Origin: Thiobacillus sp.
GTDB lineage: Bacteria > Pseudomonadota > Gammaproteobacteria > Burkholderiales > Thiobacillaceae
Direction of reading: 5' to 3'
Length of the DNA: 64,000 nucleotides
Assembly: GCA_016124745.1 (NCBI GenBank)
Contig: WGNC01000004.1
Span: forward strand, 1 to 64,000
Shown here piece after piece: positions 1 through 64,000 of the stretch (its first letter is position 1; each line of letters starts with the position of its first letter). The position numbers and the translations under genes are program-made. The notes under the pieces are model-generated. The model saw only the letters and a list, made by a program, of their open reading frames with translations. It was not told where the DNA came from and made no database searches.

Positions 1-19
1 GCCGAGGCTCGCTGCTCAT
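1..19 (-). CDS. Partial gene, first codons only (next gene of the Memo/AMMECR1 locus)
   Basis: An ATG at 19-17 overlaps the TGA of the 33-codon frame before it, in an ATGA arrangement. Only MSSEPR and one further base are inside the window. In genomes with Memo and AMMECR1 genes the next partner is often a radical-SAM enzyme (AmmeMemoRadiSam system). That identity is a guess from context; nothing in these 19 bases proves it. Confidence 0.3.
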
Positions 20-117
20 GCAGTCACCTCATCAAGGAATACGGGACCGACATCGGACAGTGCGTCGGTGACGGCCGCATTCGCGGGCGCTCGCACGTGC
101 CGAGGCTCGCTGCTCAT
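16..117 (-). CDS. Possible 33-residue ORF between the Memo-AMMECR1 gene and the next gene
   Basis: The frame starts at an ATG that overlaps the stop of the Memo-AMMECR1 gene (ATGA) and ends at a TGA that overlaps a second ATG (again ATGA). The peptide begins MSSEPRHVRAPANAAV and shows no domain or membrane segment. The next gene begins with the same six residues because a 20-bp repeat carries both starts. It may be a leader peptide that couples translation, or a leftover of a duplicated 5' end. Confidence 0.35.
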   Translation of the reverse strand: MSSEPRHVRAPANAAVTDALSDVGPVFLDEVTA

Positions 118-1472
118 GCGGCACCCTCTTTCCATTTGCTGACGGTATAGCGCGACAGGCGCACCTGCTCGGCCCAGAAGTCCATCGACAGGCCGGCCTT
201 GCGTTTCAGGTGCGCGAGAAATTCGGCGGGGTTCGGCAACTGCTCCCACACCTGCGGCAGGAAAGTGCTGCGGTAGTGGCCGTACTCCAGCACCACGCCG
301 TCGACGCTCGGCCGCAGGCGTGCGAGCGCGTCTGCCTCGCTCGCCACGAGCAGCGGCTCGGCAGGCGAGAGCAGCGACACCTCGACACGGATATCTTCGA
401 ACTCGTCACGCGATAGCGGCATGAACCGCGGGTCGCGAAAGGCCGCTGCGACTGCATTTTCCCGCACGTCCTCCCCCAGCGGACGATGCGCCTCGAGCGT
501 GCCGATGCAGCCGCGCAACTCGCCCTGACGAGTGAGGGTCACGAAGGTGGCACCGGGTTCATCCAGCCACTCGGCATGCGCAGGTGGCGGAATCCGCTGC
601 CCCAGCTTCGACCCAATTTCTGATCGCGCCAGTTTCAGCAGGGTGGCGCCCTTGTCCGCATCCGGCTGGTCTGCCTCGTGCCGGGCCGTGAAAGCGAAGG
701 CCGCATAGCCGACCACCCGCTCCGGGTCCCCGGCGGTATCACTGGAGTTGCGCACATCGAGCACCTCCGGATGCAGTCCGTGCCGCCCGGCCGCCAGTAA
801 AAGGCCATTGACCGGCGTCGCGCCGCAGGCCTGTTCGTGATTGATATGCGCATTCAGCGCCAGGATGGCATCGACGGTGCCGCCATCCACCTTGCGGGCC
901 AGCGCATCGGGCAGGAAATGCGACAGGTCGGAACTGATCACGATGAGCGTTTCGTCGCCGCCCCATACCTGCTCCAGCACCTCGGCCACCTCGTCGGCAG
1001 TGGCCTCGCCCACCGCCAGCGGCAGCAACTGGAAATCGCCCAGCACCTGCTGCAGGAAAGGCAACTGCACTTCGAGTGAATGTTCCATCTGGTGCGCAGC
1101 AGCGCTTCGGGTCACCTGTGGCAGACCGGCCACGCGTTGCATGCCTTCGCGGTCGAGCGGAATCTCGCCGAGCGGGGTGGCGAAGCGGTCGGCCTCGGGC
1201 AGCGCCAGGCCGCGCACGTAGACGCGATGGGTCGGGCCGAGCAGTACCACGCGGCGAATGCGGTCGCGCAGGCCGCCCAGTTGTCCATACGCACTGGCAG
1301 CGACAGGACCGGAATAGATGTAGCCGGCGTGCGGCACGATCAGCGCCTTGGGCGCAGGCGCAAGTTTGGCCGGCGTGGCACTCGCAAGCAGTGCACTCAG
1401 GGTCTGCCTCAGTTTGGCGGGATTTTCCGGATAGAACAGGCCGGCTACGGCGGCGGGTCGGGTGGTATGCAT
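114..1472 (-). CDS. AmmeMemoRadiSam system protein: Memo domain fused to AMMECR1 domain
   Basis: This 452-residue two-domain protein has a Memo-like domain at about residues 1-265, recognised by RPAAVAGLFYP, IVPHAGYIYSG, EHSLEVQLPFL and ISSDLSHF. Memo resembles extradiol dioxygenases and its conserved His residues bind metal. An AMMECR1 domain follows at about 275-450 with RGCIGTLEAHRPL and AFRDPRFMPL. In prokaryotes these domains co-occur with a radical-SAM enzyme as the AmmeMemoRadiSam system, whose reaction is not settled. A GAGGAA motif lies about 8 bases before the ATG. The stop overlaps the next small frame by ATGA, so the downstream genes are probably coupled. The fusion is seen in the sequence; the function is unknown. 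Confidence 0.92.
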   Translation of the reverse strand: MHTTRPAAVAGLFYPENPAKLRQTLSALLASATPAKLAPAPKALIVPHAGYIYSGPVAASAYGQLGGLRDRIRRVVLLGPTHRVYVRGLALPEADRFATPLGEIPLDREGMQRVAGLPQVTRSAAAHQMEHSLEVQLPFLQQVLGDFQLLPLAVGEATADEVAEVLEQVWGGDETLIVISSDLSHFLPDALARKVDGGTVDAILALNAHINHEQACGATPVNGLLLAAGRHGLHPEVLDVRNSSDTAGDPERVVGYAAFAFTARHEADQPDADKGATLLKLARSEIGSKLGQRIPPPAHAEWLDEPGATFVTLTRQGELRGCIGTLEAHRPLGEDVRENAVAAAFRDPRFMPLSRDEFEDIRVEVSLLSPAEPLLVASEADALARLRPSVDGVVLEYGHYRSTFLPQVWEQLPNPAEFLAHLKRKAGLSMDFWAEQVRLSRYTVSKWKEGAA

Positions 1473-1561
1473 GCTGTATTCCTCAATGATTTCCTTATTA
1501 AATGTGGGGGAAATACAGAGGTTTCAAGGGCTTCTGCAGAATTGTCTGGTTGAGTGGGCAC

Positions 1562-3400
1562 TCAGCGCCGCAAGAAGCGATCCGGCGCAATCGCCCGCAT
1601 CAGGTCGGCTTCGAGCGGCAGGGGCTGCCGCGTCATGCGGTCCGCCAGCGCTTCGCCCAGCAGACCCGCCCATACGACCCCGCGCGAGGCATAGCCGGCC
1701 GCCACATACAGCCCCGGGTGCCTGCCAACCGAGCCCACGATCGGCAGCCGGTCCGGCAGGGTGGCGCGCAGCGACGCGCGCCCGCTCACGGCGACTGCAT
1801 CGAAACTCCGGGCCGCGCCGGGCAGGATGGCTTCCAGCCGTGCCAGATTGACGACATCGCTTTCCCGGCGCGGGGCGGTGTCCTCGTCATCATGTTCGTA
1901 GGTGGCGCCGACCAGCGGCTGGAACGGCCCCGGGGCCACGTAGCCTTCGCGCGAGATCACCCGCCGCAGCTGCGGCAGGCTGCCGGCCGGCAACTGCGTG
2001 ACCTGCCCGCGCACGGTATGGAGCGGCCAGGCCTGGTCGGGCGCCAGCTGCAGGGCATCGCGCGCGTTCGCCAGCACCACGGCGTCGGCCTCGATCAGCA
2101 CGCTGCCCATGCGATCCAGCACATGCCAGCCCGCTGCCGTGGCCTGCAAGCGTGTCGCGGTGCAACCGCTATGCAAGCGTATCGCCGGGTGGTCGAGCCA
2201 GGCACGGCACAGGCTCGACGGCACCACCCAGCCCGCGGTCGAATAAAACACGCCGGGCGAGGCGAGCGGCCAGTTCGCCAGTTCGCTCGCCTCGCCCACC
2301 TCCACCCAACGTGCGAAATCAGCTGGTGGTGCGGTGTCCGCCAGCGCCTGCCATTGCTTCGTCGCAGCGTCGCTGTCCCTGGCCAGATGCAGTACGCCGC
2401 AGCGCGACCATTCCACCGCTTCGCCCTTTATACCCGCCAGGGTAAGCGCGGCCCATGCCCGCAGATCATGCAGAAATGCCGCCCGCGTCAGACGCGTGGC
2501 AAAATTGTCGTCGCGCGAAATCAGCGGGCGGAATACCGCCACCGGATTGCCTGACGCCGCCTGCGCCGGTGCACCGGCTCGCTCGATCACGCTCACGGCG
2601 ACCTCGCGCTGCGCCAGCGCGTGCGCCACCGCCGATCCGGCCACCCCGGCGCCAATGACCGCAACATGCCGTGGCAAGGCGGGTTCGGGCAGGCGGGTTC
2701 GGGCTTCAAAACGCGCCGTCAGGCAATGCCGCTTGCGGCCATAGCCTGCGCGCTTTTCGCAGACGAAACCGGCGCGCTGCAGTCCCTCGCGGACCGGCGC
2801 GGCCACCGTGTAGGTCGCCGCCACCGCGCCGGAGCGGGCCAGCCGCGCCAGTTCGCGGAACAGTCCGGGCTGCCACATGTCGGCGTTGCTGTCGGGCGCA
2901 AAGCCGTCCAGATAAAAGGCGTCCACCCCCGCCTGCACCTGCGGCATGCAGTCGTGCACATCGCCCAGCATCAGGGTCAGCTGCACGCGGCCGCCATCGA
3001 GCGCGATGCGGTGAAACCCCGGCGTCAGCGTCGGCCAGTTCGCCAGCAGTTCACTTGAGAGAGCGGCGAATTCAGGCCATTGCGCATGCAGGCGCGCCAG
3101 GTCGGCGGCCTGGAACGGATGCTTCTCCACCGACAGGAAATGCAGCCGGGCAGGACGCGCCGGGTCGGCCTGCCACGCCGCCCAGGTCGTCATAAAATTC
3201 AGCCCGGTGCCAAAGCCGGTTTCCAGAACGACGAAGCCTGCCCGCCCAGCCCAGGCAGCCGGCAGACCGCATCCCTGCAGGAAGACATGGTGCGCCTGCC
3301 CCATTGCGCCGTCGGCAGAGTGATAGATATCGCCATAGGCGGCGGAATACGGGACGCCGTCCCTGAATTCCAGCTGGGCGGGGAAGATAGTTTTCAGCAC
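1562..3400 (-). CDS. mnmC: Bifunctional tRNA U34 modification enzyme MnmC
   Basis: The 612-residue cytoplasmic protein matches MnmC, which completes 5-methylaminomethyl-2-thiouridine at the tRNA wobble position. Residues 1-240 are the SAM-dependent methyltransferase half (VLETGFGTGLNF, DAFYLDGFAPDSNADMW). Residues 245-610 are the FAD-dependent oxidoreductase half that removes the carboxymethyl group, with the dinucleotide-binding VAVIGAGVAGSAVAHAL and the SGNPVAVFRPLISRDDNF motif. The start is a GTG; length agrees with the family. It is transcribed away from the exporter operon at 3447 and lies 90 bases upstream of the Memo gene. Both activities look intact. Confidence 0.93.
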   Translation of the reverse strand: MLKTIFPAQLEFRDGVPYSAAYGDIYHSADGAMGQAHHVFLQGCGLPAAWAGRAGFVVLETGFGTGLNFMTTWAAWQADPARPARLHFLSVEKHPFQAADLARLHAQWPEFAALSSELLANWPTLTPGFHRIALDGGRVQLTLMLGDVHDCMPQVQAGVDAFYLDGFAPDSNADMWQPGLFRELARLARSGAVAATYTVAAPVREGLQRAGFVCEKRAGYGRKRHCLTARFEARTRLPEPALPRHVAVIGAGVAGSAVAHALAQREVAVSVIERAGAPAQAASGNPVAVFRPLISRDDNFATRLTRAAFLHDLRAWAALTLAGIKGEAVEWSRCGVLHLARDSDAATKQWQALADTAPPADFARWVEVGEASELANWPLASPGVFYSTAGWVVPSSLCRAWLDHPAIRLHSGCTATRLQATAAGWHVLDRMGSVLIEADAVVLANARDALQLAPDQAWPLHTVRGQVTQLPAGSLPQLRRVISREGYVAPGPFQPLVGATYEHDDEDTAPRRESDVVNLARLEAILPGAARSFDAVAVSGRASLRATLPDRLPIVGSVGRHPGLYVAAGYASRGVVWAGLLGEALADRMTRQPLPLEADLMRAIAPDRFLRR

Positions 3401-3446
3401 ACCCGGATGTTACATTGGGCCGGTTCACCGCTGTCCGATCCTGATC

Positions 3447-4616
3447 ATGCCCAAACCCAAAACCTGGCTTCGTCTTGTTTCCGTCTTGCTGATCGTGGCC
3501 GCGTTGGTCTACGCGGGCTGGCATTTCACCCGGCCGCAGCCGCCCGAAGTCGAACTCGCCACCATCGAACGCGGCACGGTGGAATCCACCGTGGTCAATA
3601 CCCGCGCCGGCACCATCAAGGCCTGCCGCCGCGCCAAGCTGGCGCCGGCCGCGGGCGGCCAGATCGTGAAGCTGTGGGTGAAGGAAGGTGATCGCGTGAA
3701 GGCCGGGCAGCCGCTGCTGGAACTGTGGAATCGCGACCTCACCGCGCAGCGCGATCTGGCCGCCCGCCAGTTGACCACCAGCGAAGAACGCCGCCGCGAG
3801 GCCTGCATCATGGCCGACACCGCGAAGCGCGAAGCGGAACGCACCGAGAAACTCGCAGCCAAGGGCTTCGTCAGCCCGCAGAGCGCAGAAAATGCCCGCG
3901 CCGAAGCGCGCGCGCGCCAGGCCAACTGCGATGCAGTGACCGCCGACGTCAAGCGTGCCCAGGCACAAATCAACGTGACCGCGGCGGGACTCGAACGCAC
4001 CACGCTCAATGCGCCGTTCGCCGGCATCGTGGCGCTGGTCACCGGCGAGGTTGGCGAATACGCCACGCCGTCGCCTCCCGGCATCCCGACCCCGCCGGCG
4101 GTCGACCTCATCGACGACAGCTGCCTCTATGTGAGCGCCCCGATGGACGAAGTCGATGCTCCCAGGATCAAGCCCGGCCTGCCCGCGCGCATCACGCTGG
4201 ACGCAATGCCTGGCGTGACTTTTTCCGGCAAGGTGCGACGCGTTGCGCCGTACGTGACCGAAGTGGAGAAGCAGGCCCGCACCGTCGATGTCGAAGCCGA
4301 TTTCGACACACCACCCAAGCAGGTTTTGCTGGTCGGCTACAGTGCCGATGTGGAAGTCGTCATCGAACGTCGCGACGACGTGCCGCGCGTGCCGACACAG
4401 GCGATCCAGCAGGACGGGACGGTGCTGGTACTGGGCGCCGACGACAGGCTGGAAGCGCGCAAGCTGCAAACCGGGCTGGCCAACTGGGCGTTCACGGAAA
4501 TCGTTAGCGGCCTGACCGCCGGCGACCGGGTGCTGCTGTCGTTCGACCAGGAGAACGTGAAAGCGGGCGTCAAGGTAAAGCCCAATACCCAAAAGGGTAT
4601 AAAAGCCGCTCCATGA
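3447..4616 (+). CDS. Periplasmic adaptor (membrane fusion) subunit of an ABC/MacAB-like exporter
   Basis: This 389-residue protein has one N-terminal membrane anchor (about 8-27, VSVLLIVAALVYAGW). A biotinyl-lipoyl-like half follows (LAPAAGGQIVKLWVKEGDRV), then a helical hairpin rich in Ala, Glu and Arg (about 95-185), the second lipoyl half (LNAPFAGIVALVTGEVGEY) and a beta-barrel region. This is the MacA/HlyD layout: it bridges the inner-membrane transporter to an outer-membrane channel. It shares a 4-base ATGA overlap with the ATPase gene at 4613, so it belongs to the ABC system that follows rather than to an RND pump. The exported substrate cannot be read from the sequence. Confidence 0.88.
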   Translation: MPKPKTWLRLVSVLLIVAALVYAGWHFTRPQPPEVELATIERGTVESTVVNTRAGTIKACRRAKLAPAAGGQIVKLWVKEGDRVKAGQPLLELWNRDLTAQRDLAARQLTTSEERRREACIMADTAKREAERTEKLAAKGFVSPQSAENARAEARARQANCDAVTADVKRAQAQINVTAAGLERTTLNAPFAGIVALVTGEVGEYATPSPPGIPTPPAVDLIDDSCLYVSAPMDEVDAPRIKPGLPARITLDAMPGVTFSGKVRRVAPYVTEVEKQARTVDVEADFDTPPKQVLLVGYSADVEVVIERRDDVPRVPTQAIQQDGTVLVLGADDRLEARKLQTGLANWAFTEIVSGLTAGDRVLLSFDQENVKAGVKVKPNTQKGIKAAP

Positions 4617-5284
4617 TCCGCCTCTCAGCGATCACGCGCGTGTTCCACATGGGCGACCAGGAAGTTCGCGCGCTCAGCAATATCAGCCTCGAGATCGGAT
4701 CGGGCGAGTATGTCTCCATCATGGGTCCGTCCGGCTCCGGCAAATCCACGCTGCTGAACGTCGTCGGGCTGCTCGACCGACCCGACAGCGGCCGCTACGA
4801 ACTCGACGGCACCGATGTCACCGTGCTGTCCGAGACCGAACAGGCACGCGTGCGGCGGGAAAAGATCGGCTTCGTATTCCAGTCGTTTCACCTGGTGCCG
4901 CGCCTGACCGCGGCCGAGAACATCGAACTGCCACTGATGCTCGAAGGCATCCCTCCGGCCCACCGAAAATCGCAGGTCGACGCAGCTCTCGACGCCTTCG
5001 ACCTGCGCGACCGCGCCCATCACCGGCCGTCCGAACTGTCCGGCGGGCAACGCCAGCGCGTGGCGATCGCGCGCGCCACGATCCTCAAGCCCACCGCCCT
5101 GCTGGCGGACGAGCCGACCGGCAACCTCGATCACCGCATCGGTGGCGAAGTCATGGCGCTGCTGGAAGGGCTCCACCATGCGGGCACCACGCTGATCGTC
5201 GTCACCCACGACCGCGAACTGGGCGCGCGCGCGCATCGCCACATCGCCATGCGCGACGGCGAAATCGTCGGGGATCAAAGATGA
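4613..5284 (+). CDS. ABC transporter ATP-binding subunit (MacB/LolD type)
   Basis: This 223-residue ATPase has Walker [10 protein letters not shown] (about 39-47), a Q-loop at [11 protein letters not shown], the signature [14 protein letters not shown], Walker [13 protein letters not shown] and a switch histidine in VVTHDRE. These are the features of the LolD/MacB ATPase family that works with FtsX-like permeases. Its start overlaps the adaptor stop by ATGA. The permease genes follow only after a 223-base spacer that holds a palindromic repeat, unlike the tight coupling elsewhere in the operon. Confidence 0.93.
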
Positions 5285-5507
5285 AGCCCATTCCCGCGCG
5301 GTCAGAGCCACACGAAGAACAAACAAGCGTGCGGCTTCGTCAAGGCGCTCCTGAGCAAAGTCGACGGACTCAACCGGAACAGTGTTGGGATTGTAAACAC
5401 GCAAATGGCGACACCATCAGGCCGTTCGCCCTGAGCCCTTCGACTTCGCTCAGGACGGGCTTGTCCAAGGGCAAACTTCTGCTCAACTGCGACTCCCGGT
5501 TGCTGCA
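5285..5507. other. Spacer with a dispersed palindromic repeat between ATPase and permease genes
   Basis: These 223 bases have no convincing gene. A palindromic unit at about 5424-5475 (GTTCGCCCTGAGCCCTTCGA, then CTCAGGACGGGCTTGTCC) belongs to the family also seen in hdrB and upstream of hisG. A worn second unit may lie near 5335-5375. Short open frames here encode only the repeat and are not genes. Confidence 0.7.
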
Positions 5508-6710
5508 ATGAACCTGCGCGACACGCTGGCCCTCTCCTTCGAAACCGTGGTGAGCTACCGCACCCGTTCGCTGCTCATCGTGCTGGCGATGGCGCTTGGG
5601 GTGGCGGCCGTGGTGGTACTCACCGCCCTGGGCGACGGCGCCCGGCGCTACGTGGTAGGGCAGTTTTCCTCGCTCGGCACCAATCTCGTGATCGTCTTTC
5701 CGGGCCGTGCCGAAACCGCGGGCGGCTTTCCCGGTGCGGCGCTCGGCCAGACACCGCGCGACCTGACGCTGGAGGATGCCCGTTTCGTCGGCCATCTGCC
5801 GCAGGTCCGGCGTCTGGCCCCCCTCAATGTGGGCGTTGCCGAACTCACTTCCGGCGGGCGCCTGCGCGAAGTGACGGTGCTCGGCAGCACGGCGGAACTG
5901 CTGCCGATCCGGCACATGAAGCTGGCGCAAGGCAGTTTTCTCGCGCACGGTTCGGAGCGCAGCGCGCAGATCGTCCTGGGCAGCCAGCTTGCACGCGAAT
6001 TCTTTCCCGACGGCAACGTGGTCGGACAGCGCATCCGGCTGGGCGACAGCCGTTTCATGGTGTCGGGCGTGCTCGCCAGCCAGGGCGAGTCGATGGGGTT
6101 CAATACCGATGAAATCGTCATCATCCCGATCGACTATGCGCAGGAAATGTTCAACACCTCCTCGCTGTTCCGCATCCTGATCGAGGCACGCAGCCGCAAC
6201 ACCATCGAGCCCGCGAAGGCGGCGATCCGCCACGCCTTGAAGCTGCGCCACGACGGCGAGGACGATGTGACCGTCATCACCCAGGACGCGGTGCTCGCCA
6301 CGTTCGACCGCATCCTGCGCGCGCTGACGCTGGGCGTGGCAGGCATCGCCGCGATCAGCCTGGCCGTGGCCGGGATCCTGGTGATGAACGTGATGCTGGT
6401 GGCCGTGGCCCAGCGCACCTCGGAAATCGGCCTGCTGAAAGCCATCGGCGCCCCCGCGGCGGATATCCGCCGCCTGTTTTTTGCCGAAGCACTCTGGCTG
6501 TCGCTCGCGGGCGGCGCCATCGGCTTTGCACTGGGACACGCAGGCGCCCTGATGATCCGCCTCGCCTATCCTGTTCTCCCTGCCTGGCCGCCGGCCTGGG
6601 CCAGTGTCGCGGGCGTCGCCACCGCGCTCATCACCGGCATCCTCGCCAGCCTGCTGCCCGCCGCGCGTGCGGCACGGCTCGACCCCGTTCTTGCGCTGAG
6701 CGGAAAATGA
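5508..6710 (+). CDS. ABC transporter permease, MacB/FtsX family (first of two)
   Basis: The 400-residue protein has the MacB layout. An N-terminal transmembrane helix (about 20-42, SLLIVLAMALGVAAVVVL) is followed by a large periplasmic core domain (about 45-265) and three C-terminal helices of the FtsX domain (about 280-395). The FtsX domain includes VAQRTSEIGLLKAIGAP, typical of the family, and ends in the usual ARLDPVLALSGK. It lacks an ATPase domain, which is the separate gene at 4613. Its stop overlaps the second permease by ATGA. The two permeases are similar in plan but clearly different in sequence, which suggests a heterodimeric channel. Confidence 0.9.
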   Translation: MNLRDTLALSFETVVSYRTRSLLIVLAMALGVAAVVVLTALGDGARRYVVGQFSSLGTNLVIVFPGRAETAGGFPGAALGQTPRDLTLEDARFVGHLPQVRRLAPLNVGVAELTSGGRLREVTVLGSTAELLPIRHMKLAQGSFLAHGSERSAQIVLGSQLAREFFPDGNVVGQRIRLGDSRFMVSGVLASQGESMGFNTDEIVIIPIDYAQEMFNTSSLFRILIEARSRNTIEPAKAAIRHALKLRHDGEDDVTVITQDAVLATFDRILRALTLGVAGIAAISLAVAGILVMNVMLVAVAQRTSEIGLLKAIGAPAADIRRLFFAEALWLSLAGGAIGFALGHAGALMIRLAYPVLPAWPPAWASVAGVATALITGILASLLPAARAARLDPVLALSGK

Positions 6711-7906
6711 AGATTGCCGACATCCTCCGCTTCGCCCTGCATGCCCTTACCGCGCATCGGCTGCGCACCTTCCTGTCCGCCCTGGGCGTCGCCGTGGGCA
6801 TCGCCGCCGTGATTCTGCTCACCTCGATCGGCGACGGCATCCATCAATTCGTGCTGGCCGAATTCACCCAGTTCGGCACCAACATCATCAACATCAGTCC
6901 GGGAAAAGTCAGCACGCACGGCGGCTCGGTCGGCGCCATCGGCAGCGCGCGGCTGCTGACGATCGAAGATGCGCTGGCCCTGCAGACCTCGCGTTACGCG
7001 CAATACACCAATGCCGGTGTGATGGGCAACGCGGAAATCCGCGCCCACGGCCGCAGCCGGCGCGTGACGGTTTACGGCGAAGGACCGGATTTTTCCCGCG
7101 CCTTCAACATGCATGTGGCGATCGGCCAGTTCCTCCCCACGGACGATCCGCGCAATCCGCGTGCCTATGCCGTGCTGGGCGCCAAGGTGCGCAGCGAACT
7201 GTTCGGCAGCGCCAATCCGCTCGGCGCCACCCTGCAGGTCGGGGCCTCGCGTTTCCGGGTGATCGGCGTCATGGCGCCCAAGGGCCAGGTACTGGGCTTC
7301 GACCTCGACGACACCGTCTACATTCCGACCGCGCGCGCGCTGGAAGTCTTCAACCGCGAGGGGGTGATGGAAATCCACATCGCCTACCTTCCAGGCTCGC
7401 CACTCAAGGCCGTGGTCGACGACGCCAAACGCATCCTGATCGCGCGCCACGGCCGCGAGGATTTCACGCTGACGCCGCAGCAGCAGATGCTCGACACGCT
7501 CAGCACGGTGCTCGACGTGCTGACCTTCGCCGTCGCCGTACTCGGCGGCATCTCCCTGCTGGTGGGAGCGGTCGGCATGGTCACGCTGATGCATATTGCC
7601 GTGGCCGAGCGCGTCTCCGAGATCGGGCTGCTGACCGCCTTGGGCGCAACCCGGGCGCGCATCCGCACCCTGTTCCTGATGGAATCGACCGTGCTGTCCA
7701 CTTTGGGCGGTCTCGGCGGACTGGCCATCGGCGCCGGCATCGCCTGGTTGCTGAAAACCACCGTGAGCGGCCTGCCGGTCAACACGCCGTGGGATTACGC
7801 ATTCGGTGCCCTGCTGGTGTCGGTGCTGATCGGCCTGGCAGCGGGCGTTGTCCCCGCCATGCGCGCTGCCCGGCTCAACCCGGTGGATGCGTTGCGCGAC
7901 GAATAG
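6707..7906 (+). CDS. ABC transporter permease, MacB/FtsX family (second of two)
   Basis: The 399-residue protein has the same layout as its upstream neighbour: first helix at about 18-40 (TFLSALGVAVGIAAVILL), a periplasmic MacB core domain, and three FtsX helices with VAERVSEIGLLTALGAT and the closing ARLNPVDALRDE. An ATGA overlap at 6707-6710 couples it to the first permease. With the adaptor (3447) and ATPase (4613) it completes a four-gene exporter. An outer-membrane partner is not encoded beside it; the TolC-family proteins elsewhere in the window are candidates, but this is a guess. Confidence 0.9.
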   Translation: MKIADILRFALHALTAHRLRTFLSALGVAVGIAAVILLTSIGDGIHQFVLAEFTQFGTNIINISPGKVSTHGGSVGAIGSARLLTIEDALALQTSRYAQYTNAGVMGNAEIRAHGRSRRVTVYGEGPDFSRAFNMHVAIGQFLPTDDPRNPRAYAVLGAKVRSELFGSANPLGATLQVGASRFRVIGVMAPKGQVLGFDLDDTVYIPTARALEVFNREGVMEIHIAYLPGSPLKAVVDDAKRILIARHGREDFTLTPQQQMLDTLSTVLDVLTFAVAVLGGISLLVGAVGMVTLMHIAVAERVSEIGLLTALGATRARIRTLFLMESTVLSTLGGLGGLAIGAGIAWLLKTTVSGLPVNTPWDYAFGALLVSVLIGLAAGVVPAMRAARLNPVDALRDE

Positions 7907-8036
7907 GCAGCGCCGACGGCTGACCGCGTGCGCAAGCGTCAAGGTGGCGGTGTTCGACGGAATCGTTCAGACTCCACCACGGCGCTTGAGCGAATCGTCA
8001 GACACGCTTATCCATAACCTACCCGATGAAGAACGC

Positions 8037-8786
8037 ATGCTCTATCTGAATGACATCCAGGATGGATTCGAAAAAGGAGAATTCGCACTCGAATATCTGC
8101 CCATCGTTTCACTCGATCCCGGTCTGCGCTGTGTCGGCGTGGAGGCGCTGTTGCGCTGGGATCGGCCTGATGGTGTCGTTTACCCTGACGAATTCATTGC
8201 GCTGACCGACAATACGCCGCTGTCGGGGCTGCTCACGTACTGGGTGATCGACCAGGTGGCGACCGAGTTGGGCGACTGGCTCAGAAACGAGGACGGGGTC
8301 ACGCTGCACATCAACGTCCCGCCCGAAATCCTCGGGCGCGGCGGGCTCGAGTACACCGCGCGGAAGTCGGGACTCAGCGACTTCCGGCACAAGATCGTCA
8401 TGGAGATCACCGAGCGCGGGCTGCCGGACCAGATGGGGCTGATGGCGCTGGATATCGCCGCCCGTCAGGGCGTCCGCATCGCGATGGATGACGTCAAGAT
8501 CGACCCTGCCAGTGTCCTGATCCTCTCGCGCTGCAATGTGCAGATCATCAAGCTCGACAAGAGCGTCCTGCTCGATCGCGGGGAAGATGGCTCGATGCCG
8601 CGCTGGGCCGAAGCGCTGGCCGTGCTGCTGAAAACCACCGATCTCGAGGTGATCGCCGAGGGAGTGGAGACCGCCGAGCAGATTTCCCTGCTGCAGGCCG
8701 CGGGTGTGCGGCAAGTACAGGGATACTATTTCTCACGCCCCCTGCGGGCGGAGGCCTTTCTCCAGTACTTCATGCTCCACCGCTGA
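8037..8786 (+). CDS. EAL-domain protein (c-di-GMP phosphodiesterase-like, altered loop 6)
   Basis: I start this 249-residue protein at the ATG at 8037, behind a GAAGAA stretch. The open frame extends upstream, but only into the permease gene. It is a stand-alone EAL domain: VEALLRW carries the E-A-L signature, and LHINVPPEIL, VMEITERG, IAMDDVKID, IIKLDKS, VIAEGVET and VQGYYFSRPL follow in the expected order. The usual DDFGTG motif, which shapes the dimer and metal loop, reads DDVKIDPAS here, although both aspartates remain. It may degrade c-di-GMP weakly or act as a c-di-GMP receptor. It has no sensor domain or membrane segment. Confidence 0.85.
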   Translation: MLYLNDIQDGFEKGEFALEYLPIVSLDPGLRCVGVEALLRWDRPDGVVYPDEFIALTDNTPLSGLLTYWVIDQVATELGDWLRNEDGVTLHINVPPEILGRGGLEYTARKSGLSDFRHKIVMEITERGLPDQMGLMALDIAARQGVRIAMDDVKIDPASVLILSRCNVQIIKLDKSVLLDRGEDGSMPRWAEALAVLLKTTDLEVIAEGVETAEQISLLQAAGVRQVQGYYFSRPLRAEAFLQYFMLHR

Positions 8787-8827
8787 TCGATCCGGAATCC
8801 GGGAGCGGCCTCACCCCAAGCAGCCAG

Positions 8828-9334
8828 TCAGTAGCCCTTGTTGAAGCGCGTGCCGCTGCACTTCGGGCAGGGAGGCACGTGACCCGTTTGCTTGAGATGC
8901 ACGGCCTGCCCGCACGCCTGGCAGGTCAGGGTGCCGGCAGAGGTCACCTCACCCGTCCTGTACGTAAGCTTTTCCTTCGTTTTGTCGCTCAGGGAATGCA
9001 GTGCATTGCCGGTCAGTTCCAGCACCGTCGCCAGCGAGGCCAGCGCGCCTGCACCCAGGCGCGACGGATGCAAGCGCTCCTTCGCTTCTTCGCCCAGCTT
9101 CTGCGCATCGGCGATGGTCTGGTCGAGGTCGCGGGCGAGGTATTGCTTCAATTCCTCGCCATGTTCGGCACTGAATTCTCCCAGTGTAGTCATCTGCTCG
9201 CGGGCTTTTTCCAGTGCAACGGCCATCGCGTCCCGGCCACGCTCCTTGCCCGCCAGGTAAAGTTCATTGAATTTGCTGGCCAGTTTGTCGTACTGCTGGC
9301 CCAGCTTGGCTTTTTCCTGTTCACTGAGTTGCAT
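8828..9334 (-). CDS. Zinc-ribbon protein of the DUF1451/YbeL type
   Basis: This 168-residue protein has a charged helical N-terminal part (about 1-110; many Glu, Lys and Ala, coiled-coil-like). A C-terminal zinc ribbon has CQACGQAV and, 19 residues later, CPKCSGTRF: two CxxC pairs that would hold one zinc. The segment before the ribbon (YRTGEVTSAGTLTC) matches the YbeL/DUF1451 family, whose function is unknown. A GGGAGA motif precedes the ATG. It reads toward the EAL gene and its end faces that gene's end. Confidence 0.85.
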   Translation of the reverse strand: MQLSEQEKAKLGQQYDKLASKFNELYLAGKERGRDAMAVALEKAREQMTTLGEFSAEHGEELKQYLARDLDQTIADAQKLGEEAKERLHPSRLGAGALASLATVLELTGNALHSLSDKTKEKLTYRTGEVTSAGTLTCQACGQAVHLKQTGHVPPCPKCSGTRFNKGY

Positions 9335-9562
9335 GATCGATCTCCCGTAAGTTCAACATTGATGGCAACACGGCGACGCCTGACAATCGGAAAGCTGCCC
9401 GGCCAAAAAGTTCTCGCCCCGCCTACCTCACTCCACTCTGTTTCCAGAATAGACCTTAACTCAATTTGTCATCTTGCCCTGCGTCAAGCAGAACATCGTG
9501 ACATCATCGCGTAGCCATGGCTGGTCCGGCATTGGTCACGACGCCGCAAAAGACAGAAGGCG

Positions 9563-9841
9563 TTAGAGGCGAAAGACGGTGACCAGAACCAGCAACCCAA
9601 GCTGCGCCAGGGGCAGTGCCAGCGTGAGCAGAACCAGGCGCAGGATTCGACCGTAGCCGCTACGCCCGGATCTATCGCGTGCCAGCGGAAACAGCAGGAC
9701 AGCGGTAATGGGTATCCCGATCCCCGCAAACAGCAATGCGCCCAGCCCGACGAAGGAGCCGCCGGGTGCCGCGTTGATGATCAATAGGGTGAACCCTGCC
9801 TGGAGCAGGAGAGGCAGGCCGATGCAGGTCAGATATTTCAA
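9563..9841 (-). CDS. Small hypothetical inner-membrane protein
   Basis: The 92-residue frame begins with a TTG and is almost entirely hydrophobic. Three likely membrane segments lie at about 5-25, 31-52 and 66-90, with a short charged loop (ARDRSGRSGYGR) between the second and third. No family is recognised. It lies 36 bases after the acidic hypothetical gene at 9878 and may share its transcript. The lack of an ATG and of a clear ribosome-binding site keeps confidence moderate, but the membrane-like composition is unlikely to arise by chance. Confidence 0.55.
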   Translation of the reverse strand: MKYLTCIGLPLLLQAGFTLLIINAAPGGSFVGLGALLFAGIGIPITAVLLFPLARDRSGRSGYGRILRLVLLTLALPLAQLGLLVLVTVFRL

Positions 9842-9877
9842 TTGCGAAACCGGGCAGCTGTAGCGCGCCGTCCCCGA

Positions 9878-10186
9878 TCAGGCCTCGTAACCTTCGCGAT
9901 GCGTCGCATTGATGGTGCGCAACAGCTCGCGGAACGGAATGCTGCGCTCGTGCTTCTTGAACAGCGGCATGAACGGCAGGTCGTCGCCCTTCCCCACGCC
10001 CTGGTATTTTCCCGATGCCATCGATTCGTGCAGTTCGCGCAGCATCCTGTCGAGATCATCCAGATACGGCGTATAGGTCGACGCTTCGTCGTCGTCATGC
10101 TCCAGACAGGCACGCAGTTCGTCGACTTCGTAGACGGCCTCGTGGACCAGGTCGATGAGCTCGTTGAGGTTGGCGGCTTTTTTCAT
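9878..10186 (-). CDS. Conserved acidic hypothetical protein
   Basis: This 102-residue soluble protein is rich in Glu and Asp, has an ATG start and no membrane segment. The N-terminus looks helical (LNELIDLVHEAVYEVDEL), followed by an acidic stretch (EHDDDEAS) and a conserved-looking C-terminus (KHERSIPFRELLRTINATH). I do not recognise a domain with known function. It is 90 bases downstream of cusA on the same strand and could be at the end of that transcript. Confidence 0.7.
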   Translation of the reverse strand: MKKAANLNELIDLVHEAVYEVDELRACLEHDDDEASTYTPYLDDLDRMLRELHESMASGKYQGVGKGDDLPFMPLFKKHERSIPFRELLRTINATHREGYEA

Positions 10187-10275
10187 GTCGTCAGTCCGTC
10201 AAAACAAAACGCAAGCATACCGCCAAGCCTCCCCTGCGGGGAACCACGGCCAGGCGGCGCATTTTGCAGGCAGAT

Positions 10276-13200
10276 TCAAACTGCTTCAGTCCGAACGTGC
10301 ACCGGAGCGGTCTCAACTTGCTGGCGGCGGCGCATCAGCCGGTAGGCCGCCGGGACGACGAACAGCGACAGCAGCGGCGCACTCAGCATGCCGCCCACCA
10401 TGGGGGCCGCGATACGGCTCATCACCTCGCTGCCGGTACCGGTGCCGAGCAGAATGGGCAACAGGCCGGCGACGATCACCGCCACCGTCATGGCCTTGGG
10501 ACGCACGCGCTGTACCGCGCCTTCGCGGATGGCGTCGAGCAGATCGGCCTCGCTGGTCTTGCCGGCTGCGCGTTTCGCCTCCCAGGCGTTCTTCAGATAC
10601 AGCAGCATGATGACGCCGAACTCGGCCGACACCCCTGCCAGCGCGATGAAGCCAACACCGGTGGCAACCGACAACTGGTAGCCCATGAGGTACAGGAACC
10701 ACACGCCGCCGGTGAGGGCGAATGGCAGCGTGGCCATGATGAGCACGGCTTCGTCGAAGCGGTTGAAGGTGAGATAGAGCAGCACCAGGATGATGAGCAG
10801 CGTGGCGGGCACGACGAGCTTCAACCGCGCGTTGGCGCGCTCCATGAACTCGAACTGGCCAGAGTAGGCCAGGCTCATGCCGGGTTCGAGCTTGACATTG
10901 GCGGCCACGGCAGCCTGCAGGTCGGCCACGGTGGACGCGAGGTCGCGCCCGCGCACGTCGACATAGACCCAGCCAGATGGCCGCGCGTTCTCGCTCTTCA
11001 GCATCGGCGGGCCGTCGCTGATCCTGACCTTGGCCACCGTGCCCAGCGTGATCTGGCTGCCGTTGGGCGTGAGGATGGGCAGTGCGGCGAGCTTGTCGGG
11101 CGTGTCGCGCCATTCGCGCGGATAGCGCACGTTGATCGGATAGCGCGCCAGGCCTTCGATCGTCTCGCCGATGTTCTCGCCACCGATGAGGTTGGCCACG
11201 ACCGACTGCACGTCGCCGATGTTCATGCCGTAGCGTGCCGCCTCCGCGCGATCGATGTCGATGTCGATGTAGCGGCCGCCGGTGAGGCGTTCGGCCAGCG
11301 CCGACGACACGCCGGGAACGGCCTTGGCGATACGCTCGACGTCCAGCGCGATGCGATCGATATCGGCCAGGTTGCTGCCGGTCACCTTGACGCCGACCGG
11401 GCTCTTGATGCCGGTGGCAAGCATGTCGATGCGGTTGCGGATCGGCGGGATCCAGATGTTGGCGAGCCCCGGCACCTTCACCGCCCGGTCCAGCTCATCG
11501 ACCAGCTTCTCGGGGGTCATGCCCGGGCGCCATTGGTCGCGCGGCTTGAACTGGATGATGGTCTCGAACATTTCGAGCGGCGCCGGATCGGTGGCGGTTT
11601 CGGCACGCCCGGCCTTGCCGTTGACACGCGCCACCTCGGGCACGCTCCTGATCATGCGATTGGTCTGCTGCAGCAGTTCGGCGGCCTTCTGCGCCGACAG
11701 GCCCGGTAGGGCCGACGGCATGTAGAGCAGGTCGCCCTCGTCGAGCGGCGGCAGGAACTCGCCGCCGAGGCGGCTGGCCGGCCACAACGCGGTCAGGAAG
11801 ATGAGCGCCGCCGCGACAAGCGTGATCCAGGGGTGTTTCAGCACGGCTTCCAGCAGCGGATGGTAGGCACGAATCAGCCAGCGGTTGAGCGGGTTCTTCG
11901 TCTCGTCGGGAATCCTGCCGCGGATCCAGTAGCCCATCAGCACCGGAATCAGCGTGACCGACAGACCGGCGGCGGCGGCCATGGCGTAGGTCTTGGTAAA
12001 CGCAAGCGGTCCGAACAGCCGGCCTTCCTGCGCTTCCAGCGTGAAAACCGGAATGAAGGACAGCGTGATGATCAGCAGCGAGTAGAACAGCGCCGGGCCG
12101 ACTTCGCACGCCGCCTCGGTCACCACCTTCCAGTGCGCCTCGCCCGCCAGCGTTTCGCCGGGATGGGCGTGGTTCCAGGCCTCGATCTTCTTGTGGGCGT
12201 TCTCGATCATCACGACCGCCGCGTCGACCATCGCGCCGATGGCGATGGCGATGCCGCCGAGCGACATGATGTTGGCGTTGACCCCCTGCTGGCGCATGAT
12301 GATGAACGCGATCAGCACCCCCAGCGGCAGCGAGACGATGGCCACCAGCGAGGAGCGCAGGTGCCACAGGAACAGCGCACAGACCAGCGCCACCACGATG
12401 AATTCCTCGATCAGCTTGCTGGTCAGATTGTCGATCGCGCGGTCGATCAGCTGGCTGCGGTCGTAGGTCGGCACGATTTCGACACCGTCCGGCAGGCTGG
12501 CCTTGAGCGATTCGAGCTTGTCGCGGACCGCCGCGATGGTCGTGCGCGCGTTCTTGCCCGAGCGCAGCACCACGATGCCGCCGACGGCTTCGCCCTCGCC
12601 GTCGAGTTCGGCAATGCCGCGCCGCATCTCGGGTCCGAGCTGGATGTGCGCCACGTCACCTAGCTTGACCGGTGTGGTCCCGGCCAGCCGCAGCGGGATG
12701 TCGCGGAAGTCGGCGATATTCCTGAGATAGCCGCTCGAGCGCACCATGAATTCGGTTTCGGCCAGTTCCAGCACCGCGCCGCCGGTTTCCTGGTTGGCCG
12801 CGCGGATCGCCGCGATGACCTGCTCGTGGGTGATGCCGAAGCCGGCGAGCTTCACCGGATCGAGCACCACCTGATACTGCCTGACCATGCCGCCGACGGT
12901 GGCGACTTCGGCCACGTTGGGCAGGGTTTTAAGCTCGTACTTGAGGAACCAGTCCTGCAGCGTGCGCAACTGTGCGAGGTCGTGCTTGCCGCTGCGGTCG
13001 ACCAGTGCGTACTGGTAGATCCAGCCCACGCCGGTGGCGTCCGGACCGAGCGCCGGCTTGGCGCTCGGCGGCAGCCGGCTCTGTATCTGGCTCAGATACT
13101 CGAGTACCCGCGAGCGCGCCCAGTAGAGATCGGTCCCATCCTCGAACAGTACATAGACGAAGCTGTCGCCGAAGAAGGAAAAGCCGCGCACCGTCTTCGC

Positions 13201-13434
13201 CCCGGGCACCGACAGCATGGTGGTGGACAGGGGGTAGGTGACCTGGTTCTCGACGATCTGAGGCGCCTGGCCCGGATAAGGCGTGCGGATGATGACCTGC
13301 ACGTCGGACAGATCGGGCAGCGCGTCGATCGGCATGGTCTTCACGGCCCACACCCCCCAGGCCACGACAAACAGCGTCGCCAGCAGGACCAGGAAGCGGT
13401 TGCCGACCGACCAGCGGATCACGCGCGCGATCAT
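10276..13434 (-). CDS. cusA: Heavy-metal RND efflux pump, CusA type
   Basis: The 1,052-residue protein is the proton-driven inner-membrane pump of a tripartite metal exporter. The first helix is followed by [20 protein letters not shown], characteristic of CusA/CzcA. Other family marks are [20 protein letters not shown] and repeated helix-rich blocks at about 335-540 and 870-1045, with the usual two periplasmic domains between. Sequence features fit the monovalent-cation (Cu/Ag) branch better than the CzcA branch; this is a judgement by eye. Its ATG overlaps the cusB stop (ATGA at 13431-13434). Confidence 0.93.
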
Positions 13435-14921
13435 TTCGCACCGCCGGTCTTGTCGAGCTTCTCGACCAGCAGCCCGTCGTCGGCTTCGCGCACGCCGACG
13501 CGCACCCGGTCCCCCACTTTCAGACCCTGCACGAGCTTGGGACTGGCCAGCGGAAACTCCATGGTCATGCCCGGCATCGACAGCGTCTTGAAGGGACCGT
13601 GGGCGAGCATCACATAGCCGGCTGACATGTCCTCGATCACCGCATCGGCCTCGTGCAGCGCAGGCGGCGCGGCCATCCCGCTGTCCGCGCCGCCTGCGGC
13701 ACGCGCGACGATGCCCTGCAGGCTGGCTTCCGAATCGATCAGGAACTGGCCGCTGGCGACGACGGACTGGCCTTCGTCGAGGCCAGACAGGATCACGCTG
13801 TCGCTGCCGGCCTCGGCGCCGAGCGTGACCTCGACCGGGCGATAGCGTCCTTCAGCCTCCGCGACGATGACGAGTGCGCGGCGCCCGGTACGGATGACCG
13901 CCTCGGTCGGCACCAGCAGGACCGGCTCGCCGCCGCCGCCCTTGAGACTGACCTGGGCCGTCAGTCCCGGACGCAGGCGACCGTCCTTGTTGGGCAGTTC
14001 GATGCGCACCCTGAGCGCGCGGGCGCCGTCGTCCAGCGTCGGCAACAGGGCGGTGACGCGACCCGCTACCGGCTTGCCCGGAAACGCGGCGAAGACGGCC
14101 TCGGCCGTCTGCCCCGCCCGTACCGCGCCGGCCTGCGCTTCCGGCACCGCCACATCGAGCCAGACCGTGCCGATGCCGTTGATGCGTGCCAGCGTCTGGC
14201 CGGCCATCAGCGTCATGCCCGGACGCACCTCGAGTGTCTGGATGACACCGCCGCGCGGGGCGGTCATCGAAATGCGATTCTGAATCTTGCCACTGGCGGA
14301 CACCTCGCGAATCAGGCCGTCCGGCATGCCGCCCAGGCGCATCCGCTCGCGCGCCGCGTCTTCGAGCACTGTGTCGCCCACGGCCTTGAGTGCCAGATAC
14401 TCCTGCTGCAGCGCCGCCCATTCCGGCACCAGCAGTTCGGCGATGAAGGCGCCCGCAGCCACCACGTCGCTGGGTGCCAGCCTGGCCACCCGCTCGACGT
14501 ATCCGCCGCTGCGCGCCTGCACGATGGCCAGCTCGCGCTCGTTGAAATCGACGATGCCGGTCGCCCGCACGTCGGTGTCGATCACCCCGCGTTTGACGGC
14601 TGCGAGGCGGACGCCCAGGTTCTGCGCCACGCCCGGATCGATCTTCACGGTCGAGGCATCGCCCCCTTCGTCGGCATACTTGGGCACCAGGTCCATGTCC
14701 ATGAAGGGCGATTTGCCCGGCTTGTCGAACTTTTGCTGCGGCACCATCGGGTCGTACCAGTACAGAATGGTGCGGCCATCATGCGCGCCCTCTGTCGAGG
14801 CTTCCATCATCGCCGGCGCCTGGTTGCCGGCCCACCACAGGCCGGCCGCCACGCCGGCGGCGAGCAGCAGGATGACTGCGATCAGGCTCAGCAGGGTTTT
14901 CTTCAGGGTTCTCGTATTCAT
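13431..14921 (-). CDS. cusB: Efflux adaptor CusB with N-terminal metal-binding motif and C-terminal CusF-like domain
   Basis: This 496-residue periplasmic adaptor has an N-terminal anchor (about 8-30). A heavy-metal-binding segment follows (about 52-80: [20 protein letters not shown], then MDMDLVPKY), typical of CusB. Lipoyl and helical-hairpin segments span about 100-260 and barrel domains continue to about 395. The last 75 residues form a CusF-like domain ([20 protein letters not shown]), the small copper/silver chaperone that is a separate protein in Escherichia coli. The fusion places the chaperone on the adaptor. It overlaps both cusC and cusA by ATGA, so the three subunits are translationally coupled. 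Confidence 0.93.
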
Positions 14922-16213
14922 TGTGATTCTCCCGAAACGGTGGGGTCGCTGTAGGCCAAATGCAGTTGCGCCGCCATCTGCTGGCGTGCGCCTTCGAGCG
15001 CGATGGCTTCGAGGTCGGCATCGATGTACTCACGACGCGCCATCACCAAGTCGACCAGTTCGCCCTTGCCGCCGCGCCAGGCCGCCATGGCCAGATCCAC
15101 CTTTTTGTTCGCCAGCGGCAGCAGCACGTCGCGCTGACGCCTGACGGCATTGTCGAGGCGCTGGTACTCGGCCAGATCCTTTTCCAGCATCGCCGCGTGC
15201 TCGCGCATCACGGCCTCGCGCTCCGCGTCGAGGCCCGCACGCTCGGCCAGCTTGGCGGAAATTTTCGGATCCTGGCGAGTCGCGGAAAAAACCGGCAGAT
15301 CGAAGCTGACCTCCAGCATGGCCATGTCGCCATACTGCGAGCCGCGCTTCAGGTAGGCCATTTCCAGCGCCCAGTCCGGCTTCTTCTCGGCCTGTGCTTC
15401 GGCCACCTCGGCATTCAGCACCCGCTCCTTCGGATCGAATATCGACAGTTCCGGATGCCCGTGCAGTTCATGGGCCAGCGCGTCGCGGTTGATTGGCCAC
15501 TCGGGGGCCGTACCTTGCAGCGGCGCCTCCGCGCTCGGCCCGATCCAGCGCTTGAGGGCAGCGATGGCCTGCTGGCGACGGGCAGCGAGATCGTCCCGGC
15601 GCGCTTCAATCAGCGCGGTTTCCTGGCGCGAGGCAACCGCCTCAAGGGCCTTGCCCTTGCCGGCTGCGATACGGGCCCGCACGGCGGCGTCGAACACGCG
15701 GTTCTCGCTGTCCAGCGCGTCGATGCGGGCAAGCTGGCGCTCGACGGTATGGCGCGCGATCCAGGCGACCGCCGTTTCGCGCAGCACGGTGAGGCGGGTG
15801 ATCCGGGTTTGTGCTTGCGTCAGGTCGACCCGACCGCGTGCGGCCGCCACGCGCGCATCGCGCTTGGCTTCGTTGGGAAACGCCTGCATCACGCCGATCT
15901 TTGTCATGGTCATCGGTTCACTGGACAGGCTATAGGCGTTCGGGCCTTCGATCGGCACGTTGTCGAGCCCCAGCGTCATCTTGGGGTCGGGCAGCGCGCC
16001 CGCCGGAATCGCCGCCTCGCGGGCAGCATCGACCTGGGCGGCCTCGGCGCGCAGCGCGGGCGTCTCGCGGACAGCCAGCGTCAATGCATTATCGAAGGAC
16101 AGCGTTTCAGCGCAGGCGGTAGCGGCAGGATTCAGCAATACAAGTGCAAGCATCGCCGTCGCACAGGCATAACGAGGCCGGCACGTTGATGCGGATGGTT
16201 TGGGAATCACCAT
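14918..16213 (-). CDS. cusC: Outer-membrane channel of the Cus efflux system (TolC superfamily)
   Basis: The 431-residue protein has a signal peptide (about 1-36, ending near AATACAETL). Two long alpha-helical repeats rich in Ala, Glu and Arg follow (LTLAVRETPALRAEAAQ, and ARIAAGKGKALEAVASRQ), as in outer-membrane efflux proteins. It is the first gene of cusCBA and forms the duct through which the pump expels metal. The symbol follows the operon position; CzcC-type naming would be equally possible. Confidence 0.88.
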   Translation of the reverse strand: MVIPKPSASTCRPRYACATAMLALVLLNPAATACAETLSFDNALTLAVRETPALRAEAAQVDAAREAAIPAGALPDPKMTLGLDNVPIEGPNAYSLSSEPMTMTKIGVMQAFPNEAKRDARVAAARGRVDLTQAQTRITRLTVLRETAVAWIARHTVERQLARIDALDSENRVFDAAVRARIAAGKGKALEAVASRQETALIEARRDDLAARRQQAIAALKRWIGPSAEAPLQGTAPEWPINRDALAHELHGHPELSIFDPKERVLNAEVAEAQAEKKPDWALEMAYLKRGSQYGDMAMLEVSFDLPVFSATRQDPKISAKLAERAGLDAEREAVMREHAAMLEKDLAEYQRLDNAVRRQRDVLLPLANKKVDLAMAAWRGGKGELVDLVMARREYIDADLEAIALEGARQQMAAQLHLAYSDPTVSGESQ

Positions 16214-16318
16214 GTTCCAACTCCTTGCGAGTGGGCGACCACCGTTAGGACTCGATGGCGCGGAATATCCGCCACTACGCCCGATCAGCGGACGTAGCGC
16301 GGAACTCGGTACAGGGAA

Positions 16319-16663
16319 TCAGAGCGGGGCCGGCGGCCGCCAGGTGGAGGTTGGGTCGAAGGAGAAGAAGACGCCCGTGACATGCGGGTAGCGAACGGAT
16401 GAAGTCGCTTCCTGTGCCAGAACGTCGAACGATGGAACCGGTAGCAACTGACCCAGGAACTGACAGAACGGGCACGATTTGCCGGCCTTTTTGGTGCCAT
16501 CCGCTTCGGGGCAGCAGTCGTGGCCAGCCGCGCCGCCTCCGTCAGCCGACATGGCCTTCCGTTCCATCGGGCAATGTGCCTCGGGAAGCACGACGTGTGC
16601 ATAAGCCTGTAGCGGGACCACGATGGACAACAAGTAAAAGAGGAATACCCGGAATCGACGCAT
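16319..16663 (-). CDS. Small secreted Cys/His-rich protein upstream of cusCBA
   Basis: This 114-residue protein has a signal peptide (about 1-22, LFYLLSIVVPLQAYAH). The mature region has candidate metal ligands in CPMERKAMSADG, GHDCCPEADG and CPFCQFLGQLLP, and ends in a Pro-rich WRPPAPL tail. It resembles DUF2946-type small periplasmic proteins found next to metal-efflux genes. It lies 105 bases upstream of cusC on the same strand and may deliver or sense copper. The metal role is inference from residues and context. Confidence 0.7.
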   Translation of the reverse strand: MRRFRVFLFYLLSIVVPLQAYAHVVLPEAHCPMERKAMSADGGGAAGHDCCPEADGTKKAGKSCPFCQFLGQLLPVPSFDVLAQEATSSVRYPHVTGVFFSFDPTSTWRPPAPL

Positions 16664-16869
16664 GGCTGGACTCTAGCCCTTGCCACCGCGTGGCGCAAGC
16701 CGTACTTTAAGCCCGCCGGCATTTCCGGGGAATGTGAACAGGATCCGCCGGGATGGGCATACCTTCGCTTCATGACGGCCCCCTGAGGCATGCAAAGAGG
16801 TGCCGCACGCTGGCAGGACATTGCGACTATTCAGTAATGTCACGCATGTCCGTTTAAGCATTATCTGAT

Positions 16870-17838
16870 ATGACGACCATGCCTGACCTGACTCCCGAAA
16901 TAGACTGTCTCATTACCGAGCTCGATGCGGCGGTTGAGGACGTGATGGACTGGACGCGCCGAATCCTGCGATTTGTGGTGTTGCACACTACTCCCAGGGA
17001 GGACGTGCTCTCCCCCACGGCGCATACCCTCTGCAAGTTCGCGGCCTGGTATGCGGAGAACAGGACGCACTTCGAAGCCATTGATGCACTGGGTGCAGAG
17101 CACGTCGAACGGGCCCATCAGGCCATGCATGATGCTATCCGGGGCATCTGCAACGACGTTCTGGCCGGCTCGCCCGGCAAGCATTCCGATCTGCTTGCTT
17201 TTGAGCAATCACAGGCGGAACTGCTCGGTCTGCTTGCACGTTTCAAGACCTCGATTCTGTCGAATGCTGCCCGGCACGATCCGTTGACTGGATTGCCCCT
17301 GCGATACGGAATCGAAGGCGACTTCGCCCTGCAGCAGAAGGACGCCCGGCGCAACGGTAACCTGCTGTATGTCGCGCTGATCGATGTCGACCACTTCAAG
17401 CGCATCAACGACAGTTATGGCCATCCCGTCGGTGACCGGGTGCTGCGCCACCTCGCCGAGACGCTGAATCACAATCTGCGCAGCAATGAACCGATCTACC
17501 GTTTTGGCGGCGAAGAGTTTCTCTGGCTGCTGCAGTGCAAATCGGCCGAAGAAGCCGAACAGTCAGCACGTCGCCTGTTGTCCACCATCCGCACAACGCC
17601 CGTGCCCATTTCCAGGGACCAGAGCGTGACCCTGACCGTCACCCTTGGCATGGCCCAGGTTGGCGACCATGAAGAACTGGCGAGCGCGCTCGAACGCGCT
17701 GACGTCGCGCTGTACAAGGGGAAAGAATCCGGGCGCGATTGCTACATCATGGATACGCCGGGTCAAGGCAATTCCTTCCATGCGATGGATGGCGACATGG
17801 AGCACGTGGCAACTTCGACTCTGAAGCAGAATCCATAG
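16870..17838 (+). CDS. Diguanylate cyclase with N-terminal CZB-like zinc-sensing domain (DgcZ-like)
   Basis: The 322-residue cytoplasmic protein makes c-di-GMP from GTP. Residues 1-125 are helical and resemble the chemoreceptor zinc-binding domain of DgcZ/YdeH. The candidate zinc ligands are a His in FVVLHTT, a Cys in HTLCKFAAWY, and two His in EHVERAHQAMH. The GGDEF domain (about 140-300) has DPLTGLPLR, LIDVDHFKRINDSYGH and an intact active-site FGGEEF. The upstream inhibitory site reads RSNE instead of RxxD, so product inhibition may be weak. In DgcZ, zinc inhibits the enzyme. Its position between the Cus operon and qmo/hdr suggests a link between metal status and surface growth, but this is inference. 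Confidence 0.85.
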   Translation: MTTMPDLTPEIDCLITELDAAVEDVMDWTRRILRFVVLHTTPREDVLSPTAHTLCKFAAWYAENRTHFEAIDALGAEHVERAHQAMHDAIRGICNDVLAGSPGKHSDLLAFEQSQAELLGLLARFKTSILSNAARHDPLTGLPLRYGIEGDFALQQKDARRNGNLLYVALIDVDHFKRINDSYGHPVGDRVLRHLAETLNHNLRSNEPIYRFGGEEFLWLLQCKSAEEAEQSARRLLSTIRTTPVPISRDQSVTLTVTLGMAQVGDHEELASALERADVALYKGKESGRDCYIMDTPGQGNSFHAMDGDMEHVATSTLKQNP

Positions 17839-17906
17839 ACAGGCACAGGGCGGATCTTCCGGTACCGAGCGGCCGAACCCACTCAACCCCAGTCCGCCAC
17901 CGACGC

Positions 17907-17932
17907 AAAAAAACAGGGGCACCTGGCCCCTG
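17907..17932 (-). terminator. Intrinsic terminator after hdrB
   Basis: On the minus strand, CAGGGGC, a 5-base loop (CAGGT) and GCCCCTG are followed by seven T. The 7-bp GC-rich stem is perfect. It lies about 25 bases past the hdrB stop and ends the qmoAB-hdrCB transcript. Confidence 0.85.
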
Positions 17933-17955
17933 TCTGATGTGCAACCCGAAACGTC

Positions 17956-18891
17956 TCAGCGCTTGGCCGGCCCTTCGGCACGGCTCAGGACAGGCTTGGC
18001 GGCGATTTCTTCCAGCCTGCGCGCCTTGATGACCTGGCCGTTGAGCGCGGCATCCTTGGCGCTGCCGCCGTAGGCCACGACCATGAGCTGACTGTAGTAC
18101 ATCACCGGAATGTCGAATTTGGTGCCGTAGCGCTTGTTGATCTGGCCCTGATACACCTCGACGTTGGCCTGGCACAGCGGACACGGCGTCACGATCATTT
18201 CGGCGCCGTGGTCATAGGCGGACTCGACGATATCCTTGATCTGCGCCTGGGCCTTTTCGGGCTCGGAGAACGCCAGTGCACCGCCGCAACAGGTGACCTT
18301 CTGTTCGTACTCGGGGATGGACTGGGCACCGACCATTTCGACCATCTTGTCGAGGTACTGGGGATTCTCGAACGATTCGCCGTCCACCCCGAACGGGCGG
18401 TTGGTCTGGCAGCCGACATAGCCCGCGATCTTGACGCCTTCGAGCGGGCGCACGACATGCTTTTTCATTTCGTCGAAGCCGATGTCCTCGATCAGCACTT
18501 CGACCATGTGACGGATATTGGGCATTTCGTTGATCGTGAGGCCGGCCTCCTTCAAAGCCTCGCGGGTGTCGTTCATCAGCGTGTCGGAATGGCTCAGGCG
18601 CTCGCGCGTTTCGCGCGCGCCGAGCCAGCAGGCCGCACAGGTCGCGACGATTTCCTTCCCTGGCAGATTCTTTTCCGACAGCGCGAAGTTGCGTGCATTC
18701 ATCACGTGGCGCGGCAGTTCGCCGGCCTCCGCGTAGCCGATGGAGGCGCCACAACAGTTCCAGTCGGGGATCTCGGTGATCTTGACGTCGAGCGTCTTGC
18801 ACATCGCCTCGACCGAAGTGAGGTAATTGGATGCGGAAGCGCCCTTCTGCGACGAGCAGCCGGGGTAAAACGCGTATTCATGTTTCGCCAT
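17956..18891 (-). CDS. hdrB: HdrB-like subunit with two CCG iron-sulfur domains
   Basis: The 311-residue protein has two cysteine-rich CCG domains. The first is YPGCSSQ, WNCCGASIGY, then CAACWLGARE; the second is GYVGCQTNRP, VTCCGGALAF, then TPCPLCQAN. In heterodisulfide reductase each such domain binds part of an unusual noncubane [4Fe-4S] cluster. It is the last gene of qmoA-qmoB-hdrC-hdrB and starts 10 bases after hdrC behind GGAGAG. With HdrC it probably takes the place of the membrane subunit QmoC, passing electrons between QmoAB and a soluble or quinone partner. The last dozen residues (PVLSRAEGPAKR) come from a dispersed repeat rather than the family. Confidence 0.9.
   Translation of the reverse strand: MAKHEYAFYPGCSSQKGASASNYLTSVEAMCKTLDVKITEIPDWNCCGASIGYAEAGELPRHVMNARNFALSEKNLPGKEIVATCAACWLGARETRERLSHSDTLMNDTREALKEAGLTINEMPNIRHMVEVLIEDIGFDEMKKHVVRPLEGVKIAGYVGCQTNRPFGVDGESFENPQYLDKMVEMVGAQSIPEYEQKVTCCGGALAFSEPEKAQAQIKDIVESAYDHGAEMIVTPCPLCQANVEVYQGQINKRYGTKFDIPVMYYSQLMVVAYGGSAKDAALNGQVIKARRLEEIAAKPVLSRAEGPAKR
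17966..17996. repeat. Dispersed palindromic repeat unit inside the 3' end of hdrB
   Basis: The unit CCTTCGGCACGGCTCAGGAC resembles the CCTTCGACAGGCTCAGGACG repeats near 5430 and 38930. Read in the hdrB frame it gives PVLSRAEG, a peptide typical of these repeats. It extends the reading frame to a new stop at 17956 rather than destroying the gene. Confidence 0.75.
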
Positions 18892-18901
18892 AGTTCTCTC
18901 C

Positions 18902-19534
18902 TCAGCCCGCCATCTTGGCAGCCTTGCGGTTGCGCTCGATTTCGTAGGCTTTCTTCAGCATCGCCTGGATGCCCTTCTGATCCTTGCACTTGTGGCCGCC
19001 GAACAATTCCATCACGTTCAGGCGTCCTGCCTTGACCAGGCCCAGTGCAACCGATTGCATCGCCATGCCGTTCTTGACGCCCTGGGCAAAGCCATCCTTG
19101 AAGTAGAGGCCCATCGACAGCTTGAGTTCGTTGACGCGGCCGGTCTTGGTGGCGTTTTTCCAGAACAGGCCACTGAAGAAGCGCGTGGCCTGCATTTTGG
19201 GCGCCATGCCGATGCGGTGTGCGTATTCGGCGATGCCGTGCATGATGTGGGTGATCGGCAGCTTGCGCGGGCAGCGCACGATGCAGTTGTAGCATGAGGT
19301 GCAGTTCCACATCGAGGTGGAGGTCAGCACTTCCTCGCGCTTGCCTGCGCGGATCATCATGAACAGTTCCTGCGGCGGATGCTCCCAGGCGCTCTGGAAG
19401 TTGGTCGGGCAGGAACCGGAGCAGACGCCGCATTGCATGCACATCTTGACCCAGTCGCCCATCTCGACCTGTTCTTCGATTTCTTTCAGGAAATTATTGC
19501 GGTACTTCTCCGCCAATGCCGTATTTGCGCTCAT
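18902..19534 (-). CDS. hdrC: HdrC-like iron-sulfur subunit
   Basis: This 210-residue protein has two [4Fe-4S] ferredoxin motifs, CMQCGVCSGSCP (about 33-44) and CTSCYNCIVRCP (about 79-90), on a helical frame, as in HdrC. It would carry electrons between the flavin subunits and the CCG subunit HdrB. No membrane helix is visible, so unlike QmoC it has no HdrE-like membrane part. A GGAGA motif precedes the ATG; the gene is 14 bases after qmoB and 10 before hdrB. Confidence 0.9.
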   Translation of the reverse strand: MSANTALAEKYRNNFLKEIEEQVEMGDWVKMCMQCGVCSGSCPTNFQSAWEHPPQELFMMIRAGKREEVLTSTSMWNCTSCYNCIVRCPRKLPITHIMHGIAEYAHRIGMAPKMQATRFFSGLFWKNATKTGRVNELKLSMGLYFKDGFAQGVKNGMAMQSVALGLVKAGRLNVMELFGGHKCKDQKGIQAMLKKAYEIERNRKAAKMAG

Positions 19535-19548
19535 GGTGGGGTCTCCTG

Positions 19549-21792
19549 TTAGAAGCCTTTGAACGGGCTGGGGCCAACGGCAACCAGCTCGGCGGCATAC
19601 TTGTTGATCATCTCGGGCACCCGCTCGATGTCGGTGATGGCGACTTCGAGATCGCGCACGCGCTCCTTCTCAAGGTTCAGCGTCTTCAGCGTGTCGTCGA
19701 TCTTCGACAGACGTACGCGGCCGAGTTCTGATCCCTTGACGAAATGGCACTGGTATTCGTCGCCGGACTTGCAACCCATCATCATCACGCCGTCGTAACC
19801 GGCGTTCAGCGCGTCGGTGATCCAGATGGTGTTGACCGATCCCAGACAGCGAATCGGAATGATGCGCACGAAGGCCGAGTACTCGTTGCGGCTCATGCCC
19901 GCCATGTCGAGTGCCGGGTAGGCGTCATTCTCGCAAGCCAGGATCAGGATGCGCGGCTTCTCGGAAAACTCGTCGGGAATGTCGACGGCCTTGATCTGCG
20001 CGCCGACGGTGTTGACCGAGTAGTTCTCGAACGAGATCACGCGCACCGGACAGGCGCCCATGCAGGTGCCGCAACGACGACAACGCGATTCGTTGAACAC
20101 CGGAAAGCGCTTTTCGTCCTCGTCGATGGCGCCGAACGGGCATTCCACGGTACAGCGCTTGCACTGGGTGCAACCTTCGAGGCGCACTTTCGGGAACGAC
20201 AGGTCGCCCGAGCGCGGATGCGCAGCGCGGCCGAGTTCGGCGTTTTCCAGCGCCTGAATCGCTTTCAGCGCAGCGCCGGTCGCGTCTTCACGCGCCTGCG
20301 CGATATCCATCGGTCGACGAACCGGGCCGGCCGTGTAGATGCCGGTGCGGCGGGTTTCATACGGGAAGCAGATGAAGTGCGAGTCGGTGAACCCCTGCTT
20401 CAGCTGCGGCACGTCCGGACCCTGGCGGTAGGTCAGGTTGAGGATGGAAATCGGCTTGACCTCGACCTTGGGCTCAGCGCCTGCTTCCTCTGCTGCGGCC
20501 GCCGGCGCATCAATGTTGATGCCGGAGTTCGCTACCTGGCCGGTCGCCAGCACCACCAGATCGACATCCACCACTGCGGCGTTGCTGTCGTCCAGAATCA
20601 GGTCGTGGAACTTCACCGTGCTGGTGGCGCCGTTGAGCACCACTTCGGCGACCTTGCCCTTGGTGAAGATGACGCCCTTCTCCTGCGCGCTGCGGTAGAA
20701 ATCCTCGCCGTTGCCGGGGGTGCGCAGATCCGTGTAGATGATGGTGGTATCGACGGACGGGTTGGCGTCCTTGAAGTACATCGCCTGCTTGATGCTGGCG
20801 TTGCAGCAATATCCTGAACAGTACGACAGATGCTGGCCCGTCGTGTCACGTTGGCCCGCACACTGCACGAACACCACCGACTTCACCGGCTGGCCGTCCG
20901 AAGGACGACGGATCACGCCATCGCCAGCTGCAGCTGCTGTCGCCAACGCTTCGAGGCCCGCCTGGTCGACCACGTTGGGCGACTTGCCGCCGCCGAGTTC
21001 CGGCAGCTTGTTCATGTCGTACAGCGTGAAGCCGGTCGCCTGCACGATGGCGCCGATGTCTTCAGTGTGGGTGGCGCCCGATTCGGTGGCGACGTCGACC
21101 ACGAAGCGGCCCGGCGCGCCGTCGGTCTTGGCGATGGTCGCGTTCAGATAGACCTTGATGTTGCTGTCGCCCAGCACCTGCGACACCAGTTCGCCAACGC
21201 CGGTGTCGGCGGGGGATTTGAACGGCTCGTGCACCGGAACGCGCTTGTAGAGTTTGGCCGCCCAGCCACCGAGCGCGCCGGTTTTTTCCACCAGCACCAC
21301 GGGGTAGCCGGTCTTCGACGCTTCGATCGCGGTGGTCATGCCGGTGACGCCCCCACCCACGACCAGCATCGTCTTGCTGCCGCCGGTGTTGGGATTGCCG
21401 CCGGGCGCGGTCATTGCCTTCACCTCGCCACATCCCATGCGGATGTAATCTTCCGCCATTTCCTGGGTGGTCTCGCGCGCCTCGTCGGTGTCGGGACGGA
21501 TCCAGATTACGCCTTCACGCAGGTTGGCGCGTGCCACGGCGTTTTCCGGGAAGTAGAACGCCTCGGTCTTGGCGCGGCGCGAACAGGCGCCGATCATGAT
21601 GTGGGTGACGCCCTCGCTGGCGATGTCGTTCTTGATCATCGCCACGCCATCGGCGTTGCACAGGAAATCGTGCGACTTCGCCAGCGGCACCTTGCCGTCC
21701 TTCTGTGCGATCTTGACCAGCGCGTCCGTGTCGAGACGATCGCCGAGTCCGCAGCCCTTGCAGATATACGCTGCGACTTTGATGTCAGCCAT
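19549..21792 (-). CDS. qmoB: QmoB: HdrA-like flavoprotein with ferredoxin and MvhD domains
   Basis: The 747-residue subunit opens with a short Cys motif (YICKGCGLGDR). An FAD-binding HdrA domain follows (VVGGGVTGMTTAIEASKTG at about 143), then a two-cluster ferredoxin (CTQCKRCTVECPFGA and CRRCGTCMGACPVRV, about 580-625). The C-terminal MvhD-like domain includes ILILACENDAYPALDMAG and a GCKSGDEYQCHFVKG block. This is the layout of QmoB, the partner of QmoA in transferring electrons between APS reductase and the quinone pool. In sulfur oxidisers the flow would run from AprBA toward the membrane. A GAGG motif precedes the ATG, 4 bases after the qmoA stop. Length agrees with QmoB proteins (about 750). 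Confidence 0.92.
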   Translation of the reverse strand: MADIKVAAYICKGCGLGDRLDTDALVKIAQKDGKVPLAKSHDFLCNADGVAMIKNDIASEGVTHIMIGACSRRAKTEAFYFPENAVARANLREGVIWIRPDTDEARETTQEMAEDYIRMGCGEVKAMTAPGGNPNTGGSKTMLVVGGGVTGMTTAIEASKTGYPVVLVEKTGALGGWAAKLYKRVPVHEPFKSPADTGVGELVSQVLGDSNIKVYLNATIAKTDGAPGRFVVDVATESGATHTEDIGAIVQATGFTLYDMNKLPELGGGKSPNVVDQAGLEALATAAAAGDGVIRRPSDGQPVKSVVFVQCAGQRDTTGQHLSYCSGYCCNASIKQAMYFKDANPSVDTTIIYTDLRTPGNGEDFYRSAQEKGVIFTKGKVAEVVLNGATSTVKFHDLILDDSNAAVVDVDLVVLATGQVANSGINIDAPAAAAEEAGAEPKVEVKPISILNLTYRQGPDVPQLKQGFTDSHFICFPYETRRTGIYTAGPVRRPMDIAQAREDATGAALKAIQALENAELGRAAHPRSGDLSFPKVRLEGCTQCKRCTVECPFGAIDEDEKRFPVFNESRCRRCGTCMGACPVRVISFENYSVNTVGAQIKAVDIPDEFSEKPRILILACENDAYPALDMAGMSRNEYSAFVRIIPIRCLGSVNTIWITDALNAGYDGVMMMGCKSGDEYQCHFVKGSELGRVRLSKIDDTLKTLNLEKERVRDLEVAITDIERVPEMINKYAAELVAVGPSPFKGF

Positions 21793-21795
21793 TGT

Positions 21796-23079
21796 TTAAG
21801 CCTCCGCCTTTGCTACTCTGTTGACCACCTGGATGGCGCGCAATGCCGCCGCCGTGGCCGATTGCACTGCACGGTTCACATCCAGCGCATTCGAGGCGCA
21901 ACCTGCGCCGAACACCGCGCCGTTGGTCGGGTCGGCTTCGATGAAGCCGCTCGAATCCGCCACGATGTGGCCGGGAATATTGATGCCCTTGACCGAAGGT
22001 TCCATGCCGACGGCCAGCACCACCAGGTCGTGCGGGGTGGTGTAGCGCTTGTAGCCTTCGGTGTTGACGCCCCAGCACACCGGGTTGCCGTGCTCGTCTT
22101 CGGTGATTTTCGCCACCTTGGACTTGATGAAGCTCACCGAGGGATCGGCCTGCACCTTCTGGTAGAAGTCCTCGAAGCGGTCGATGGCGCGGATGTCGAT
22201 GTAGTAGATGGTCGACTTGCCGTCTTCCGGATACTTCTCGCGCACGTAATGGGTCTGCTTCAGCGACGCCATGCAGCAGATGCGCGAGCAGTGGCGCAGA
22301 TGGTTCTCGTCGCGCGAACCGGCGCACTGGATGAAGGCGATGTTCTTCGCTTCCTTGCCGTCGCCGGGGCGCAGGATCTTGCCGCCCGTGGGCCCATGGA
22401 TGTCGGCCAGGCGCTCGAACTCGACGCTGGTGATGACGTTCTTGAAGCGACCGTAGCCGTAAGGCTGAATCTTTTTCGCATCGTAGGGCTGCCAGCCGGT
22501 CGCCCACACCACCGCGCCGGCCTTGACCTGGATCGTTTCCTCCTGCATGTCGAGGTCGATCGCACCGTACTTGCAGGCGGCCTTGGCCTTGTCGGCGTCG
22601 GCGCTGCCGATGATCGCGGGGTCGAGCACATAGCGCTGCGGGTAGGCCATCGCGCTCGGCAGGAAAGCGGCCTTGTGCTGGCCGAGATTGTAGTTGAACG
22701 GATCGTCCACCTTCATCTCCACCGCGCGCTCGCAGTCGCCGCAGGCGGTGCAGTTCTCGTTCACGTAGCGCGGCTTGATCTTGACGGAGGCGGTGTAATT
22801 GCCGGTGCGGCCTTCGATGCCGGTCACTTCGGCCAGCGTCAGCACGCGCACGCGGGGATTGTTCTTGAGGCGGCGCAGGTTGATCTCAAGGCCGCAGGTG
22901 GGGTGGCACAGCTTGGGAAAATAGCGATACAACTGGGAGGTGCGGCCGCCCAGTGCAGGATTTTTCTCAACCAGAACAACGTTCTTGCCGGTTTCGGCCG
23001 CTTCGAGTGCGGCGGTCATGCCGGAAATCCCGCCGCCCACCACGAGTATGGTCTCGTTGGTTGCAACATGCTCCGTCAT
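21796..23079 (-). CDS. qmoA: QmoA: HdrA-like FAD flavoprotein
   Basis: I start at the ATG at 23079, which has GGAGG at ideal spacing; an ATG four codons upstream overlaps that site and is less likely. The 427-residue protein has the FAD fold ILVVGGGISGMTAALEAAE, then the GGRTSQLYRYFPKLCHPTCG segment, and single-cluster cysteines (NCTACGDCERA). A second Cys group (CAGSRDENHLRHCSRICC) is typical of HdrA-type proteins. Length matches QmoA (about 410-430). It is the first gene of the cluster; the apr genes it would serve are not in this window. Confidence 0.92.
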   Translation of the reverse strand: MTEHVATNETILVVGGGISGMTAALEAAETGKNVVLVEKNPALGGRTSQLYRYFPKLCHPTCGLEINLRRLKNNPRVRVLTLAEVTGIEGRTGNYTASVKIKPRYVNENCTACGDCERAVEMKVDDPFNYNLGQHKAAFLPSAMAYPQRYVLDPAIIGSADADKAKAACKYGAIDLDMQEETIQVKAGAVVWATGWQPYDAKKIQPYGYGRFKNVITSVEFERLADIHGPTGGKILRPGDGKEAKNIAFIQCAGSRDENHLRHCSRICCMASLKQTHYVREKYPEDGKSTIYYIDIRAIDRFEDFYQKVQADPSVSFIKSKVAKITEDEHGNPVCWGVNTEGYKRYTTPHDLVVLAVGMEPSVKGINIPGHIVADSSGFIEADPTNGAVFGAGCASNALDVNRAVQSATAAALRAIQVVNRVAKAEA

Positions 23080-23268
23080 TGTTTCCTCCATCCGATGGAT
23101 GCAAAAATTGTCTGAAAATTATCCGGGAATTCCTCCCCGAATGCCGGAATTGAGCCCGGATCAGGACCTTGAATGGTACTCCGAAGGCGATGCCTGCCGC
23201 CACGGACAAGCGCGCAATTTCAATCGAAGTTTTCTATGCGCGAATAAGTTGAAGTGCGGATCCAGCGC
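23080..23268. promoter_or_regulatory. Upstream region of qmoA with an imperfect inverted repeat
   Basis: These 189 bases separate qmoA from the phosphodiesterase gene upstream on the same strand. An imperfect inverted repeat, CCGGGAATTCC (23123-23133) and GGAATTGAGCCCGG (23146-23159), lies about 45-80 bases before the qmoA start. It has no T-run, so it may be an operator or a weak terminator. No clear -10/-35 pair is visible. Confidence 0.35.
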
Positions 23269-23820
23269 TCAAACGTGCGGGGTTACGGGGGGCAGCACCG
23301 AAGCGGGCGCCGCCTCGACGCTGACGATCTCGAACCGCATCGAGTCCAGATCGGCCATGACATAAGTAGGGGCATTACCGACGCCGCCGACGGTGCCGGG
23401 GTTGATCAGCCAGGTGTGGCCGCCCTTGACGGTGGCGACCTGCGCGATGCTGGATTTGTGGTCGTGGCCGCAGCACACCAGATCGTAGTCACCGGTGCAG
23501 GCGAGTGCGTGCGCATAGTGCGGGTAGTGCACCAGGAACAGGTTGCGGTCGGCCAGGGTGAACGCTGCATCCTGTCCGTGGTAGCGCACCACGCTGTTGG
23601 GTTCGGCGGCCAGCCGGCTCATGTTGTAGAGATCGCCCGTGTTGTTGCCATGGATGACGTGAACCGGCAGTTCGTATTTCTGCAGCACGCGCAGCGTGGT
23701 CGGCGCGACCACATCGCCGCAGTGCAGCACCGCTTCCGCCCCTTGGGCCTTGGCGTGCTCGACCGCTGCACCCAAGAGGCGGCGATTGTCGTGGGAGTCG
23801 GAGAGGATGCAGATTTTCAT
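23269..23820 (-). CDS. YfcE/MJ0936-family metallophosphoesterase
   Basis: This 183-residue protein is a compact calcineurin-like phosphoesterase. The metal-binding motifs are ILSDSHDN (D, H), LHCGDVV (GD), VIHGNNTGD (GN, using N-N-T rather than the NCD/NHE of larger enzymes), VHYPHYAH and CCGHDHKSSI (GHxH). It ends with LINPGTVGG, as in YfcE. Members act on cyclic or simple phosphodiesters in vitro, but the physiological substrate is unclear. It has its own ATG and stands between an inverted-repeat element and the qmoA leader. Confidence 0.88.
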   Translation of the reverse strand: MKICILSDSHDNRRLLGAAVEHAKAQGAEAVLHCGDVVAPTTLRVLQKYELPVHVIHGNNTGDLYNMSRLAAEPNSVVRYHGQDAAFTLADRNLFLVHYPHYAHALACTGDYDLVCCGHDHKSSIAQVATVKGGHTWLINPGTVGGVGNAPTYVMADLDSMRFEIVSVEAAPASVLPPVTPHV

Positions 23821-23828
23821 GTGTTTAG

Positions 23829-23974
23829 CAGGGGGTCAGGGGCCAGGATCAGGGACTAGGATTTGGGGGCCAGGGACCAGGGGATGAGCGGCTTCGCCGC
23901 GCCTCGTGTATTGACGAAATGCGGCGAAGCCACACAAGGTCCCCTAATCCCTGGCTCCTAGTCCCTGACCCCTA
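23829..23974. repeat. Nested inverted-repeat element between ppa and the phosphodiesterase gene
   Basis: The left arm (about 23829-23881) has repeated GGG(T/C)CAGGGACTAGG words. The right arm (about 23940-23974) is roughly its reverse complement (TCCCTGGCTCCTAGTCCCTG). Inside, GGCTTCGCCGC (23890-23900) pairs with GCGGCGAAGCC (23922-23932). The RNA could fold into a long cruciform-like hairpin. The right arm supplies the ppa stop codon (CTA at 23972-23974). Confidence 0.75.
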
Positions 23975-24520
23975 GAATGCTGGCTTGTCCACTGCGTTGC
24001 GGAAGCGTTCCACCCCGGCCAGAATCTCGGCGCGCGCATCGTCGACCCCGACCCAGCCCTCGACCTTGACCCACTTGCCGGATTCGAGGTCCTTGTAATG
24101 CTCGAAGAAGTGGGCGATCTGCGCCAGCAGTAGGGCCTGCATGTCCTCCGGCTTGTTGACGCCCCGGTAGAGGCCGCACAACTTGTCGACCGGGACTGCC
24201 AGCAGCTTGGCGTCCTCGCCTGCTTCATCGGTCATTTTCAGCATGCCGATGGGGCGGCAGCGCACCACCACGCCAGTGATCAAGGGTATCGGTGTCACCA
24301 CCAGCACGTCGACGGGATCGCCGTCGTCCGACAACGTGTGCGGGATGTAGCCGTAGTTGCAGGGGTAATGCATCGCGGTCGACATGAAGCGGTCGACGAA
24401 CATGGCACCGGATTCCTTGTCGACTTCGTATTTGATCGGTTCGCCGTGGGAGGGAATTTCGATGATGACGTTGAAATCGTCGGGCAGGTTGCGGCCGGAA
24501 CTGACGCGGTCAAGGCTCAT
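23972..24520 (-). CDS. ppa: Inorganic pyrophosphatase
   Basis: The enzyme hydrolyses pyrophosphate to phosphate, driving biosynthetic reactions in the cytoplasm. The ATG at 24520 gives 182 residues beginning [20 protein letters not shown], the normal start of bacterial family I enzymes. A longer frame reaches upstream but crosses the promoter and lacks family similarity. The active-site signature [11 protein letters not shown], the E in [15 protein letters not shown] and KWVKVEGWV are present. The last residues run into the inverted-repeat element. Confidence 0.94.
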
Positions 24521-24544
24521 GGCAGGATCACCAACACAATGAAA

Positions 24545-24598
24545 GTCGCGCATTATACCCGCGCCCCACCGGGCTTCGCCCGCCCGATATAATGCGAC
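24545..24598. promoter_or_regulatory. Divergent, mirror-symmetric ppa/mfd promoter region
   Basis: A perfect TATAAT at 24588-24593 faces mfd and a second perfect TATAAT on the minus strand (24557-24552) faces ppa. The flanks are also inverted copies: GTCGCGCATTATA at 24545-24557 and TATAATGCGAC at 24588-24598. The mfd -10 ends only 12 bases before the mfd ATG. No good -35 is seen on either side. Confidence 0.6.
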
Positions 24599-24605
24599 TA
24601 TTTGC

Positions 24606-27600
24606 ATGGCGTTCTTCACCCCCACCCCCAATGCACGCGGCCAGTCCGGACTGGCCGGTGCCGCCGACGCGCTCTATCTGGCCGAACTGGCCAGGAAGGC
24701 AGGCCCCCTGGTGGTGGTATGCGCCGGCGCCTGGGATGCCAACCGCCTGACCGAGGAGATGCGCTGGTTCGACCCTGAACTCAGGGTGTGTGCCTTTCCG
24801 GACTGGGAAACCCTGCCCTACGACACCTTCTCTCCACATCCCGACCTGATTTCGGAGCGGCTGGCCACGCTATACCAGATTTCCCGCGGCGATTTCGACG
24901 TCGCCGTGGTGGCGCTGTCCACCGCGCTGTACCGGCTGCCGCCGCCCAGCTTTCTCGCTGCCCACACGTTTTTCCTCAAGCAGAAGGACACCCTCGACGA
25001 AGCGGCCTTCCGCGCGCAAATGGCGCTCGGCGGTTACACCCATGTCAACCAGGTTTTTACGGCGGGGGAATTTTCGATCCGCGGCGGACTGATCGACCTG
25101 TTTCCCATGGGCAGCACCCTGCCCTACCGCATCGACCTGTTCGACAACGAAATCGAGACGCTGCGTGCGTTCGACGTCGACACCCAGCGCAGCATCTACC
25201 CGGTCAACGAGGTGCGACTGCTGCCGGCTCGCGAGTTTCCGCTCGACGAGGCCGGTATCACCCGGTTCCGGCAGAATTTCCGCGAGCGTTTCGAGGGCGA
25301 TCCATCGAAATCCAAGCTCTACAAGGACGTCAGCAACGGCCTCGCACCTGCCGGCATCGAGTACTACCTGCCGCTGTTTTTCGAGGCAACCGCGAGCCTG
25401 TTCGACTACCTGCCCGCGTCCACCCGCCTGGTCACGCATGGCGCGCTCGATCCCGCCGGGCAGGCGTTCTGGTCCGACGCACAGGGTCGCTTCCGCCTGC
25501 TGTCTGGCGACAAGGACCGCCCGCTGTTGCCACCCGCCGATCTCTTCCTGCCGACCGATGCATTTTTCAGCCTGGCCAAGAACCATCCCCGCCTCGACAT
25601 CGAGCAGGCGGGCACGGGGCTGGCGCGCCCGGTCCCGCCGATTTCGGTCGACCGTCGCGAGGCGCACCCGGTCGCCAAGCTGCAGGGATTTCTTGAAGGC
25701 TTCCCGGGCCAGGCGCTGATCGTCGCGCCGTCCGCCGGACGCCGCGAAACCCTGCACGAATACCTCGCCGAGCATGGCCTCGACGCCATCCTGTGCGAGA
25801 GCTGGGCCGAAGGCCTGCAACGCGCCGAGCCCATCCTGCTGACCCACGGCCCACTGGCCGAGGGTTTCGTCAGCAGCGACGACCGCCTGGTCGTCATCAC
25901 CGAAACCGAGCTCTACGCCATCCCGCCGAAGACCCGGCGTGCACGCGAGGCCCGCGCGACGCAGATCGACAACCTGCTGCGCGACCTGTCCGAACTCAAG
26001 CCCGGCGATCCGGTGGTGCACGCGCAATACGGTATCGGCCAGTACCTCGGCCTGGTCAACATGGATCTCGGCGACGGCGACACCGAGTTCCTGCATCTCG
26101 AATACGCCAAGGGTGACAAGCTCTACGTGCCGGTCGCCAACCTGCACCTGATTTCGCGCTACAGTGGGGCGGGAGAAGGTGCGGCACCGCTGCACAAGCT
26201 TGGCACCGATCAGTGGGAAAAAGCCCGCCGCCGTGCCATGCAGGCGGCGCGCGACACCGCGGCCGAATTGCTGAACCTGTACGCGCTGCGCGCTGCGCGC
26301 ACCGGCCATGCCTTCGCGTTCTCGCTGCACGATTACGAAGCCTTCGCCGAAGGCTTCGGCTACGAGGAAACGCCCGATCAGGCGGCCGCCATTGCTGCCG
26401 TGATGACCGATATGCAGCAGGGCAAGCCGATGGACCGCCTGGTGTGTGGCGACGTCGGCTTCGGCAAGACCGAGGTCGCCCTGCGCGCCGCCTTCATGGC
26501 GGTGATGGGGGGCTACCAGGTGGCGGTGCTGGTACCGACCACGCTGCTGGCCGAGCAGCATTTCAACAACTTCTCCGACCGTTTCTCCGCCTGGCCGGTG
26601 AAACTCGCCGAACTGTCGCGCTTCCGCAGCCCGAGGGAGCAGGCCGAGTCCCTGCAGGCGCTGGCAGAGGGCAAGCTCGATATCGTCATCGGCACCCACC
26701 GGCTGATCCAGAAGGACGTCAAGTTCGCCCGCCTCGGCCTCGTCATCCTCGACGAGGAACATCGTTTCGGGGTGCGGCAGAAGGAACAGCTGAAAGCGCT
26801 GCGCGCCGAGGTCGACGTGCTGACGCTGACCGCCACGCCGATCCCGCGCACCCTGGCGATGTCGCTCGAAGGCATCCGGGATTTTTCGGTCATCGCGACG
26901 GCGCCGCAGAAGCGGCTGTCGATCAAGACCTTCGTGCAGTCGTTTTCCAGCGGACTAATCCGCGAAGCGGTGCTGCGCGAACTGAAGCGCGGCGGCCAAG
27001 TATATTTTCTGCACAACGAGGTCAGCACCATCGATGCCATGCGCGAACGGCTGGAAAAGCTGCTGCCCGAAGCGCGCATCCGCGTCGGCCACGGGCAGAT
27101 GGGCGAGCGCGAACTGGAACAGGTCATCCGGGACTTCTACCAGCAGCGCTACGACATCCTGCTGTGCACCACCATCATCGAAACGGGAATCGACATTCCC
27201 ACCGCCAACACCATCCTCATCAATCGCGCCGACAAGTTCGGGCTGGCGCAGTTGCACCAGCTGCGCGGTCGCGTCGGCCGTTCGCACCATCAGGCTTTCG
27301 CCTACCTGCTGGTGGAAGAGGACCGTACGCTCACGGCGCAGGCGAAGAAGCGCCTGGAAGCCATCCAGCTCATGGAGGAACTGGGGTCCGGCTTCCATCT
27401 GGCGATGCAGGACATGGAAATCCGCGGCTGCGGCGAAGTGCTCGGCGAAAAGCAGAGCGGCGAGATCCTCGAAGTCGGCTTCTCGCTGTACAACGACATG
27501 CTGGCCAGTGCGGTCGCCAGCCTGAAGGCCGGCAAGGAGCCCGACATGAGCCAGCCGCTGGGCGTGGTCTCGGAAATCAACCTGCACACCCCCGCGTTGC

Positions 27601-28025
27601 TGCCGGAAGACTATTGCCCGGACGTGCATGAGCGGCTGGTGCTGTACAAGCGGCTGGCGAGCTGCCAGACGACGGACGAACTGACACAGATGCAGGAGGA
27701 ACTGGTGGACCGTTTCGGCGAGTTGCCGGACACGGCGCGTGCGCTGCTGGCGGTGCATCGCCTGCGCATGTCGACGCGGCCCTACGGCATCGTCAGGCTG
27801 GACGTGTCCGGCGAGGGCATGAACGTGCAATTCGTTCCCAATCCCCCGGTCGATCCGGGTAAAATTATCCAGTTGATCCAGGGCAAGGCGGGATACCGGC
27901 TCGCCGGCCCCGACCGGCTCAGGCTGAGCACCTCGCTGCCCGACGTCGCCCGCCGTGTTGGTGCCGTGACCGCCTTCCTGGCCGCGCTCGGGAATCCCCT
28001 TCCACCCGCAGATAACCGTTTATGA
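24606..28025 (+). CDS. mfd: Transcription-repair coupling factor Mfd
   Basis: This 1,139-residue ATP-dependent translocase pushes stalled RNA polymerase off damaged DNA and recruits UvrA. The UvrB-homology N-terminal part contains [20 protein letters not shown]. An RNA-polymerase-interacting domain follows ([17 protein letters not shown], about 460). The helicase motor has Walker [36 protein letters not shown] and [13 protein letters not shown]. The C-terminal regulatory domain lies at about 990-1130. Length is close to the E. coli protein (about 1,150). No Shine-Dalgarno precedes the ATG. It overlaps the DUF1015 gene by ATGA. Confidence 0.96.
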
Positions 28026-29257
28026 ACCTGATCCAGCCGTTTGCCGCCCTCCGTCCCGCACCGGGACGCGCCAGCGATGTCGTCGCCCCCCCCTACGACG
28101 TGCTCTCCACCAGCGAAGCCCGCGAACGCGCGAGCGGCCGGCCGTGGAGCTTCCTGCATATTTCCAAGCCGGAAATCGATCTCCCCGCCGACACGAACCC
28201 GTATGCGCCAGAAGTCTATGCCAAGGGTGCCGAGAACCTGCAGAACATGATCCGGTCCGGTGTGCTGGTACGCGACGCCGCACCTTGCTACTACGTTTAC
28301 CGCATCGTGATGGGCAGCCACAGCCAGACAGGCATCGTGGCGGCCGCCTCGGTCGCCGACTACGACACCAACCGCATCCGCAAACACGAGTTCACCCGCC
28401 CCGACAAGGAAGACGACCGCGTGCGCCAGATCGATGCGCTCGACGCCCAGACCGGCCCGGTGCTGCTGGCCTATCCTGCCGCGCCCGAAGTCGATGCCAT
28501 CCTGGCTGCCGCATCGGTCGGCGCGCCCGACTCCGACGCCGAACTCGACGGCGTGCGCCATACCCTGTGGGTCATCCGTGATTCGGCGACCCTGGAACGC
28601 ATCACCGCCGCGTTCAATTCCATGCCGGCGCTTTACATCGCTGACGGCCATCACCGTTCCGCATCGGCGTCGCGCATCGCCGCCGCGCGCAAAGCCGCCA
28701 ACCCGCAACACACCGGCGCCGAACCCTACAATTTCTTCCTGTCGGTGATCTTTCCCGCCCACGAGATGCGCATCCTGGATTACAACCGGGTCATCACCGA
28801 CCTCAACGGCTTGAGCCCGGATGCCTTCCTTGAACGTGTCAGTGCCGCCTTCAGCGTCGAGCCGGCCGCCGCCGCGGTCAAACCCGGGCAACCGGGCCAC
28901 TTCGGCCTCTATCTGGCCGGCCGCTGGTACCGTCTCGCCATCCGCCCCGACCTGATCCCGGCCGACCCGGTGGGGCGCCTCGACGTCAGCCTGTTGCAGA
29001 ACAACCTGATCGCACCCATTCTCGGTATCACCGACCCGCGGCGTGACAAGCGCATCGACTTCGTCGGCGGCATCCGTGGCCTGGCCGAGCTCGAAAAGCG
29101 GGTCCATGGTGGCGAAATGGCGCTGGCCTTCTCGCTCCACCCGACCCGCATGGACGACCTGATGGCCGTTGCCGACGCGAACGAGGTCATGCCGCCCAAA
29201 TCCACCTGGTTCGAGCCCAAGCTGGCGGACGGGCTGGCCTCGCACGTACTGGTATGA
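28022..29257 (+). CDS. DUF1015 family protein
   Basis: The 411-residue soluble protein matches the DUF1015 family: the N-terminal IQPFAALRPAPGRASDVVAP, then PPYDVLS, FTRPDKEDDRVRQIDALDAQ, ALYIADGHHRSASASRIAA and YNFFLSVIFPAHEMRILDYN. Members are widespread and lack an established function. It overlaps mfd by four bases (ATGA), so it is probably co-expressed with that gene. Confidence 0.88.
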   Translation: MNLIQPFAALRPAPGRASDVVAPPYDVLSTSEARERASGRPWSFLHISKPEIDLPADTNPYAPEVYAKGAENLQNMIRSGVLVRDAAPCYYVYRIVMGSHSQTGIVAAASVADYDTNRIRKHEFTRPDKEDDRVRQIDALDAQTGPVLLAYPAAPEVDAILAAASVGAPDSDAELDGVRHTLWVIRDSATLERITAAFNSMPALYIADGHHRSASASRIAAARKAANPQHTGAEPYNFFLSVIFPAHEMRILDYNRVITDLNGLSPDAFLERVSAAFSVEPAAAAVKPGQPGHFGLYLAGRWYRLAIRPDLIPADPVGRLDVSLLQNNLIAPILGITDPRRDKRIDFVGGIRGLAELEKRVHGGEMALAFSLHPTRMDDLMAVADANEVMPPKSTWFEPKLADGLASHVLV

Positions 29258-29346
29258 ATCTGCGCTAAGGTTTTCCGGAAAACTGCCGTATTGTCATTTG
29301 ATAATTCGCAATCGCTCCGGAAAACCCGCCTTCAGGAACCCGTCTC

Positions 29347-29655
29347 GTGAAAATTGACAAGCGCATCACCCCACCCGCAGCCGCAAAAGTGTCCGCCACC
29401 AAGGGCAAGGGGGTGGACAAGAAATCCGCGCCTGCCGCGGCGGGCGGAGATTCGCTGACCCTCACGGAATCGAGCACCCGCATCCGAGCGCTGGAAACCC
29501 AGCTGGCGTCGGTCGACGTCGCCGACGCCGGCAAGGTCGAAGCCGTCAAGTCCGCGCTCGCCAGTGGCACGTTCGCGGTCGATGCCGAGGTGGTGGCCGA
29601 TCGCCTGATCGACCACACCAAGGAAACGCTGCGCAAACGCCCGCGCAAAAAGTAG
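29347..29655 (+). CDS. flgM: FlgM-like protein (candidate anti-sigma-28 factor)
   Basis: The 102-residue protein begins at a GTG with AGGAA about nine bases before it. The N-terminal half is disordered and Lys/Ala-rich. The C-terminal half carries the FlgM pattern: SLTLTESSTRIRALETQLAS, then KVEAVKSALASGTFAVDAE and VVADRLIDHTK. FlgM holds the flagellar sigma factor FliA until the hook is complete. No other flagellar gene is in the window, so this is an orphan location. The symbol rests on the motif and size. Confidence 0.75.
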   Translation: MKIDKRITPPAAAKVSATKGKGVDKKSAPAAAGGDSLTLTESSTRIRALETQLASVDVADAGKVEAVKSALASGTFAVDAEVVADRLIDHTKETLRKRPRKK

Positions 29656-29691
29656 AATCAAGCCTCAATTGTTCTGTTGAGGCACAGCAAA

Positions 29692-29901
29692 ATGAACGAA
29701 ATCACCCTGCCCGTCACCGGCATGACCTGCGGTGGGTGCGTCAATAGCGTTCACAAGGTATTGACTGCGCTGCCGGGCGTGCAAAGCGCCGAGGTTACGC
29801 TCACCCCTGGCCAGGCGCGTGTCGTCTACGATGCCGCCCGGGTCGACCGCCCGGCAATGGTTCAGGCCGTCGTCGATGCGGGATTCGGCGTCAGCGACTG
29901 A
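29692..29901 (+). CDS. Heavy-metal-associated (HMA) domain copper chaperone-like protein
   Basis: The ATG at 29692 follows a GAGG at proper spacing and gives 69 residues. It is a single HMA fold with the metal-binding loop GMTCGGCVNSV and the usual LPGVQSAEVTLTPGQARV. Such proteins (CopZ/Atx1 type) carry Cu(I) to P-type ATPases. No copper ATPase is next to it; the Cus operon lies about 13 kb away. It ends 22 bases before the convergent GGDEF-EAL gene. Confidence 0.88.
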   Translation: MNEITLPVTGMTCGGCVNSVHKVLTALPGVQSAEVTLTPGQARVVYDAARVDRPAMVQAVVDAGFGVSD

Positions 29902-29923
29902 CCCGTCTTGACTTCATCCAGGC

Positions 29924-32017
29924 TCAGGATTTGCCGCACAGGGTTTCCAGCGGCTCCGGAGTGTGGACGCCGTTGCCCTGCACATAGTCCACCCCGATCT
30001 GACGCAGCAGCGCCAGCGCCTGATCCGACTCGACATATTCCGCTACGGTTTTCAGTCCCATCTGGTGACCGATCCGGTGGATGGCCTCGACCATCGAGCG
30101 ATCGACCGGATTGCTCGCGATATCACGTACAAAGGCGCCATCGATCTTGAGGTAATCCACTTTCAGGTTCTTCAGATAGATGAAGGACGACAAGCCGCTG
30201 CCGAAATCGTCCAGCGCAAACCGACAGTTGAATTCGCGCATGGCTTCGATGAATTCGTTCACCACCGCGAGGTTGCCGATGGCCGCCGTCTCGGTGATTT
30301 CGAAACACAGATGCGGCCCCATCGCAGGGTTCTCCTGCAAATGCGCCAGCAGCATTTGGCGGAAGGCCGGGTCTTTCAGCGAGGCACCCGACAGATTGAC
30401 CGCAAACAGGCAATGCTGGTCCTGTTGGCTCGACAGATAGCGCCTGCACAACTGCATGGTTTCCTCGATCACCCAGCTGTCGAGCGCAGGCATGAGGGAA
30501 TAGCGCTCCGCTGCCGGAATGAAGGCCATGGGCAGGATTTCACGGCCGTCGTCATCGCGCATCCGCAGCAACAGTTCCACATGCCGTGCTCCGCCGGCCT
30601 TGCCGTCGGTGTTACGGATTTCCTGCCATGACAGATGCAGACGATGCGCTTCCAGCGCCCGTTGAATGCGGGTCACCCATCGCATTTCATCCCGATGGCG
30701 TGCCAGATCGAGATCTCGGCTTTCATACAAATGAATCCGGTTGCGGCCACGGTCCTTGGCCACGAAGCAGGCGGCATCCGCTGCGGACAGCAGGCGCGCT
30801 GCGGAGTCGCTGTCGCGATTGATCGCCACCATACCCATGCTCATGCTGACCGAAAAAATGTGATCCCCCCATTTGAAGCGGAAGCGTTGCACTTCGGCAC
30901 GGAACGCATCGGCCACCCCCAGCGCGTCCTCGGTGCTGCAATTTTCCAGCAACAGCGCGAACTCGTCTCCCCCGAGGCGCGCCAGGACGTCCCGCTCGCG
31001 CAGATTGGACTTGAGCAGCAGCGCCAGCTGGCGCAGCAATTCATCACCCGCCACATGACCGCAGGAATCGTTGATCACCTTGAACTGGTCGAGATCCATG
31101 TAGCACAGCACATGCTTGCGATCCTGCTGCAGCGCTGTATGCAGCGCCCGCTCCAGTCGGTGTTCGAACTCGCGACGATTGATCAGACCCGTCAGCGCAT
31201 CGTGGCTTGCCTGATACACGAGCCGTGCGGTGGCCTGGTCGATGTTCTCCCGCATCCTGTCCTGCATCGACTGCAAGTGGGACGCCATGTGATTGATACC
31301 GCGCTGAAGGATGCCCAGTTCGGCCGGCCCGCTCAGCTCCACCCGCTCGTCCAGATGGCCCTCGGCAATGCGGCTCACCGTGTGGGTCAAGTCGCGAATC
31401 GGCCGCGTGATCTGGCGCCCGATTCTCCAGGCAATCAGCAGACTGACACTCAGCCCCGCCAGCAGGATGGCCAGGCTGTGCAGAATGGCATCGCGCTGGC
31501 TGCGGAAAGTTGCACTGCGAGAAACCTCGAGTCCGACCCATCCAAGCAGGTGAGCTTGCATGTCGGTCACGGCATGACTTCCGTTGGCCGGAAGCTGATC
31601 GCGCTTTGCCATCTCGGTGCGGATGACCGGCGCATAGTAGTTCAGACGATTCCTGGCTTCGATCAGGTGGATGTATTCGGTGGGCAACGTGTCCCGCACC
31701 GGGTCGACCCAGGTCCCGCGTCCAACCTGAGCCAGAATCTTCCCGCCGTCAGAGAACACTGCCACGCCCTGGATATCGGGCTCGATAGCGGCTTTTCCGA
31801 GCAGGGTCTGCAAGGCCTCGATATTGCCGGCGGCAACGCCATACTCGACTGCCGGCGCCAGTTGCCGGGCTATCGCCATGGCGCGGGTATGCAATGAAAG
31901 GTCAAGATCGTCGATTTTCGACGTGATGAGCTGAAACAGCAGCAGCATGCCGATGATGGCCACCGGCAGCGTGGCAAGACCGACCAGGCGGGTCCGTATG
32001 CCGAATGTATAGGCCAT
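29924..32017 (-). CDS. Membrane GGDEF-EAL protein with periplasmic sensor and HAMP domains
   Basis: The ATG at 32017 gives 697 residues; an upstream TTG is also in frame. One membrane helix lies at about 12-32, a periplasmic sensor region at about 35-165 and a second helix at about 178-198. A HAMP domain (IGRQITRPIRDLTHTVSRIA) follows. The GGDEF domain is intact (ARLGGDEFALLL, with inhibitory site RERD). In the EAL domain the signature reads ELLLR instead of EALLR and AEGVE reads AEYVES, while ITETAAI, DDFGSGLSSF and YLKIDGAFV remain. Both halves may act; the EAL changes make phosphodiesterase activity less certain. The signal it senses is unknown. Confidence 0.9.
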   Translation of the reverse strand: MAYTFGIRTRLVGLATLPVAIIGMLLLFQLITSKIDDLDLSLHTRAMAIARQLAPAVEYGVAAGNIEALQTLLGKAAIEPDIQGVAVFSDGGKILAQVGRGTWVDPVRDTLPTEYIHLIEARNRLNYYAPVIRTEMAKRDQLPANGSHAVTDMQAHLLGWVGLEVSRSATFRSQRDAILHSLAILLAGLSVSLLIAWRIGRQITRPIRDLTHTVSRIAEGHLDERVELSGPAELGILQRGINHMASHLQSMQDRMRENIDQATARLVYQASHDALTGLINRREFEHRLERALHTALQQDRKHVLCYMDLDQFKVINDSCGHVAGDELLRQLALLLKSNLRERDVLARLGGDEFALLLENCSTEDALGVADAFRAEVQRFRFKWGDHIFSVSMSMGMVAINRDSDSAARLLSAADAACFVAKDRGRNRIHLYESRDLDLARHRDEMRWVTRIQRALEAHRLHLSWQEIRNTDGKAGGARHVELLLRMRDDDGREILPMAFIPAAERYSLMPALDSWVIEETMQLCRRYLSSQQDQHCLFAVNLSGASLKDPAFRQMLLAHLQENPAMGPHLCFEITETAAIGNLAVVNEFIEAMREFNCRFALDDFGSGLSSFIYLKNLKVDYLKIDGAFVRDIASNPVDRSMVEAIHRIGHQMGLKTVAEYVESDQALALLRQIGVDYVQGNGVHTPEPLETLCGKS

Positions 32018-32125
32018 CCTCTCAGGCTGCTCCAAAAGTGGGGCGGCCAGCGTTCAGGCAGCACACAAAAAGCCGGGTAAGCCGCCCCGTCATCAGGCGA
32101 ACAGGATGCGCAACGCGCCGACGAC

Positions 32126-32833
32126 TCAAGCCGCCCCCTGCTCCGTACCCCACAGGCAGCCCCCCCTGCTTTCCTCGGCAATGGCCTCAAGAACGCCCGC
32201 ATGCGCGGCCATCTCTTCGCTGGAGGCCTGCAGCAGGACAGGCTTGGAACGCATGCGCATGGCGGCCGGATCCGCCTGCGAGCGCTGCGCATCTTCCAGT
32301 CCGATCGACAGGCTTTCCTGGCCCCGCGTCAGCGCCAAGTAGACGGCCGCAAGCAATTCGCAGTCGATCAGGGCACCGTGCAGGGTGCGCGACGCATTGT
32401 CGACTCCATAGCGTTTGCACAACGCGTCCAGATTGTTGCGCTGACCTGGATGCAGCGATTTGGCCATCGCCAGCGTATCGACCACCCCCTCGCACCAGGT
32501 GCTCAGCAGCGGCATTTCCAGCAAACGCAGCTCCACGTTGAGGAAGCCAACATCGAAGGGCGCATTGTGAATGATGAGTTCGGCCCCATGGATGAAGTCG
32601 ACGAACTCGCGCGCGATGTCGGCAAAGCGGGGCTTGTCCTGCAGGAATTCCGGCGTGATGCCATGCACCTGCATCGCACCCGCATCGATGTCGCGCTCCG
32701 GGTTTACATACCGGTGCAGGTGGTTGCCGGTGAGGCGCCGGTTGACCATCTCCACTGCGGCCACTTCGATGATGCGATGTCCTTGATTGGGGTCGAGGCC
32801 CGTGGTTTCGGTGTCGGGAAGGATTTGTCGCAT
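32126..32833 (-). CDS. dnaQ: DNA polymerase III epsilon subunit (3'-5' proofreading exonuclease)
   Basis: I start at the ATG at 32833, giving 235 residues beginning MRQILPDTETTGLDP; a longer frame runs into rnhA. The DEDD exonuclease motifs are complete: DTETTG (Exo I), HNAPFDVGFLNVEL (Exo II) and HGALIDCELLAAVYL (Exo III). The C-terminal tail would contact the polymerase subunit. It is 7 bases from the end of rnhA on the same strand, as in E. coli, where these genes are neighbours but divergent. Confidence 0.93.
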   Translation of the reverse strand: MRQILPDTETTGLDPNQGHRIIEVAAVEMVNRRLTGNHLHRYVNPERDIDAGAMQVHGITPEFLQDKPRFADIAREFVDFIHGAELIIHNAPFDVGFLNVELRLLEMPLLSTWCEGVVDTLAMAKSLHPGQRNNLDALCKRYGVDNASRTLHGALIDCELLAAVYLALTRGQESLSIGLEDAQRSQADPAAMRMRSKPVLLQASSEEMAAHAGVLEAIAEESRGGCLWGTEQGAA

Positions 32834-32840
32834 GGTTCTG

Positions 32841-33287
32841 TCAGGCTCGCAGTGCCTGCAGGACGCCCTGATTGGCCAGTGCGTCCGCACGTTCGTTCTC
32901 GGGATGGCCAGCATGGCCGCGCACCCATTTCCATTCGATCGTGTGCAACTGGCTCAGCGCATCCAGTTGCAGCCACAGATCCTGGTTCTTCACCGGCTTG
33001 CCGTCGGCGGTATGCCAGTTGCGCCGCTTCCAGCCGGCCATCCATTCGCTGATGCCCTTTTGCACGTATTGCGAATCGGTGTGGACTTCGACCGTCGAGG
33101 GACGTTTGAGCGATTCCAGCGCACGGATCACCGCGGTCATCTCCATGCGGTTGTTGGTGGTGTTGGCCTCGCCCCCCCTAATTTCCTTGCGATGACCGGC
33201 CGATACGAGCAGGGCGCCCCAGCCGCCGACACCGGGATTGCCCTTGCAGGCGCCGTCGCTGTAGATGTAGACGACGTCAGCGCTCAC
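32841..33287 (-). CDS. rnhA: Ribonuclease HI
   Basis: This 148-residue enzyme removes RNA from RNA:DNA hybrids. All four carboxylates are present: D in [12 protein letters not shown] in [11 protein letters not shown] in VHTDSQYV and D in [11 protein letters not shown]. The basic protrusion ([17 protein letters not shown]) is also present. It overlaps the upstream methyltransferase gene by 11 bases and lies 7 bases before dnaQ. Confidence 0.96.
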
Positions 33288-34014
33288 GCCGGACCTTGTA
33301 TTGTTCGAGGTTGATGACCTTGGCCGCAGGCGACAACAGGCGCTGCGCCACCGGGGTTTTCCACTGCGGCAGGATGATGTTCATGCCCTGCACGCGCTTC
33401 ACCGCCTGCAGGAAATATACGCCGCCGCCCATGGCCCACCAGCGGTCGCCGGCGGGCTCCATGAAGCGCAGGCGCCGCAGCCATTTTTCGCGGTTGATCG
33501 GTGGACGGTAGCAACACATGCTGCCCGCTGCCACTTCGAGCCCCAGCAATACCATCCAGTCCTTCACTCGTGAGATGTTGAGGAAACTGCCATTCCATGG
33601 ATAGCCGCGCTCTCCACCCTGCAGTTTGCGCGCCAGCCCCCACAGGCTGCGCGGGTTGAAGCCTGCCAGCACCAGGCGGCCTTCGGGTCGCAGCACGCGC
33701 TGCGCCTCACGCAGCACCTGATGCGGATTGCCGCTGTATTCCAGCACGTGCGGCAACAGCAGCAGGTCGAGTGACTGGCTTTCGAACGGCAGAAACATTG
33801 GGTCCGCCCGCACCTGCGACGGCATCTCGACTGCGCAGGTCACTCGCAGCGGGATACGGCTGTTGCGCAGGAAATCGATCTGCGGCAATCCGACCTGCAC
33901 CGCATTGAAGCCGAACACATCCGACACCGCGTGGTCGAAATAGCGCAGTTCGCGAAACAGCAAATGCTGTCCCAGCGGCGTATCGAACCATCCTGCATCA
34001 AGCTTGGATAACAT
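33277..34014 (-). CDS. SAM-dependent methyltransferase (YafS-like)
   Basis: Two close ATGs occur. The one at 34014 has AGGAGG seven bases upstream and is preferred; it gives 245 residues. The methyltransferase core has [20 protein letters not shown] (motif region with L-L-L-P-H-V-L-E-Y) and [14 protein letters not shown]. It sits between gloB (divergent) and rnhA, the same neighbourhood as E. coli yafS. Substrate unknown. Confidence 0.88.
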
Positions 34015-34046
34015 AGTCATCCCTCCTGTATTTACGTGCCCTCGCC

Positions 34047-34817
34047 ATGCTGACGCTGATTCCCCTGCCCGCATTCGAAGACAACTACATCTGGGTACTG
34101 CACGACGGCCAGCATGCCGTCGCCGTCGACCCCGGCGATCCAGCGCCGCTGATGGCCTTTCTCGATGCACACCAGCTGGTGCTGAGCGCCGTGCTCATCA
34201 CCCACCATCATCGTGACCATACTGGCGGCAACGGCGCCCTGCGTCAACGCTACCAGTGTGCCATTTACGCGCCTGATAATCCGCGCATACCCGCCGTGAC
34301 CCATACCCTGCGCGGCGGTGATTCCCTGACCCTGACCGAACCGGCCCTGCACTTCGAAGTGCTGGCCACCCCCGGCCACACGCTCGACCACATCAGTTAT
34401 GTCGGCCACGGCTTCCTGTTCTGTGGCGACACCGTGTTCGGCTGCGGATGCGGCAAACTGTTCGAAGGCGATCCCGCGATGATGGCTGCCAGTCTCGATG
34501 CGATCCTGGCGCTGCCCGATGCTACCCGAGTCTGCTGTGCCCATGAATACACCCTGAGCAATATTGACTTCGCCAAGACCATCGACGGCGACAATCCAGC
34601 CTTGCTGGAACGCGAGCGGGCGGACCGTGCCTCCCGTTCGCAAAACCGACCCACACTGCCGTCCACTCTGGCACTGGAGAAAGCGACCAACCCTTTCCTG
34701 CGCTTTCACGAACCCGGTATGACCGCCTTTGCCGCCGGCTATCTGGAACGTCCTCATCCCGGCCCTGCCGACGTGTTCGGCGCCATCCGCGCGGCCAAGG
34801 ATGCCTGGGACGGTTGA
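34047..34817 (+). CDS. gloB: Hydroxyacylglutathione hydrolase (glyoxalase II)
   Basis: This 256-residue metallo-beta-lactamase-fold enzyme hydrolyses S-lactoylglutathione, the second step of methylglyoxal detoxification. Metal ligands are visible in THHHRDHTGG, TPGHTLDHISY, FCGDTVFGCGCGKLFEG and CCAHEYTLSN. The C-terminal FLRFHEPGM matches the substrate-binding domain. It is divergent from the methyltransferase gene, 32 bases apart. Confidence 0.95.
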   Translation: MLTLIPLPAFEDNYIWVLHDGQHAVAVDPGDPAPLMAFLDAHQLVLSAVLITHHHRDHTGGNGALRQRYQCAIYAPDNPRIPAVTHTLRGGDSLTLTEPALHFEVLATPGHTLDHISYVGHGFLFCGDTVFGCGCGKLFEGDPAMMAASLDAILALPDATRVCCAHEYTLSNIDFAKTIDGDNPALLERERADRASRSQNRPTLPSTLALEKATNPFLRFHEPGMTAFAAGYLERPHPGPADVFGAIRAAKDAWDG

Positions 34818-34870
34818 CCGCGTCTGAGCGCCCCCTTAGGATGACGACTTGTCGAGTGCGGGAGACCGTA

Positions 34871-36439
34871 TTGTCCGCAATCAAATTGGCCGAACTCAAG
34901 ACCTTTCGGTTCACCATCGGTGTGCTGGCCGTGCTGCACTGCACACCTGCTTCCGCTGCCGAATCCCTCGCGCTGGTTCGCACGCTGGAATGGCACACTG
35001 CCACCGCCAGTGAGCCCATCGATCACAGTGAAGCTCCCGACCCTGCCAACCAGGACGATGTCTGGCAGCGTGTCCGCGCAGGCTTCAAGATCGAGGATGC
35101 TGCCTCGAACAACCCTCTCGTCGCGGTTCATGAAAACTGGTACGCGTCGCGGCCAGATTACGTGCACCGCATGGTCGAGCGCTCGCGCCGCTATATGTTT
35201 CATATTGTCGAGGAAGTCGACCGTCGTGCCATGCCGATGGAAATCGCATTGCTGCCGATGATCGAAAGCGCATTCAATCCCACCGCACTGTCGCCCTCCT
35301 CGGCCTCCGGCATCTGGCAGTTCATTCCGTCCACCGGCCGGCTCTACGGTCTCAAGCAGGATGCCTGGTACGACGGCCGCCGCGATTTCACCGCTGCCAC
35401 CAATGCGGCACTCGATTACCTGGGCAAGCTCTATCTCGATTTCGGCGACTGGGAACTGGCGCTGGCGGCATACAACTGCGGCGAAGGCTGCGTCGCACGC
35501 GCGATCCAGAAGAATGTCGATCGGGGGCTGCCCACCGACTATGCGAGCCTGTCGCTACCCAACGAGACCCGGAACTATGTGCCCAAGTTGCTCGCCATCA
35601 AGAATCTGGTGAGCGATCCCGAACGCTTCGGCATAGTGATCGACACGTTACCCAACGAGCCCTATTTCGGCCAGGTGACCGTCAATGCCAGCCTCGATGT
35701 CCGGTCCGCCGCCCGGCTGGCCGGCATGAGCAGCGACGAGTTCGTCGCGCTGAATGCGGCATTTCCGCGCAACCTCATCCGTTCCGACACGCCAATTAAC
35801 CTGCTGGTCCCGGTGGACAAGGCAGACAGGTTTCAGCGCAACCTGGAAAGCGGCACCTGGGACTCCTGGCAACCCTATGCGGCACAAAAGGGCGAGCGCC
35901 CCGAAGCAATTGCCAGGCGCTTCGACGTCAGCGTCGCTCGTCTCAAGGAGCACAACCAGTTCCAGTTGAAGCGCGGCAAACTGGCGCGCGCGCAAACGAT
36001 ACTCGTCCCGGTCAAGGGGCGCGGTGTCGTCACCAGGCCGACCGCCCCGTCCGGCCTTGAAACGACAGACATCAACCAGCATGTCGTCAAGCGCGGCGAT
36101 ACGCTGTACAGCGTCGCGCGCCGGTATGAACTGTCCGTCGCCCAACTCGCCCAGGCAAACACCGGCCTCGATGGCAAGCTCAAGTCCGGCCAGATCCTGC
36201 GCCTGCCGTTGAGCGAGCCGCCCCCCCCACAATCCAGCCAAATCCAGCACGTCGCGTTCAAGCCGCAGCGCGACCGATCCGTCCAAACGGACCGTTACAC
36301 TGTCAAGCGAGGTGACACGCTGCACGCCATTGCCCGGCGCTTCGATGTCAGCCTGGCGGATATCCGGTCATGGAATCCTGCTCTGAGCAATGGCAGCGCG
36401 ATCCAAGCAGGACAGAAGGTCCTAGTCAGCAAGCCCTAG
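34871..36439 (+). CDS. mltD: Membrane-bound lytic murein transglycosylase D with LysM repeats
   Basis: The start is a TTG at 34871 with GGGAGA five bases upstream; an ATG at 34841 is the alternative but its site is too close. The 522-residue protein has an export signal (TFRFTIGVLAVLHCTPASAA). An SLT domain (about 110-250) has the catalytic Glu in LLPMIESAFNP, with SASGIWQFIPSTGRLYGL and LALAAYNCGEG. Three LysM peptidoglycan-binding segments follow: one worn (about 355-395) and two clear ones (VVKRGDTLYSVARRYELS and TVKRGDTLHAIARRFDVS). It cleaves peptidoglycan to 1,6-anhydro products. No lipobox cysteine is obvious. Confidence 0.9.
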   Translation: MSAIKLAELKTFRFTIGVLAVLHCTPASAAESLALVRTLEWHTATASEPIDHSEAPDPANQDDVWQRVRAGFKIEDAASNNPLVAVHENWYASRPDYVHRMVERSRRYMFHIVEEVDRRAMPMEIALLPMIESAFNPTALSPSSASGIWQFIPSTGRLYGLKQDAWYDGRRDFTAATNAALDYLGKLYLDFGDWELALAAYNCGEGCVARAIQKNVDRGLPTDYASLSLPNETRNYVPKLLAIKNLVSDPERFGIVIDTLPNEPYFGQVTVNASLDVRSAARLAGMSSDEFVALNAAFPRNLIRSDTPINLLVPVDKADRFQRNLESGTWDSWQPYAAQKGERPEAIARRFDVSVARLKEHNQFQLKRGKLARAQTILVPVKGRGVVTRPTAPSGLETTDINQHVVKRGDTLYSVARRYELSVAQLAQANTGLDGKLKSGQILRLPLSEPPPPQSSQIQHVAFKPQRDRSVQTDRYTVKRGDTLHAIARRFDVSLADIRSWNPALSNGSAIQAGQKVLVSKP

Positions 36440-36703
36440 CTTTCGTTTCTCGATGGCGCGTTCACCCGCGCCGAAAGAAGAAGGAGGCGTACGGACCAGA
36501 CTGCCGTTTCGATCATGAGATAACCGGCCTCCGGGGATTCGTGTCAAACGCGTCGTCTTGACCGACCCCCTCCCAGTCTCCCGCAGCGACCCATGAACCG
36601 TGTTCTTCCATGTATCGCTCCTGCATCGTCAGGTCGTTTTGAAAATCAGATCGACCTCAAGGCTGACTGCTACTGACCCCGGGATCGCGTCGCGCGGACG
36701 CAC
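36440..36703. other. Intergenic region between convergent mltD and O-antigen ligase genes
   Basis: These 264 bases have no gene that I can support. A hairpin right after mltD (CTTTCG at 36440-36445 with CGAAAG at 36472-36477, and GGCGCG/CGCGCC inside) could slow transcription, but there is no T-run on either strand. Confidence 0.4.
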
Positions 36704-37933
36704 CTAACGATCATTGCATTCAGATCCGCGGCTATACAGGGCAAAAAGGAATGGCACGAACATGGCCACATGAACCGAAGCATAGGATTGCTCCAGCATC
36801 GATGCCACAAAAACGCCTGCAACGGCAGCGTACATGACTCCCTGTTGCAGTGCGGATCGCTTTGCGGCGCCCGATCTCATCGCATGTATTTGTGCCGCAT
36901 AAAAGAGAATATACAGCGCCAATCCGACCACGCCGATTTCATACCAGCAATCCAGAAAAAGATTGTGCAGGTGCCTGACGGTGACGATACCCTCAACGAC
37001 TACCGGCGGATACAAGGAAACGTTGCTTGGGCCGACCCCCAGCCATTGATTTGGGGGAGGAATGGTGATTGCCTTGTGCCAGATATAAGTACGGTAGCTA
37101 CTCAACTGGTTGAGCACCTCAAACCAGCTCTCATCCGAATGATAAGCCCGGCTCAGTACAGACCCGGTCGTATCAAACATCAGAATCAGCCCTAGCAACA
37201 GCAAGGCCAAGCTGCCGAGTGACAGCCTGAGCATGCGCCCCTCGGGAAAAAAGAAGAAGCCCAATACAACGAGCGCGGCCGCAAGTGCAAAGACTTCGGT
37301 TAGGCTATTGGAAGACGCCAATAGCAAAGTCAGGCTCGCCAAATAGCCTACATTCACGACCACGCCGCGATTCCCCCTGATTGTCTGTCGCAGCAGATAG
37401 AGGGTGAAGGGCGATAGACAGGCCGGAACCAGTCCATGAACCTGTATGTCCGGTTGAAAATTTGGCGATCTGGACAGAAAGAGAAATTCAGCCGCGTAGT
37501 AAACAAAGCTGGCCAGACCCACCATGCCAATCATTCCGAGGACTCGATCCAGGCTCAATTCAGGGATGCGACGGACGAACCACCAGGTAATGAAATAGCT
37601 GGAACTCAATAAGGCATATTTCGCCCATCTTCCATATGCCGCATGTGGGTCGACCGATAGCGCAGCACTAAAGGCTCCCCACGCCAGCAAAGCCATATAC
37701 AGGACCAATGGGAATGCTGGAAACACGAAATTCCGTTGCCTCATGATCAGGACAATCGCAGAAATCCAGTACAGTACATAGACGGTATTGCCGAGTCCGC
37801 GCGTTATCTGATAAAAAAATAACGCGATCGCAGGGGTAATCAGAAACCAATAGAGGACGTTGTGCTCCCCAAATAAAACACCGGCGATACCAGTTCTGGC
37901 ATTACTTGAGGCCGCGAGTTTTAGTTCTGTCAT
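36704..37933 (-). CDS. O-antigen ligase/polymerase-like membrane protein
   Basis: I start at the ATG at 37933, giving 409 residues. About ten to twelve hydrophobic segments span the protein. A large periplasmic loop near residues 250-320 contains SSYRTYIWHKAI, NQWLGVGPSN and VRHLHNLFLDCWYEIGV, the H-N-x-F/Y-L pattern of Wzy/WaaL-type proteins. These proteins join or polymerise O-antigen or related glycans at the periplasmic face. The gene is visibly AT-richer than its neighbours and stands alone without glycosyltransferase genes. Recent acquisition is possible. Confidence 0.8.
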   Translation of the reverse strand: MTELKLAASSNARTGIAGVLFGEHNVLYWFLITPAIALFFYQITRGLGNTVYVLYWISAIVLIMRQRNFVFPAFPLVLYMALLAWGAFSAALSVDPHAAYGRWAKYALLSSSYFITWWFVRRIPELSLDRVLGMIGMVGLASFVYYAAEFLFLSRSPNFQPDIQVHGLVPACLSPFTLYLLRQTIRGNRGVVVNVGYLASLTLLLASSNSLTEVFALAAALVVLGFFFFPEGRMLRLSLGSLALLLLGLILMFDTTGSVLSRAYHSDESWFEVLNQLSSYRTYIWHKAITIPPPNQWLGVGPSNVSLYPPVVVEGIVTVRHLHNLFLDCWYEIGVVGLALYILFYAAQIHAMRSGAAKRSALQQGVMYAAVAGVFVASMLEQSYASVHVAMFVPFLFALYSRGSECNDR

Positions 37934-38161
37934 TTCAATTCTGGTGTGGTCGTTTGATGCGGGGAACCGAACTCGATGGAGAAAGCGACCGTTTAGTGCG
38001 GTTGCCGGACGCCAGGCAGGCAAGTATGCTTGGTTGATCGAATTCTGTGACGCGCCCGCTTCGTCAGGATATGCAGCAGGTTCGAATTCTCGGCAGCATC
38101 TTCATGCTTCTATCCCCATAGCGGATGGTTTGACAGCAAAGAGTCCGGGGATTCCTTATGT

Positions 38162-38821
38162 TTACTTCGACTCCTGACCGACTGCCGTCGCAAATGCATC
38201 GATCACCGGCTGAATCAGGCTGCGTTTAAGTTTGAGTGCCGCCTGATTGACCACCAGACGCGAGCTGATGTCGCTGATGTGTTCGACGGCAACCAGCCCG
38301 TTTGCCTTGAGCGTGCCGCCGGTGGAAACGAGGTCGACGATGACGTCTGACAGTCCGACCAGCGGCGCCAGTTCCATCGAACCATACAGCTTGATCAGGT
38401 CGATGTGCACGCCTTTTGACGCAAAGTGGTCGCGTGCAGCATTGACGTATTTGGTGGCGACACGGATGCGCGCCCCCTGCTTCACCCTTGCGGCATAGTC
38501 GTAGCCTTCGCGCACCGCGACCATCATGCGGCAACTGGCAATCTTCAGGTCGAGCGGCTGATACAGCCCATTGCCACCATGTTCGTTCAGCACGTCCTTG
38601 CCGGCGATGCCGATATCGGCGGCGCCGTACTGCACGTAGGTTGGCACATCACTGGCGCGCACGATGATGAGCCGCACATCGGCACGGTTGGTGCCGATGA
38701 TAAGCTTGCGCGAGGACTCGGGACTTTCGGATGGCGTGATTCCCGCCTCCGCCAGGAGCGGCAGGGTCTCTTCAAAGATGCGGCCCTTGGAGAGGGCCAG
38801 CGTGATGCCGGAGTTGCTCAT
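38162..38821 (-). CDS. hisG: ATP phosphoribosyltransferase, short form
   Basis: The ATG at 38821 gives 219 residues beginning [15 protein letters not shown]. The longer open frame upstream only translates dispersed repeats (peptides such as VVRQAHHER and RPEPVEG) and is not part of the protein. HisG performs the first step of histidine synthesis. Key segments are [44 protein letters not shown] and [15 protein letters not shown]. The length is that of the short form, which needs the HisZ regulatory subunit; hisZ is not in the window. Confidence 0.94.
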
Positions 38822-38910
38822 GTTTGAATATTCCGCCTTCAGGCGTTTCAATAAAATTTCCGTTTGCCCTGTACCAGCCGAAGGATTTGCCAGGAAAGTC
38901 CTGAACAGGT

Positions 38911-39075
38911 CCTTCGACAGACTTCCCTCGACAGGCTCGGGACGAACGGCAAGCAGTTGATTTCGTTCGTGGTGAGCTTGTCGAACCACAGGGCAAACCA
39001 ACTTGTCCAGGGCTTCCCTGGCGAAGGTCCACATATTACTGGCCGGGGCTTCGACAGGCTCAGCCCGAACGGGCT
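38911..39075. repeat. Cluster of three dispersed palindromic repeat units between murA and hisG
   Basis: Three related units occur: 38911-38949 (CCTTCGACAG, CTCGACAGGCTCGGGACGAA), 38963-38990 in the opposite orientation (TCGTGGTGAGCTTGTCGAAC), and 39047-39075 (GCTTCGACAGGCTCAGCCCG). They fill most of the 265-base gap. Head-to-tail inverted units can fold into stable RNA hairpins. Confidence 0.85.
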
Positions 39076-39086
39076 TAATAACATTC

Positions 39087-40340
<1,254 letters not shown>

Positions 40341-40577
40341 TCAGCGGGCAGCCCAGTCTTCGGGCGTATAGGTCTTCATCGACAGGGCGTGGATCTGCGC
40401 ATGCATGCGCTCGCCCAGGGCATCGTAAACCAGCCGGTGCTGCTGGATCATGTTCTTGCCGGTGAAAGACGGACTGACGATTACCGCCTGGAAATGCTGG
40501 CCATCGCCATCCAGTTCAATGTGATCGCACGGCAGTTTCTCGGTAATCCAGCCTTTGATGTCGTCGGGAGTAACCAT
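40341..40577 (-). CDS. ibaG: BolA-family protein IbaG
   Basis: The 78-residue protein has the BolA fold with the conserved HFQAVIVSPSF, GKNMIQQHRLVYDALGERM and IHALSMKTYTPEDW. The His in RLVYDALG-region context and the Cys in LPCDHIEL can serve cluster binding with monothiol glutaredoxin. It is directly upstream of murA, as in many proteobacteria. Confidence 0.93.
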   Translation of the reverse strand: MVTPDDIKGWITEKLPCDHIELDGDGQHFQAVIVSPSFTGKNMIQQHRLVYDALGERMHAQIHALSMKTYTPEDWAAR

Positions 40578-40592
40578 GCTCGTCTTGCCTCT

Positions 40593-41348
40593 TCAGTGTC
40601 GTAGTTTGTAGCCGCTACGCAGCAGCATCAGGGTGAGGCCGGATATTGCCACAAAGCAGGCACTGGCGACCAGCAAGCCGAGCCGGGGGTCGGTGTCGGA
40701 CTGGCCGACGAACGCATAGCGAAAGCCGTCGATCAGGTAAAAGACAGGGTTGGCATGGGAGATGGTTTGCCAAAAGACGGGTAACGAATGGATCGAGTAG
40801 AAAACGCCGGACAGGAAGGTGAGCGGCAGTATCAGGAAGTTTTGGAAGGCCGCAAGCTGGTCGTATTTTTCCGCCCAGATGCCGGCTACGATACCAAGCG
40901 CGCCCATGATGGAACAGGACAAAAGCGCATAGGCCAGCAGCCAGCCCGGATGTGGAAGTTGCCAGGGCGCGAACCACAGGGTCACTCCCCAGACGCCGAG
41001 ACCGACTACCAGCCCGCGCACGACCGCCGCACCCAGATAGGCCAGAAAAAACTCCAGATATGACAATGGCGGCAGTAGCACGAACACGATGTTGCCGGTC
41101 ATCTTCGACTGGATGAGGCTCGACGAACTGTTGGAAAATGCGTTCTGCAGCATGCTCATCATCACCAGTCCCGGTACCAGAAAACTGCTATAGGACACGC
41201 CGGGATAAACCTCGACATGCGCTTCCAGCACATGGGAGAAGATGAGCAGGTACAGCAGCGCGGTCACCACCGGTGCGACCACGGTCTGCACCATCACTTT
41301 CCAGAAACGAAGCAGTTCCTTGTATAGCAGGGATGGAAATCCGCTCAC
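40593..41348 (-). CDS. ABC-2 type transporter permease (YadH-like)
   Basis: This 251-residue protein with about six membrane helices belongs to the ABC-2 permease family (VPGLVMMSMLQNAFSNSSSS, LPLTFLSGVFYSIHSLPVFW, NPVFYLIDGFRYAF). The GTG start overlaps the ATPase stop (GTGA at 41345-41348). With the ATPase at 41345 it forms a two-component exporter located between mlaB and ibaG; substrate unknown. Confidence 0.9.
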   Translation of the reverse strand: MSGFPSLLYKELLRFWKVMVQTVVAPVVTALLYLLIFSHVLEAHVEVYPGVSYSSFLVPGLVMMSMLQNAFSNSSSSLIQSKMTGNIVFVLLPPLSYLEFFLAYLGAAVVRGLVVGLGVWGVTLWFAPWQLPHPGWLLAYALLSCSIMGALGIVAGIWAEKYDQLAAFQNFLILPLTFLSGVFYSIHSLPVFWQTISHANPVFYLIDGFRYAFVGQSDTDPRLGLLVASACFVAISGLTLMLLRSGYKLRH

Positions 41349-42253
41349 GTGCGTTTCATGATGTCCGTGAAGACATCCTCCAGATCGGGTTCCTGCAGGC
41401 GCATCTCGGTCACCTGCACGTTTGCGCGACGCAGATCGGCCAACAGGGCTTCCAGATCGGAATACTCGCTGAAGTTGATCCGCCAGCTTCCATCCGGGTC
41501 GCGCATAAGGCGACTCTGCCAGGCCGCCGGCACGGCTTCAGTATCCAGCCGCAGTTGTGCGCAATGTTCATTGGTCAGCCGCAGGAGATTACGTGTCGCA
41601 TCGAGCGCGACGATGCGCCCTGCCTTGAGCATGCCAATACGACCGCAAAGTGCTTCAGCTTCTTCCAGATAATGTGTGGTCAGCAGGATGGTGTGTCCTT
41701 CCCGATTGAGGCGGCTGATGAATTCCCACAATGAGCGGCGCAGATCGACGTCAACGCCGGCTGTGGGCTCGTCCAACATGATGACGGGCGGTTTGTGCAC
41801 CAGGGCCTGCGCCACCAGAAGGCGCCGTTTCATGCCGCCAGAAAGGCTCTGCGTGTTCTTGTCTGCGTGCGGGGTCAGCGCGAGGTGATGCATGATCTCG
41901 TCGATCCACGCATTGTTATGCCTGAGGCCGAAATAACCTGACTGGATGCGCAGGGTTTCGCGCACATTGAAAAAGGGATCGTAGACCAGTTCTTGCGGCA
42001 CCACGCCCAGGGCGCGGCGCGACTGACGATAATCGCTCACCACGTCATGGCCCATGATCGCAGCGCGGCCGGAATCGGCTCGGGTGAGCCCGGCCAGAAT
42101 TGAAATCAGCGTCGTCTTGCCTGCTCCGTTGGGTCCCAGCAAGCCGAAAAACTCTCCCTGCTGAATTTCGAGCGAGACGCCATCGAGTGCCTGGGTGGTG
42201 AGAAAGCGCTTGCGCAGATCACTGACGCGGATTGCGTGCATTGCCTGGCTCAT
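41345..42253 (-). CDS. ABC transporter ATP-binding protein (YadG-like)
   Basis: The 302-residue ATPase has Walker A GPNGAGKTT, the Q-loop VPQELVYDP, signature LSGGMKRRLLVAQAL, Walker B VIMLDEPTAGVD and switch LLTTHYLEEAE. A C-terminal extension of about 80 residues follows the nucleotide-binding domain. It overlaps mlaB by ATGA and the permease by GTGA, so the ABC-2 pair is coupled to the mla genes. Confidence 0.93.
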   Translation of the reverse strand: MSQAMHAIRVSDLRKRFLTTQALDGVSLEIQQGEFFGLLGPNGAGKTTLISILAGLTRADSGRAAIMGHDVVSDYRQSRRALGVVPQELVYDPFFNVRETLRIQSGYFGLRHNNAWIDEIMHHLALTPHADKNTQSLSGGMKRRLLVAQALVHKPPVIMLDEPTAGVDVDLRRSLWEFISRLNREGHTILLTTHYLEEAEALCGRIGMLKAGRIVALDATRNLLRLTNEHCAQLRLDTEAVPAAWQSRLMRDPDGSWRINFSEYSDLEALLADLRRANVQVTEMRLQEPDLEDVFTDIMKRT

Positions 42254-42528
42254 GCGGGCAACAGTTCGGACACCCCGTATAGTTCAGCCAGCGTGGCAAA
42301 GCTGGCGGGCAGTCCCACCACAGAAAGCGTATGCCCTGCCCCTCGTGCATATCGCATGGCACTGAAAATGAGGGCCAGTGCGGCCGAATCTACCTGTTCG
42401 ACTGCACTGAAATCCAGCACATTGACACCACTTGCCAGTTTCGGCTGCAATTCCCGCAGCAATCCCCCGATGCTGTCGACGGTCACCGCACCGTCAATCC
42501 GGCAGCAATGATCTGCACACGTGATCAC
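42250..42528 (-). CDS. mlaB: MlaB-like STAS-domain protein
   Basis: The 92-residue STAS domain starts at a GTG overlapping the mlaC stop (GTGA). The STAS core is recognisable in GVNVLDFSAVEQVDSAALAL. In the MlaFEDB complex this cytoplasmic subunit binds the MlaF ATPase and is needed for complex stability and activity. Position next to mlaC supports the name. Confidence 0.85.
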   Translation of the reverse strand: MITCADHCCRIDGAVTVDSIGGLLRELQPKLASGVNVLDFSAVEQVDSAALALIFSAMRYARGAGHTLSVVGLPASFATLAELYGVSELLPA

Positions 42529-43157
42529 GAGCCGGGCTGCTTGGATGGTTTGACGGCGTCGCTCGATTCCTGTTTGGAGAGCGTTTCGATCAGGCCGTCG
42601 ATTCCACTCTTTCGGATCGTGCTGGAGAATGATGAACGGTAATTGGTGACCAGGCTCACCGCGTCGATCACCACATCGTAGACTTTCCAGCCGAAAGCCG
42701 TTTGATACATGCTGTAGTCGATACTGATCGGTTGCCCGCCGGGTTGGCGGATTTCAGAATGCACCGTCACCTCGGTATCGCCCGGGTTCATGTTGAGCGG
42801 TTTGAATTCAATGGTCTGATTGTTGAATGCCAGCAGCGAATTGGCGTAGGTGCGCACCATCAGATTGCGGAACTCCGTCACCAGTTCCTGCTTCTGTTTG
42901 GCAGTGGCACGTGGCCAGTTCTTGCCGACCACCAGTTGGGTCATGCGATTGAAGTCGAAAATGGGCAGAATTTTCGTCTCGACCAGCTGATGCACCTTGT
43001 TCAGGCTTATCCCCTGGGCATCCTTGTCCTGCTTAAGGATGACGAGGACCTCCTGAGTAGTCGTGCGAGCCAGGACGTCAGGTGGCGTGTCGGCTGCCAC
43101 CACCGCAGTATTAAACCCTGTCAGCAGGGCCAGCAACAGAAAAAATGAGCGCATCAT
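42525..43157 (-). CDS. mlaC: MlaC, periplasmic phospholipid-binding protein
   Basis: I start at the ATG at 43157, giving 210 residues with a signal peptide MMRSFFLLLALLTGFNTAVV. The mature protein matches MlaC/Ttg2D: VETKILPIFDFNRMTQLVVG, FRNLMVRTYANSLLAFNNQ, and KVYDVVIDAVSLVTNYRSSF. MlaC carries phospholipids between the outer-membrane MlaA complex and inner-membrane MlaFEDB. The upstream neighbour is a TolC-family gene rather than mlaA. Confidence 0.92.
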   Translation of the reverse strand: MMRSFFLLLALLTGFNTAVVAADTPPDVLARTTTQEVLVILKQDKDAQGISLNKVHQLVETKILPIFDFNRMTQLVVGKNWPRATAKQKQELVTEFRNLMVRTYANSLLAFNNQTIEFKPLNMNPGDTEVTVHSEIRQPGGQPISIDYSMYQTAFGWKVYDVVIDAVSLVTNYRSSFSSTIRKSGIDGLIETLSKQESSDAVKPSKQPGS

Positions 43158-43185
43158 GTTCGAGAAAATCCTGTTCGAGAAAATC
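43157..43185. repeat. Tandem 15-bp duplication at the mlaC start
   Basis: TGTTCGAGAAAATC occurs at 43157-43170 and again at 43172-43185. The duplication covers the ribosome-binding region, so on the minus strand an AGGATTTTCTCGAAC spacer sits before the ATG. It may change mlaC translation. Confidence 0.8.
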
Positions 43186-43238
43186 GGAGTGACACCAACC
43201 GGAGCGACCAAACCGCTTGCGTTGCAGACACCCATTTC

Positions 43239-44600
43239 CTACTTGAGTTCACCTGTCAGGCGCGCCAACTGCGCCACGTTGATGTTGTAATCATTGATCG
43301 TGCGCAAGTACTCCACCTGTGTCAGCGCATAGTTGCGGATGGCCTCAGCCACCTTGTCGGCGCCTTCGAGTCCGGCAGAAAAATCCGCCAGCGAAGCCAC
43401 CATCCAGCGGCGCGCTGCTGCGGCACCTACGGCCAGATCGCGTTGCGATGCGAAATTGGCTTCTGCATTGGCGTAGGCTTGACCCACCTCAAAGGGGATG
43501 CCGAGTACGGCAAACGCCTTCTTGTGATTGAGCGCCTCAAGCTCGGCCTGCGCCTGATTGACCTTCGCATCGGCCGCTCCGAATATCGAGTCCCACCTTA
43601 CGCCCACCACCGGCGTGACACCGTAGCCATTGAAAGGATCCTGGATATAGGGGTTATCGAGCGTGTCGCGCTGGGAAGCGTAGGCGCCCTGGCCGATCAC
43701 CCCGGCATAAATATCGGGCAAGCGATCGGCCTTCTTGGCTTCGACCAGCGCACGGCGGGCGCGCAACCCTGCCTCGAGCTGCAACATTTCCGGCCGGTCT
43801 TGCAGGGCACGCGCCTGAAAATCGGCCAGATCGACCTGCGGAAAGGGTACCGGTTCGATCCGCTCGTCGGCCACGGTGAGATTCGATTTCATGTCGATGC
43901 CGGTCAGAACCTTCAGACCGTCGAGGCTGATCTTTTCAACTGCGCGCGCCTGGTGCACGTATTTGTCTATCATGCCCTTGGCAGTTTGCAGGGAATACAG
44001 GTCGGACTGCCTGGTTTCCCCTGTTTCCTCCTTCAGGTCACGCTCGGCGCTCTTGATTGCCTTGTTCAGACGGTCTTGCATGTCTTCGAGGAAGGCGCGC
44101 ACGTCGCGCGCAGTCAGAAAGGCAAAATAGGCCCGCTTGGCGTCGAATACCGTGTCCGCGCGCGTCGCTTGAAGTTCACCGCGTGTGATGTCGACCTTGC
44201 CTTGGGCCGCCTCGCCATAATGCTCGATCTTGCCAAACGTATAGAGTGGATGAATTAATGCAAAGTCGAGGCGCGACCAGTCTGAAACCCCATTCCAGTC
44301 ATGGCCGTCGGTGCGCGGCGTTGTGCCGGAGTACGCACCATCCTGGTAGAAGCCCCCCTCGACTTGAGGAGCCAGTCCGACGAAGAGGTTGGCTCGGATG
44401 CGCCAGCCGCCTTCGCCCTCCACCTCCTGCACCAGACCCTTTGCAGCCTCAATCAGCTGCTCACGCTCCTTGATGCGGGGGTCGGCCGTCAGGCTCATTT
44501 CCACGGCCTGCTGCAGGTTGATGGTTTCCGCCTGCCCTGGCAGCACGGTCAGCAGCATGCCTGCTGCCAAAAAAGTGCGCGTCAGTGCATTGAATTTCAT
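43239..44600 (-). CDS. TolC-family outer-membrane protein within the mla operon
   Basis: This 453-residue protein has a cleavable signal (about 1-25, LLTVLPGQAE) and two outer-membrane efflux repeats with long helices (NLQQAVEMSLTADPRIKERE near the N-terminus; about 255-450 for the second). The strand-region words FALIHPLYTFGKIEHY and VVGVRWDSIFGAADAKVNQA fit TolC-type beta barrels. Its ATG overlaps the mlaD stop (ATGA) behind AAGGAG, so it is translated together with mlaFED. It occupies the slot where many betaproteobacteria carry mlaA. It may form a channel for the Mla or the ABC-2 system, which is inference. Confidence 0.88.
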   Translation of the reverse strand: MKFNALTRTFLAAGMLLTVLPGQAETINLQQAVEMSLTADPRIKEREQLIEAAKGLVQEVEGEGGWRIRANLFVGLAPQVEGGFYQDGAYSGTTPRTDGHDWNGVSDWSRLDFALIHPLYTFGKIEHYGEAAQGKVDITRGELQATRADTVFDAKRAYFAFLTARDVRAFLEDMQDRLNKAIKSAERDLKEETGETRQSDLYSLQTAKGMIDKYVHQARAVEKISLDGLKVLTGIDMKSNLTVADERIEPVPFPQVDLADFQARALQDRPEMLQLEAGLRARRALVEAKKADRLPDIYAGVIGQGAYASQRDTLDNPYIQDPFNGYGVTPVVGVRWDSIFGAADAKVNQAQAELEALNHKKAFAVLGIPFEVGQAYANAEANFASQRDLAVGAAAARRWMVASLADFSAGLEGADKVAEAIRNYALTQVEYLRTINDYNINVAQLARLTGELK

Positions 44601-45064
44601 TGTGGTGCTCCTTCTTGAGCCTTGCCGTACAAAAACTGGCCGATCAGATTTTCCAGAACCACGGCGTCCTGCGTGATGAGAATCCGATCCTTGTCCTTCA
44701 ATTTCTGGCTATCGCCCCCTGCCTCGAGGCCGATATATTGTTCACCCAGCAGCCCTGATGTCATGATGGTAGCGGTGGTGTCCTTGGGGAAAGCATAGCG
44801 CTTGTCCAGCCTAATGGTAACAGCGGCTTCGTAGGCTTCGTTGTCAAAACGGATATCCGCTACCCGCCCCACCACCACGCCAGCACTCTTGACCGGCGCG
44901 CGTGATTTCAGCCCGCCAATATTTTCAAAACGTGCGACGACTTCATAACTGTCCGTAGTGTTTACGGTGTTCATGCTTCCGACCTTGAGCGCCAGAAACA
45001 GCAGCGCGGCTATACCTGCGATGACAAAAAGTCCCACCCAGAGATCAAGTATGGTCTTGTTCAT
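44597..45064 (-). CDS. mlaD: MlaD, MCE-domain phospholipid-binding subunit
   Basis: The 155-residue protein has one N-terminal membrane helix (about 8-27) and an MCE domain (YEVVARFENIGGLKSRAPVK, then GVVVGRVADIRFD and IMTSGLLGEQYIGLEAGG). MlaD hexamers form the periplasmic ring on MlaE through which lipid passes. The stop overlaps the TolC-family gene by ATGA; mlaE ends four bases upstream. Confidence 0.95.
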   Translation of the reverse strand: MNKTILDLWVGLFVIAGIAALLFLALKVGSMNTVNTTDSYEVVARFENIGGLKSRAPVKSAGVVVGRVADIRFDNEAYEAAVTIRLDKRYAFPKDTTATIMTSGLLGEQYIGLEAGGDSQKLKDKDRILITQDAVVLENLIGQFLYGKAQEGAPQ

Positions 45065-45068
45065 GATT

Positions 45069-45857
45069 TCAGTTGAGTCCCCGGAACATGAATGCGGTTA
45101 ATACAAAATCCAGTGCCAATACAGCCAAGCTGGAAGCCACAACCGTACGCGTGGTGGCACCAGACACGCCCTCGGCCGTGGGAGGGGCATCGTAGCCCTC
45201 ATACAGCGCAATGGCGGTGATGGCGACGCCGAACACCACACTCTTGATGACGCCATTCAGGATATCCTGCTCGAAATCGACCGCGCTGCGCATTTGCGAC
45301 CAGAACGAGCCCTCGTCTACCCCGATGAGTTGCACGCCGACCAGATAGCCGCCAAAAATCCCCGTCGCCGAAAACAGCGCTGCCAGTAGCGGCATGGAAA
45401 TCACGCCGGCCCAGAAGCGTGGCGCCACCACGCGAGCAATGGGATCCACCGCCATCATCTCCATCGCCGAGAGTTGCTCGGTCGCCTTCATGAGGCCGAT
45501 TTCCGCTGTGATGGCGCTGCCGGCGCGACTGGCGAACAGCAAGGCGGCCACCACCGGTCCCAGTTCCCGCACCAGCGAGAGTGCCACCAGTATGCCGAGG
45601 GCTTCTTCCGAGCCGTAGGTTTGCAAGGTTTCGTAGCCCTGCAAACCCAGCACCATGCCGACAAACAGGCCCGACACCAGAATGATGATGAGCGAGAGCA
45701 CTCCGCTGAAATACATTTCGCGGATGGTGAGCCCGAATCGGCGGAAGGCCGTGCCCGAATGCAGCAGAATTGCCAAAAAGAATCGGGTCGCATAGCCGAT
45801 GCGCCACACCCCTTCCAGGGTGCGATTCCCCAGGTTTTCAATGGCCTGCCTAAGCAC
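45069..45857 (-). CDS. mlaE: MlaE, permease of the phospholipid transport complex
   Basis: The GTG at 45857 overlaps the mlaF stop by eight bases, has TGGGG upstream and gives 262 residues, close to the E. coli length (260). ATGs at 45881 and 45887 are alternatives. Multi-pass segments and the MlaE signature are present: [60 protein letters not shown] and [20 protein letters not shown]. It dimerises in the inner membrane with MlaF, MlaD and MlaB. Confidence 0.93.
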
Positions 45858-46662
45858 GCAGGCGCCCCAGTCCAAGATCATCGGCATAGGGCGGCGCCGG
45901 ATAGTGAAATGGCACCGGGCCATCTGCCTCGCCATGGACGAATTGATGGACATAAGGCAAATCGGAAGCCAGGATGTCGTCCGCAGTGCCTTCAGCCACG
46001 ATGACACCTTCCGATACGAAATAGACGTAGTCGACGATTTTCAGCGATTCCTGCACGTCATGGGTCACCACCAGGGAAGTCAGTCCCAGGGTGTCTGTGA
46101 GACGACGTATCAGGTTGCCGGTCACGCCCAGCGAAATGGGATCGAGTCCGGCAAACGGCTCGTCGAACATCACCAGTGCGGGCTCCAGGGCAATGGCACG
46201 CGCCAATGCCACCCGCCGCGCCATGCCTCCAGACAGTTCGGATGGCATCATCTGTGCCGCGCCCCGCAAGCCGACCGCGTGCAGTTTCATCAGCACCAGA
46301 TCACGGATGGCGTCTTCGGGAAGATCGGTGTGCTCGCGCAACTGGAACGCAACATTGTCGAACACCGACATGTCGGTAAACAGCGCACCGAACTGGAACA
46401 GCATGCCCATCTTGCGACGCAACCGATAAAGGCTCCTCTGGTTGAGCTGGCTCAGCGACTCCCCTGCCACACGCACCTCTCCCTGGCCGGGCTTGATCTG
46501 CCCGCCAATCAGTCGAAGGAGTGTGGTTTTTCCGCAACCGCTGCTGCCCATGATGGCGATGACCTGCCCCCGCTTGGCCGTCAGATTGATTCCCTTCAGA
46601 ACCAGCCGGTCACCATAGCCAAATGCGACATCTTCGATTTCGACCAGATTGTCGTTTTGCAA
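45850..46662 (-). CDS. mlaF: MlaF, ATP-binding subunit of the phospholipid transport complex
   Basis: The 270-residue ATPase has Walker [10 protein letters not shown], signature [15 protein letters not shown], Walker [12 protein letters not shown] and a switch His in VVTHDVQES. The C-terminal segment after residue 240 (VHFVHGE-type region, DGPVPFHYP) is characteristic of MlaF and holds the partner subunit. It is the first gene of a long minus-strand operon running to murA and perhaps hisG. Confidence 0.95.
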
Positions 46663-46752
46663 GGAATCGCGCCCAATTGTTTGTTCGTGGGGGGCCCATT
46701 TTACCGGAGGCTAGGCCCGGTCTTAATAGCTATGGCCAGTTTTGTAGCGGAT

Positions 46753-47208
46753 TCAATAACCCATCACCTGTCTCAGCGTATCAGCTGCTTCCATCAGGGC
46801 GAGGTTTCCGCTGCGACTGAATGCAAACAGAGGCTCCCTCGTCACCGCGTGCTGCGAGATGCGTTGGGCCAGCGCACGCAGATCCGGCTGTTCATCCAGC
46901 CACCAGACATGCTCCGCCATCCAAGCCGGGGGCGCCAGCAACACACGCTCCGACGCAGGCTCCGTGGTTTCCGTACCACCAGGTTCCAGCACGAAAACAA
47001 AACCCGCATGCGTGTCGTTCAGCCATTCCGTCCAGGTCGCTTCCGCAACAGTCCGCCAGACGGGTTCGGGCAGGTAGACCGCGTGAAACCGGGTGTTGTA
47101 ATAAGACAACAACCAGTCCTCCGGTAGATCATCGGGGTAAAAACCGCCAGTCCATGCGGGATGCGTCCAGTTGGCCGCGCCGATGAAAACAAGCTGGTTG
47201 GAGTTCAT
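46753..47208 (-). CDS. Short DUF72-like protein
   Basis: The ATG at 47208 has GAGA upstream and gives 151 residues. The N-terminal IGAANWTHPAWTGGFYPDDL and LPEDWLLSYYNTRFHAVYLP resemble the start of DUF72 proteins (G-W-x-y-x-x-W-x-x-x-F-Y-P, E-L-L-x-Y-Y), and WLNDTHAGFVFVLEP resembles a later strand. Full DUF72 proteins are 240-300 residues; this one lacks most of the barrel. It may be a reduced family member or a gene that lost its middle. Function unknown. Confidence 0.65.
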   Translation of the reverse strand: MNSNQLVFIGAANWTHPAWTGGFYPDDLPEDWLLSYYNTRFHAVYLPEPVWRTVAEATWTEWLNDTHAGFVFVLEPGGTETTEPASERVLLAPPAWMAEHVWWLDEQPDLRALAQRISQHAVTREPLFAFSRSGNLALMEAADTLRQVMGY

Positions 47209-47253
47209 ATTGATGGTTCTCAATCAAGTGTCAACAAACCCAAATATAAGACG

Positions 47254-47285
47254 TTGACAATATGCTGATATATGGCGAATATTAG
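47254..47285 (+). promoter_or_regulatory. Candidate sigma-70 promoter of the Met-rich repeat gene
   Basis: A perfect TTGACA (47254-47259) is followed after 17 bases by GAATAT (47277-47282); TATTAG at 47280 is a second choice. The region is AT-rich compared with surrounding genes. The leader from here to the ATG at 47370 is about 80 bases and holds a 16-bp tandem repeat. Confidence 0.5.
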
Positions 47286-47297
47286 ATAAAAGTGTCT

Positions 47298-47331
47298 TGT
47301 TTGTTCTGATGTTTGTTTGTTCTGATGTTTG
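47298..47331. repeat. Two tandem copies of a 16-bp unit in the leader of the Met-rich gene
   Basis: TGTTTGTTCTGATGTTTG occurs at 47298-47315 and 47314-47331, a period of 16 bases. The T/G-rich leader may arise by slippage and could affect transcript folding. Confidence 0.8.
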
Positions 47332-47369
47332 TCAGTTGTTTGATCAACCCTACCCCTAAGGAGTCGTCC

Positions 47370-48173
47370 ATGAAAATGAAATCCCTCGTTCTCGCTCTTG
47401 GCTTGGTTTCAGCTTCCGCAGCTTTCGCCAATGGCACCGCACCCGCCGCAGCACCTGCTGCAGCCCCCGCTGCAGCCCCCGCCACCCCGCAGACCAGCGC
47501 CGAATGGCTGGAGCGCATGACAGACTTCACCCGCAACGCGTCGGCTTACCGTGATCCCAAGGTGTTCGTGCCCTGGTTCAACGCCGTGACCGAACCCGGC
47601 TTCTACTCCCAGATGGGCATCAACATGATGGAGCCGGGCAACTGGTACAAGATGATGGGATCGATGATGGATCCCCGCTCGCTGGCAAACTACATGCAGT
47701 TTGCCGACCCCGACATGTACATGAAGTGGATGGCCGCTTCGATGGATCCCAACTTCTACACCGCGATGATGGCCCCGATGATCGATCCCGGCAAATACAT
47801 GCGCTGGATGATGTCGCCGCTGGATCCGCAGACCCTTAACATGCTCATGCAGACCCTGAATCCCGCGATGTACATGAAGTGGATGATGGCTCCGATGGAC
47901 CCGCGTCTGATGCAGTTGTCGATGCAACCCCTGAATCCCGCGCTGTACACCAACTGGATTGGCGCCTCGATGAACCCCGCCACCTACGGCACCTGGGGTA
48001 CCTGGTTGAATCCGGCCACCTACGGCGCAATGGCTGCTCCGGTTGTCGCACCGGCTGCGGGCGCACCTGCCGCCTACCCGAACCCGTTCGATCCGAACGC
48101 ATTGCTGCAGATGTTCAACCCGGCTGCTTTCATGCCGGCACCCGCAGCAGCACCGGCTGCGCCCGCCAAGTAA
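47370..48173 (+). CDS. Secreted Met/Trp-rich tandem-repeat protein, unknown function
   Basis: The ATG at 47370 has AAGGAG six bases upstream and gives 267 residues. A signal peptide (MKMKSLVLALGLVSASAAFA) is followed by an Ala/Pro linker. Then about 13 consecutive units of 12-13 residues follow the pattern [DEN]P-x-x-[YF]-x-x-W-M-x-x-x-[ML]; examples are DPDMYMKWMAASM, DPGKYMRWMMSPL and NPAMYMKWMMAPM. The C-terminus is again Ala/Pro-rich. Met and Trp are extremely frequent, Cys is absent. The units probably stack as short helices on a membrane, a polymer or each other. Methionine clusters could bind Cu(I), but no standard motif is seen. No known family is recognised. Confidence 0.85.
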   Translation: MKMKSLVLALGLVSASAAFANGTAPAAAPAAAPAAAPATPQTSAEWLERMTDFTRNASAYRDPKVFVPWFNAVTEPGFYSQMGINMMEPGNWYKMMGSMMDPRSLANYMQFADPDMYMKWMAASMDPNFYTAMMAPMIDPGKYMRWMMSPLDPQTLNMLMQTLNPAMYMKWMMAPMDPRLMQLSMQPLNPALYTNWIGASMNPATYGTWGTWLNPATYGAMAAPVVAPAAGAPAAYPNPFDPNALLQMFNPAAFMPAPAAAPAAPAK

Positions 48174-48190
48174 TTGCGGTAGCGTGAAAC

Positions 48191-48212
48191 AAAAAAGGGG
48201 ACGGCGCTGCCG
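48191..48212. terminator. Left half of a bidirectional terminator split by the transposon
   Basis: AAAAAAGGGGACGGCGCTGCCG lost its partner strand. Joined to CCCCCTTTTT at 50881-50890, it would form AAAAAGGGG-CGGC/GCCG-CCCCTTTTT with a 3-base loop and A-C mismatch. It would have ended both the Met-rich gene (plus) and cysS (minus). Confidence 0.75.
48204..48212. repeat. Left copy of 9-bp target-site duplication (GCGCTGCCG)
   Basis: The identical 9 bases occur at 50872-50880, directly outside the other terminal inverted repeat. This is the expected footprint of transposon insertion. Confidence 0.85.
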
Positions 48213-48239
48213 CTAGGGGTTCAATTAAAGTGTTGAAAA
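48213..48239 (+). repeat. Left terminal inverted repeat (27 bp)
   Basis: It begins CTAGGGGTTCAATTAAAGTG and continues TTGAAAA. It matches the reverse complement of 50845-50871 except at base 10 (C here, A there). Confidence 0.9.
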
Positions 48240-48243
48240 TTAG

Positions 48244-48271
48244 CGCCTCCAGAGAAATCCGGAGGCGTTTT
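48244..48271 (+). terminator. Hairpin terminator just inside the element's left end
   Basis: CGCCTCC (48244-48250), a 10-base loop and GGAGGCG (48261-48267) are followed by TTTT. It would stop plus-strand transcripts entering from the Met-rich gene, replacing the function of the terminator that the insertion broke. Confidence 0.65.
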
Positions 48272-48306
48272 CACGTTCGCGACACTTAGCCACAGTTCGG
48301 CGCTGT

Positions 48307-48891
48307 TTGCGGTCTTTTGGCCGCATATTGCCCGCGTTTGCGGGTCAGCAGAAAAACAGCCACGCGCCCACCCCGGCGCACCAAACCAGGTGGACACGTG
48401 ATGTAACTATATTGGCAAGATTGTGGCGGCTAGGCAAGGGCTTTAGGACGATCAGCGAGTTCTCCGTCCTGGTCAAGCCGCGCCTGGCCCTCCCACCCAA
48501 GATCACCCAGCTCACCGGTATCGACCAGGCAATGCTGGACGGTCAGGGCATACGCCTGCACGATGGTTTCCGCCAGTTGCTGGACTTCCTCGGCGACCGC
48601 CCCGTGTTCGCGCATCACGCGGCGTTCGACCAGTCCTTCCTCGTCAACGCGTCGGCCCAATGCGGCCTTGGCTTCTCCAACGTGATGTACGACACGATCT
48701 GCATGGCGGAGGCCGCATGGCCCGAGCTGGACTCCTATGCGCTGTTCAGCCTTGCGCAGCGCATGGGGCTGGGCAACTCGCCCGCGCACAGGGCGCTGGC
48801 CGACGCCAAGGCGACGCTGGACGTGCTGAAGGCGGCTGACGTGGTGCTACGCTCGCCACACCGGCCTAAGGGGCATCAGCGGCGCTGCTAG
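48307..48891 (+). pseudogene. Decayed DnaQ-like 3'-5' exonuclease carried by the element
   Basis: The readable part (from about 48435) has EFSVLVKPRLALPPKITQLT, then Exo II-like VFAHHAAFDQSFLV and Exo III-like AHRALADAKATLDVL, as in DEDD exonucleases. The Exo I motif (DxE) is missing. The in-frame N-terminal sequence is unlike the family and begins only with a TTG. In another frame just upstream (about 48390-48440) the words VDT and IGKIVAARQG look like the lost beginning, broken by stops. This indicates a frameshifted, inactive gene. It overlaps the transposase gene tail to tail by 26 bases. Confidence 0.7.
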
Positions 48892-50788
48892 CGCGTTCTC
48901 GGGGCATAAAGTAGAGGATCGCGTCGGTGTCGACCGGCGCATTCGCCAGGCCTATCCGCATCGCCGGCGTCTTGCCGTCCTTGCCCTTTTCGACGTAGTT
49001 GTGCATGACGCGATAGATGGTCAGTAGCTTCTCCACCATGAGCGGATTGTAGGGGCTGTATCCGTGCCAGGTGCGGCCGGCCCTGCTCGAAGTGTGTATG
49101 GGCCGCTCCAGGGGATTCAGCCGGCGCCGCACGCGCTGGAAGAAGTTGTCGATACCCGCCACACTGGCCTTCAGGAACAACCTGGCGATGTGATCTTCCT
49201 CGCTGCTGTAGTCGGTACCTTTGCTATCGCCGTATGGCACCAGCGCAGTCGAGGCAGGTCCCATGATCGCAGGCAGGCCCTCCGGCCGGAGCGGATCCGG
49301 AATCTCGGTTAGCCAGCACATGGCCTTCTCCGGCTCCGACATGTTCGGGGACGGGTGCATGCACCACCTGTCGCTCCACTTGCCAAGGGGCGACCTGTTC
49401 CGTATCTCGTGCTTCATCATTTCCAACCCGATCTCTTTGGGCGTCCAGCCTGGGTTGGCGTCTTGCATGCGTTTGAACAGGGCCTTCGCCGTGGTCAGCG
49501 CCGCTTGCTTCTTCGGCACGGTCAGCTCCTTCGCCGTCCTGACGTAGAAGGCGTCGACGCGGCGCAGCTTCACGTCCTGCGCGAACGCGGCAAGGCACGC
49601 GGCCCGCATGCCGGAATCCTGGTCGAGGAAGAAGCGTATCTTGGCTGCCCACTTCAGCAGATCCTTCAGAAAAAGGAAGTGCCCGTACAGCGAGTACTCC
49701 TCGTGCACCTGCATCCCTTTGGCATCGGGCAGACGTTGGGTGCCGTCCTTGCATTCCGAGACCTCGGGGTCTTCCCGTTCGGCGGCCTCGCGGTAGCTGT
49801 CCTCGATCTTGGCGCCCAGGGATTCCTGTGGAATCAGGCCACGCTTCTCGCGCTTGGCAAGTGAGGCCTCCACCGATTCATCGTAGTCGGACTGCAGCCA
49901 CAGCCGCGCGTACTTGCGGTGCGGATAGGGCTTCTTCCGGTCTTGGACGGCCTCGACATCCTCGGCCACCGCATCCGGATCGACATTGGGGTCGAAATTG
50001 ACGTGCATGCCGAACACGAAGCCGGAGGCGTTGTCCGCGCTGCCGACCGCCCGCAGCACGATGTTCCGCCGATCGGTGTACCGGCTCCAGTTCACCTTGT
50101 ACTCCTGCCGGTCCACGCTGATGTAGAGGCGGTGGATCGGCAGCGTTTGAAAAGCGCGTTCCCGCTCTCCCGAAAAGGCTTGACACTGCCTGTAAAGGAA
50201 ATCTATCTTGCCGTACAGCGTGGCTGCGTTGAGTCCGGTGACGTTCAGTATTCGCTTGATCGGCATCTTGTTGGTCAGCGCCAGCAGGATGGTTTTGTTC
50301 AGGTGCGTGGTGCGTTGCCGCCGGAGGGCCTTCTGGCTGCGGGTGATGGTCTTGTTGCAAGCACGGCAACGCCACCGGGGAGCACCAGTGGATGACTTGC
50401 CGAAGCGGTAGTAGGCCTTGCGATCCGTCACAGGTGTGCTGCCGTTGACGCAGCCGGGAGTGGTACAGCAGGGATCAGGTGTGGGCTGAAGGTATCGGCT
50501 GAAGCGCTGCTGCTCCTCGGCGACGGCCAGGTTGCTTTTGACCGAGAATGACTCGCCGCATAGCAAGCATGCAAGTGCTGGCCTGCTCTTTCCGTTGGCA
50601 ACCAGCCTGTATGCGATGCCGGGCTTGCCAGCAACGTCAGGGTGGGTCTTCCGGCGCCACTTGACGATGTCGGCCGGGACGCCGAAGTTGTCGCACGCCG
50701 GGTTCTTGCAGAAATTGACGTTGATGCCCGCCACCGGTGGCGGCAGGGCTCCCTCGTCTTCTTCAACCGCCAGCAAAATCGCTGCCAA
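48866..50788 (-). CDS. Putative transposase with N-terminal zinc ribbons, unrecognised family
   Basis: This 640-residue protein starts at a TTG with GGGGGA six bases upstream. Two Cys-rich modules lie at the N-terminus: FCKNPACDNFGVPADI with CLLCGESF, and CCTTPGCVNGS with RWRCRACNKTITRS; the second resembles IS1-type zinc ribbons. A helix-turn-helix-like stretch follows (MPIKRILNVTGLNAATLYG). Possible catalytic acids are D in LYISVDRQEY and D in RFFLDQDSGMR, with an E or D near GIDNFFQRVRRRLNPLERP, in the order of DDE enzymes. Length is about three times that of IS1 family proteins. The terminal repeats and target duplication around it support a transposase; catalytic residues are inference. 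Confidence 0.75.
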   Translation of the reverse strand: MAAILLAVEEDEGALPPPVAGINVNFCKNPACDNFGVPADIVKWRRKTHPDVAGKPGIAYRLVANGKSRPALACLLCGESFSVKSNLAVAEEQQRFSRYLQPTPDPCCTTPGCVNGSTPVTDRKAYYRFGKSSTGAPRWRCRACNKTITRSQKALRRQRTTHLNKTILLALTNKMPIKRILNVTGLNAATLYGKIDFLYRQCQAFSGERERAFQTLPIHRLYISVDRQEYKVNWSRYTDRRNIVLRAVGSADNASGFVFGMHVNFDPNVDPDAVAEDVEAVQDRKKPYPHRKYARLWLQSDYDESVEASLAKREKRGLIPQESLGAKIEDSYREAAEREDPEVSECKDGTQRLPDAKGMQVHEEYSLYGHFLFLKDLLKWAAKIRFFLDQDSGMRAACLAAFAQDVKLRRVDAFYVRTAKELTVPKKQAALTTAKALFKRMQDANPGWTPKEIGLEMMKHEIRNRSPLGKWSDRWCMHPSPNMSEPEKAMCWLTEIPDPLRPEGLPAIMGPASTALVPYGDSKGTDYSSEEDHIARLFLKASVAGIDNFFQRVRRRLNPLERPIHTSSRAGRTWHGYSPYNPLMVEKLLTIYRVMHNYVEKGKDGKTPAMRIGLANAPVDTDAILYFMPRERASSAADAP

Positions 50789-50844
50789 AGAAAATCCCCC
50801 AAAGGCCTATGACCTATGGAGGATTGTAGGAATTGCTCAGGTTT

Positions 50845-50871
50845 TTTTCAACACTTTAATTTAACCCCTAG
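50845..50871 (-). repeat. Right terminal inverted repeat (27 bp)
   Basis: The reverse complement of 48213-48239 with one mismatch. It is followed by the second copy of the 9-bp duplication. The transposase start lies 56 bases inside it. Confidence 0.9.
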
Positions 50872-50890
50872 GCGCTGCCGCCCCCTTTTT
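50872..50890. terminator. Right half of the split terminator with second target-site copy
   Basis: GCGCTGCCG (50872-50880) repeats 48204-48212, and CCCCCTTTTT (50881-50890) is the displaced 3' arm of the hairpin. On the minus strand this half follows the cysS stop without a complete stem, so cysS transcripts may now run into the element. Confidence 0.75.
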
Positions 50891-50903
50891 CTTGCTCGCT
50901 ATT

Positions 50904-52271
50904 TCAAGCGCGACGCCAGTTCGTCCCGCCAGCAGCGTCTTCCAGCACGATGCCTGACGCGATCAACTTGTCCCGAATGCGGTCGGATTCGGCGAAGTCC
51001 TTTTCCTTGCGCGCAGCCTGACGTGCCGCGATCAGCGCCTCGATCTCCGTCTCGCTCATGCCGCCGCTGGCCCCCCCTGCCCGCATGAATTCAGCCGTAT
51101 CTCGCTGCAGCAAACCCAGCACCCCGCCCAGGCTGCGCAGCGTCTGCGCCGCACCGGCGTCGCCCCGATTCGCCTCGCCGGCCAGCTCGAACAGCACCGC
51201 GAAGGCTTCCGGGGTATTGAAATCGTCGTCCATCGCGTCCCTAAACCTCTGCGTTGCGGGCTGACTCCAATCGGGCACGGCCGCCGTCAGCGGGGCATTT
51301 TTCAGCGCGGTATACAGGCGGGTCAGCGCCCCTTTGGCGTCGTCCAGGTGGGCATCCGAGTAGTTCAACGGGCTGCGGTAGTGCGCGCGTAGGATGAAGA
51401 AACGCACCACCTCGGCATCGTATTTTCCCAGCACTTCGCGGATGGTGAAGAAGTTTCCCAATGATTTGGACATCTTTTCGTTGTCCACCCGCACAAAGCC
51501 GTTATGCATCCAGTAATTCACGAAGCGGCAGCCGTGCGCGCCTTCCGACTGGGCAATTTCATTTTCGTGATGCGGAAACTGCAGGTCCTGGCCGCCACCG
51601 TGGATGTCGAACTGGTTGCCGAGCAGGTCTGCGCTCATGGCCGAGCATTCGATGTGCCAACCAGGGCGGCCCGGCCCCCAGGGCGACTCCCACGCCGGTT
51701 CACCCGGCTTGGCGGCTTTCCACAACACGAAATCCATCGGGTCACGCTTGTTGGGATCAACCTCCACGCGCTCGCCGGCGCGCAGCTCGTCCAGGCTCTT
51801 GCCCGACAGGCGTCCATAGGCTGCGAAACCACGCACACTGTAATAAACGTCCCCATTGGGCGCCGGATAGGCCAAGCCTTTCCTTTCCAGTTGCGCAATG
51901 AGGGCCAGCATCTGCGCCACATACGCTGTGGCCCGCGGCTCATGGTCGGGAGGCAGCACACCGAGCGCACGCTCATCTTCGTGCATCGCGGCGATGAAGC
52001 GCTCGGTCAGCTCGGCCGGCGTCTCGCCATTTTCCTGGGCGCGCCTAATGATCTTGTCGTCGATATCCGTTATGTTTCTCACGTACTCGACGTGATACCC
52101 GCTTGCGCGCAACCAGCGCGTCACCATGTCGAACACCACGAATACGCGTGCGTGCCCCAGATGACACAAGTCATATACAGTCATGCCGCACACATACATG
52201 CGTATCTGGCCCGGGGTGATAGGGACAAACGCTTCCTTGGTGCGCGTTAGGGAATTGGTGATGTGCAACAT
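50904..52271 (-). CDS. cysS: Cysteinyl-tRNA synthetase
   Basis: The 455-residue class I synthetase charges tRNA-Cys. It has [19 protein letters not shown] (HIGH-type HLGH; first Cys binds zinc), the zinc-site region [13 protein letters not shown] with [11 protein letters not shown], and [12 protein letters not shown]. Length is normal. It is divergent from the TPR gene at 52368. Its downstream terminator is interrupted by the transposable element. Confidence 0.96.
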
Positions 52272-52367
52272 GGGCTGGCTAAGGGCGGAAGTAATTGCCT
52301 GCGGGAATCAAGCGGGGCACCGGCTGTCTCAGTCGGGTCGATGTTGTTAGAATGCCAGACTCCCAAG

Positions 52368-53333
52368 ATGATCCGAGCATATCACATGGTCCTGTCACGT
52401 TTCTTCGCCGCCGTTGCCGCCTGCGTCATCCTTATAAGCGCACCCGTTCTGGCCAACGAAGTTCAGGAAATCAACCAGCAGTTCCGCAAGGGTGATTTGC
52501 CCGGTGCGCTGGAACGTGCCGACCGTTATCTGGCGAAGAACCCCAAGGACGCGCAGGCGCGGTTCCTGAAGGGCCTCATCCTGGCCGACCAGGGCAAGAC
52601 CAACGACGCCATCGCTGTCTTTACCGGATTGACCGAGGACTACCCTGAACTGCCCGAACCTTACAACAACCTGGCTGTGCTCTACGCTTCGCAAGGCAAA
52701 TACGAGGCTGCTAAAACAGCCCTTGAGATGGCAATTCGCACACACCCAAGCTACGCCACGGCACACGAAAACCTGGGCGACATTTACGCCAAGATGGCGT
52801 CGATCGCGTACGACAAGGCACTAGAGCTCGACAGCAAGAATGCCACGGCGCAAACGAAACTGGCATTGATCCAGGAAATGATACAGGGCCAACCCCGCAA
52901 GCCTGCCGCAAGCAAACCCGAACCCCCCGCCAAGCCCGAAGCCAAGCCGGTCCCAGCGGATGCGGCACAGGCCAAGCCTGCTTCGACCAGCCCTGCCACT
53001 GCGGAGATCGCGATCAAGAACGCGGTCACCCGCTGGGCACTGGCCTGGTCCGAAAAAGACGTGGATGCCTATCTTGCAGCCTACGCCAGCGACTTTTCGG
53101 CGGACGGGCTCACTCGCAGCAAGTGGGAAGCACAGCGTCGCGACCGCATCACCAAGCCGAAGACGATCGAAGTCAAGATCAGCGACTTGCAGGTCAAGCA
53201 ACAGGGCGATACCGCCAAGGCCACCTTCCGCCAGGCCTACCGTTCCGACCGCCACCGTTCTACCGTCACCAAGACCCTGGAACTGGCTCTGCAGAATGGC
53301 GAATGGCGCATCGTCAAAGAAACCTCCAAGTGA
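52368..53333 (+). CDS. Secreted TPR protein with C-terminal NTF2-like domain
   Basis: The ATG at 52368 gives 321 residues (52386 is an alternative). A signal peptide (FFAAVAACVILISAPVLANE) is followed by TPR units (about 40-180: RADRYLAKNPKDAQARFLKG, PYNNLAVLYASQGKYEAAKT, HENLGDIYAKMASIAYDKAL). A Lys/Pro/Ala linker (about 185-220) follows. The last 105 residues are an NTF2-like domain (AVTRWALAWSEKDVDAYLAA, closing with NGEWRIVKETSK). The L,D-transpeptidase gene follows after two bases and ends in a similar domain. It probably acts with it in the periplasm, perhaps in cell-wall maintenance; this is inference. Confidence 0.82.
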   Translation: MIRAYHMVLSRFFAAVAACVILISAPVLANEVQEINQQFRKGDLPGALERADRYLAKNPKDAQARFLKGLILADQGKTNDAIAVFTGLTEDYPELPEPYNNLAVLYASQGKYEAAKTALEMAIRTHPSYATAHENLGDIYAKMASIAYDKALELDSKNATAQTKLALIQEMIQGQPRKPAASKPEPPAKPEAKPVPADAAQAKPASTSPATAEIAIKNAVTRWALAWSEKDVDAYLAAYASDFSADGLTRSKWEAQRRDRITKPKTIEVKISDLQVKQQGDTAKATFRQAYRSDRHRSTVTKTLELALQNGEWRIVKETSK

Positions 53334-53335
53334 CC

Positions 53336-54490
53336 ATGCTGCGTGTCTTTATTTTCCTTTGGCTTTTGACCCCGACGCTCCATGCTGCCGGCCTGGACGC
53401 CGATCGCCAGTTGGTCAACAGTCTGTTGGCCATTTCGCAAAGCCGCATGCCGGAAGCGCTCAGCACAGTCGACACGCTAACCAAGCAGCATCCGAACTTC
53501 AGATTGGCGCAGCTGGTCAAGGGTGACCTGTTGCTTGCGCGCGCCCAGCCGCTGCATACCTTGGGCAATACCGGCAGCTCACGTAATGCCGAACTGGAAC
53601 AACTGCGCGATGAAGCGCGGCAGCGTGTACGCGCCGCCACCGATTCGCCTCCCGATGACAAGATCCCCGTCTACCTGCTCAATCTCGACGACAGTTATCG
53701 GCACACGCTGGTGGTCGACGCCAGCCGCTCGCGCCTGTATGTCTACGAGAATCGCGCTGGCCTGCCGTTCCGCGTGGCCGATTTCTACGTCACCATCGGC
53801 AAGGCGGGCGCCGGCAAGCAGAAGGAAGGCGACAACCGCACGCCGATCGGCATCTACACGATTTCGGGGTTCAAGACGCCGCGCGAACTCACCGATTTCT
53901 ACGGCAGCGGCGCCTTCACCCTGTCCTATCCGAATGAATGGGATACTCGCCTGGGCCGCAATGGTCATGGCATCTGGATCCATGGCAGCCCGGGCAATAC
54001 CTATAGCCGCTCGCCCCGCGCCAGCGAAGGCTGCGTGGTGCTGGCCAACGACGACCTGACCCGGCTTGGCCAGTACGTCGAGATCGGCAAGACACCCGTC
54101 GTCATTGCCGAACAGGTCGAATGGGTCGCCTACGACGCGCTCGATGCGCGCCGCAGCGATCTGGCTGCTGCGATCGATCAGTGGCGACAGGACTGGGAAA
54201 GCCGCGACAGCGCGCGTCTGCTCGGTCACTACAGCCCGTCGTTCCGAACTGGCTCGCAGGATCTGCGGGCTTTTGGCGCCAGCAAGAGCAAGGTCAACGC
54301 CTCCAAGTCTTGGATCAAGGTGGAACTCAGCAAGGTCAGTCTCATGCTCTACCCCGAGCGCCCCGATTTCGCCCTTGTCAGCTTCGAGCAGAATTACCAG
54401 AGCAGCAATCTTAGCGACCGCACCGTCAAACGCCAGTTCTGGAGTCGCGAGAACGGCCGCTGGAAAATCATTCACGAAACCTCACTATAG
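53336..54490 (+). CDS. L,D-transpeptidase (YkuD) with C-terminal NTF2-like domain
   Basis: The ATG at 53336, just after the TPR gene stop, gives 384 residues. A signal peptide ([18 protein letters not shown]) is followed by a helical stretch. The YkuD domain (about 125-265) has [12 protein letters not shown] and the catalytic pattern HGIWIHGS, then [11 protein letters not shown], with the active-site Cys. The C-terminal 120 residues look like the NTF2-like domain of the neighbour ([20 protein letters not shown], then [12 protein letters not shown]). L,D-transpeptidases cross-link peptidoglycan or attach proteins to it. Confidence 0.9.
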
Positions 54491-54498
54491 GACGACAC

Positions 54499-54990
54499 AT
54501 GGTCAAACTGCACACCAATCACGGCATCATCACCCTCGAACTCGATGCCGAGAAAGCGCCGAAAACGGTGGAGAATTTCCTGCAATATGTGCGAGACGGT
54601 TTCTTTGACGGCACGATTTTCCATCGCGTCATCGATGGATTCATGATCCAGGGCGGTGGTTTCGAGCCCGGCATGACGCAAAAGCCCACTCGCGACGCGA
54701 TCGAGAACGAGGCGTCCAACGGCCTCAAGAACGAGGCCTACACGATCGCCATGGCACGGACCCCCAATCCCAATTCGGCGACGGCGCAATTCTTCATCAA
54801 CGTCGCCAACAATAGCTTCCTCAACTTCACCTCGCCGACCCCGCAAGGCTACGGTTATGCCGTATTCGGCAAGGTGATCGATGGCATGGACGTGGTCGAC
54901 AAGATCAAGAAGGTCAAGACCGGCAACCGCGCCGGACACCAGGACGTGCCACAGGAAGACGTCACCATCACCCGGGCAGAAATCGTCTGA
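54499..54990 (+). CDS. ppiB: Peptidyl-prolyl cis-trans isomerase B (cyclophilin)
   Basis: The 163-residue cytoplasmic cyclophilin has [20 protein letters not shown] with the catalytic Arg, [17 protein letters not shown] and [17 protein letters not shown]. There is no signal peptide. It starts 8 bases after the L,D-transpeptidase and 7 bases separate its stop from lpxH, so all four genes from 52368 likely share a transcript. Confidence 0.95.
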
Positions 54991-54997
54991 ATCCTCG

Positions 54998-55747
54998 GTG
55001 AGTCTGATTTCGTCTGCAAAAGCCGGTCGTACCTTCTTCATTGCCGACCTGCATCTCGCTGACGAACGCCCGGTTGCGACCGGGCGTTTTTTTCGCTTCC
55101 TCAACGAGGAGGTGGCAGGCGCGGATGCGCTCTACATCCTGGGCGATCTGTTCGAGGCCTGGGTGGGCGACGACGATGACGCACTGGTCGCTCACGATGT
55201 GGCACGCCAACTCAGATCCCTGGCGGACGCAGGGACGCCGGTGTACTTCATGCATGGCAACCGCGATTTCATGCTCGCCGAGCGCTATTCAGCCCTGTCA
55301 GGCATGACCCTGCTGAGCGACCCCACCCGAGTCGACCTCTATGGCGTACCGACCCTGCTGATGCACGGCGATACTCTGTGCACCGACGATACTGCCTATC
55401 AGACGTTTCGCAACCGGGTTCGGCACCCGTTGATCCTGGCCCTATTGCGTCACCTGCCGCTGGCCCTTCGCCGTCATCTGGCGCACAAGGCGCGATCGGG
55501 AAGCGAATCCGCCAAGGCTGTCAAGCCGGCCGCCATCATGGATGTCAATGTAGATGAAGTCGTGAGCGTCCTGGGGAAACAACAGGCCGTAAGGCTGATT
55601 CACGGCCACACCCATCGCCCGGCACAGCACGTCCACGCGGTCGCAGGCCATACCTGCGAGCGCTGGGTCGTTCCCGACTGGTATAGCCACTGGGGTTATG
55701 TCGTATGCGACGCTTCTGGATGCACGCTCAGAGTACAGGACTTATGA
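54998..55747 (+). CDS. lpxH: UDP-2,3-diacylglucosamine diphosphatase
   Basis: The GTG at 54998 gives 249 residues; the frame upstream lies inside ppiB. LpxH removes UMP from UDP-2,3-diacylglucosamine in lipid A synthesis. The metal motifs are FFIADLHLADERP, YILGDLFEAWVGDDDD, MHGNRDFMLAERY, LMHGDTLCTDD and IHGHTHRPAQH, as in the family. Pairing with ppiB is common in betaproteobacteria. Its last six bases overlap the end of the convergent gene at 55742. Confidence 0.94.
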   Translation: MSLISSAKAGRTFFIADLHLADERPVATGRFFRFLNEEVAGADALYILGDLFEAWVGDDDDALVAHDVARQLRSLADAGTPVYFMHGNRDFMLAERYSALSGMTLLSDPTRVDLYGVPTLLMHGDTLCTDDTAYQTFRNRVRHPLILALLRHLPLALRRHLAHKARSGSESAKAVKPAAIMDVNVDEVVSVLGKQQAVRLIHGHTHRPAQHVHAVAGHTCERWVVPDWYSHWGYVVCDASGCTLRVQDL

Positions 55748-56398
55748 CGGCGCGTTGATCGATGCCATGCCGTCGGGCAGACGAAACAGCCCGGGCTGAA
55801 GCGGCTGCCGGGTTTCGCTTTCGAATTTGCGCGACCGCCCGGTGAACTCGCGCTCTTCCAGCGGCAAACCAAGTTTCAGCGTGGTTCCCGAATCCCATAC
55901 CAGATTGACCAGATCGCAGTCGTGCTGCAGTTCCGGTGGCGATTCCTTCCACACCCGGTACTGCATGGAGGCCAGGACCGATTTCATCTCGGCCATCGCC
56001 CGCGCTGCCTCCGGCGCAGCACGATGGGCCGCGACGCCTTCGCTGCACACCACTCCCCCCATGCTGAGCCTGAAGCGCTCGGTGCCGGGTGCAGCCGGGC
56101 GGGTGTCGAGGCGAGGATTCCAGTCGGCCGGCCTGGGCGGCAACGGGCCAGGCAGGAACACCATCGCCAGGCCCCTTTCATGCATGACATTAATCAGTTT
56201 GCGCTGTCGCCGGTCCAGCAGAAAAAAGTCTCCCTCGTCTTCACCGCTGTCCATGCGCAAGTAATCCTGTGTGATGAGGATGCGGGTCAGATACGGTTCC
56301 CCTCCCGGGTCCTGGTCGACATAACGCAGAACAGTCATATCCGCTGCGTGGGCAACCCCCACGCCGAGCAGGCACAGCAGGAGCCATCTGATCATCAT
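55742..56398 (-). CDS. Hypothetical secreted protein downstream of metZ
   Basis: The ATG at 56398 overlaps the metZ stop and gives 218 residues with a signal peptide (IRWLLLCLLGVGVAHAAD). The mature part has short beta-like segments (TVLRYVDQDPGG, YLTRILITQDYLRMDSGED, DFFLLDRRQRKLINV) and a Pro-rich middle. A single conserved-looking Cys pair may form a disulfide (VVCSEGVA and HDCDLVNLV). I do not recognise the family. It ends the purF-metZ side of the minus-strand block. Confidence 0.75.
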   Translation of the reverse strand: MMIRWLLLCLLGVGVAHAADMTVLRYVDQDPGGEPYLTRILITQDYLRMDSGEDEGDFFLLDRRQRKLINVMHERGLAMVFLPGPLPPRPADWNPRLDTRPAAPGTERFRLSMGGVVCSEGVAAHRAAPEAARAMAEMKSVLASMQYRVWKESPPELQHDCDLVNLVWDSGTTLKLGLPLEEREFTGRSRKFESETRQPLQPGLFRLPDGMASINAPS

Positions 56399-57564
56399 GC
56401 CAGCCCGCGTGCCAGATCGGCCTTGATGTCGGACACCGATTCCAGTCCTACCGCGATCCGCACCAGGCCGTCGCCGATGCCTGCCGCATCTCGCTGCTCG
56501 GGCGTCATGCGGCTGTGGGTGGTGGAAGATGGATGAGTGATGGTGGATTTCGTGTCCCCCAGGTTGGCGGTAATCGACAACAGCTTCGTCGCGTCGATCA
56601 GCTTCCATGCCGCATCCTTGCCGCCCTTGAGATCGAAGGCGACGATGCCACCTCCGGTTTTCTGCTGCGCCATCGCCAGCGCGTGTTGCGGATGCGATGG
56701 CAAGCCCGGATACAGCACGCGCGCGACTTGCGGCTGGGCTTCCAGCCATTTCGCCAGTTCCAGCGCATTTCTCGAATGCGCGTCCATCCGGATTGAAAGT
56801 GTCTCCAGCCCTTTCAGGATCACCCAGGCATTGAATGCGGACAAGGTCGGCCCCGCCGTGCGTAGAAACGTGTAGACGCCTTCCATCAGAATCTGGCTGC
56901 CCAGCACGGCGCCGCCCAGCACCCTGCCCTGACCGTCAAGATATTTGGTGGCCGAATGGATCACGATGTCGGCACCCAGATCAAGCGGCCTTTGCAGGGC
57001 AGGAGAGCAAAAGCAGTTGTCGACAGCCAGCCACGCCCCTGCTTCGCGGGCAATCGTCGCCAAGGCGCGAATATCGCTCACCTCGGTCAGCGGATTGGAC
57101 GGTGACTCGACAAAAAAAAGTTTCGTGTTCGGCTTCAATGCAGCACGCCATTCCGCCGGATCGGTTGGCGAAACATACGTCGTCTCGATGCCGAATCTGC
57201 CAAGGATATTGCTGAACAACTGCACGGTGGAACCGAAGATCGAGCGCGAGGCAACGATGTGCTCACCCGCCTTCATCAGACCCATGACGGTCGCCAGGAT
57301 CGCAGCCATGCCGGAGGAGAACGCCACGCAACGTTCCGCGCCTTCGAGTGCCGCCAGCCGCGCTTCCATCATGTTGACGGTGGGGTTGGTGAAACGCGCG
57401 TAGATCGGCCCGGGCTGCTCACCCTTGAAGCGCGCCGCCGCCTCCGCAGCGCTGCTGAACACGAAGCTCGAGGTCAGGAACATCGCCTCCGAGTGCTCGT
57501 TGAACTGGCTGCGCACCGTGCCAGCACGGACGGCAAGTGTTTCTAGATCGTATTCGTCGTTCAT
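56395..57564 (-). CDS. metZ: O-succinylhomoserine sulfhydrylase
   Basis: The ATG at 57564, behind GGACGAA, gives 389 residues; an in-frame TTG four codons earlier is less likely. The PLP enzyme makes homocysteine from O-succinylhomoserine and sulfide, a direct sulfur assimilation route. Marks are FTNPTVNMMEARLAALEGAE, VESPSNPLTEVSDI and the Schiff-base Lys in IHSATKYLDGQGRVLGG. The purF-metZ order is typical of betaproteobacteria. It overlaps the hypothetical gene downstream by ATGA. Confidence 0.93.
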   Translation of the reverse strand: MNDEYDLETLAVRAGTVRSQFNEHSEAMFLTSSFVFSSAAEAAARFKGEQPGPIYARFTNPTVNMMEARLAALEGAERCVAFSSGMAAILATVMGLMKAGEHIVASRSIFGSTVQLFSNILGRFGIETTYVSPTDPAEWRAALKPNTKLFFVESPSNPLTEVSDIRALATIAREAGAWLAVDNCFCSPALQRPLDLGADIVIHSATKYLDGQGRVLGGAVLGSQILMEGVYTFLRTAGPTLSAFNAWVILKGLETLSIRMDAHSRNALELAKWLEAQPQVARVLYPGLPSHPQHALAMAQQKTGGGIVAFDLKGGKDAAWKLIDATKLLSITANLGDTKSTITHPSSTTHSRMTPEQRDAAGIGDGLVRIAVGLESVSDIKADLARGLA

Positions 57565-57581
57565 GTGTTCGTCCAAGAATA

Positions 57582-57613
57582 AAAAACCCCGAACGGCAAG
57601 CGCGTATCGGGGT
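57582..57613 (-). terminator. Intrinsic terminator between purF and metZ
   Basis: On the minus strand CCCCGA, a 14-base loop and TCGGGG are followed by six T. It lies about 95 bases after purF and just before the metZ start, so metZ transcription may be partly independent or attenuated. Confidence 0.8.
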
Positions 57614-57706
57614 CTCCCTGCAATGCTTTAGCCGAATTTATCAAGCGCCCGCAAGCTGAATTTCAAATCGGCGCACGGGAAAATGTACGCCCGGCGCCGG
57701 ATACCG

Positions 57707-59227
<1,521 letters not shown>

Positions 59228-59248
59228 GGTGTGCACCTATGCATAAGA

Positions 59249-59740
59249 TCACTCAAAACGAACATATTGCGCCACGTCTTTCGGCACCAGCGGCAAGGCG
59301 CGCATTGCCATGCGCTGCAGGCTGCCCGACACCAGCGACTGTTTCCAGAAGTCGGTACGCGGCAGCGAGGTCAGCCCGGCTGCGAGCGTAAAGCCGATCA
59401 GGATCACCAGCCCCTTGGCGAGCCCCAGCACGCCGCCGAGCACCTTGTCGGCGCCACCCAATCCGACTGCCTTGACCAGCGAAGCCAGCGCGTGACCCAA
59501 CAACAGCACGCCGATCAGCACCACCAGAAAGGTCACCACAAAACCGGCAAAATAACGTATTCCCTGGTCTTCAATCCCGATGGGTAGCAGCGGTGCCATC
59601 AGCAACGCACCCCCCTTTCCCAGGACAAACGCCAGAATCCAGGCCGCCAGCGAGAACAGAGTCTCGATCATGCCACGCATCAAGCCGCGAATCACGGTCA
59701 GGGCCAATACCAGCAACACGATGATATCGAGCATGCTCAT
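59249..59740 (-). CDS. cvpA: CvpA family inner-membrane protein
   Basis: This 163-residue protein has four likely membrane helices (about 4-22, 27-47, 62-85, 102-120) and the CvpA pattern RGLMRGMIETLFSLAAWI and ADKVLGGVLGLAKGLVIL. CvpA is needed for colicin V production and envelope stress tolerance; its mechanism is unclear. It overlaps the SPOR gene by ATGA and precedes purF, as in E. coli. Confidence 0.93.
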   Translation of the reverse strand: MSMLDIIVLLVLALTVIRGLMRGMIETLFSLAAWILAFVLGKGGALLMAPLLPIGIEDQGIRYFAGFVVTFLVVLIGVLLLGHALASLVKAVGLGGADKVLGGVLGLAKGLVILIGFTLAAGLTSLPRTDFWKQSLVSGSLQRMAMRALPLVPKDVAQYVRFE

Positions 59741-60396
59741 CGTGCAAGAACTTGTCCGACCATTCCCTTTTCAGCCAGCTTCACCGAGGCTTCCACAGCC
59801 TCTTCACGCGTAGCGAAGGGTCCCACGCGTACACGTGTCAGCATGCCCACTTTGTCCGTGTAGGCCGGCAGTCCCGATTTGCCTGCACGTGCCTTGAGCG
59901 CGTTGGCCTTGGTAGCATCGGACAAAGCGGCCAGTTGCACCACGTAGCTTTCGCTGTCTGCGACAGGCTTGGCCTGGGGTGCAAGCGTTTCCGCCGGTTT
60001 GGCAATAGGTCTGGTGGCCAGTTTGGCCGGTTTGGGTGCGGGGGGGCTGGATTTGGCTGGCGCAGGCGTGGACGGTTCAGCGCTGGACGCGGGGTTGACG
60101 GGTGTGGGGACCACCGGCGCAGCCGCCGTCACATCGGGTTGCGAATCTGCAAGACGCGTGGCGTCGGCAACGATGGGAGCCTCGAGCGGTTTGGTTTCGC
60201 CGGACAAAGCAGCATCATCGCCGGCGTCCGATGCGGAAGTCGCCGCCATCTTCACCGCAAGCGAACTGGCAGGAGGGGGCTCGTCTTCCAGCAGCAGCGG
60301 CAGCACGATCACCGCCAGCAGGGTCAGCGCGACGGCACCGATGAGGCGGCGCCGGGCACGGCGTTTGAGGTCATTTTCAGTGCTTGGTGGCGGCAT
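59737..60396 (-). CDS. SPOR-domain protein (DedD-like)
   Basis: The ATG at 60396 gives 219 residues and overlaps the folC end by 20 bases. After a basic N-terminus comes one membrane helix (about 20-40, LIGAVALTLLAVIVLPLLL), then an Ala/Pro/Ser-rich periplasmic linker. A C-terminal SPOR domain follows (about 140-219: SYVVQLAALSDATKANALKA, MLTRVRVGPFATREEAVEA). SPOR domains bind denuded septal glycan, and E. coli dedD has the same folC-dedD-cvpA position. Confidence 0.88.
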   Translation of the reverse strand: MPPPSTENDLKRRARRRLIGAVALTLLAVIVLPLLLEDEPPPASSLAVKMAATSASDAGDDAALSGETKPLEAPIVADATRLADSQPDVTAAAPVVPTPVNPASSAEPSTPAPAKSSPPAPKPAKLATRPIAKPAETLAPQAKPVADSESYVVQLAALSDATKANALKARAGKSGLPAYTDKVGMLTRVRVGPFATREEAVEASVKLAEKGMVGQVLAR

Positions 60397-61654
60397 GGTG
60401 TAGCACGGCGGCAACGGTATAGAACGAACCGAAGACAAGAATTCTATCACCTTCATGTGCAGTGCTTCGTGCCTTCTCAAGCGCCAGAATCACATCCGGC
60501 TCGATCCAGACCGGCGCACTCCCCGCATGGCGCCGCAGAATGGCGGCCAGTTCAGTCGAATCACGGGCGCGCGGTGATGCGGGCGTGCACACCCACCACG
60601 CATCGATCGCACCGGACAATGCATCCAATACATTGTCTGCATCCTTGTCTGCCAGCATCCCTACCACCGCAACCGTGCGTCCACGCACCGGCTGCGCACG
60701 TAGCGTGGCAGCCAATGCCCGAGCCGCTTCGGGATTGTGCGCTACATCCAGAATCACGTCGGGCGCTCGGGCAATCCGCTGAAACCGGCCCGGCAAATGC
60801 ACTGTAGCCAGTCCTTTGCATATCGCCGCCTCGCTCACTGGCAGCCTGGCCTGCAATGCCTCCAGGACAGCAAGTGCACCCGCTGCGTTACGCAGCTGAT
60901 ACGCGCCCGCCATGACGGGAAGCGGCAGTGCTGGCAAGCTCATCCCCGTTCCCTCGTAGGCCCAGTGATCCGCCGCACGCCGAAAGAAAAAGTCACCATT
61001 CACCCAACGCAAATCGGCGCTAATGTCGTCTGCGTGCTCGAGCAGGCTCTCGGGAGGAGTCGGATCGGCGCAAATGGCGGGACAACCGGCCCGGAAAATG
61101 CCCGCCTTTTCAAAGCCGATTTTTTCGCGGGTATCCCCCAGATAGTCCATGTGATCGAGGTCGACACTTGTGACGATTGCGGCATCGGCATCGAATATGT
61201 TCACCGCGTCGAGCCGACCACCAAGTCCCACCTCGAGAATGGCCACATCGATCCCGGCATCGATGAACTGCATCATTGCGCCCAGCGTGCCGAATTCGAA
61301 ATAGGTCAGCGAGGTGTCGCCACGTGCAGCATCGACCCGCTCAAAGGCACGCACCAGTTCAGCGTCGCCGGACTCGCGTCCGGCGATCCGCACGCGTTCG
61401 TTGTAACGCAGCAAATGGGGCGAGGTATAGAGGCCGGTTTTGTAGCCTTCGGCAAGCAGAATGGCTTCGAGAAAGGCACACGTGGAGCCTTTGCCGTTGG
61501 TGCCGCCAACGATGATGACCGGGAAATCCGGTTCAAGGCCGAGCCTGTCCCAGACCCGGCGCACCCGCTCGAGGCCCAGCTCGATGCTGCTGGGATGCAA
61601 CTGCTCCAGCCGCGCCAGCCAGCCCTCGAGTGTGGTCAAAGCTTGCGAGATCAA
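60377..61654 (-). CDS. folC: Bifunctional folylpolyglutamate/dihydrofolate synthase
   Basis: The 425-residue ligase adds glutamate to folates and makes dihydrofolate. The Mur-ligase fold is clear: ATP-binding IVGGTNGKGSTCAFLEAIL, LYTSPHLLRYNERVRI, AILEVGLGGRLDAVN, SVDLDHMDYLGDTREKIGFE and DVAHNPEAARALAATL. It lies 17 bases after accD in the conserved trpA-accD-folC order. Confidence 0.95.
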   Translation of the reverse strand: MISQALTTLEGWLARLEQLHPSSIELGLERVRRVWDRLGLEPDFPVIIVGGTNGKGSTCAFLEAILLAEGYKTGLYTSPHLLRYNERVRIAGRESGDAELVRAFERVDAARGDTSLTYFEFGTLGAMMQFIDAGIDVAILEVGLGGRLDAVNIFDADAAIVTSVDLDHMDYLGDTREKIGFEKAGIFRAGCPAICADPTPPESLLEHADDISADLRWVNGDFFFRRAADHWAYEGTGMSLPALPLPVMAGAYQLRNAAGALAVLEALQARLPVSEAAICKGLATVHLPGRFQRIARAPDVILDVAHNPEAARALAATLRAQPVRGRTVAVVGMLADKDADNVLDALSGAIDAWWVCTPASPRARDSTELAAILRRHAGSAPVWIEPDVILALEKARSTAHEGDRILVFGSFYTVAAVLHHAATKH

Positions 61655-61671
61655 GTCACCGCTTGCGGCAG

Positions 61672-62541
61672 TCAGGCTGCAATGGCCGGCCTGCCCATCA
61701 TCATGGACAGCGTGGTCGCGAGTTCGTCACGCATCTGGCGGCGGTCGATGATGCGGTCGATGGCACCTTTTTCGAGCAGAAATTCGGCACGCTGAAACCC
61801 TTCCGGCAGCGTTTCGCGAACCGTCTGCTCGATCACGCGCGGGCCGGCAAAGCCGATCAGGGCGTTGGGCTCGGCCACGATCAGATCGCCCAGCATGGCA
61901 AAGCTCGCCGATACCCCACCCATGGTGGGGTCGGTCAGCACCGAAACGAAGGGCAAATGATGGCGTGACAACTGCGTCAGTGCAGCCGAGGTTTTTGCCA
62001 TCTGCATCAGCGAAAACAGACCTTCCTGCATGCGGGCACCGCCACTCGCGGAGAAACAGACAAAGGCGGAGTTCGATTCGATCGCGGATTCCACGCCCAG
62101 GACGAAGCGCTCGCCCACCACCGAGCCCATCGACCCGCCCATGAATTTGAATTCGAATGCGGCCACCACTACCGGCACTCGCTTGACGCTGCCGCCGAGC
62201 ACCACCAGCGCGTCGGTCTCGGAGGTGCCAGACTGGGCTTCCTTGAGCCGGTCAGGGTATTTCTTGCTGTCCTTGAACTTGAGCGGATCGAGCGGCGTCA
62301 CATGGGAGCCGATCTCGTGCTGCCCTTCCGGGTCGAGCAGCATCGCCAGACGCTGCCGTGCACCGATGCGATGATGGTGGCCGCACTTCGGACAGACTTC
62401 GAGATTGCTTTCGAGGTCGGCACGGTAGAGCACCTCGTTGCATGCCGGGCACTTGGACCACAGTCCCTCGGGCATGGATTTTTTATCCGCCAGCGCACGT
62501 CGCTTGATTTTGGGCGGCAGGATTTTCTGGAACCAACTCAT
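61672..62541 (-). CDS. accD: Acetyl-CoA carboxylase carboxyltransferase subunit beta
   Basis: This 289-residue subunit has an N-terminal zinc ribbon ([20 protein letters not shown], then [10 protein letters not shown]). The carboxyltransferase fold includes [37 protein letters not shown] and [20 protein letters not shown]. With AccA it transfers carboxyl to acetyl-CoA for fatty-acid synthesis. It is 12 bases after trpA. Confidence 0.96.
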
Positions 62542-62553
62542 GGTTTTCTCCCT

Positions 62554-63360
62554 TTATTTCGACGCCGCATCGACGCCACGGCGCAAGTCCTGCACCAGTG
62601 CCTTGACGCGGTTGACGCACCCGCCCTCGGGTGCGGTCTCGATCTCGCTCACGATGCGGCTGCCCACCACCACGGCATCAGCGATACGGGCCACGGCCTC
62701 GGCAGTCGCTGCATCGCGGATGCCAAAGCCGACACCGACCGGCAGGCCGCAATGCCTGCGGACCATTTCCAGTTTGCGCGCGACTTCGACCGTATCGAGG
62801 TTCGCCGAGCCCGTCACGCCTTTCAGCGACACGTAGTAGATGAACCCGCCGGCGACCGCGGCTACTTGTTCCACCCGCGACTCGGGCGTAGTCGGCGACA
62901 GCAGAAAAATCGGATCCAGCCCGGCTGCCTTGAATACATCCGCCACGCCAAGCGATTCCTCGGGGGGAATGTCCACCGTCAGCACGCCATCCACACCGGC
63001 GGCGTGGGCTGCCAGGGCAAACTTCTCGTAACCCATGCGCTCGATCGGATTGGCGTAACCCATCAGCACAACCGGCGTCGTCCGGTTGGTCTTGCGGAAC
63101 TCCGCCGTCATGGCCAGAACGTCCTTGAGACCGACCTTGTTCGCCAGCGCCCTTTCGGAGGCGCGCTGGATCACGGGGCCATCGGCCATCGGATCGGAAA
63201 ACGGCACCCCCAGTTCGATGATGTCCGCCCCCGCTTCGACCAGCGCGTGCATCAGCGGAACTGTCATCCCCTTGCCGGGGTCACCGGCGGTGACGAAGGG
63301 AATCAGGGCTTTCTTGTTGTGCGCTTTCAGCGCAATGAAGGTCTGGCCGATGCGGCTCAT
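62554..63360 (-). CDS. trpA: Tryptophan synthase alpha subunit
   Basis: The 268-residue barrel converts indole-glycerol phosphate to indole. The catalytic Glu and Asp are seen in [20 protein letters not shown], and the phosphate-binding region in [15 protein letters not shown] and GVGFGIRD. Its start is only three bases after the Mrr gene stop, with GAAGAAGA as the ribosome site inside that gene. trpB does not abut it on the upstream side. Confidence 0.96.
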
Positions 63361-63363
63361 GAT

Positions 63364-64000
63364 TCAGTCTTCTTCAAAATAATCGGTGTCCAAGCGCTTC
63401 ACCGTATAAACATCTTTGGTTGAAACGCCCAGATCGTGGTCCATCATCAGTTCCGCCAGCATCGGTCCGTCGATCAGGACCACTCGGTGATTCACTTGCG
63501 ACGCATAGTCAGTCGCACCCTTGGAAAAACCTGAACTGGTAATGAACACGCCTTTGTTGGCCTTGTTTCCCGCCAGTGCGCCTACGAATTTCTGGATCTC
63601 AGGACGACCCACATCCGCTTCCCAGCGCTTGGCCTGAATGTAGATCACATCCAGTCCGAGCCGGTCCTCGTTGATGATGCCGTCGATGCCACCGTCACCG
63701 CTTTTTCCGACGACGCGCCCTGCATCTTCCTGCGTGCCGCCATACCCCATCTTCAGCAGCAATTCGACGACCAGCTCTTCAAAGCGTGACGGACTGACAC
63801 TCTTAATCCGATCCAGCAACTCAATAGCGAGTGCTTCGCGCAATTGTTTGTAGCCACCGGCGATAAGCTCGTCTGGTGTTTCCGGATTTACCTGAGCTAA
63901 CTCGATAAGTTTGTTTTCGTCCTTGGGTTCGCCCGCATTGAAATCCACTACCAGGGGAAACCGTTTCAGGTACCTGACATTCAAGGGCTGAGGATTCTCG
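63364..64000 (-). CDS. mrr: Mrr-type restriction endonuclease, N-terminus outside the window
   Basis: The frame stays open to the window edge (the residues before the first usable start read ENPQPL), so the gene is partial; 211 residues are visible. The middle and C-terminal parts match Mrr/type IV-like nucleases: SRFEELVVELLLKMGYGG, DAGRVVGKSGDGGIDGII and LDVIYIQAKRW. These give the PD-(D/E)xK site (D in GGIDG, Q-A-K in IQAKR). GVFITSSGFSKGATDYA and VLIDGPMLAELM follow. The missing part would be the winged-helix DNA-binding domain. It is immediately upstream of trpA and probably co-transcribed with it. Confidence 0.9.
   Translation of the reverse strand, partial: ENPQPLNVRYLKRFPLVVDFNAGEPKDENKLIELAQVNPETPDELIAGGYKQLREALAIELLDRIKSVSPSRFEELVVELLLKMGYGGTQEDAGRVVGKSGDGGIDGIINEDRLGLDVIYIQAKRWEADVGRPEIQKFVGALAGNKANKGVFITSSGFSKGATDYASQVNHRVVLIDGPMLAELMMDHDLGVSTKDVYTVKRLDTDYFEED

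Follow-up and report, generated by a model that had tools for sequence, protein, structure and literature searches.

The window, a 64,000-nucleotide stretch of a Thiobacillus sp. contig, contains a segment with the look of a transposable element, and the 640-residue protein it encodes fitted no transposase family that the initial annotation could name. Is this segment a mobile unit, to which family would it belong, and what sites do the members of that family choose? With high confidence, we assign it to a family of DDE transposons that combine two Cys4 modules, an IS1-like zinc-ribbon/helix-turn-helix (HTH) part, an RNase H-fold core enlarged by insertions, and transcription terminators as targets.

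Ends and layout of the window element

The element and its borders are as follows.

48213..50871, no strand: whole element, 2659 bp, with terminal inverted repeats (TIRs) and an exact 9-bp target site duplication (TSD)
48213..48239, + strand: left (cargo-end) TIR, 26/27 match to the right end
50845..50871, - strand: right (transposase-end) TIR, pairing with the left end at 26/27
48204..48212, no strand: left copy of the TSD, GCGCTGCCG, directly outside the left TIR
50872..50880, no strand: right copy of the TSD, GCGCTGCCG, directly outside the right TIR

The 27-bp TIRs agreeing at 26 positions and the 9-bp duplication outside them had both been noted in the initial annotation, and both are borne out, the duplication being exact in its two copies. 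A chance inverted repeat is ruled out by the TSDs found across the family and by the scores of the end regions: the best inverted-repeat score between the two real regions was 24.5, whereas 200 shuffles of them gave a mean of 9.8 and a maximum of 14.5. The inverted repeat extends past the TIRs (50 nt, 78%) because the target, a transcription terminator, is itself a palindrome. A hairpin at about 48242-48267, just inside the left TIR, could serve as a replacement terminator.

These observations support the reading of the feature as a mobile unit that encodes a large DDE transposase with zinc ribbons. Its own genome assembly carries a single copy, and no near match to it was found among plasmids. 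Activity of this copy is a prediction, and the exonuclease remnant described below indicates partial decay.

The closest relative (L151) has a protein 81% identical to that of the window and sits in an element of 7,053 bp with TIRs matching at 27/27 and a TSD, ACCTGAGGG, that is split across a terminator; the gene upstream of this terminator is atpC-like. The L151 element encodes an exonuclease of 230 aa, matched over positions 2-164 of the RNase_T profile, and has three more ORFs in which Pfam recognised nothing. The window aligns to it at 79% from 48455 through the right end, and again at the left TIR, and it holds the following counterpart of the exonuclease gene.

48307..48891, + strand: DEDD/DnaQ-like exonuclease remnant without the N-terminal motif (RNase_T, E 6.9e-16)

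This remnant is 79% identical over 136 aa to the intact L151 gene, and its match begins at RNase_T profile position 32, so that motif I is missing and the window copy looks like the product of an internal deletion. The copy in the window is best explained as a shortened relative of the 7-kb cargo-bearing form.

The transposase

The protein and its predicted parts map to the window as follows, conservation being counted in an alignment of 46 family members.

48866..50788, - strand: transposase, 640 aa, TTG start, intact ORF with no internal stop
50558..50710, - strand: first Cys4 module, C27/C32/C74/C77, conserved in 44-45/46
50357..50467, - strand: second Cys4 zinc ribbon, C108/C113/C141/C144, IS1-like by conservation and IS1 profile
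50201..50308, - strand: HTH, residues about 161-196, from model helices and an IS1 profile match
50111..50113, - strand: D226, inferred first catalytic acid, 46/46, in the first core strand
49622..49624, - strand: D389, inferred second catalytic acid, 45/46, right after strand 383-388
49106..49108, - strand: E561, inferred third catalytic acid, 44/46

The main parts that had been read from the letters alone thus survive closer inspection. The reading frame is intact, the eight cysteines form two Cys4 sets in which each cysteine is kept in 44-46 of the 46 aligned members, and the HTH-like stretch coincides with model helices (161-172, 177-184, and 188-215) as well as with the IS1 profile. The acidic residues said to stand in DDE order are D226, D389, and E561, and they go with a predicted fold of the RNase H-like DDE transposase type; the comparison of this fold covered the structures in the VIA-align lists. 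The third acid is the most tentative, as it sits in a weakly predicted loop of the model; the dfrG-carrying member retains E561 and has N in place of D547. A PDB sequence search with the transposase returned weak matches only, mostly to zinc fingers.

Relation to named families

The claim that the protein fits no family stands in one part and needs correction in another. No curated Pfam or NCBIfam model, transposase profiles included, matched the 640-aa protein above its cut-off, which rules out membership of a family named in these two libraries. The second zinc ribbon and the HTH, on the other hand, are IS1-like: an IS1 profile matches about residues 127-196 (probability 95.4, E 1.7e-8, 66 columns), and IS1 models are the best NCBIfam matches (E 6e-5).

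These matches, the 9-bp TSD, and the label "transpos_IS1 superfamily" given by phage depositors would all fit an outlying IS1 branch grown by insertions, of which we take the ISMhu11 group to be an example. IS1 itself duplicates 8-9 bp. We nevertheless consider it unlikely that the family is such a branch, because the profile alignment stops at about residue 196 and finds no IS1 catalytic domain; between IS1 and IS1595, by comparison, the alignment covers 164 columns and reaches the catalytic domain (the IS1 profile behind this comparison being built from three sequences only). The best score, 23 bits, lies far from the cut-off of 100, and at 640 aa the protein is far longer than the IS1 transposase used (225 aa), as the initial annotation had said of its size. 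Relative to IS1, the family adds an N-terminal Cys4 module to the shared zinc ribbon and HTH, has proteins of about 590-650 aa with a catalytic domain that the IS1 profile does not match, and differs in its TIRs (of the C[A/T]AGCC...TGTTGA type), its cargo, and its terminator targets. At the level of sequence, then, clear kinship is confined to the IS1-like zinc-ribbon/HTH part.

IS256 is ruled out by sequence, with a profile probability of 0.4% and no match in the window's genome; the predicted core fold does resemble that of IS256-type transposases and others with helical insertions (ISCth4, Hermes), from which the family differs in having zinc ribbons and, for IS256, in lacking sequence-profile similarity. 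The IS1595 profile had no match in the window's genome and reached a probability of 51% in a match that covers the zinc ribbon/HTH and runs into the beginning of the core. No IS1182 model appeared among the Pfam and NCBIfam matches at E up to 1.

Could ISfinder already list the family, as ISNCY or in some other group, the gap being only in the models compared? Some plasmid and phage proteins do bear the label "insertion element protein". Yet the 20 homologues listed of 129 on plasmids comprise 17 "hypothetical protein" entries, two unannotated ones, and one "insertion element protein", and in two such plasmid records it is other elements that carry ISfinder-style names. The five NCBIfam matches include no ISNCY model, and our search of the literature, limited to open-licence papers, found no description of the family, no paper on ISMhu11, and for ISDol1 a mention in one. 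We therefore regard prior cataloguing as doubtful, and the evidence supports a family without a name in Pfam and NCBIfam, the two general profile libraries compared.

Members, ends, and hosts

A scan of GTDB genomes with conserved peptides gave 99 relatives, the best 80 of which correspond to 77 loci. Both TIRs were found in 44 of these loci, that is, in 37 with both ends assigned and at least one flank and in seven more that lie at a contig edge or are duplicates (L031, L036, L042, L051, L053, L076, and L093); the remaining 33 are truncated at a contig edge, are partial, or have no findable end pair. Full-length genes occur in some loci without paired ends, for instance L046, which is the same as L012, from Thiobacillus; this relative from the window's own genus yielded no end pair on re-examination either. 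Nor did the plasmid homologues from Acidovorax (L004) and Polaromonas (L005) show convincing paired ends.

The 37 loci together with the window, L151, L007, and L008 make up the 41 elements used below, some of whose end coordinates were set by hand. Flanks could be read for 40 (L058 lacks a right flank), and a TSD of 9-10 bp with at most one mismatch is present in 34 of them, exact in 32 and with one mismatch in two. Its length is 9 bp in 23 elements and 10 bp in 11, under a rule that may include chance extension. Six elements (L025, L041, L045, L049, L060, and L070) have no TSD though both TIRs are present; several of these are flanked on both sides by terminator-like halves, perhaps through recombination between copies. 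The TIRs are typically 23-30 bp and follow the pattern C[A/T]AGCC... in most members, with TGTTGA often in the inner part. The same kind of ends and duplications thus surrounds many homologues, where their absence would have argued against a mobile unit, and shows the family to consist of predicted DDE transposons with matched TIRs and 9-10-bp TSDs.

The hosts, mostly metagenome-assembled genomes, include proteobacteria, Geobacter- and Desulfo-type bacteria, Nitrospirae, Methylomirabilota, Acidobacteria, and one member of the Clostridia. A survey of 398 genomes of the window's phylum found any match in 32, many of them to the zinc ribbon alone. The motif search recovered one family-like end and no pair in 16 survey loci, and a general end search of five full-length survey relatives (L098-L102) found TIRs with an exact TSD in L101 and L102, which are outside the counts of 44/77 and 34/40. 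Solitary family ends occur at L013 and L149 (genomes G045 and G047), the former also holding a 33-residue transposase fragment; these are decayed copies within the window's genus. A viral gene is ruled out as the identity of the transposase: a first viral scan found no relatives, and a second gave one contig, which carries the dfrG element. A phage collection contained two Staphylococcus phages with family relatives.

One group of relatives stands apart. In one genus (g51), the eight genomes with a strong survey match each have an intact relative of 493-526 aa (L104-L111), encoded at about 1380-2980 in transposase orientation directly after a deoD-like gene of the phosphorylase superfamily. 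In the alignment, all eight cysteines are kept, D389 is lost in all eight proteins, and D226 is lost in seven. Neither the motif search, which overlooked real pairs as well, nor the general one found family ends at any of the eight. Judged by these substitutions, the relative is probably catalytically dead, and it has probably been domesticated.

Insertion into transcription terminators

The flanks of the window element are two hairpin halves with A and T tracts.

48191..48203, no strand: left half of an interrupted intrinsic terminator (A-tract, G-rich arm), from empty sites and the terminator rule
50881..50890, no strand: right half of the interrupted terminator (C-rich arm, T-tract), from empty sites and the terminator rule

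An empty site in related strains, which the initial annotation had proposed looking for, exists in five related genomes (aligned from eight with a left-flank match of at least 78% identity), each with an intact terminator hairpin and no element at this interval. The gene behind the interval in these genomes is cysS-like.

The same arrangement recurs across the family. A strict rule asked for four or more G-C pairs, a loop of 3-10, an A or T tract, and a dyad at most 3 nt from the TSD centre. Of 34 sites, 23 qualify, 20 of them with both tracts; in the same host DNA, 251 of 66,688 positions do so (0.38%), 13 of them with both tracts. This rule was drawn up after the sites had been seen; a permutation test is independent of it. 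The mean folding energy of the 34 reconstructed sites is -21.4 kcal/mol; when right flanks were swapped between sites it was -13.2 ± 0.58 kcal/mol, and none of 500 permutations reached the real value. A loose rule accepts 24/34 sites versus 283/6,800 in the control, and flank-to-flank pairing alone gives a weaker signal (13.3 vs 9.8, sd 0.84). The sites that fail the strict rule are L007, L008, L023, L026, L028, L032, L037, L050, L062, L065, and L082 (11/34). As judged from the reconstructed sites, the preference is shown to be strong but not absolute, because L026, L037, L065, and L082 have no pairing across the TSD.

Terminators are intergenic, neutral sites, and many of the flanking genes scanned resemble basic metabolism, so the association might reflect survival after near-random insertion, with insertions at gene ends being tolerated. 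We consider this very improbable. In all 23 rule-positive sites the TSD centre lies within 1 nt of the dyad, though the rule allowed 3 nt, and neutrality alone would equally permit other intergenic positions and give no centring on the dyad. A preference of the transposon for terminators is well supported, whereas the mechanism of target choice is inferred.

Insertion into hairpins has precedents. IS1272/TnSha1, of the IS1182 family, are reported to use hairpins as targets irrespective of primary sequence, several of these hairpins being confirmed transcription terminators, and to produce blunt stem deletions with no target duplication (PMC4923244); the present family instead duplicates the loop region (9-10 bp), as after a staggered cut. 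REP-targeting insertion sequences (ISPpu9, ISPa11) likewise insert at extragenic palindromes (PMC1525189), with the difference that their targets belong to a specific repeat family, whereas the sites seen here share terminator structure and no obvious sequence.

A promoter in the TIR

The transposase end also contains a promoter-like sequence.

50823..50851, - strand: transposase promoter (consensus match), -35 TTGAAA in the TIR, 17-nt spacer, -10 TACAAT

Under a rule made after this site had been seen (a TTG within the outermost 30 nt, followed at 16-18 nt by a -10 box of at least 4/6), such a promoter-like site is present at the transposase end in 24 of 41 elements and at the other end in none, a count uncorrected for kinship. 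The TIR supplies the -35 box of this predicted promoter. Since that box lies within the TIR, RNA polymerase and a transposase occupying its own end are probably in competition, which suggests self-repression.

Cargo and longer forms

Elements range from about 1.9 kb, with the transposase alone, to 7.1 kb. The 30 longer ones hold 59 cargo ORFs with a length of 90 aa or more, of which 46 were scanned with Pfam together with four of L151 (50 in all). Cargo of defence type, that is, restriction-modification, toxin-antitoxin, or Abi genes, occurs in 15 of the 30, again uncorrected for kinship. Restriction or methylation genes are found in L023, L026, L028, L030, L031, L047 (a methylase fragment), L062, L079, and L093, and cargo of toxin-antitoxin type in L041 and L065 (AbiEii), L068 and L082 (HipA), L056 (Fic), and L047 (Xre/RES). 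An ApeA-like protein in L064 was recognised by Pfam alone, without a PADLOC match; PADLOC matched 4 of the 10 cargo ORFs given to it. DUF6035/CoiA-like proteins occur in L052, L055, and L056, L014 carries dfrG, and the other cargo has no known function or an unrelated one (pilin-like, cold-shock, BRCT). L025 has no cargo ORF. In L022, the recognised extra genes, of the IS21 istA/istB type (7334-9626), are a nested insertion.

As a control, the nearest flanking genes were scanned at E up to 1e-4 (29 of 30 chosen from 41 candidates, the L008 slot having gone to another protein); none of the 29 belonged to restriction-modification, toxin-antitoxin, or Abi families, and four had no match at all. 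Because longer members carry cargo, a reading of the family as insertion sequences only is ruled out, and the term insertion sequence is too narrow.

Tn7-like transposons likewise go into gene ends, and defence genes are among the accessory cargo that they carry. Tn7 duplicates 5 bp, whereas the family duplicates about 9 bp, and no TnsC- or TnsD-type helper was found among the 50 scanned cargo ORFs; a single sub-threshold TnsA-like match occurred in L088.

A dfrG-carrying element of Gram-positive bacteria

The L014 element, 3,276 bp long (165-3440) and located on a viral contig, pairs dfrG with a family transposase. It is matched at least partly in 163 plasmid records besides L014, and 89 records cover at least 80% of it. 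Flanks were read for 11 copies (L014 and L189-L198, the latter 10 newly fetched), which place the element at seven TSD-bearing sites (L014, L189, L190, L191, L192, L193/L194, and L195), or at least six if L192 and L193 are one terminator in opposite orientations. By eye, terminators are clear at L189, L190, L192, L193, and L195 (four or five sites) and weak at L014 and L191. Copies L196 and L198 have no TSD and have their left flank in common with L191, and L197 sits where L014 does, with one additional base. The element also occurs inside Staphylococcus phages. Near-identical elements at different sites point indirectly to mobility.

The transposase of this element is annotated as "hypothetical" or as "insertion element protein", and an "insertion element protein" was noted in 2021 as apparently always linked to dfrG (PMC8638950). 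Elsewhere, dfrG is ascribed to IS257 and a dfrG/IS256 unit is cited (PMC4923244).

Proposed mechanism and significance

In the mechanism that we propose, the zinc-ribbon/HTH part would bind the TIRs, a two-fold symmetric transpososome would read the terminator dyad or an extruded hairpin, and the DDE core would join the element to its target at positions staggered by about 9 bp, one on either side of the loop. Landing in the loop of a terminator would avoid coding sequence, transposase on its own TIR would compete with RNA polymerase at the embedded -35 box, and longer members would spread restriction-modification, toxin-antitoxin, and other genes. On balance, we favour the broader picture of a multi-phylum family, without a library name, that picks its targets by DNA shape: a symmetric transpososome would act on the terminator dyad, either as an extruded hairpin or during termination, and cut the loop. 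The family would thereby be a low-cost vehicle for defence genes in Gram-negative bacteria and for dfrG in Gram-positive ones, with a deoD-linked gammaproteobacterial relative that is probably catalytically dead and possibly domesticated.

With these results, a zinc-ribbon transposase family joins the elements by which restriction-modification, toxin-antitoxin, and Abi genes are spread, and dfrG, a widespread gene, gains a defined transposon of its own. They also offer a clean, testable example in which structure may be what a transposase recognises in a terminator, the symmetry and stagger of the enzyme matching the hairpin.
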